Origin: Prevotella sp. | GTDB lineage: Bacteria > Bacteroidota > Bacteroidia > Bacteroidales > Bacteroidaceae | DNA: 26,793 nucleotides | Direction of reading: 5' to 3' | Assembly (NCBI GenBank): GCA_021204735.1 | Contig: JAJPYV010000120.1 | Location: 1-26,793 of the forward strand | Part shown: piece by piece, positions 1 to 26,793 of the stretch | How positions within the stretch are numbered: position 1 is the stretch's first letter | How the letters are laid out: each line of letters starts with the position of its first letter | Position numbers and translations under genes: made by a program | The notes under the pieces: model-generated | Seen by the model: the letters and a program-made list of their open reading frames with translations, nothing else | Databases searched by the model: none | What the model was told of the DNA's origin: nothing

Positions 1-1163
1 GCACTGTAAACCATAATACTTATCATCGTTACTATTTCCAATCCAGCACTGCCGAATGTTACAGCCACTCCGAATGCACCTATTGCCATGCCGATAGAAC
101 CAGTTATGAGTAACGGCTTGCGTCCCCATTTCTCCACCGTGAATACTGCCACGAGAGTGAACAAGATATTTACAATACCCATGATGACAGTCTGTACCAT
201 CGGGTTCTCCATACCCATGTCACCGAAAATACGAGGAGCATAGTAGAGTACGGCATTAATACCAACAGCTTGCTGGAACACGCTCAGCATGATACCTACG
301 AATATGACAAGTACACCGTATGTGAATATTTTCTCTGTCTTTTCAGTAACGGTGTTTTTAATCTCATTGAGAATTTTCTTTCCCTCATTGAAACCATTTA
401 TTTTCTGGAGGATAGCAAGAGCCTTGTTGTCTTGCCCCGCCATAACGAGGTATCGTGGTGTTTCAGGTACAAAACAAATCAAAATGGAGAACAGTCCAGC
501 GGGAATAGCCTCACTTCCGAACATGTATCTCCAACCAGTAGCTATTGTCCAAGGATCACTTTCAGGCAATACCCTGTTCACCCCTTGTCCGATTGCTTCC
601 ATTACAGGGTTGGTATGGTCACCCATAATGCAGAAATTTACCATGTAAACCACCAACTGACCGAAAATGATAGCAAACTGGTTCCATGAAACCAATGTAC
701 CACGGATATTTGATGGTGCAACTTCGGCAATGTACATAGGGCATAATGCCGATGCAAGTCCCACACCGATACCACCAATTACACGGTATATATTGAACAT
801 GATGAGCAGAGAGTAAGTAGGTACACCATGTTCGAAAATCAGAAATTCAGGATTCATCGAGCCCAATGCTGAGATAAAGAACAATATTCCTGCAAGAATC
901 AAGGACTTCTTGCGCCCGAAGTTAGATGCCAAAAAACCAGAAATGCCACTACCTATGATACATCCAATAAGGGCACTTGCACATGTGAAACCATGTATTC
1001 CATCGGTGTAAGAAAAGTCGTCTGCCCCTGTAAAGAATGCTTGTAAACCTTTTTCTGCACCTGAAATTACTGCCGTATCATACCCGAAGAGCAAGCCTCC
1101 CAATACAGCTACCAACACGATAGAAAATAAGTAGGCTTTGCTGCCTGTCTGATTTTGTTCCAT
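1..1163 (-). CDS. xylE: D-xylose:H+ symporter XylE (sugar porter, MFS), 3' end outside window
   Basis: Inner-membrane major facilitator protein expected to import D-xylose with protons. I translated the minus strand from the ATG at 1163; 387 codons are present before the window edge, against about 490 in the family, so the C-terminal helices are missing. The N-terminus has the sugar-porter motif GGLLFGYDTAVISG near residues 22-35. Further on are NFGRKKS, the IYRVIGGIGVGLAS stretch, QFAIIFGQL, VPETPRYL and FQQAVGINAVLYYAP, all very close to E. coli XylE as I remember it. Hydrophobic helices run throughout. The gene has its own consensus promoter (1242-1273) and is divergent from holB. A xylose importer fits with the carbohydrate enzymes in the right half of the window, but it lacks the paired half-sites seen at those genes. 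Family is sure; xylose rather than another sugar is inferred from similarity. Confidence 0.87.
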   Translation of the reverse strand, partial: MEQNQTGSKAYLFSIVLVAVLGGLLFGYDTAVISGAEKGLQAFFTGADDFSYTDGIHGFTCASALIGCIIGSGISGFLASNFGRKKSLILAGILFFISALGSMNPEFLIFEHGVPTYSLLIMFNIYRVIGGIGVGLASALCPMYIAEVAPSNIRGTLVSWNQFAIIFGQLVVYMVNFCIMGDHTNPVMEAIGQGVNRVLPESDPWTIATGWRYMFGSEAIPAGLFSILICFVPETPRYLVMAGQDNKALAILQKINGFNEGKKILNEIKNTVTEKTEKIFTYGVLVIFVGIMLSVFQQAVGINAVLYYAPRIFGDMGMENPMVQTVIMGIVNILFTLVAVFTVEKWGRKPLLITGSIGMAIGAFGVAVTFGSAGLEIVTMISIMVYS

Positions 1164-1241
1164 GATTTTGTTTAGATTAATTAATCGCTAATTGATTGTT
1201 GTTTTTTTACTACTTTAATTCCATAATAATATTAAGACTTG

Positions 1242-1273
1242 CAAATATAACAATAATAAATGACAAAATCAAA
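1242..1273 (-). promoter_or_regulatory. Promoter of xylE
   Basis: Read on the minus strand, TTTG (1273-1270) is followed after 20 bases by TATATTTG (1249-1242). This matches the Bacteroidota housekeeping consensus TTTG-N19-21-TAnnTTTG. Transcription would begin near 1235, giving a leader of about 70 bases. It lies back to back with the holB promoter. Confidence 0.65.
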
Positions 1274-1300
1274 GCATGTTTTGGTTTTATTCGATTTTAT

Positions 1301-1331
1301 TTTGTCTTGCGCTTAATTTAAAGTATCTTTG
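1301..1331 (+). promoter_or_regulatory. Promoter of the holB-ricT-gldH group
   Basis: TTTG (1301-1304), 19 bases, then TATCTTTG (1324-1331) is an exact match to the Bacteroidota -33/-7 consensus. It lies inside the longest open frame (which begins at 1276), so it argues that translation starts downstream at 1423. Confidence 0.65.
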
Positions 1332-1403
1332 CATAAGATTTAGCTGCACTCGGGAATGTGAAAGCGAGCTTTCATTCCTCTCGTTTGCAAAATCTTTGCA
1401 TAA
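1325..1403 (+). repeat. Hairpin segment bounded by 12-bp direct repeats in the holB leader
   Basis: ATCTTTGCATAA occurs exactly at 1325-1336 and again at 1392-1403. Between the copies is a hairpin at 1353-1378: GGAAT, a GT bulge, GAAAGC, apex GA, then GCTTTCATTCC, giving 11 base pairs. The first direct repeat includes most of the -7 box and the second is a degraded copy of it (AATCTTTG). The layout resembles a small insertion that duplicated its target, but it could also be a leader structure of the holB mRNA. Confidence 0.55.
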
Positions 1404-1422
1404 ATATTCCAGAACGAGGGAT

Positions 1423-2562
1423 ATGAAATTCGACGAAGTTATCGGACAAGAAGATGTGAAGGATCGGTTGCTGCAGATGGTTCGTAATAGCAAACTTCCT
1501 CATGCGATGCTGTTTTGCGGTCCACAAGGGAGTGGCAAGATGGCATTGGCATTGGCGTTTGCTTCTTATTTGTTGTGCAAAAACCGTGATGATAAAGATT
1601 CATGTGGGAAGTGCAACCAATGTAACATGCTTGCAGGGTGGGCACATCCAGACTTGCATTTTTCATATCCGGTAATCCGTCCGAAAGGAACAAGTTCTGC
1701 TCATCAGATGACGAGTGATGATTTTGCACATGAATGGCAGAAAGTGCTTTCCGAAGGGCCTTATTTCACGTTGGATAGGTGGCTTAAGGAGATGAAAGCT
1801 GAAAACCAGCAAGCCCAGATAGGTGTTGGAGATAGTAATGATTTGATAAGAAAACTGTCATTTAAAGCGAGTCAAGGTTATTTCAAGGTATGTATAATAT
1901 GGTTGCCTGAACGAATGAATGATGAGTGTGCCAATAAGCTACTTAAACTCATCGAAGAACCTCCACAGGGGACTGTATTTATTATGGTGTGCGAAGAACC
2001 AGAAAAACTACTTGAGACGATAAAAAGTCGTACGCAACGAATAGACATCCCACCTATCAGTAGGGAAACTATAGAGAGGGAGTTGGTGGAAAGACGTGGA
2101 ATAGATGCTGATGCAGCAAAGAGAATTTCACGCGCTGCAAACGGCAGTTGGTTGAACGCTCTTGAAGAACTTGACGCCGGTAGTGAAAAGCGTAAGTTTT
2201 TGGATATGTTCATTACACTTATGAGAAAGGCGTATTCTAATGATGTAAAGGAGTTAAAGACATGGAGCGAGACAGCATATTCATACGGAAGGGAGAAACA
2301 GAAGCGTATGCTGATATATTTCATGCACCTTGTCCGTGAGAACTTCATTTATAATTTTCATGAGAAAGAGCTTAACTATATGACGCAGGAGGAGGAGGAT
2401 TTTGCCCGCAAATTTGCTCCTTTCATCAATGAGGCCAATGTCGTTGAAATCTCACGATTGATGAACCTTGCCATAAGGGATATCTCACAAAATGCGAACG
2501 CCAAAATAGTGTTTTTTCATTTGGCAGTGCAGATGATGATAGAATTAAGAATTAAAAATTAA
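1423..2562 (+). CDS. holB: DNA polymerase III delta' subunit
   Basis: Subunit of the clamp-loader (gamma complex) that opens the sliding clamp for replicative DNA polymerase. It is a 379-residue AAA+ protein. The Walker A motif GPQGSGK is at about residues 33-39. A zinc-binding set Cys52, Cys61, Cys64, Cys67 follows, and the family signature KLLKLIEEPP is at about 172-181. The sensor/arginine-finger motif reads SRT at 202-204 rather than SRC, as is common in delta' subunits. The frame is open back to 1276, but a consensus promoter and a hairpin lie between 1301 and 1378, so the ATG at 1423 (MKFDEVIGQ) is chosen. The last residues (RIKN) are encoded by an AT-rich repeat. It heads a likely operon with ricT and gldH, an order I recall from other Bacteroidales. 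Confidence 0.9.
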   Translation: MKFDEVIGQEDVKDRLLQMVRNSKLPHAMLFCGPQGSGKMALALAFASYLLCKNRDDKDSCGKCNQCNMLAGWAHPDLHFSYPVIRPKGTSSAHQMTSDDFAHEWQKVLSEGPYFTLDRWLKEMKAENQQAQIGVGDSNDLIRKLSFKASQGYFKVCIIWLPERMNDECANKLLKLIEEPPQGTVFIMVCEEPEKLLETIKSRTQRIDIPPISRETIERELVERRGIDADAAKRISRAANGSWLNALEELDAGSEKRKFLDMFITLMRKAYSNDVKELKTWSETAYSYGREKQKRMLIYFMHLVRENFIYNFHEKELNYMTQEEEDFARKFAPFINEANVVEISRLMNLAIRDISQNANAKIVFFHLAVQMMIELRIKN

Positions 2563-2573
2563 AAATTAAAAAT
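2543..2573. repeat. AT-rich tandem repeat, about 7-bp unit
   Basis: A run of AATTAAA/AATTAAG-like units with roughly 7-bp period overlaps the end of holB and continues past its stop. Arrays of the same kind on the other strand sense lie at 7489-7526 and, with TTCTTAA units, at 15340-15362. Confidence 0.6.
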
Positions 2574-2667
2574 GCATTTTTGCTTGCGTTTCTTGCTTGA
2601 GATCGTTGCTTCTATGACTGCTTGCGTTGGAGTAATAATAAATAAGGCTATAATATAGAATTAAGAT

Positions 2668-3855
2668 ATGGACTACAAGAATAAGAAAATAGTATATAAC
2701 GGCTGTGACCACGGATTATGTATAAGAGGATGTGGACGACAGAATTGCCAGTTGAATACCTTCGACTGGTTGGCTGACGTGCCAGGCAATGCGAATAGTA
2801 CCGACCTCGTGGAAGTGCAGTTTAAAAATACTCGGAAGGGGTATTTTCATAATGTCAACAATATAGACCTTCGAAAAGGTGATGTTGTGGCAGTTGAGGC
2901 TAATCCTGGACATGATATTGGTGTTGTAACACTTACAGGAAAATTGGTGGAGTTGCAGATTCGAAAGGCTAATTTGAAGTCGGCTGATGACATAAGGCGT
3001 ATTTACCGCATTGCCAAACCTGCTGACATGGAAAAATTCTATGAGGCAAAAAATCGTGAACATAGTACGATGATTCAAAGCAGACAGATTGCCAAGGATC
3101 TTGATTTGCAGATGAAGATTGGTGATGTAGAATATCAGGGAGATGGAAATAAGGCTATTTTCTATTACATAGCAGACGAGCGAGTTGATTTCCGCCAGTT
3201 GATAAAAGTTCTTGCCGAGACCTTTCATGTACGCATAGAGATGAAGCAGATTGGTGCAAGGCAAGAGGCGGGGCGCATTGGAGGAACAGGTCCATGTGGT
3301 CGTGAGTTGTGCTGTGCTACATGGATGAAGAACTTCGTTTCTGTCAATACGGGAGCTGCGCGTTTTCAGGATATATCCCTGAATCCTCAGAAGCTTGCAG
3401 GTATGTGCGCTAAGTTAAAATGTTGTCTCAACTATGAGGTTGATGATTATATTGAGGCAGGTAAGAAATTGCCGAGTAAGGAAATAGTACTTAGCACACA
3501 GGAGAGTGATTACTACCAGTTTAAGGTTGATATCTTAGCAGGATTGGTTACATATTCCACCGACAAGAAAATACCTTCAAACCTTGAGACGATACAAGCA
3601 AGTAGGGCAATGGAAATTATTGACATGAACAAGAGGGGTGTCAAACCACTTTCTTTACAGGAAGACGGAAAGGACAAACCTGCCGATAAATCTGTTGACT
3701 TGCTTGCAGGCGAGAGTATAACAAGGTTTGACAAGACAAAGAAAAAGAAAGCCAAGCAACCTCGTAATGGAAAGCAGTTGACTGAAAAGGTAAAGACAAA
3801 AGAAACAGTCAGCAAGGTGAAGGCTAAAACGAAAGACGGTGGCAATGATGAATGA
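2668..3855 (+). CDS. ricT: PSP1/RicT-family iron-sulfur regulatory protein
   Basis: 395-residue member of the PSP1 C-terminal domain family (RicT/YaaT). In Bacillus, RicT works with RicA and RicF in an Fe-S-containing complex that promotes mRNA maturation; the role in Bacteroidota is not established. Visible features: an N-terminal cysteine cluster (Cys13, 18, 22, 27), then the PSP1 core with GTGPCGRELCC (Cys210, 215, 216) and the signature NPQKLAGMC...KCCLNYE (Cys247, 252, 253) at about 239-256. The last 60 or so residues are a lysine-rich, low-complexity tail (KTKKKKAKQ), possibly nucleic-acid binding. It begins 105 bases after holB and ends 6 bases before gldH, so co-transcription is likely. 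The family is clear; the gene symbol follows the family name. Confidence 0.85.
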   Translation: MDYKNKKIVYNGCDHGLCIRGCGRQNCQLNTFDWLADVPGNANSTDLVEVQFKNTRKGYFHNVNNIDLRKGDVVAVEANPGHDIGVVTLTGKLVELQIRKANLKSADDIRRIYRIAKPADMEKFYEAKNREHSTMIQSRQIAKDLDLQMKIGDVEYQGDGNKAIFYYIADERVDFRQLIKVLAETFHVRIEMKQIGARQEAGRIGGTGPCGRELCCATWMKNFVSVNTGAARFQDISLNPQKLAGMCAKLKCCLNYEVDDYIEAGKKLPSKEIVLSTQESDYYQFKVDILAGLVTYSTDKKIPSNLETIQASRAMEIIDMNKRGVKPLSLQEDGKDKPADKSVDLLAGESITRFDKTKKKKAKQPRNGKQLTEKVKTKETVSKVKAKTKDGGNDE

Positions 3856-3861
3856 ATATAA

Positions 3862-4344
3862 GTGGTGATAAGTCAGAGACATTTTATATTTATAATGTGT
3901 ATGGCATTTGCCATTATGATGTTGACGGTATCTTGTGATGAAGATACCGTTTACGATAGCTATGTCCCTGTCTCTGTCATGGGTTGGGAGAAGAATGAAG
4001 CATTGATTTTTGATATCCCTCATGTTGAAAGTTCGGGAATGTATAATATCAGTATAGGCTTGCGCACTACAGAGGCTTTCCCCTTCACAAGTCTTAGTCT
4101 TGTTGTTGAGCAGACCGTAGAACCTGCAAAAAAGATGTTTACAGATACTCTTGATTGTGTGTTAGTTGACGACAACGGCAATATTCTTGGCAAGGGAGTA
4201 GGGTGCTATCAGTATGACTTTACACTAAAGAATATCGAACTGCATAAAAATGATTCTCTGCATATCTTAATCCACCATGTAATGAGACGTGATATTTTGC
4301 CTGGAATATCTGATGTTGGGGTGAAGGTATCTAAGCGAAATTAA
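3862..4344 (+). CDS. gldH: Gliding-motility lipoprotein GldH
   Basis: Outer-membrane-associated lipoprotein of the GldH family, linked in Flavobacterium to gliding and the type IX secretion machinery and widespread in non-gliding Bacteroidales. It is 160 residues long. A signal peptide with Arg6 and a hydrophobic core ends in the lipobox LTVSC, with lipidated Cys25, followed by the typical acidic start (DED). The body matches the family pattern: VYDSYVPV near the start, and a LPGISDVGVKV end. There is no in-frame ATG near the front. A TAA stop lies just before GTG at 3862, so GTG 3862 or 3865 must serve; the next ATG (3895) would remove the positive N-region of the signal peptide. It follows ricT by 6 bases. 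Type IX-like tails on the two secreted enzymes in this window fit with this gene. Confidence 0.83.
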   Translation: MVISQRHFIFIMCMAFAIMMLTVSCDEDTVYDSYVPVSVMGWEKNEALIFDIPHVESSGMYNISIGLRTTEAFPFTSLSLVVEQTVEPAKKMFTDTLDCVLVDDNGNILGKGVGCYQYDFTLKNIELHKNDSLHILIHHVMRRDILPGISDVGVKVSKRN

Positions 4345-4417
4345 GATTTTAACAATTAAAAGCAATGAGTTAAGAAAAATACACTATAAAAAAGAGGCTG
4401 TTACGATATTTTTTTCT

Positions 4418-4447
4418 TACTTTGCTGCATGTAACGGAATAATCCGT
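4418..4447 (+). promoter_or_regulatory. Possible promoter and leader hairpin of dfx
   Basis: TACTTTG at 4418-4424 is one base short of the TAnnTTTG consensus, and no good -33 box is seen. A small hairpin follows: ACGGA (4434-4438), loop ATAA, TCCGT (4443-4447), which would lie at the start of the transcript. Weak evidence; it could simply be leader structure. Confidence 0.3.
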
Positions 4448-4490
4448 GGAGTTAAATAACAATATGTCTGATTAATAAAAAAGTAAGATT

Positions 4491-4868
4491 ATGACTAAAA
4501 AGAATGAAGTTTATCGTTGCCCGGTATGCGGAAACATTACGACTGTCTTGCATCCTTCAAAAGGTATTCTCTCATGTTGTGGAAAACCTATGGAACTCTT
4601 GGCAGAGAACGGTGTGGATGCAGCAAAAGAAAAGCATGTTCCGGTAATAGAGAAGATCGATGGCGGATATAAGGTTAAAGTGGGTGATGTGGAACATCCG
4701 ATGCTTGAGGCTCATTATATAGAATGGATTGAACTTATCGAGGACGGCAAGTCACAAGTTAAGCACCTAAACCCAGGTGAAAAACCAGAGGCTGTCTTCT
4801 ATACAGATAGTCAGGATGTTTACGCTCGTGAATATTGCAACCTGCACGGACTGTGGAGGTCAAAGTAA
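4491..4868 (+). CDS. dfx: Desulfoferrodoxin (superoxide reductase)
   Basis: Two-domain, 125-residue class I desulfoferrodoxin. It reduces superoxide to hydrogen peroxide in the cytoplasm of anaerobes without making oxygen. The N-terminal desulforedoxin-like Fe(Cys)4 centre is Cys10, Cys13, Cys29, Cys30 (CPVCG ... CCGKPM). The catalytic Fe(His)4Cys centre is His49, His69, His75, Cys116 and His119 (motifs KEKHVPV, EHPM, HYIEW, CNLHG). The Glu47-Lys48 pair that controls access to the iron is present. All ligands are intact, so the enzyme should be active. It is a single gene followed by a strong terminator, next to a metal exporter and a Fur-family regulator, which suggests an oxidative-stress and metal neighbourhood. 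Confidence 0.95.
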
Positions 4869-4889
4869 ATAAAGAATATTTTATAATGG

Positions 4890-4929
4890 GGCGGATATGT
4901 AAAAAGCTACGTATCCGCCTAATTTTTTT
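4890..4929 (+). terminator. Rho-independent terminator of dfx
   Basis: An 11-bp stem (4890-4900 with 4909-4919, one G.T wobble) built on GGCGGATA/TATCCGCC closes an 8-base loop. It is followed by TAA and seven T residues. This is a textbook intrinsic terminator. Confidence 0.9.
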
Positions 4930-4945
4930 CGTGTAATATGACATT

Positions 4946-4960
4946 TGCAACCGAGTTGCA
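4946..4960. promoter_or_regulatory. Perfect inverted repeat, candidate operator of the ATPase gene
   Basis: TGCAAC-CGA-GTTGCA is a perfect 6-3-6 inverted repeat. It ends 12 bases before the -7 box of the ATPase gene, so a bound protein would cover the -33 region. The Fur-family protein two genes on is one candidate, but the sequence does not match the inverted repeat at the fur promoter. Confidence 0.45.
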
Positions 4961-4972
4961 TTTTTTTTACCA

Positions 4973-4980
4973 TAATTTTG
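4973..4980 (+). promoter_or_regulatory. -7 box of the P-type ATPase promoter
   Basis: TAATTTTG matches TAnnTTTG and predicts a start near 4987 with a leader of about 30 bases. No TTTG is found at the usual 19-21 base spacing (the nearest is 25 away), which suggests a weak or regulated promoter. Confidence 0.5.
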
Positions 4981-5015
4981 CCGTAAATTTCAAATTTTGA
5001 TATAAAAAGCGGATT

Positions 5016-6884
5016 ATGGAAGAAGAGGAGAGAAATTTTTTGAAACCTGCTATATCATTGGTGTTGCTTATTGCCGGTATTGTGATGACTTATATGCAGG
5101 TGGGTTGGTTTTCCAACAAGTGGGTAATGCTTGTATGGTACGTGGTGGCATACCTGCCAGTGGGTATTGGAGTCATTAAGGAGGCAATAGAGAGTGCTGT
5201 CAAAGGAGATGTTTTCAGTGAGTTCATGCTGATGAGTGTGGCATCAATCGGGGCTTTCGCAATCGGTGAATACCCAGAGGCAGTGGCTGTGATGTTGTTC
5301 TATTGTATTGGTGAGACATTGCAGGATATGGCAGTCGACAAGGCAAGGGATAACATAAAGAGTCTTGTCGCATTCCGCCCTGATAAGGCAATGGTGGTGA
5401 AAGGTAATACTGTTGTTGAGAAAACGCCCGATGATGTTAAGATAGGTGAAGTGATTGAAGTGAAACCGGGCGAGAGAGTAGCCCTTGATGGAGAGTTGCT
5501 CAGTGGTGATGCGTCTTTCAATACGGCAGCCCTGACGGGTGAGAGTGTTCCGCAGATGATAGAAAAGGGCGGAGAAGTACTTGCTGGAATGATAGCAACT
5601 GATAGAGTAGTGCGTATACGCGTTAAACGTATTGCTGGTGAGAGTGCCGTGGCAAGAATACTTAACATGGTTGAGGAAGCCTCAAGCCGTAAGGCACAAG
5701 CAGAACTGTTTATCCGCAAGTTTGCCCGTGTCTATACACCTATTGTGATACTCCTTGCCGTAGTGACAGTAGTATTCCCATATTTCTTCGCACAGGTGAA
5801 TGCCCATTTTGATTATAGTTTTACAAAATGGTTCTACCGTGGACTTATCTTTCTTGTAATTTCTTGCCCTTGTGCATTGGTAATCAGTATTCCGCTAAGT
5901 TATTTCGCTGGTATTGGTGCAGCGTCAAAGAGAGGTATTCTATTTAAGGGCAGCAATTATCTCGATGCCGTGAAATATATCGATACTGTTGTTTTCGACA
6001 AAACAGGTACGCTCACCAAAGGAGTATTCTCTGTTGTAAAGGTTGACAGTAAGGATGAGCCTGACCTATTGGAAATAGTTGCAGCAATAGAGAAAAACAG
6101 TAATCATCCTATTGCCAAGGCTATTGTGGCGCAGTCGAAAGACAAGGACATTGCGGTAACTGACGTGAAAGACAGACCAGGTAATGGCTTGTCTGCGAAA
6201 GTGGGCGACGACAACTGGCTCATCGGCACTCTCCGACAACTTGACCGAGAATACATCACTTATCCAGATGAACTGACTGAAGTGCCTGAAACAATTGTGG
6301 CATGTGCAAAGAACAAGAAATTCGTGGGTTACATTCTTCTTGCAGATACTGTAAAAGATGATGCGAAACAGGCAATAAAAGATTTGCGAAAACTCGATAT
6401 AAAACATATTGAAATTCTTTCCGGTGACAAGCAGGCTTTGGTTACAAAACTCGCAAATGAACTTGGTGTAGATGCAGGTTATGGCGATCTAATGCCAGAG
6501 GTTAAGGTAAAACATGTGGAAATGTTGAAAAACGAGGAACGTGATTTGGCTTTCGTTGGAGACGGAATAAACGATGCACCTGTTATCGCGGCAAGTTTTG
6601 TTGGTATCGCTATGGGTGGTTTAGGTTCTGATATGGCTATTGAGACGGCTGATATCGTTATCCAGAACGACCAACCGTCAAAGGTGGTTACAGCTATAAA
6701 GATAGGTAGGAGAACTCACCGAATAGTAAATCAGAACATCATTTTCGCCATTGGCGTTAAGATATTGGTAATGGCACTCGGTGTTTTCGGAATAGCCAAC
6801 CTTTGGGAAGCGGTATTTGCTGATGTCGGTGTGGCACTCCTTGCGGTGCTCAACGCCATGAGGATATTCTTCAGTAAGAACTGA
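5016..6884 (+). CDS. Heavy-metal-exporting P-type ATPase, ZntA type (P1B-2)
   Basis: 622-residue inner-membrane pump that uses ATP to export a divalent soft metal, probably Zn2+, Cd2+ or Pb2+. Motifs in order: actuator TGES at 174-177; intramembrane metal site CPC at 284-286 (SCPCALVIS); phosphorylation DKTGT with Asp328; nucleotide-binding HP at 364-365; hinge GDGINDAP at 515-522. In the last two helices Lys582 and Asp603 correspond to the lysine and aspartate that define ZntA-type zinc/cadmium pumps. There is no N-terminal CxxC metal-binding domain, so the protein starts almost directly at the first helix. A terminator and a Fur-family gene follow. Family and ion class are firm; the exact physiological metal, including iron, is open. 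Confidence 0.9.
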   Translation: MEEEERNFLKPAISLVLLIAGIVMTYMQVGWFSNKWVMLVWYVVAYLPVGIGVIKEAIESAVKGDVFSEFMLMSVASIGAFAIGEYPEAVAVMLFYCIGETLQDMAVDKARDNIKSLVAFRPDKAMVVKGNTVVEKTPDDVKIGEVIEVKPGERVALDGELLSGDASFNTAALTGESVPQMIEKGGEVLAGMIATDRVVRIRVKRIAGESAVARILNMVEEASSRKAQAELFIRKFARVYTPIVILLAVVTVVFPYFFAQVNAHFDYSFTKWFYRGLIFLVISCPCALVISIPLSYFAGIGAASKRGILFKGSNYLDAVKYIDTVVFDKTGTLTKGVFSVVKVDSKDEPDLLEIVAAIEKNSNHPIAKAIVAQSKDKDIAVTDVKDRPGNGLSAKVGDDNWLIGTLRQLDREYITYPDELTEVPETIVACAKNKKFVGYILLADTVKDDAKQAIKDLRKLDIKHIEILSGDKQALVTKLANELGVDAGYGDLMPEVKVKHVEMLKNEERDLAFVGDGINDAPVIAASFVGIAMGGLGSDMAIETADIVIQNDQPSKVVTAIKIGRRTHRIVNQNIIFAIGVKILVMALGVFGIANLWEAVFADVGVALLAVLNAMRIFFSKN

Positions 6885-6888
6885 AAAT

Positions 6889-6918
6889 AAAGGGGATAAT
6901 CAAGTCCCCTTTTATTAT
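6889..6918 (+). terminator. Terminator of the P-type ATPase gene
   Basis: AAAGGGGA (6889-6896) pairs with TCCCCTTT (6905-6912) around an 8-base loop and is followed by TATTATT. It separates the ATPase from the fur-type gene, which has its own promoter. Confidence 0.75.
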
Positions 6919-6940
6919 TCATGTAATGTTTTTTTGCATT

Positions 6941-6985
6941 AAGACAGAAATTATTTTGTGTTTCTGTCTTTTTCCCTTATTTTTG
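6941..6985 (+). promoter_or_regulatory. Promoter with embedded inverted repeat, fur-type gene
   Basis: TTTG (6955-6958), 19 bases, TATTTTTG (6978-6985) is an exact consensus promoter. A perfect 10-bp inverted repeat, AAGACAGAAA (6941-6950) and TTTCTGTCTT (6961-6970), is arranged so that the -33 box lies in the spacer between the arms. This is a good place for an autorepressor. The predicted transcript start (about 6989-6993) falls at the ATG, so the mRNA may be leaderless. Confidence 0.65.
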
Positions 6986-6992
6986 CAGTACT

Positions 6993-7427
6993 ATGAACAA
7001 CGAGGAGTATTTCATAAAGAAGCTGCAATTACGGGGAATAAAGCCAACGGCTATACGTATTCTTATTCTTCGGAATATGTATAGGGGTGACGAGACGGTA
7101 TCGCTCCCTCAATTAGAACGCCTGTTGCCGACGGTTGACAAAAGCACAATCTCACGCACGTTGTCACTGTTTCTGCTCCACCGATTGATTCATGCCGTGG
7201 ATGATGGGAGTGGAACGTTGAAATATAATGTATGCAGTGATGACTGTGATTGTAGCGTAGATGATAATCATACACATTTCTATTGCGAGAATTGTCACCG
7301 CACGTTCTGCCTGAAATATATCCATGTGCCCGTAGTTAACCTGCCCGAGGGCTTTGTCCTTTCAGAAATAAACTACGTAATAAAAGGTCTTTGTCCCGCC
7401 TGCTCCGAAAAACTTCACCGTAGGTAA
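6993..7427 (+). CDS. Fur-family metal or peroxide-sensing transcriptional repressor
   Basis: 144-residue cytoplasmic regulator with an N-terminal winged helix (about residues 5-75; KPTAIRILIL and the recognition region VDKSTISRTLSLF) and a C-terminal metal-binding dimer domain. Cys98/Cys101 (YCENC) and Cys134/Cys137 (CPAC) form the usual structural zinc site, with His93, His95 and His111 available for regulatory metal. An extra cysteine cluster, CSDDCDC (81-87), is visible before the histidines. It could be a Zur, Fur or PerR type; the sequence does not decide. It has its own promoter with an inverted repeat over the -33 box, consistent with autoregulation, and sits beside a metal exporter and close to superoxide reductase. 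Confidence 0.85.
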   Translation: MNNEEYFIKKLQLRGIKPTAIRILILRNMYRGDETVSLPQLERLLPTVDKSTISRTLSLFLLHRLIHAVDDGSGTLKYNVCSDDCDCSVDDNHTHFYCENCHRTFCLKYIHVPVVNLPEGFVLSEINYVIKGLCPACSEKLHRR

Positions 7428-7488
7428 TTTTTAATTTCCCTCACTCTCTGTTACCCACACAAACGCAAGCAACGTTAAGCAAGAATGA

Positions 7489-7526
7489 ATTTTTAATTTT
7501 TAATTTTTAATTTTTAATTTTTAATT
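7489..7526. repeat. AT-rich tandem repeat between convergent genes
   Basis: About five units of ATTTTTA at 7-bp period. The preceding bases (7461-7488, with CGCAAGCAA and AAGCAAGAATG) resemble the reverse complement of 2570-2640, so the two places carry related repeat material. Confidence 0.65.
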
Positions 7527-7532
7527 CTTCAC

Positions 7533-8939
7533 TCATTTAATGTTGTCCACAAAATTGAACAGCCTGTTCCACCTTATTCCACCAAAGCCATGACGGTCAG
7601 GGTCGCTTGACCACCAGATGAATATCGGTTTGCCCACAATATGGTCTTCTGGTACGAAGCCCCAATAGCGGCTGTCAGCCGAATTATGGCGATTGTCACC
7701 CATCATCCAGTAATAGTCCATCTTAAAAGTATATTGGTTGGTCTGCTCGTCGTTGATATATATCTTGCCATCCTTTACTTCCAATTTATTTCCCTCATAT
7801 ACGCTAATCGGACGCTCGTAGATAGGCAGGTTGTTTAGGTCGAGTTTGATGGTTTCCCCTTTTTTCGGAATCCATATCGGACCGTAGTTGTCGCGTGTCC
7901 ACTTCGTGTTTGCGTTCAATGGGTACAGATCACCGTATGTAGCAGATGTATTGAGAGAGATACTCTCCACGATGTCCTTGCGCTTGGAAAGTTCATTGAC
8001 CGCTCTTTCCGTAAGAGGCATTACACCATTTTGGTTAAGACTCATCAAGTCTTCCATGCTTATCTCCAATTCCTTCATCAACTCGTCTGGAATTGCTTGC
8101 AGGAGTTTCACATGGTAAGTATATTGTACCTTGTCAGGCTCTTTATTGGCAACACCATCGATATATACGATACGATCTTTGATTTGGAGCGTTTGTCCTG
8201 GCAGACCCACACAACGTTTCACGTAGTTTTCTCTGCGGTCAACGGGTCTTGTCATGATAGAACCGTAAGTAGCTGTGTTCCCCTCAATATATCTTCTTCC
8301 AAGTTCGTAAATAGTTTTATAGTAGTCGCGCTGCTCTTGTATTGTCAGACTGTCAAGTTGTGGAATTTCGTCAATCAACTGACTGCCGAAAGAGTAGCAC
8401 ATCTGGTAATAGTCAGCAGCCTGGTAAACTGGATTTGAGACCAATGTATCACCAGCAGGATAATTGAATACAACAATATCGTTAGCTTGTATGTTTCCAA
8501 AACCTTTTACCCTTCTGTAATCCCAATGAGGCCATTCGATATACGATTTGCAATTTACTATCGGTAGGGTATGTTGTGTAAGAGGCATAGTAAGCGGCGT
8601 CTCCGGAATACGTGGACCATAACTCACTTTGCTTACGAAAAGATAATCACCAGTAAGGAGAGACTTTTCAAGTGAAGAAGAAGGAATTACATAGTTCTGG
8701 AAGAAGAACAAGTTTATAAAATACACTGCCACAAGAGCGAAAACGATGGCATCTACCCAACTCATAACGAAGCGCACGGGTGCCTCGGCATCTTTCCACC
8801 ACTGCCACCGTATCTTCTTCGTTATATATACGTCGAATATGAAAGGTACTACGATAAGTCCCCACCAGCTCTTTACCCATAACAGGAATAGTAGGTATAA
8901 CACGATAACCACAATGAACTTTGTCCATTGTTTTTTCAT
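7533..8939 (-). CDS. lepB: Signal peptidase I
   Basis: Inner-membrane serine protease (S26A) that removes signal peptides from secreted proteins. With the start at 8939 (MKKQWTKF) it is 468 residues; a start at 8969 would add ten lysine-rich residues. The first 80 residues hold hydrophobic helices. The catalytic serine is Ser89 in IPSSSLEKSL (family form PSGSM) and the general-base lysine is Lys241 in YVKRCVGLPGQ. The GDNRHNSADSRYWGFV box is near the C-terminus. The roughly 150 residues between serine and lysine are longer than in E. coli, typical of the long Bacteroidota form. It follows dapB by about 100 bases in the same direction. This peptidase would process the lipoprotein-free secreted enzymes of this window. 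Confidence 0.93.
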   Translation of the reverse strand: MKKQWTKFIVVIVLYLLFLLWVKSWWGLIVVPFIFDVYITKKIRWQWWKDAEAPVRFVMSWVDAIVFALVAVYFINLFFFQNYVIPSSSLEKSLLTGDYLFVSKVSYGPRIPETPLTMPLTQHTLPIVNCKSYIEWPHWDYRRVKGFGNIQANDIVVFNYPAGDTLVSNPVYQAADYYQMCYSFGSQLIDEIPQLDSLTIQEQRDYYKTIYELGRRYIEGNTATYGSIMTRPVDRRENYVKRCVGLPGQTLQIKDRIVYIDGVANKEPDKVQYTYHVKLLQAIPDELMKELEISMEDLMSLNQNGVMPLTERAVNELSKRKDIVESISLNTSATYGDLYPLNANTKWTRDNYGPIWIPKKGETIKLDLNNLPIYERPISVYEGNKLEVKDGKIYINDEQTNQYTFKMDYYWMMGDNRHNSADSRYWGFVPEDHIVGKPIFIWWSSDPDRHGFGGIRWNRLFNFVDNIK

Positions 8940-9038
8940 ATTCAACTTTTCTTTCTTCTTGTTTCTCATTATGATATATGTTTTTAATAAATTCAGGAAT
9001 GGGGATCATTTCATTCCATTTCCTTATTCGGTCAGAGG

Positions 9039-9794
9039 TCAGAACTTGAACATGTCGCTGATTGTCAGTAATCCGCTGTGTTCTGCCGTGTATTCTGCTG
9101 CCAATACCGCACCGAGGGCGAACCCTTTGCGTGAATGGGCATCGTGAGTGATTGTGATTTTATCAGCTTCCGAGTTGTATGTTACAGAATGTATTCCAGG
9201 CACCTCACCCCTGCGAATACTATTGATTACCAGTTCGTTTTCAGAATGTGCATTGCTTTCAATAACTGTGCCGTCAGGGTTGATTAGGAAGCCCTTTATC
9301 CATTTGTCTTTGCGGTCCAAGTTGCTGATAATATCTTCTGCGAGAGTAATGGCAGTTCCGCTTGGGGCATCCAACTTATGGATGTGGTGTACCTCCTCCA
9401 TATCTACGGAATACTGAGGAAAGCCGTTCATTATTTTTGACAGATAGCGGTTGACAGCGGAGAATATAGCCACACCAATACTGAAATTCGATGCCCAGAA
9501 AAGTGTCTGTCCGCCCTCACCGCACATCCTTTTCACATCATCAGCATGCTCGTTAATCCAACCAGTGGAACCGGAAACAACCTTCACGTTATGCTTGAAT
9601 GCCTTCAGGTAGTTGTCGTATGCTACCATAGGATTGGTGAACTCTATTGCCACATCTGCGGATGAAAAAGCCTCACTGTCAAAGTCCTGCTGGTTGTCTA
9701 TATCTATAATACTTACAATTTCATGGCCACGGTCACGGGCGATCTGCTCTATCATCTTGCCCATTTTGCCATAACCTATAATCGCTATCTTCAT
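9039..9794 (-). CDS. dapB: 4-hydroxy-tetrahydrodipicolinate reductase
   Basis: Cytoplasmic NAD(P)H-dependent reductase of the diaminopimelate/lysine pathway, needed for peptidoglycan and lysine. It is 251 residues from the ATG at 9794 (MKIAIIGYGKMG), with the dinucleotide-binding GYGKMG at 7-12, the SGSTGW loop at 74-79 and the catalytic/substrate signature EVHHIHKLDAPSGT at 134-147, all intact. An in-frame ATG at 9824 is rejected because it lies within the -7 box of the promoter (9822-9829). It leads a dapB-lepB pair, a combination I recall from other Bacteroidales. Confidence 0.94.
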   Translation of the reverse strand: MKIAIIGYGKMGKMIEQIARDRGHEIVSIIDIDNQQDFDSEAFSSADVAIEFTNPMVAYDNYLKAFKHNVKVVSGSTGWINEHADDVKRMCGEGGQTLFWASNFSIGVAIFSAVNRYLSKIMNGFPQYSVDMEEVHHIHKLDAPSGTAITLAEDIISNLDRKDKWIKGFLINPDGTVIESNAHSENELVINSIRRGEVPGIHSVTYNSEADKITITHDAHSRKGFALGAVLAAEYTAEHSGLLTISDMFKF

Positions 9795-9821
9795 AAATTC
9801 TACGAGATTAAAAACTGTCTG

Positions 9822-9852
9822 CAAAAATAATGCAAATTAAGCTAAATGCAAA
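9822..9852 (-). promoter_or_regulatory. Promoter of dapB-lepB
   Basis: On the minus strand TTTG (9852-9849), 19 bases, TATTTTTG (9829-9822) matches the full consensus. Transcription would start near 9815, about 20 bases before the dapB ATG. It lies only 5 bases from the end of the preceding glycosyltransferase gene. Confidence 0.65.
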
Positions 9853-9856
9853 ATGT

Positions 9857-10855
9857 TTACAACTTTTTAATGGCTACAAACAATTTCCGCAAGTACAAAG
9901 CTAATTTCCATGATACACAATTAGAAGATATGGCGTTTACTAACGCTGTTTTCCATGTTCCCTCTATGCCCCATTTTTCCTTACATTTCTTTGTCTCCAA
10001 GCGTAATTGTCTGCTGCCACTTCTAAAGGCGTGCATGCTAAGAGCAAAAATTCTTTGTTGAAAATACTTGTCAATAGTTTTGCTCTTTAATCCATATTCT
10101 GTACAGAGATAATAACTTAAATCGGTTATGCGCCTGACGAAAAGAAACTGCTTTTTGTCATTATTTGAAAAAGAAACGGTTGGCGTGCCATAACTGTAAC
10201 ACAACGTAACATCGGGAATATATGCTATGTTCCCGTTGAGAGCCATAATGAAGCAAACTTGCAGATCCTCACAACCAAATTCTTTGTTTCTAAACAGATA
10301 GGTATTTTTGTTATATTCTCTTTTTAGTACATCAGCACGATACATTGCAGTGCAAGAATGAATTATTGGTCTTGAGGTTTGGGTAACGATAGCTTCGAGC
10401 ATTACCTTACCCTCAGTAATGGGTTTGTTGAAAACGTTTGGTGCTGGTGGAGTTCTCTCTCCTGTTTTCTCATTGTAATACATCCACTCTGTATGTACCA
10501 ACGTTATGCTTTCATCTTTTTCTAAAATACTCACCTCCTTTTCAAGTTTGTCGGAAGTTATCCAGAAATCATCGCCCGCACAGTCGGCAATATATTTACC
10601 CTTGCAGTTTAGCACACAATCATAATAGTTGTCTATAACTCCCTTATTTGGAGCTTTATCCATTAGTCGTATTATATTTGGATATTTTTCGGCATACTCC
10701 TCACAAATCTTTCTTGTTCCGTCTGTGGAGCAGTCATCACCGACAACGATTTCAAATGGGACATGGCATTTCTGTTCCAATATGGAGTCCAATGTGCGTG
10801 CGATTGTTTTCTCCTCGTTGTATGTGATAACCACTACGGATATAATATTTTCCAT
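9857..10855 (-). CDS. Family 2 glycosyltransferase
   Basis: 332-residue GT-A fold enzyme, probably acting at the cytoplasmic face of the membrane in cell-surface polysaccharide synthesis. The N-terminal catalytic domain begins ISVVVITYNEEKTI and has EIVVGDDCSTDGT (nucleotide-sugar binding) and DCAGDDFW (the DxD-like metal site, about residues 93-100). No membrane helix is obvious; the C-terminal 90 residues are basic. Its ATG overlaps the stop of the upstream glycosyltransferase by one base (TAATG), which suggests translational coupling. The donor and acceptor sugars cannot be read from the sequence. The two genes sit without other polysaccharide genes. Confidence 0.85.
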   Translation of the reverse strand: MENIISVVVITYNEEKTIARTLDSILEQKCHVPFEIVVGDDCSTDGTRKICEEYAEKYPNIIRLMDKAPNKGVIDNYYDCVLNCKGKYIADCAGDDFWITSDKLEKEVSILEKDESITLVHTEWMYYNEKTGERTPPAPNVFNKPITEGKVMLEAIVTQTSRPIIHSCTAMYRADVLKREYNKNTYLFRNKEFGCEDLQVCFIMALNGNIAYIPDVTLCYSYGTPTVSFSNNDKKQFLFVRRITDLSYYLCTEYGLKSKTIDKYFQQRIFALSMHAFRSGSRQLRLETKKCKEKWGIEGTWKTALVNAISSNCVSWKLALYLRKLFVAIKKL

Positions 10856-11817
10856 TATTTTAAAACGATACTGGATATCAGTTTTCTTGTTATTCCATTG
10901 TTTATAAGTATTCTGAATGCCATATATTTTGCCGTATAATTTTGACTTGGCAGGGGGAATAGTCCTTTTTCTTTCAGTCGCTCAATTCTCCTTTTCAGTT
11001 GGATTGATGAGCGCGTAATTCTCATTATGTTGTACAGATAGTCCATAGTAATCTGGGCAACACGTCGTTGAAGGGCATTACTCTCATCCTGCGGTAATGT
11101 TAAGGAGACATCATGTAGATGACATATTGTGCGCTCCATATCATTGAGCCGTTTCACTAACATACGTTTATTTGTATTATGAGTTATGGAAACTGGTCGG
11201 CTGCGATAATAATATGCAATGATATTGGTGGCATACAAAGTCTTCGCACGCAATATCAGTAAAGGGGTAAATTCCTCATCCTCGTGCAATATTCCAGACG
11301 TGAAACGTAAATCGGACAGTATTTTTCTGTTGAATATATAACTCCATGCTGCGGCGTGAATGTTGTTGTTGAGCATGTAGGTTGTACCGTCAGTTATTTT
11401 CGGCTTTATGTATGCAAAACCTGCATCCTCTTTGTCGGAGAACAGAAACAGAACCATATCAGGTTCATTTAATCTTACAATATCCAGACACTTCTCGTAT
11501 GACTTTGACAGTAGTTTGTCATCCCCATCCACAAACTGTATGTATCTGCCATTTGCCATGCGTATGCCCGCGTTCCTCGCCATACTAAGACCCTGGTTTT
11601 TCTGTCTTACGTAAATAATGTCATTGCTGTATTCCGTCAGTTCTTCTATGATAGGATGCTCCGAACCGTCATCTACAACGATTATCTCTCTTTCGTATGG
11701 CGGCAGTGATAAACATAATATACTGTCAAGACATTCCCTCACCAATTCGGCTGGAAGGTTGTAGCATGTCAGTATGAAGCTTACCAAAGGTTTATCACAC
11801 GTCTCTTTACTCGTCAT
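10855..11817 (-). CDS. Family 2 glycosyltransferase
   Basis: 320-residue GT-A glycosyltransferase, first of a two-gene unit. The nucleotide-sugar site appears as EIIVVDDGSEHP (about residues 44-55), then the QGLSMARNAGI segment and the VDGDDKLL metal-binding motif (about 95-102). The C-terminal third is rich in arginine and lysine and has no clear transmembrane helix. It overlaps the next glycosyltransferase by one base. It is divergent from the MutS-like gene with about 85 bases between the start codons; I found no convincing promoter for this gene there. Product sugar unknown; a role in O-antigen, capsule or protein glycosylation is inference. Confidence 0.85.
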   Translation of the reverse strand: MTSKETCDKPLVSFILTCYNLPAELVRECLDSILCLSLPPYEREIIVVDDGSEHPIIEELTEYSNDIIYVRQKNQGLSMARNAGIRMANGRYIQFVDGDDKLLSKSYEKCLDIVRLNEPDMVLFLFSDKEDAGFAYIKPKITDGTTYMLNNNIHAAAWSYIFNRKILSDLRFTSGILHEDEEFTPLLILRAKTLYATNIIAYYYRSRPVSITHNTNKRMLVKRLNDMERTICHLHDVSLTLPQDESNALQRRVAQITMDYLYNIMRITRSSIQLKRRIERLKEKGLFPLPSQNYTAKYMAFRILINNGITRKLISSIVLK

Positions 11818-11848
11818 ACGGAAAAGTTTTTTTTATAACGAGAAGATA

Positions 11849-11879
11849 TTGAAATTATTATTAAAAATGCCTACCTTTG
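11849..11879 (+). promoter_or_regulatory. Promoter of the MutS-like gene
   Basis: TTG (11849-11851), 20 bases, TACCTTTG (11872-11879) matches the consensus with a three-base -33. The start of transcription would be near 11885, very close to the first possible ATG (11890), which favours the ATG at 11902. Confidence 0.55.
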
Positions 11880-11901
11880 CATTTAACAGATGATATACAG
11901 A

Positions 11902-13761
11902 ATGAGCAAGTTGACAGATTTCTACTCTCTGCAGGTACAGCGTTTATCTTCAGATATAGCATTGTTGAGACGAAAAAACAAATGGTTCGTTACATTCGAA
12001 CTGCTTACTTTCTGTCTTGCAATCATTGCTTTTATCCTCTATTGTGGGTGGTGGCGGGAGAGCATGGCAATGATTTTGACTGTTCTTTTTCTTATTCTTT
12101 ATGTTGTTGTCAGGAGATTTGACGTGAAGAATGGTAAGGAGATAGACAATAGAAAGAGACTTCTCATTGTATATGAAAAAGAATTGAAATATCATGAAGG
12201 TGATTTTTCTGTGTTCAACCGTGGTGATATGTATATCGACCCCGAACATGCATTTACATTTGACATGGATATATTCGGGCGAGACTCATTGTTCAATCGC
12301 ATTTGCCGTACAGTAACAACAGGAGGAAAGACTCGGTTAGCGCATTGTCTCTGTAACCTTCTGACTAATAAGGACGAGATTAGACGCAGACGAGAGGCTG
12401 TAGACGAACTTGCTGAAATGGAAGAATGGCGCAACGGTTTTCTTGCCACAGGGCAATGCCTTGCACCTGATGGAAGTAATAAAGATGAGAATATAGATAC
12501 CTCAGGCATTCTTGATGTGATAAAGGAAGTTAATGCCATGCGCATAGCCCCGTTTGCCATGCACCCTTTGTCGTTGGTTGTCGCATATATATTGCTTGCC
12601 GGATTTTACATCACGGTATTGCTTTCGTTGTTCACATCATTGCCATCAGGTGTACCAGTGGTATGGGCTATTATTTTGTTGTTCCTCGTCCTTTCTGTGA
12701 TGTCACGCCAATTGCGAGACATCAGTCGTGCAGTGGGTAGGTTGCATACCCAACTTAATCTATACATTGGTCTTGTCCGCTGCATTGACAAGGCAGATTT
12801 CAAGTGCGAGGAGCTGATGGAGATTAGGCGCAATTTATTGGGGGATAACGACAATGCTTTAGCATCGTTCGTCAGATTGTCTGATATTCTGGAACGCCTT
12901 GACAGTAGAAGTAACATTCTTGGTCTGATAATTCTGAACATTTTGACACTTAGTGACTTCTTTCTCGTGCGCCGCTTTCTGCGCTGGCAAGGCAGTTATC
13001 TTAACAGTATCACCCTGTGGACGGATTGCGTTAGTCGTATTGATGCATTAGTGTCTATGGCGACATTCCGCTATAACGAACCATTGGCGACAGAAGCTGA
13101 GGTTACTGATGATGATGAAAAGGTGGTATTTGATGCTAAAGGGCTCTATCATCCGTTTCTTGGCGTGAAAGCAGTGCGCAATGATTTTACATTGTGCGAC
13201 TGTAATTACTACATTGTAACTGGTGCCAACATGGCAGGAAAGAGTACGTTTCTGCGTTCACTTGGAATAAATTATATTCTTGCCATGAATGGTATGCCTG
13301 TTTTTGCGGACAGTTTGAAAGTGTCTGTGTTCAACTTGTTTACAAGTATGAGGACTACCGATGATTTAAGTCGTGGTATATCATATTTCAATGCTGAACT
13401 TCTTCGGTTACGTTGTTTGTTGGATAGTTGCAAACAATCAGACCGGACATTGATAATCCTTGACGAGATACTTAAGGGAACTAATTCCCTTGACAAACTT
13501 AATGGTTCCCGACTGTTCTTACGAGAAATTTCACGTTTTCCTGTTACCGGGGTAATAGCCACACACGACCTTGAATTATCGAAGATGGAAGACGAGATGC
13601 CCGACCGTTTTCATAATTGGTGCTTTGAGATAGAACTTGGCAACGATATTATCTATACTTACAAGATAACCCGTGGTGTGGCACGCAATCAAAATGCGAC
13701 GTTCCTACTCAATAAAATTGTTAACGATAACGGGAAAATAGTGAATAAACATGCATTTTAA
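11902..13761 (+). CDS. Membrane-anchored MutS-like ATPase
   Basis: About 619 residues. The C-terminal part is a MutS domain V ATPase: Walker A TGANMAGKST (440-449), Walker B LIILDE (517-522) followed by the KGTNS signature, and the THDLELSKM switch (554-562). The N-terminal part has no mismatch-recognition domain. Instead it carries two pairs of hydrophobic helices (about 31-70 and 223-267) around a soluble segment, so the protein should sit in the inner membrane. I know of such proteins in Bacteroidota as MutS-family proteins of unknown role; ordinary mismatch repair is unlikely. Positions here count from ATG 11902 (MSKLTDF); ATG 11890 adds four residues. It is a single gene, followed by a promoter-terminator unit. 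Confidence 0.85.
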   Translation: MSKLTDFYSLQVQRLSSDIALLRRKNKWFVTFELLTFCLAIIAFILYCGWWRESMAMILTVLFLILYVVVRRFDVKNGKEIDNRKRLLIVYEKELKYHEGDFSVFNRGDMYIDPEHAFTFDMDIFGRDSLFNRICRTVTTGGKTRLAHCLCNLLTNKDEIRRRREAVDELAEMEEWRNGFLATGQCLAPDGSNKDENIDTSGILDVIKEVNAMRIAPFAMHPLSLVVAYILLAGFYITVLLSLFTSLPSGVPVVWAIILLFLVLSVMSRQLRDISRAVGRLHTQLNLYIGLVRCIDKADFKCEELMEIRRNLLGDNDNALASFVRLSDILERLDSRSNILGLIILNILTLSDFFLVRRFLRWQGSYLNSITLWTDCVSRIDALVSMATFRYNEPLATEAEVTDDDEKVVFDAKGLYHPFLGVKAVRNDFTLCDCNYYIVTGANMAGKSTFLRSLGINYILAMNGMPVFADSLKVSVFNLFTSMRTTDDLSRGISYFNAELLRLRCLLDSCKQSDRTLIILDEILKGTNSLDKLNGSRLFLREISRFPVTGVIATHDLELSKMEDEMPDRFHNWCFEIELGNDIIYTYKITRGVARNQNATFLLNKIVNDNGKIVNKHAF

Positions 13762-13813
13762 TTGATTTATATCAATAAAATACTGCTATGTAGCACTTTA
13801 AGGGCAAAAAGTA

Positions 13814-13844
13814 TTGCGGAATGCTATAAAACCCATTATCTTTG
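13814..13844 (+). promoter_or_regulatory. Promoter of candidate small RNA
   Basis: TTG (13814-13816), 20 bases, TATCTTTG (13837-13844). It lies 50 bases after the stop of the MutS-like gene and just upstream of a short segment ending in a terminator, with no open frame between. Confidence 0.6.
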
Positions 13845-13850
13845 CAATGT

Positions 13851-13911
13851 GTTTTTCATAGTATTAGATTTAAGGTTAACAAGGTTGGAGTACAGCGGTA
13901 CTCCTTTTTTT
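13851..13911 (+). ncRNA. Candidate small RNA, about 60 nt
   Basis: Bounded by its own consensus promoter and an intrinsic terminator, this 60-base segment has no start codon with a usable frame. The 5' part (13851-13880) is unstructured and AU-rich, and the 3' end is the terminator hairpin. It could be a free small RNA or the short, prematurely ended leader of the lipoprotein gene starting at 14166. I have a vague memory of similar AU-rich leaders in Bacteroidales but cannot verify it. The 5' end is estimated from the -7 box. Confidence 0.5.
13887..13911 (+). terminator. Strong intrinsic terminator
   Basis: GGAGTAC (13887-13893), loop AGCG, GTACTCC (13898-13904), then seven T residues. It ends the candidate small RNA and would also stop read-through from the MutS-like gene. 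Confidence 0.88.
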
Positions 13912-13943
13912 ATGTCTTGACCACAACTAATTTTTAATTATTT

Positions 13944-14040
13944 CTCAAGCAATATCGAATTCTTAATTAACTTCGTTGATGTTTCTCTCGCTCAACATAG
14001 CTCAAGCGAGCTTGGCTCTGTCTTCGCTTACTCGAAACAT
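13944..14040. repeat. Structured dispersed repeat, copy A
   Basis: Begins CTCAAGCAATATCGAATT (13944-13961). It contains an outer stem ATGTTTC (13979-13985) with GAAACAT (14034-14040) and an inner stem-loop at 13999-14017 (AGC, bulged T, CAAGC, GA, GCTTGGCT). Copy B at 15250-15340 has the same layout, with base changes that keep the pairs. It fills most of the gene-free stretch between the candidate small RNA and the glycine-zipper gene. Confidence 0.7.
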
Positions 14041-14116
14041 TCTTCATTCATAATTTTATTAGGGTTTTCCCGATATTTTTTAGGAGTTTTCTATTACATA
14101 TATGCCTTAAAATTTC

Positions 14117-14160
14117 TATTTTTGCATAACGTTTACTAAGGCAAATGAATTATAGGAGGA
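14117..14160 (+). promoter_or_regulatory. -7 box and Shine-Dalgarno of the lipoprotein gene
   Basis: TATTTTTG (14117-14124) matches TAnnTTTG; no clear -33 box. AGGAGGA (14154-14160) lies 5 bases before the ATG at 14166, an unusually strong Shine-Dalgarno for this group, and it decides the start in favour of 14166 over the in-frame ATG at 14145. Confidence 0.5.
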
Positions 14161-14165
14161 ATGTT

Positions 14166-14969
14166 ATGAATAAGAATGTTATTTTATTGTTGTGTGCCGC
14201 TTTTTTGGCAACAAGTTGCGGTACGTACACTGGTGCTGGTGCATACATGGGTTCTGGTATCGGTGCTGTTTTGGGATCTGCTATAGGAGGTATCACGAAT
14301 GGTCCTCGTGGTAGTGATGTCGGGACTCTTGTTGGAATGGCGAGTGGTGCTATTGTAGGAGCTGCGATAGGTTCTCAAGCTGACAAGGTACAGGAGGAGA
14401 ATGCGCAGGCGGCACAAGCAGCCGCACGCTATAGGACACGTGGTGTTAATGTACGGCAAACACAAGATGAGAGCGGTTACGACGCACAGGGTAGGGGAGA
14501 TGATACTCTTTATGACTTTAATGGTTCTGAATACACAGGGAACTACACAGCATCGAATCCTATTGATGTTGAGCATCCTTCAACATACGAGAATATCGGA
14601 TCTGAAGAACTGACAGAAATCCCTGTTGAGATAAGGAATGCCCGTTTTGTTGATGACAACCAAGACTTTTCATTAAGTCCAGATGAGTTGGCAAAAGTGA
14701 TTTTTGAAGTCTATAATACCGGTTCTGAAACTATATATGACGTACAGCCAGTTGTTGAGGAGACTACAGGAAACAAGCAGATTTCTATTTCGAGCAGTAT
14801 CCATATAGAACAGATTGAAGCTGACCAGGGCGTGCGTTACACGGCAATGGTCAAGGCGGGCAGTAAATTGAAAGACGGCACTGTAACTTTCAGAATTTAT
14901 GCCGTGCAGGGTAATGGCACATTAGTCTCAAATTCAAGTGAGTTTAATATTGTAACGAACAAGGAGTAA
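14166..14969 (+). CDS. Glycine-zipper lipoprotein
   Basis: 267 residues from ATG 14166. A short signal peptide (MNKNVILLLCAAFLATSC) ends in lipobox LATSC with Cys18. Residues 19-70 form a glycine zipper (GxxxG-type repeats: GAGAYMGSGIGAVLG, GTLVGMASGAIVGAAIG), which usually packs as membrane-inserted helices in small outer-membrane lipoproteins. Residues 72-145 are polar and low in complexity. The C-terminal half (about 150-267) looks like a beta-sandwich of the CARDB/adhesion type (FEVYNTGSETIYDVQP, GTVTFRIYAV). Likely role is envelope structure or stress; no enzyme motif is seen. It stands alone, between two copies of a structured repeat. Function unknown. Confidence 0.8.
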   Translation: MNKNVILLLCAAFLATSCGTYTGAGAYMGSGIGAVLGSAIGGITNGPRGSDVGTLVGMASGAIVGAAIGSQADKVQEENAQAAQAAARYRTRGVNVRQTQDESGYDAQGRGDDTLYDFNGSEYTGNYTASNPIDVEHPSTYENIGSEELTEIPVEIRNARFVDDNQDFSLSPDELAKVIFEVYNTGSETIYDVQPVVEETTGNKQISISSSIHIEQIEADQGVRYTAMVKAGSKLKDGTVTFRIYAVQGNGTLVSNSSEFNIVTNKE

Positions 14970-15049
14970 TGAGATTCAATCCGTTTAATTAGATTTAGAA
15001 TACTTTCAGGTAAGGGTTTGGGTTTTTATTAAACCCCATATAGAAAAAG

Positions 15050-15080
15050 AGACATCCTTTCATCAACGAGAGGATGTCTT
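15050..15080 (+). terminator. Probable terminator of the lipoprotein gene
   Basis: AGACATCCT (15050-15058) pairs perfectly with AGGATGTCT (15071-15079) around a 12-base loop. Only a weak T-rich stretch follows, so efficiency is uncertain. A GGGTTT/AAACCC pair lies just upstream (15019-15036 region). Confidence 0.5.
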
Positions 15081-15210
15081 CTGATTATTTGTTTAACTAA
15101 TCTTGTTTATTCTGTTTCACAACAGGGTTTTGCGAATCTGTTTAAACCAATGCTACGTTAATTGTAAGTGTTAAAAGCGTATGTCGCAATGGATTACACC
15201 CACAAAGAAT

Positions 15211-15362
15211 TTTTCATTCTTCATTTTTCATTTTTCATTTTCACTTCCCCTCAAGCAATATCGAATTAGCTTTCGCTGATTTTCCTCACGCTCAACATAG
15301 CTCGAACAAGTTCGGCTCTGTATTCGATTAATCGGAAAATTCTTAATTCTTAATTCTTAATT
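15211..15362. repeat. Structured dispersed repeat, copy B, with flanking 7-bp arrays
   Basis: TTTTTCA/TTCTTCA units (15211-15240) lead into CTCAAGCAATATCGAATT (15250-15267). Outer stem ATTTTCC (15279-15285) pairs with GGAAAAT (15334-15340), and the inner stem-loop is at 15299-15317 (AGC, bulged T, CGAAC, AA, GTTCGGCT). TTCTTAA units (15340-15362) follow. The 62 bases from outer stem to outer stem align with copy A at a constant offset of 1300 with no gap. It ends 12 bases before the GH3 stop. Confidence 0.7.
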
Positions 15363-15374
15363 CGGCTCCAGCCG

Positions 15375-18300
15375 TTAGTTTTTCTTAATATACTTATATC
15401 CGTTGACTACATATATTCCTGCAGGTAATTTGTCGTAATCCTTTGCAGGACAAACGTATGCACCCATTACGGTGTAAACGTGGTCGGTCTTCAATAATTG
15501 TTTACTTGTAGGTACGCTCTCAATGAAAGTAGAGCCGTCTGAGAGGTAAGTCTCTTTTGCTACACCCTCGACAGTATTGAGGTCTTTCGTAAGACGGATG
15601 TCCTCACTTGAAGCAGCGAGTTCAAGAGTTACGGTACCGTTGCCGACCTGGAAATTATGGTCAGTCTCTGTATAGTAAGCAAGTTGCTCATAGCTTACAG
15701 GAATAGTTATTGTCTTTGTCTCACCGGCAGCAAGTTCAACACGTGAGAAGCCGACCAACTTGTGGCGCATGTTACCGTTGTCACCATAGTTGATGTTGCC
15801 GTTGAAGTTAGCATACAACTGAACGATTTCAGCACCGTCAACACTGCCAGTGTTTGTTATGTTTGCCGTAACATTTATCGTTTGTTCAGGATTAATCGTG
15901 CTTGAACTGAGGTTCATGTCAGAGTAGTCGTATGTAGTGTAGGAAATACCATAACCGAATGGATACATAGGTTTGTCAGCCTGGCACGGGTTATATTCAC
16001 CTTTGCCGTAATACATATATGTATAGCCCCATTTGTCGATGTTGTATTCCAACAAGCCTTTATTCCCTAATTTTGTATAGTTGGCTGCGGTAGTAGTCTC
16101 CGAAGGAAGCTCCTCGATGTTGTTGTACCATGTTGAGGTGAGTTTTCCAGATGGGTTGATGTCCCCAAATAGGGCATCGCTGATAGCCTGACCCTGAGCC
16201 TGACCGCCGTACCAAGCCTCCATAATAGCCGGGATATTCTCCTTCTCCCATGTGATGTCAAGTGATGAGCCGCTTACGAGCACGAGAACGATGTTCTTGT
16301 TCACCTCATACATTGCCTGCAAAACCTCCTCCTGGTTGCCAGGGAGTTTGAGGATCCAACGGTCAGCACCTTCCGTACCAGTAGCGTGGTCATCAGGTTT
16401 GCTGTAGTCAGTACCGCCGAGGAATACAACAACATCAGCCTTTTCAGCTACTGCTACAGCACGCTCTATCATAGCGTCATCAGCCACATCGTTTACTGCT
16501 GATGTCGTTGTGCAAACATAGAGAGGTCCCTGTGTCTCCACATTAGGTATCTGTGGATAGTCAGGATTTGTGAAGTGGTAATACAGATAGTTGCCTACAT
16601 ACGAATTAGAGCCTGAGAATTCCACATATAAGTCATGTACGCCACAAACTATTTCAGGGTCAATTTCTGCTGTGATAATTGTCCAAGTTGTCCATCCTCC
16701 CGTATTTACGTTATCCAGACTGAGGAAAGGCTCATTGTCCTTGTCATCAAGAATGAAACTTATTGTTCCTAAACCAGTATCTTTAGATCCACAAGACATT
16801 TCAAATTGCGTACAGCCATGCTCACCGAAGTCAACATCCTTATACAGGAAGATATCGCCAGGTGCTGTATTCTCGAGATTTCCGTTACCCTGGTCGTTTT
16901 TCGCTGCACCACGCTTTGACACTACAGCCTCATCAAACGGAACGGCAGAAATCTCGCCCGTGCGGTGAGTCTCAAGTTCAAAGTTCATTTTCGTGCTGAA
17001 TGCCTCGTAAGGGGTGGTGGTATAAGTAGGAGTACCACTGTAATCACCGAGCATTATGGCATCAGCGTAAGTACCAACGAGAGCAATTTTCTTGTCAGCA
17101 GAGAGAGGAAGAAGCGGACTGTCGCTGCCTTCAGGAGCATCGTTCTTCATAAGTGTTATACTCTGTTGTGCAGCTTTGAGAGCCAATGCCTGGTTTGCCT
17201 CACTCTCAAGAGTGTTGTTGACAGGATATACGTAGTTGTCAAACTCACCCAAAGCGAAACGGGTTGCGAGCACCCTTACTACTGCGGTATCAACGTCAGC
17301 TTCTGTCAGGTCAATGTAAGTCTGTCCGTTAGGGCATGCCGTCTCTGTTGCCTGATAATCAGGGTCTGTGGCATGAATACCAGCCCTCTGCATTACAGAT
17401 GAGCGACTGCTGTACTCACAGTTGGTGTCGCAACCAGCCTTGATAGCAAGGGAAGTTGAGCGGGCCTCCATTATCTGTTCTTTTTCAGTAGAATTTTGGT
17501 ATGGATCATGTATAGAACTGAATGATACACCATCATCGATAGTCCCAGTGGTGTAGTCTCCGAAATACAGGTGCTTTGTCGCACGGTGTATGCAACTAAG
17601 TCCGGCACAGTCGGATGTTACATAGCCACTGAAGCCCCAGTCGTGACGGAGGATATCAGTGAGCAGCATTTTGTTGCCGGCACATGGCAGACCACCATGA
17701 ACTTTATTGCTGCTATACTTGCCCATGTTGTTAGCATCTTTCTCATCATCATCATTAGAGAATGCATTGTATGCAGCCATTACGCTTTTCACGTCAGCCT
17801 GGCGCACGCACATCTCGAATGCCGGGAGATAGTACTCACGCATATTCTTCTCTGAAACGTATGATGTAGACGACTGTCTGCCCTGCTCATAGTTGTTGGC
17901 AGCGAAGTGTTTTGCACAAGCCACCAATTTATAATAAGGTGTAGTCTCGTTAATCTCACCCTGAAAACCTTTTACAAACTGTACTGCAAGAGTTCCCGTA
18001 AGGAATGGATCTTCACCGTAGTTTTCTTCCTCACGTCCCCAGCGTGGGTCACGTGCCATGTTGATTGTCGGTGCCCAATAGTTCAATCCCTTGCCTGAGT
18101 TGATGTGGTATATACGTGCCTCATCAGAGATGGCGGTTGCACACTCATATATTAGTTCTGGGTTCCATGTAGCAGACATTCCTTTTGACTCTGGAAAACT
18201 TGTGGCAGCACCTGAACGTGCTACGCCGTGCAATGCCTCATTCCAATACTGGTAAGATGGCAGAATAGTAACACCGTCACGCTTTATATCCTCACTGACG

Positions 18301-18470
18301 TTGTTTCCCAATTGGTCAACTTTCTCACGGAGAGTTAATTCCTTACAGAGCAGTTGAGCTCTCTCATAAAAACTTAATGACGTGTCAAGCCAAGGATATT
18401 TGTCCAAGTCTTGTGCCATGACAAACATTGCCATGAACGACAATGTAAATGTGATTAATATACGCTTCAT
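15375..18470 (-). CDS. Secreted GH3 beta-glycosidase with internal CBM6-like domain
   Basis: 1031-residue glycoside hydrolase of family 3, probably a beta-xylosidase or beta-glucosidase acting on oligosaccharides from plant cell wall. A signal peptide ends around MAQ (residue 20). The N-terminal barrel has YQYWNEALHGVAR (73-85), DPRWGR (141-146) and KHF (187-189), with the catalytic nucleophile Asp287 in YVTSDCAGL. The second domain begins near LALKAAQQSITLMKN. An insert at about 540-635 ends in TGGWTTWTIITAEI and has the look of a CBM6 carbohydrate-binding module. The C-terminal Fn3-like domain (about 855-960) is followed by a short tail with YTVMGAY and LPAGIYVVNG, like a type IX sorting domain. 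An AraC-family gene lies just upstream, with paired half-sites between them. Xylosidase activity is inferred from similarity. Confidence 0.9.
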   Translation of the reverse strand: MKRILITFTLSFMAMFVMAQDLDKYPWLDTSLSFYERAQLLCKELTLREKVDQLGNNVSEDIKRDGVTILPSYQYWNEALHGVARSGAATSFPESKGMSATWNPELIYECATAISDEARIYHINSGKGLNYWAPTINMARDPRWGREEENYGEDPFLTGTLAVQFVKGFQGEINETTPYYKLVACAKHFAANNYEQGRQSSTSYVSEKNMREYYLPAFEMCVRQADVKSVMAAYNAFSNDDDEKDANNMGKYSSNKVHGGLPCAGNKMLLTDILRHDWGFSGYVTSDCAGLSCIHRATKHLYFGDYTTGTIDDGVSFSSIHDPYQNSTEKEQIMEARSTSLAIKAGCDTNCEYSSRSSVMQRAGIHATDPDYQATETACPNGQTYIDLTEADVDTAVVRVLATRFALGEFDNYVYPVNNTLESEANQALALKAAQQSITLMKNDAPEGSDSPLLPLSADKKIALVGTYADAIMLGDYSGTPTYTTTPYEAFSTKMNFELETHRTGEISAVPFDEAVVSKRGAAKNDQGNGNLENTAPGDIFLYKDVDFGEHGCTQFEMSCGSKDTGLGTISFILDDKDNEPFLSLDNVNTGGWTTWTIITAEIDPEIVCGVHDLYVEFSGSNSYVGNYLYYHFTNPDYPQIPNVETQGPLYVCTTTSAVNDVADDAMIERAVAVAEKADVVVFLGGTDYSKPDDHATGTEGADRWILKLPGNQEEVLQAMYEVNKNIVLVLVSGSSLDITWEKENIPAIMEAWYGGQAQGQAISDALFGDINPSGKLTSTWYNNIEELPSETTTAANYTKLGNKGLLEYNIDKWGYTYMYYGKGEYNPCQADKPMYPFGYGISYTTYDYSDMNLSSSTINPEQTINVTANITNTGSVDGAEIVQLYANFNGNINYGDNGNMRHKLVGFSRVELAAGETKTITIPVSYEQLAYYTETDHNFQVGNGTVTLELAASSEDIRLTKDLNTVEGVAKETYLSDGSTFIESVPTSKQLLKTDHVYTVMGAYVCPAKDYDKLPAGIYVVNGYKYIKKN

Positions 18471-18514
18471 AGAGTTTGTTTTGATATGTTGTTATTAAGT
18501 ATTATTTCATTCTA

Positions 18515-18522
18515 CAAAGTTA
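18515..18522 (-). promoter_or_regulatory. -7 box of the GH3 promoter
   Basis: TAACTTTG on the minus strand. No -33 box is recognisable 19-21 bases upstream, as expected for a promoter that needs an activator. The leader would be about 38 bases. Confidence 0.55.
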
Positions 18523-18563
18523 CTGAAAAATAATAGTAATAACATATAGGTTTTTGTAAATAG

Positions 18564-18596
18564 GTAATTTGTGCTCTATTTACCGCAATTTGTGTT
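18564..18596 (-). promoter_or_regulatory. Paired half-sites upstream of GH3, candidate AraC-type operator
   Basis: Written on the + strand: GTAATTTGTGCT (18564-18575), 9 bases, GCAATTTGTGTT (18585-18596). The two half-sites are direct repeats at 21 bp and the near edge is 42 bp from the -7 box. The same arrangement occurs at the pectinesterase promoter (23585-23617). An overlapping inverted repeat GTAAATAG/CTATTTAC (18556-18583) is also present here but not there. Confidence 0.65.
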
Positions 18597-18627
18597 TTTA
18601 GCTTTCGTGTTAGTTTCCGGTTCTTTC

Positions 18628-19542
18628 TTATTTTTTATTTTGCGCAAAGCGCATTTCTCTAAACTTGCTTGGCGACATTCCTGTATGTTTTTTGAACATT
18701 CTACTGAAATAGTGGGGGTATTGAAAACCAAGTTCAAATGCTATTTCGTTTATAGTCTTATTTTCATTAGCAATCATTTCTTTTGCTACGTCAATCATTT
18801 TTGATTGAATGATTACCTGTGCAGTACTTCCCGTCTCTTTTTTTATCAAGTCACCGAAATAATTTGGAGACAGGTGCAATTTGTCGGCAAAATAATTTAC
18901 AGTCGGCAAGCCATCCCTTTGTAAAGGGAGAGAATAGAACCATTTGTCCAACAAATAGTAGAAGTTTGCTACTATATGTGTATTAGTCTTATGTCGTGTA
19001 GCGTATTGACGTTCGTAAAAGCGAACGCAGTAATCTAAAAGAATGCCAATATTTTCAGTTATAAGAGTTTGTGTATATTTGTCGATGGTGTGTGTTATTT
19101 CATATTTGATGTGTTGTAGTATTTCGAGAATAAATGTCCGTTCTTCTTCTTTCAAGATCAATGCTTCGTTTATTTCGTATTCAAAGAAACGATATTGTTT
19201 AATTTTTTTTGCTAATGGTGTTCCAATCAATATGTCTGGATGAAACGCCAATGCTCTTCCTATGGGCTTTAACTTTTCTCGTTTGTGTATTTCGAATATT
19301 TCGCCTGGAGCAACGAAATTCATTGTCCCTACACCAAAATTGTAAGTTTGGTTTCCATAAAGCATTGTTCCACCGTCAATCATTGTGAGAGATATGAAAT
19401 AGAACCCAGTACGCATACGCCAATTGTCAACAGGGTAGTCGGATTTTTCCAAATCGAATACACTGACTAACGGATGTAAAGTTTCTACTCCCTTCCATTT
19501 GTTGAAGTCGGAAATGGTGGGCATATCCAATATCTCAATCAT
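18628..19542 (-). CDS. AraC-family transcriptional regulator
   Basis: 304-residue cytoplasmic one-component regulator. Residues 1-190 form a ligand-sensing part with a cupin-like N-terminal section (FYFISLTMIDGG, GVGTMNFVAPGEIFEI). Residues 205-300 are the two helix-turn-helix DNA-binding domain: first helix pair around YFADKLHLSPNYFGDLIKK (217-235), second TINEIAFELGFQYPHYFSRM (263-282), ending with the family box HTGMSPSKFRE. It lies between the GH3 and pectinesterase genes, all in the same direction, and both enzyme promoters carry the same 21-bp-spaced direct half-sites, so it is the likely activator of both. The inducer is unknown; a pectin- or xylan-derived sugar is a guess. Confidence 0.9.
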   Translation of the reverse strand: MIEILDMPTISDFNKWKGVETLHPLVSVFDLEKSDYPVDNWRMRTGFYFISLTMIDGGTMLYGNQTYNFGVGTMNFVAPGEIFEIHKREKLKPIGRALAFHPDILIGTPLAKKIKQYRFFEYEINEALILKEEERTFILEILQHIKYEITHTIDKYTQTLITENIGILLDYCVRFYERQYATRHKTNTHIVANFYYLLDKWFYSLPLQRDGLPTVNYFADKLHLSPNYFGDLIKKETGSTAQVIIQSKMIDVAKEMIANENKTINEIAFELGFQYPHYFSRMFKKHTGMSPSKFREMRFAQNKK

Positions 19543-19560
19543 AAGCTATGTTTTCCCCTA

Positions 19561-19568
19561 CAAAGTTA
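19561..19568 (-). promoter_or_regulatory. -7 box of the AraC-family gene
   Basis: TAACTTTG on the minus strand, predicting a start near 19554 and a leader of about 12 bases. No clear -33 box, and none of the paired half-sites seen at the enzyme genes. Confidence 0.45.
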
Positions 19569-19572
19569 ACAA

Positions 19573-19660
19573 AAAATTTTCATTCTTCATTCTTCATTTT
19601 TCATTTTCCTCAAGCAATCTTGAATTCCCTCCCTATGGGGGGGGAGGTTAGGGTGGGGCT
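19573..19660. repeat. Partial dispersed repeat (copy C) with G8 tract
   Basis: TTCTTCAT and TTTTTCAT units lead into CTCAAGCAATCTTGAATT (two mismatches to copies A and B), as in the other copies. The stem-loop part is missing; instead comes CCCTCCCTAT, then eight G residues at 19637-19644 and a G-rich run to 19658. It lies between the pectinesterase terminator and the AraC promoter. Confidence 0.5.
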
Positions 19661-19668
19661 CTTATTTG

Positions 19669-19704
19669 AAAAAATCCTTTCCCACTTTGCAGCAGGAAAG
19701 GATT
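19669..19704 (-). terminator. Terminator of the pectinesterase gene
   Basis: On the minus strand AATCCTTTCC (19704-19695), 12-base loop, GGAAAGGATT (19682-19673) and then four more T residues. It lies 47 bases after the pectinesterase stop, so the AraC gene is transcribed separately. Confidence 0.82.
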
Positions 19705-19750
19705 CATAGAAACAAATCGTACTATATAAATCTACTAAGACATTGATTCG

Positions 19751-22700
19751 TTATTTGATAATCTTAGTAGCAATTTGCTTGCCATCGCTCATCGTATTAA
19801 CTTTGATTACTACACCCTTGTAAGTGCTGCTTACGCGTGCGCCTTGGAGGTTGTAATAAGAAGTGCGGAGGATATCACCGTTAGCAACATCATCAATCTC
19901 CTTGATACCTGTAGCTATTTCAGCTACAGTAGCCTCACCAAGACCACCCATTTCGTTGGCTGCACGTACTGAATATGTTGCACTTGTATCGTCAACAATG
20001 TAGCTGTTATCAATTGTGAAGTCAACTACAACATCGTCCTTGCAGATAGCCCAGCAGAGAACATAATCACTGTTGTCCCATGCAAGTTCGTTGCCAGCGA
20101 TTGTAACATTTGTAGGAGCTGATGCCTGCTCTGTTGCATCTGTAGGATCCCAGTCATCTTCGTCTCCCAAAACTGTTTCAATAGTGTACAGTTCAGCCTC
20201 CTCAGCTGTGAGGATTGGGTCGTTGTAATAACCATCACCAAACGTTGTCTTACGACCGCTAAGGTCGATAACTGTTCCCGTTGAAGTCATTGAGTTGTAC
20301 TCTGCGAAGCGTGCCGGCCAGCCACCGCTCATCTCACTCCAACCATCAGCTGAAGGAATGACATTCATCGTAGTGTTGATATAGAGAGCAATAGGAGTAC
20401 CTGAGCCCCAAGGACGACCGAGAGTATAGCCGTTAGTGCTGCCCTCATCACTGATAGTACAATCTCTGAAGATATAACCATACTTCTTTGGTTGTGAAGG
20501 AACTGCTATATAACCACCAGAAGTGCACATTACGAGGTCAACGGCATTATAGAATACATCACCCTTACCGCAGAGGAAGTCTGTACGTCCACGCAACTTA
20601 CCACCTTCGAAGTAGAATTTACCAGAACTGTTGTTTGACAGGTAAGTATCCTGATAACCATAGAGACATACGTTCATGCAGATAGTTCTGTTCGACTGGT
20701 CTTGCAGAGCTGCGCCACGACCTGATGCATCCAAGAGACCGTTCTTAATCGTGATGTCCTGGAAGTAAGTATTTGTAGCATTGCTTGATAAGTTGAATGT
20801 CTCGCAATTGTTCAAGCCTTCAATCGGGTTGGAGCCTGTATTTAAATTATCAGGTACGGTATTTACTATGGAAGTTAAATCTCTTTCCTCACCGATGATT
20901 GATAAGTTAGGAGAACTGATGTTTGTTATAGGACTTGGATAAGCTATACCGTCAGAGCCTGTTATTGTAGCAGTTTCGGAAGCTGGTATTACATAATCAC
21001 CTTGTTTAACGAAGATACGGTAACGAACTGAGTTGTCTTCACGTGCAGCAGCAGCTGTGAATGCCTCTGTTATTGTACCATCATCAGGAACGATGAAGTC
21101 GTACAGTTTCTTCGTAACAGTCGGCTTCGTCTTTGTTGTGAAGTTGATTACGATATCGTCTTCTATAGCGTTGTCAGTAAGGTCAGAAATGCTGTTGCCT
21201 GGCAATGTGAATGTGTAATCAGTTGCATATTCCAGACCCTTATAAGTGAACATCACAGTCTTACCGGAAACAGTAGGAGTAAGCTCCATATCGCCAAGGG
21301 TTGCTGTAACATCATCGCTTGTTACCTTTACTTTCTCGTCGAATGTAAGAACTATCTTACCGTTTGCAGATGCTGTTGTTGCACCTTCCTCTGGAACTGA
21401 TGATACCAATTCAGGAGCTGTACCATCGTCAACGAGTTGCTCTGTACCGGTTATATAGATTTCGGCAATTGCAATACCGTCGTTGTCAGAAGTAGTTCCA
21501 AGAATATCGGATTCCCTATCAGGATACCAACGGATAGACAATTCTGAAGCATTGTTTGCATCTTCTGGAACATCAAATTCACTGTCCGTCCAGGCTTTCG
21601 TTCCTGTAATCTCCACTGTACCGATGGTTTCCCATGTTTCCTCATCGAGAGAATATTGTACATTATATACAGTATAAGAGTTGTAGTTAAGGAGCATAGA
21701 AGAGGAAACCTTTATGTCGGTGAATGCGGCTGCATTTACCTTAGTCTGCCAATAATAGTCTCCTAATCCTGTTGTTCTCCAGTTAACAGCTGCTGGCTTG
21801 CCTTCATAGCCGCCTGCACTTTCTTCGCTCTTGTCAAGCCAACTTGTTGTTGTGCCATCATCAGTACGCAAAACGAGTGCGTCTGCATCGTTGTCTTCTG
21901 CATAGAAGTCAGCTACACGTCCGCTATTACCTGACTTGTAGAAGTCCCAACCTGCTATGAAGTCTATTGCTGAATAGTTTGCGCCAATAGTTTGGTCTTG
22001 ATCCATTGTTACTGAAGTTGAGGCCGATGTCTCACCATTGCTCCAATTTGCGAATGTCAAGATCTTGTTGGAAGATGCGGTCAAAGTAACTGTAGTTCCC
22101 TCCTCATACATATTCTTGTCGTCAATGACGGTAGCCTCTGGCTCAAGTGAAATCATATAGTCTTGAGCACCTGATTCATCCATCTCTATTGTGAGAGCGT
22201 ATGTTGGGATAGTTGTGTAGTTAGCAATGATAGTCTGGTCTTTGTCCATTGTAATAACACATGACTCGTCAGAAGATATTTCATTTCCTTCCTCGTCTGT
22301 CCAGTTAACAAACTTATATCCGAAGTTACGTGTCTGTGAAAGAGTTACTTCATCACCATCATCGAAGATAGTTCCGTTAGGTGTGTTCTTAACGGTACCT
22401 GCGTCCTCTGGTAATACGCTCAATGTAAGGGTGTATTCATCAACATCTTCCAAAGTACCCTCCAACTTACCAGTTATCACGATATTAGCCAAACCAACTT
22501 GTTTGCTGTCTCCTAAACTGTAGAGGTTTAGATGTAAACTGCAAGCTCCTGTTGAACCAGCTGCATCTGTAATATCGTATGAATAGTGAGATGTTTCAGT
22601 GTTGTTGTTACGGTTTGGAGTTTGACCTGTATCCAAAGTGGTTATATTGCCTTCAGAATCTTTCCAAGCAATATCCAGCATACCACCATCAGTACCATCA

Positions 22701-23473
22701 CGCTCTGCGTCAAATGAAACGTTTGTCGGTGTGAATGTCAGACCAGTTTTCGGAACAATTGTAAAGTCAATGCCATTTGTAGCATCGTCTGCACCAGATG
22801 CCTGAACTGTAGGTTGTATCTCAGTGTACATTATACTGTTGACCTCTTTAGCTCTAAGGATATAAATTTCGCTTCCTAATGATACATAGCTTGTCTTGAA
22901 ATAACTGCTCATGTTATCAGGGCTGTATGTTGCAGTCTGTCCCTCTGTTCCCTCGTCAAATGGCCATGTTGCTGTAACATCTGAGTTTACCGTTGCACTT
23001 GCCTCAGGAACGAACTCAACCTGAATAGCGTAAATGTAAGATCCTTGTGAGATAATTTCGGCGTAGCCTTGATTAGCATCATCCTTGCTTGCAGTATATG
23101 TAGCTACGTTATCAACAAATTCAGCCTGTACGCCACCGATAGTGCACTCAAACCAGTCAGGATAACGTGTAATTGTAATAATATCACCCTTTTCCTTTAT
23201 AGGAACCTGAATTATAGTGTTCTCATTACATTGAACGTTGTTACCGTTGTTCACAAATTTTCCGTTATTGGTGCAGTCGATATACAACTGGACACCATCC
23301 ACGTCAGAGTCAATGTAGCCTGTAGAGCCTTCATAGAAGGTTGCTGCACTTTGAATGCCTTCAGGGATGTTGTTTTGGAAATCCCATTTAGCCACAGTGT
23401 TGTCTGCCCAGGCAAGGCAGGCAACGAATGACAAGAGGAATAGTAAACATCCTTTCAAAAATAGCCTTTTCAT
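19751..23473 (-). CDS. Secreted multidomain pectinesterase (CE8)
   Basis: 1240-residue secreted enzyme that removes methyl esters from pectin. The signal peptide ends near residue 24. Three similar beta-rich modules open with AKWDF (28), ATWPF (168) and AGWDF (507), probably carbohydrate-binding or adhesion modules. Two InlB-type repeats (about 345-420 and 424-500) each end in MDxDQTIxANY. A Big_5/SbsA-type Ig domain is at about 684-780. The CE8 beta-helix (about 788-1105) has all catalytic positions: Gln924 (AALQ), Gln941-Asp942 (GYQDTYL), Asp965 (GRTDFLCG) and Arg1020 (LGRPW). The usual DFIFG motif reads DFLCG. Residues 1200-1240 (YYNLQGARV, ending ATKIIK) look like a type IX sorting domain. 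The promoter has a -7 box and the same paired half-sites as GH3. Confidence 0.92.
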   Translation of the reverse strand: MKRLFLKGCLLFLLSFVACLAWADNTVAKWDFQNNIPEGIQSAATFYEGSTGYIDSDVDGVQLYIDCTNNGKFVNNGNNVQCNENTIIQVPIKEKGDIITITRYPDWFECTIGGVQAEFVDNVATYTASKDDANQGYAEIISQGSYIYAIQVEFVPEASATVNSDVTATWPFDEGTEGQTATYSPDNMSSYFKTSYVSLGSEIYILRAKEVNSIMYTEIQPTVQASGADDATNGIDFTIVPKTGLTFTPTNVSFDAERDGTDGGMLDIAWKDSEGNITTLDTGQTPNRNNNTETSHYSYDITDAAGSTGACSLHLNLYSLGDSKQVGLANIVITGKLEGTLEDVDEYTLTLSVLPEDAGTVKNTPNGTIFDDGDEVTLSQTRNFGYKFVNWTDEEGNEISSDESCVITMDKDQTIIANYTTIPTYALTIEMDESGAQDYMISLEPEATVIDDKNMYEEGTTVTLTASSNKILTFANWSNGETSASTSVTMDQDQTIGANYSAIDFIAGWDFYKSGNSGRVADFYAEDNDADALVLRTDDGTTTSWLDKSEESAGGYEGKPAAVNWRTTGLGDYYWQTKVNAAAFTDIKVSSSMLLNYNSYTVYNVQYSLDEETWETIGTVEITGTKAWTDSEFDVPEDANNASELSIRWYPDRESDILGTTSDNDGIAIAEIYITGTEQLVDDGTAPELVSSVPEEGATTASANGKIVLTFDEKVKVTSDDVTATLGDMELTPTVSGKTVMFTYKGLEYATDYTFTLPGNSISDLTDNAIEDDIVINFTTKTKPTVTKKLYDFIVPDDGTITEAFTAAAAREDNSVRYRIFVKQGDYVIPASETATITGSDGIAYPSPITNISSPNLSIIGEERDLTSIVNTVPDNLNTGSNPIEGLNNCETFNLSSNATNTYFQDITIKNGLLDASGRGAALQDQSNRTICMNVCLYGYQDTYLSNNSSGKFYFEGGKLRGRTDFLCGKGDVFYNAVDLVMCTSGGYIAVPSQPKKYGYIFRDCTISDEGSTNGYTLGRPWGSGTPIALYINTTMNVIPSADGWSEMSGGWPARFAEYNSMTSTGTVIDLSGRKTTFGDGYYNDPILTAEEAELYTIETVLGDEDDWDPTDATEQASAPTNVTIAGNELAWDNSDYVLCWAICKDDVVVDFTIDNSYIVDDTSATYSVRAANEMGGLGEATVAEIATGIKEIDDVANGDILRTSYYNLQGARVSSTYKGVVIKVNTMSDGKQIATKIIK

Positions 23474-23524
23474 TTTGTGATTAGTTTTAATATTAATAAT
23501 TGATAAATCTGAATTTTTAGTTTA

Positions 23525-23532
23525 CAAAACTA
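23525..23532 (-). promoter_or_regulatory. -7 box of the pectinesterase promoter
   Basis: TAGTTTTG on the minus strand, leader about 45 bases. No -33 box at the normal spacing, as at the GH3 promoter. Confidence 0.5.
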
Positions 23533-23584
23533 CAAAAAAATTGAATATTTCGGTTTTACCCCTCCCATTAAAATTATATTTTCA

Positions 23585-23617
23585 GTAATTTGTGCTATGT
23601 TTTCTGCAATCTGTGCT
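23585..23617 (-). promoter_or_regulatory. Paired half-sites upstream of pectinesterase, candidate AraC-type operator
   Basis: Written on the + strand: GTAATTTGTGCT (23585-23596), 9 bases, GCAATCTGTGCT (23606-23617). The first half-site is identical over 12 bases to the one at GH3, the gap is the same, and the second differs by one base in its first ten. The near edge is 53 bp from the -7 box, 11 bp more than at GH3. Confidence 0.65.
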
Positions 23618-23707
23618 AAGAGAGATGCACCTATCATCGCAAGTTAAGAGTGAAGATTTCGGTATGGAGCAAATTGTGGTAATCCAATGGAAAAATAAAA
23701 ATGCATC

Positions 23708-26700
23708 TTAATTTTCAAGCATTGAATGTAGCATTGTGGGAATATAGACATCTTTACGTTCTCGTTGGAAATAGACATGATGCTCACTGAATATGTCAAG
23801 AATTTCATTATCCGTAAGAGGATTGTTCTTAAATTCAGTCCAATGCCTGACATCCCGTAATGGGGTATTGGAAATGATATAACTATTGAGGAAAATATCC
23901 TCATCATCAAGAGATTTCTCAATATCTTTTATATTTTTATAAAGTTCAATTTTGCTGTCAGAGAATTGCTTCAAATGCGTTATACCTTTCGGATCCACGA
24001 AAGCGACATATTGCTGTTTGTAGGCAATAAACCACAGTATAAAATCAGGATAAAACCCCGAAGCATCAAAGAAGCCGATACCTTGCTTGCTCTTGTTTCT
24101 CAGCAAATAAAGTTCCTTACATTTCATAAACTCTTTCCCTTTATCTGACCTTATAAAGTTATCAATATCCCTCAAAAATTCCATTTCTCCCTCATTCAAC
24201 GGAACAGGACAAATCTTAACCAAACTTTCGTTATTCTCGATAAACGTTGTATCTCTGCGATTGATATACATTAGCGGCTGATATAGATGACCTAAAATAT
24301 AGAGCGCATCAAAGTTATGACCAGATCCAATCTGCATAGACTCACGAAATTTTTTGTCGTTAAGTTCATCCTTGAGCCGCAGCAGATTATCACGGAAAGC
24401 TGACAGGTTCTTGTGAATTAGTATCTGATATTCCTCCTCAAAATTCGGATTCGAGTAATCAATATAATCAATTTCCACGTGTTCGCACATCCATTTGCTC
24501 CGTCTGTTGTTATACACCTTTTCTGTATATGCTTTCAGCAGTATTGTTACGATACTCTGCCACAGGTCAACACATTTTTTATAATTGGTAAACTCCATAG
24601 CATGGGCAGGAATGGCAAGCTCATACCACGAGCATGAATTACAAATTATCTTCTTCAATTCCTTCGCAGAAATATTCATATTAAACCAAGCCCTGTCGTT
24701 CTTGAAGTCAATAAGGTCAAAATACACCTTGTTCCAGTTGATAAACGAAAGGTGCTTCTCCGTGAATTTTGCCGTGTTTACCGTAGCCCCAGCGTCGTCC
24801 AAGCCTTTCAGAGAGCCCATTGCCTGTATTTTAGCATATACGTCCAAAGAGACTGGCTGAGTTCTATTAAGCATGTCCTCTTTTATGTCAACTGTAACCT
24901 CTTTCTTGAAATCAAGACCATCTTTCACTTTCAAGCATTTCAATTTTGTCTTGCCCAAGTCAACCACAGGAAGAATAGGCAGGATTATCTCCTCGTAATC
25001 GTTGTCGTTGGAGGGTAGTCCCATGTCCTCAAGAATACTCTTGAATTCATCCATATAATTGGCTCTTACACCGAATATATTTAGCGTCTCCAAGGTTTGC
25101 AGATATTTCGGCTTTGATGTCGGCTGCAAGGAAGTGTCCAATGCCGATGACCGTTTTAGCGACATCTTATAGCCTTTAAGACGCACGCCACGACCGAACA
25201 ACTGAATAATCTGACTGCCTTCGGAGCGACCAACATTCATCAATCCCATTGTGGAGACACGCCACGATGACCAGCCTTCAGTGAATTTCTTTGAACCTAT
25301 AAGAATATTGATGTTGCTGTCTTGACGATTGATAGACTCAAACAGCGATTTGTCGGTGTAGTCCTTTGACATGGCACTGATGCCCTCTGCCGCACACATA
25401 GAGGTAAGTTTTGCAGAATCACCTACATTGATAACACCGAAATATTCGCCGTTACCAATACGCATGCCTATCTCACCATCAAGTCCACGAAGGTTGTCAA
25501 GGTGCAGGATAGCACCGGATATTGAGCAATGAAACACTGTATTCAGCAAATCATCATATATCTGTTCAAGGGAAATATCTTTAAATTTATAGCTGCGCAA
25601 GTATTTGAATGAGCGGGTAAAAATCGGATTATTGTTCTTGTTTACCAATCCGTCAGTACCACTAAGCAGGTTTTTAACATTTCGTATGGATTCAGAAGAT
25701 TCCTTTATAAATTTCTGGAAAAATTTCAGAATAGTAATAACATCACTGTTCTCTCTATTGTTAGAAGCATCTGTGGCGGTTACGGAACTGCCCACGAAGA
25801 TGGCAAGAGGCCGCTCGATATTGAATTTATGCAGTTCAGCACCTGTGTCGATGTACAGTCGCAGTTGCTCATAATAATTAAGCAGGCACGCAGTGAGATA
25901 AGTATGCAGTTGATTGTCATCCCACATATTTGCCATATTCAAAATCTGATAGTCCTTGCCATAGCCATCATTATAGAAATAACTGTATGAGTAATCAAAA
26001 AGCGTGGCTTTAGCATATTCCTCCAACATCTCCTTTCTCTTGCTCTGTGAATTTACAGAGTTGATGGCCTGTCCGAAAGTAGCGGAATATTCAAAAGCGA
26101 AACCATCGGTACTCAATTGGTCACGGTAGTTTTTCCATTTGTCGCCAGAAGAACCGCGATGCCCCTCGTCAACCAACACGAGGTTGTTGCCCTCAAACGA
26201 CTCCACAGCCACCGTTTTGTCGCCATCAGTGTCAGCGAGTTTGGTAATTTCAATTATGTCAATGCCCATATTGCCGAACAGTCCTGAAGCCTGCGACTTG
26301 TTGAACTGATGAGCATCGATGTTGCTTAGCTGGAACTCCTCGATATGCTGGTTTGTGAGACCCTCGTTAGGCGTGATGAGGATTGTTCTGTTCAACTTCT
26401 TGCTCGCACGTGAAGAATAGTGCTGAAACTGCAGGATATTTACGTGCATCAGCAACGTTTTGCCAGAGCCTGTCGCACTCCAAAAAGCTAACTTGTTCAA
26501 ATCATCCTCTGTAAATTCGGGTATTTCATGGTTGGTGAGTGGGTCGTTATTAAAGACAAATGTGTGATAGTTATGGATATCCTCCAATAGTTTTTCCTTG
26601 TTCGTAAAATACTTATCTAAATAAATCTCTGTGAAAAGCAGGGAGAGATACTGGAAATATTTCCACTTTATCTCCTTATCACGGTTTTTGTTTATTTCCT

Positions 26701-26793
26701 GAGTATGCCTGTAAATGTTATGGTCGTATTCCAACAGTATTTGCTCTGTGATTTCATTCCCTAAATACAATCGTAACTTCAATAGTTCAACCA
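23708..26793 (-). CDS. Type III restriction (Res)-like helicase-nuclease, 5' end outside window
   Basis: At least 1028 residues, open to the window edge, so the real start lies beyond it; the TTG at 26782 is not needed as a start. The N-terminal part is a superfamily 2 ATPase: Walker A ATGSGKT, DEGHR (motif II), SAT (motif III), then FTEGWSSWR and QLFGRGVRLKG (motifs V-VI). Near the C-terminus FYPDF and, 18 residues later, VDPKG give the PD-(D/E)xK nuclease pattern of type III Res subunits. Residue numbers from the TTG are 103-109, 205-209, 233-235, 911-914 and 929-933. No methyltransferase is visible within the window; the Mod gene would be expected just upstream of the window edge. If none exists there, a stand-alone defence helicase-nuclease is an alternative. 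Confidence 0.82.
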   Translation of the reverse strand, partial: VELLKLRLYLGNEITEQILLEYDHNIYRHTQEINKNRDKEIKWKYFQYLSLLFTEIYLDKYFTNKEKLLEDIHNYHTFVFNNDPLTNHEIPEFTEDDLNKLAFWSATGSGKTLLMHVNILQFQHYSSRASKKLNRTILITPNEGLTNQHIEEFQLSNIDAHQFNKSQASGLFGNMGIDIIEITKLADTDGDKTVAVESFEGNNLVLVDEGHRGSSGDKWKNYRDQLSTDGFAFEYSATFGQAINSVNSQSKRKEMLEEYAKATLFDYSYSYFYNDGYGKDYQILNMANMWDDNQLHTYLTACLLNYYEQLRLYIDTGAELHKFNIERPLAIFVGSSVTATDASNNRENSDVITILKFFQKFIKESSESIRNVKNLLSGTDGLVNKNNNPIFTRSFKYLRSYKFKDISLEQIYDDLLNTVFHCSISGAILHLDNLRGLDGEIGMRIGNGEYFGVINVGDSAKLTSMCAAEGISAMSKDYTDKSLFESINRQDSNINILIGSKKFTEGWSSWRVSTMGLMNVGRSEGSQIIQLFGRGVRLKGYKMSLKRSSALDTSLQPTSKPKYLQTLETLNIFGVRANYMDEFKSILEDMGLPSNDNDYEEIILPILPVVDLGKTKLKCLKVKDGLDFKKEVTVDIKEDMLNRTQPVSLDVYAKIQAMGSLKGLDDAGATVNTAKFTEKHLSFINWNKVYFDLIDFKNDRAWFNMNISAKELKKIICNSCSWYELAIPAHAMEFTNYKKCVDLWQSIVTILLKAYTEKVYNNRRSKWMCEHVEIDYIDYSNPNFEEEYQILIHKNLSAFRDNLLRLKDELNDKKFRESMQIGSGHNFDALYILGHLYQPLMYINRRDTTFIENNESLVKICPVPLNEGEMEFLRDIDNFIRSDKGKEFMKCKELYLLRNKSKQGIGFFDASGFYPDFILWFIAYKQQYVAFVDPKGITHLKQFSDSKIELYKNIKDIEKSLDDEDIFLNSYIISNTPLRDVRHWTEFKNNPLTDNEILDIFSEHHVYFQRERKDVYIPTMLHSMLEN

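Follow-up and report, generated by a model that had tools for sequence, protein, structure and literature searches.

The control of polysaccharide enzymes in gut and rumen Bacteroidota is largely attributed to HTCS and SusR-like regulators. The window analysed here, the whole of a 26,793-nucleotide stretch of Prevotella sp. DNA, raises the question of whether a one-component AraC-type protein governs a pectinesterase and a GH3 glycosidase encoded on either side of its own gene. A first-pass annotation had proposed this from the letters alone, having found one two-half-site operator at both enzyme promoters.

Gene layout and the two sites

The placing of an AraC-type gene between the two enzyme genes is borne out by gene order and domain matches: on the minus strand the pectinesterase gene is followed by that of the regulator and then by that of the GH3 glycosidase, all three co-oriented (Table 1). 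The named model nearest to the GH3 protein is that of a xylan beta-xylosidase, with a score below the model's cut-off, and its top solved relative by sequence is a beta-xylosidase.

Table 1. Features of the locus, numbered from the first letter of the window
Feature	Position	Strand	Basis or remark
Pectinesterase gene, 1240 aa, InlB-like repeat and Big_5 domains	19751..23473	-	Domain search
AraC-family one-component regulator gene, 304 aa	18628..19542	-	HTH_18, HTH_AraC
GH3 glycosidase gene, 1031 aa, CBM6 and Fn3-like domains	15375..18470	-	Domain search
Candidate operator, GH3 promoter, AACACAAATTGC-N9-AGCACAAATTAC	18564..18596 (half-sites 18585-18596, 18564-18575)	-	Pattern and relatives' motif
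Candidate operator, pectinesterase promoter, AGCACAGATTGC-N9-AGCACAAATTAC	23585..23617 (half-sites 23606-23617, 23585-23596)	-	Pattern and relatives' motif
GH3 gene -7 box, TAACTTTG	18515..18522	-	TAnnTTTG consensus; 41 bp from operator
Pectinesterase gene -7 box, TAGTTTTG	23525..23532	-	TAnnTTTG consensus; 52 bp from operator
AraC gene's own -7 box, TAACTTTG	19561..19568	-	TAnnTTTG consensus

As first read, the pattern occurs at two places only in the window, with two exact matches and none in 100 dinucleotide shuffles, and in both sites the half-sites are direct repeats with a period of 21 bp. The 33-bp span originally given holds as the footprint of the motif learned from relatives, described below, but the exact letters cover 31 bp only (18564-18594 and 23585-23615). 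In the window's own assembly (2.74 Mb in 438 contigs, 81% complete) the 20-position pattern is found exactly at these two places alone, although further members of the regulon may be missing from an assembly so fragmented and incomplete. Allowing up to three mismatches added five places, against three for a reversed-pattern control. The exact 12-mer AGCACAAATTAC occurs twice in this assembly and once in a sister genome (G067), all three times at these promoters.

The two sites could owe their likeness to chance, or to a promoter fragment that was recently duplicated and has no regulatory function. That there are only two copies in an incomplete assembly, with motif scores (below) within reach of shuffled sequence, would suit such an origin. 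The promoters, however, resemble each other most at the half-sites and differ in spacers and flanks, each site stands in phase with its -7 box, and the sister genome retains the half-site; we consider chance or duplication highly improbable.

A genus-wide regulon with these exact letters was considered and rejected. With at most one mismatch, 398 genus genomes gave 28 places, spread over 21 genomes, against 13 for the reversed control. Thirteen lie within reading frames and two are the window's own; seven are in one genome (G046), several of these with repeats such as CACAAATTACAAAT, and six are intergenic, one each in L038, L040, L042, L049, L050 and L056.

An operator learned from relatives of the AraC protein

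The window AraC protein is the sole member of its subfamily found in its assembly at E<=1e-20, where five HTH_18 matches were found. Its closest near-full-length relative in the genus has 48% identity in a search of 150 genomes and again in one of 398 (threshold E<=1e-85, passed by 16 genomes), the latter yielding none above that value; fragments of the DNA-binding part reach 56% among the 150. Outside the genus, relatives have 49-50% identity in another family of the order and 45-46% in Aquirufa. In a FastTree tree the protein sits on a deep branch, beside all members except two outgroup sequences, which weakens the idea of a recent offshoot of redox regulators.

We learned a motif from the 200 bp upstream of each relative's own AraC gene, with the window excluded. 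Of the 49 AraC loci, L068 and L070 were set aside at the outset, 14 were dropped from the remaining 47 where a coding gene reached the start, and 3 of the 33 then left were dropped as near-duplicates; a further one (L012) was lost where the upstream stretch ran off the contig, leaving 29. A two-block direct-repeat model was fitted at every period from 13 to 30 bp. The log-likelihood was 170.5 at a period of 21 bp and at most 73.3 at the 17 other periods. The relatives' half-site is TACCcaaaTTAC, and the window half-sites have its 3' part, CAAATTAC, in common with it.

A site of at least 13 bits stands in the 200 bp upstream of the relative's own gene in 20 of the 29 loci, and the stretch scanned held none in the other 9. 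In leave-one-out runs 19 of the 29 kept a site of at least 13 bits, 23 scored above all 20 shuffles and 22 above ten other periods. Outside the training set 7 of 20 AraC loci have such a site, three of the seven being near-duplicates of training loci. AraC loci contain 30 sites of at least 15 bits in 272 kb, against none in 338 kb of same-genus GH3 and pectinesterase loci, and at other periods from 15 to 28 bp the AraC loci gave at most three. This signal came up only once the motif had been learned from the relatives: the window half-site, scanned over 30 AraC loci with up to five mismatches, gave 11 matches (three of them in the window locus, L008) against 8.6 in shuffles.

When the 53,522 positions of the window were scored with the relatives-only model, the GH3 site came out on top, at 15.8 bits, and the pectinesterase site was third, at 11.2. 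Among 200 Markov-shuffled windows 4 reach the first score and 109 the second. By themselves the motif scores of the window sites are not decisive; score and phase together say more than score alone. Two sites in the real window combine at least 11 bits with a direct-side -7 box at 30-32, 40-43 or 50-53 bp; 60 shuffled windows had none.

Promoter geometry and the distance to the -7 box

The primary sigma factor of Bacteroides is reported to have TAnnTTTG as its -7 consensus (PMC7366714, in excerpt). Both enzyme promoters have such a box without a -33 box, in agreement with the first reading: no TTTG lies about 20-24 bp upstream of either. The distances from site to box had been put at 42 and 53 bp, one base too many in each case, and are 41 and 52 bp; differing by about one helical turn, they do place both sites on the same face of the helix.

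The distance to the -7 box played no part in fitting the motif. We counted boxes within 90 bp of the 33 sites of at least 13 bits in the 49 AraC loci, near-duplicates included. On the direct side boxes lie at 40-42 bp 15 times and once each at 21, 31, 75 and 76 bp, and on the inverted side the box is at exactly 23 bp in 17 of 17 cases; by chance 0.06 boxes would be expected in a 4-bp range on the direct side and 0.015 at a single position on the inverted side. With the count limited to the 29 training loci (24 sites), 13 boxes fell at 40-42 bp on the direct side, and on the inverted side all 12 were at 23 bp. This phased distance is the strongest point of the evidence, and direct repeats of period 21 bp placed 40-42 bp from a -7 box are an operator signature of the subfamily to which the window AraC protein belongs. 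As six AraC loci have boxes on both sides, a single operator may serve two divergent promoters.

The GH3 site carries the signature in full, being a 33-bp site of period 21 bp on the direct side of a box 41 bp away. The pectinesterase site, at 52 bp, stands one turn further out, outside the 40-42 bp range and at a distance not seen among the relatives. Binding to direct repeats is described as a trait of few regulators, mostly of the AraC family (PMC9723621, in excerpt), and repeats about two helical turns apart, as expected of that family, are found in the window and its subfamily alike. The window AraC gene itself is without an operator of its own, unlike those of 20 of the 29 relatives; the best score between the pectinesterase stop and the AraC start is 0.4 bits. 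Within the GH3 gene there is a third site, of 12.6 bits, with a TAnnTTTG 36 bp away.

The AraC protein and its predicted sensor domain

The C-terminal part of the AraC protein matches HTH_18 (2e-20; 73.3 bits against a cut-off of 33.6) and HTH_AraC (7.8e-14, above the Pfam cut-off) and has the double helix-turn-helix of the family. Its NCBIfam matches lie in this C-terminal half, far under their cut-offs, and Pfam and the other sequence and profile searches named no domain in the N-terminal part. An AlphaFold2 model built on 33 aligned sequences (mean pLDDT 85.9, pTM 0.79) places strands first, then long helices and then two helix-turn-helix motifs.

In Foldseek searches the predicted N-terminal part resembled the regulatory domain of RhaR (5u93_B; E 1.6e-7, TM-score 0.75 by target length), AraC (2arc_A at E 8.8e-6; TM-scores for AraC up to 0.69) and the lactose sensor BgaR (TM-score up to 0.62). 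On the predicted model the protein thus has an AraC-type regulatory and dimerisation domain at its N-terminus, and because of these matches it is likely to be an AraC-type small-molecule sensor. Ranked by E-value, full-length ToxT and Rns come out on top, with low TM-scores; as these match by fold too, the fold is no proof of a sugar ligand. The one-component sugar regulators AraC, RhaR, RhaS and BgaR share a C-terminal HTH_18 with the window protein, whose putative operator is likewise a direct repeat and whose putative targets are likewise local. The predicted N-terminal fold is also like that of RhaR, AraC and BgaR, though identity to their regulatory domains is just about 8-13%.

The first recognition helix is like that of the relatives. 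In the second, the window protein has H277 and Y278 where 46 of 49 relatives have Q and 47 of 49 have H; H277 occurs elsewhere once (L013), and the only other proteins with Y278 are L068 and L070, the two outgroup sequences. In the half-site, most relatives have TA as the 5' part (78% and 95%), and the window has AA or AG. The two changes together fit, but do not prove, a shift in specificity.

A model for control of both promoters

The earlier claim that one AraC protein acts at both promoters has good indirect support from comparison of sequences, through the subfamily operator signature and the protein's standing as the only subfamily member in its assembly. The relatives' motif, the ranks within the window and the -7 distances agree, and for this reason the AraC protein (18628-19542) very probably binds both sites and would activate the pectinesterase and GH3 genes.

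We suggest that the AraC protein, probably as a dimer, binds two half-sites 21 bp, or two helical turns, apart. It would sit upstream of its two neighbour genes, 41 and 52 bp before their -7 boxes and on the same face, and there help the primary sigma factor at promoters that have a -7 box and lack a -33 box. The pectinesterase and the GH3 glycosidase would then be switched on together. The inducer would probably be a small molecule released as plant cell walls are broken down, and the N-terminal domain would sense it. Taken as a whole, from binding at both sites through sigma factor help and co-activation to the sensing of wall products, we regard this explanation as likely.

AraC-family members can repress by DNA looping, and the window protein might bind its sites as a repressor, or as a dual regulator looping between operators about 5 kb apart. 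Yet both sites lie upstream of the -7 boxes without overlapping them, and the -33 box is absent, as expected where an activator is needed. Repression or looping therefore seems to us quite improbable.

Other promoters of the genus and the HTCS alternative

Conservation in relatives that keep the genes, the lack of which the first reading had named as a ground for refutation, is seen in part. The GH3 protein of the sister genome G067 is 94% identical to that of the window, and the third codon positions of its gene are 67% identical. Its contig starts 129 bp ahead of the GH3 start codon, so that only the promoter-proximal half-site is visible, and across it 13 bases in a row are identical (GAGCACAAATTAC), the rest of the spacer having diverged. 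The -7 box lies 51 bp from the site, and the distances of 41, 51 and 52 bp in the window and G067 differ by about one helical turn. The start of the G067 pectinesterase (72%) is cut off and the contig ends 101 bp past its stop, so that a second site or an AraC gene at that place would fall outside it; this genome, 63% complete, gave no AraC match at E<=1e-20. At more distant GH3 orthologues the operator was not found, but the 398 genus genomes also yielded no near-full-length relative of the AraC protein above 48% identity. None of the other 28 GH3 loci, some of which are truncated by contig ends, holds a site of 15 bits, and the 58 GH3 and pectinesterase loci together hold three of at least 13 bits and 13 at 11 bits, none phased at 40-43 or 23 bp.

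A -7 box and enough sequence were present in 25 of 30 GH3 loci, the window's own included, and in 17 of 30 pectinesterase loci. GH3 orthologue promoters in the genus are enriched for direct repeats of period 20-22 bp: at a period of 21 bp with at least 8 of 9 letters matching, they occur in 9 of the 25, including the window's, against a mean of 0.3 and a maximum of 3 in shuffles. Several of them, though not all, are C-rich, for example TTTCCACC/TTTCCCCC, and the C-rich examples end about 14-22 bp from the -7 box.

Such repeats bring to mind the HTCS regulons of Bacteroides, which share with the window an AraC-type DNA-binding domain, direct repeats of about 21 bp (their average period) and, as proposed here for the window, control of polysaccharide enzymes (PMC3878776, in excerpt). 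An HTCS, in which a periplasmic sensor, a histidine kinase and a receiver are fused to an AraC-type domain, might thus control the window sites, the neighbouring AraC gene being unrelated to them. One of the HTH_18 matches in the assembly does lie in an open frame of 1432 aa, which resembles an HTCS by size alone. The window AraC protein itself is no HTCS, having 304 aa, no sensor kinase or receiver and only HTH_18 and HTH_AraC found in it. The window half-site, CACARATTRC, and its distance of 41-52 bp from the -7 box also differ from those of HTCS sites: in the core CAAATTAC and in the 41-bp distance the match is to the AraC subfamily and not to the C-rich repeats at 14-22 bp. Because the window sites agree with the subfamily in letters and position, and one of the five HTH_18 matches belongs to it, HTCS control is possible but unlikely. 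With the AraC protein as the preferred regulator in the window, the comparison suggests that GH3 orthologues may stand under different operator types in related species.

A broader reading would join these observations, and we give it about an even chance. It posits an undescribed AraC subfamily of Bacteroidota with one asymmetric operator grammar, in which the same 33-bp direct repeat would drive promoters at 40-42 bp on one side and at 23 bp on the other. Whole-turn shifts (31, 41 and 51-52 bp) would be tolerated on the first side. With one repeat serving two box distances, the bound dimer would touch polymerase in two different ways. In the window the grammar would serve genes for cell-wall enzymes, for which other species would use HTCS-like sites, and the changes to H277 and Y278 would have gone in step with that from TA to AA or AG in the half-site's 5' part.

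Among the papers listed in literature searches none dealt, by its title and the opening of its abstract, with this regulator or its operator. With its operator defined and the -7 distance phased, a regulon under a one-component AraC protein can be put to a direct test, and the subfamily operator offers a means of inferring what many uncharacterised AraC genes of Bacteroidota control.

A Pfam scan of ten chosen neighbours of the AraC relatives found two aldo/keto reductases, an FMN reductase, a flavodoxin, a carboxymuconolactone decarboxylase, a cyclophilin-like protein, an alpha/beta hydrolase, a DUF6282 protein, an aminotransferase and one protein without a Pfam match. YqhC of E. coli is an AraC-type regulator of the reductases YqhD and DkgA, and the relatives can be likened to it by type of neighbour gene alone, some of their neighbours being reductases or flavoproteins. 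The neighbours of the window AraC gene, unlike the targets of YqhC, are cell-wall polysaccharide enzymes.

Predicted operators and promoters

A single predicted AraC operator may serve more than one promoter. At loci L017, L025, L128, L190, L191 and L192 it lies between two divergent promoters, with the -7 box (TAnnTTTG) 41-42 bp away on one side and 23 bp away on the other.

Operator-like sites were also seen at other AraC-like genes. In locus L038 a copy of the window site with one mismatch, scoring 11.1 bits, lies 32 bp ahead of a -7 box; the gene on one side of it resembles an aldo/keto reductase and the gene on the other is AraC-like, both named by eye. Both Aquirufa species (L064 and L065) have a second predicted operator; in each case a second AraC-like gene of the same type, again named by eye, starts a few bases downstream of it.

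Direct repeats of 20-22 bp are frequent upstream of the GH3 orthologues of other species (L099-L126), near the -7 box. Several are C-rich, for example TTTCCACC/TTTCCCCC, and these upstream repeats look like sites for HTCS, the rival type of regulator.

Gene relatives and surroundings

In genome G192 (L113) a pectinesterase relative (41% identity) and a GH3 orthologue (62%) are separated by about 250 bp, too short for an intervening AraC gene. The second pectinesterase of G000, the assembly holding the window, is cut close to the contig start, leaving its promoter outside the sequence.

Within the window, the pectinesterase-AraC intergenic stretch contains a possible terminator (GGGAAAGGATTTTTT), an inverted C-rich/G-rich stretch (CCTCCCCCCCCATAGGGAGG) and GAATGAA repeats, and may be a repetitive intergenic element.

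Positions of the genes and sites discussed
Feature	Location	Strand	Remark
Site copy	L038 1501-1531		
Second predicted operator	L064 11150		
Second predicted operator	L065 11151		
Pectinesterase-AraC intergenic stretch	window 19569-19750		
ResIII/SWI2-like helicase gene	window 23708-26782	minus	adjoins pectinesterase, close to window end
Pectinesterase relative	G192:C6:31712-34780		adjacent to GH3 orthologue
GH3 orthologue	G192:C6:35030-38434		
Second pectinesterase	G000:C30:60-3353		63% identical
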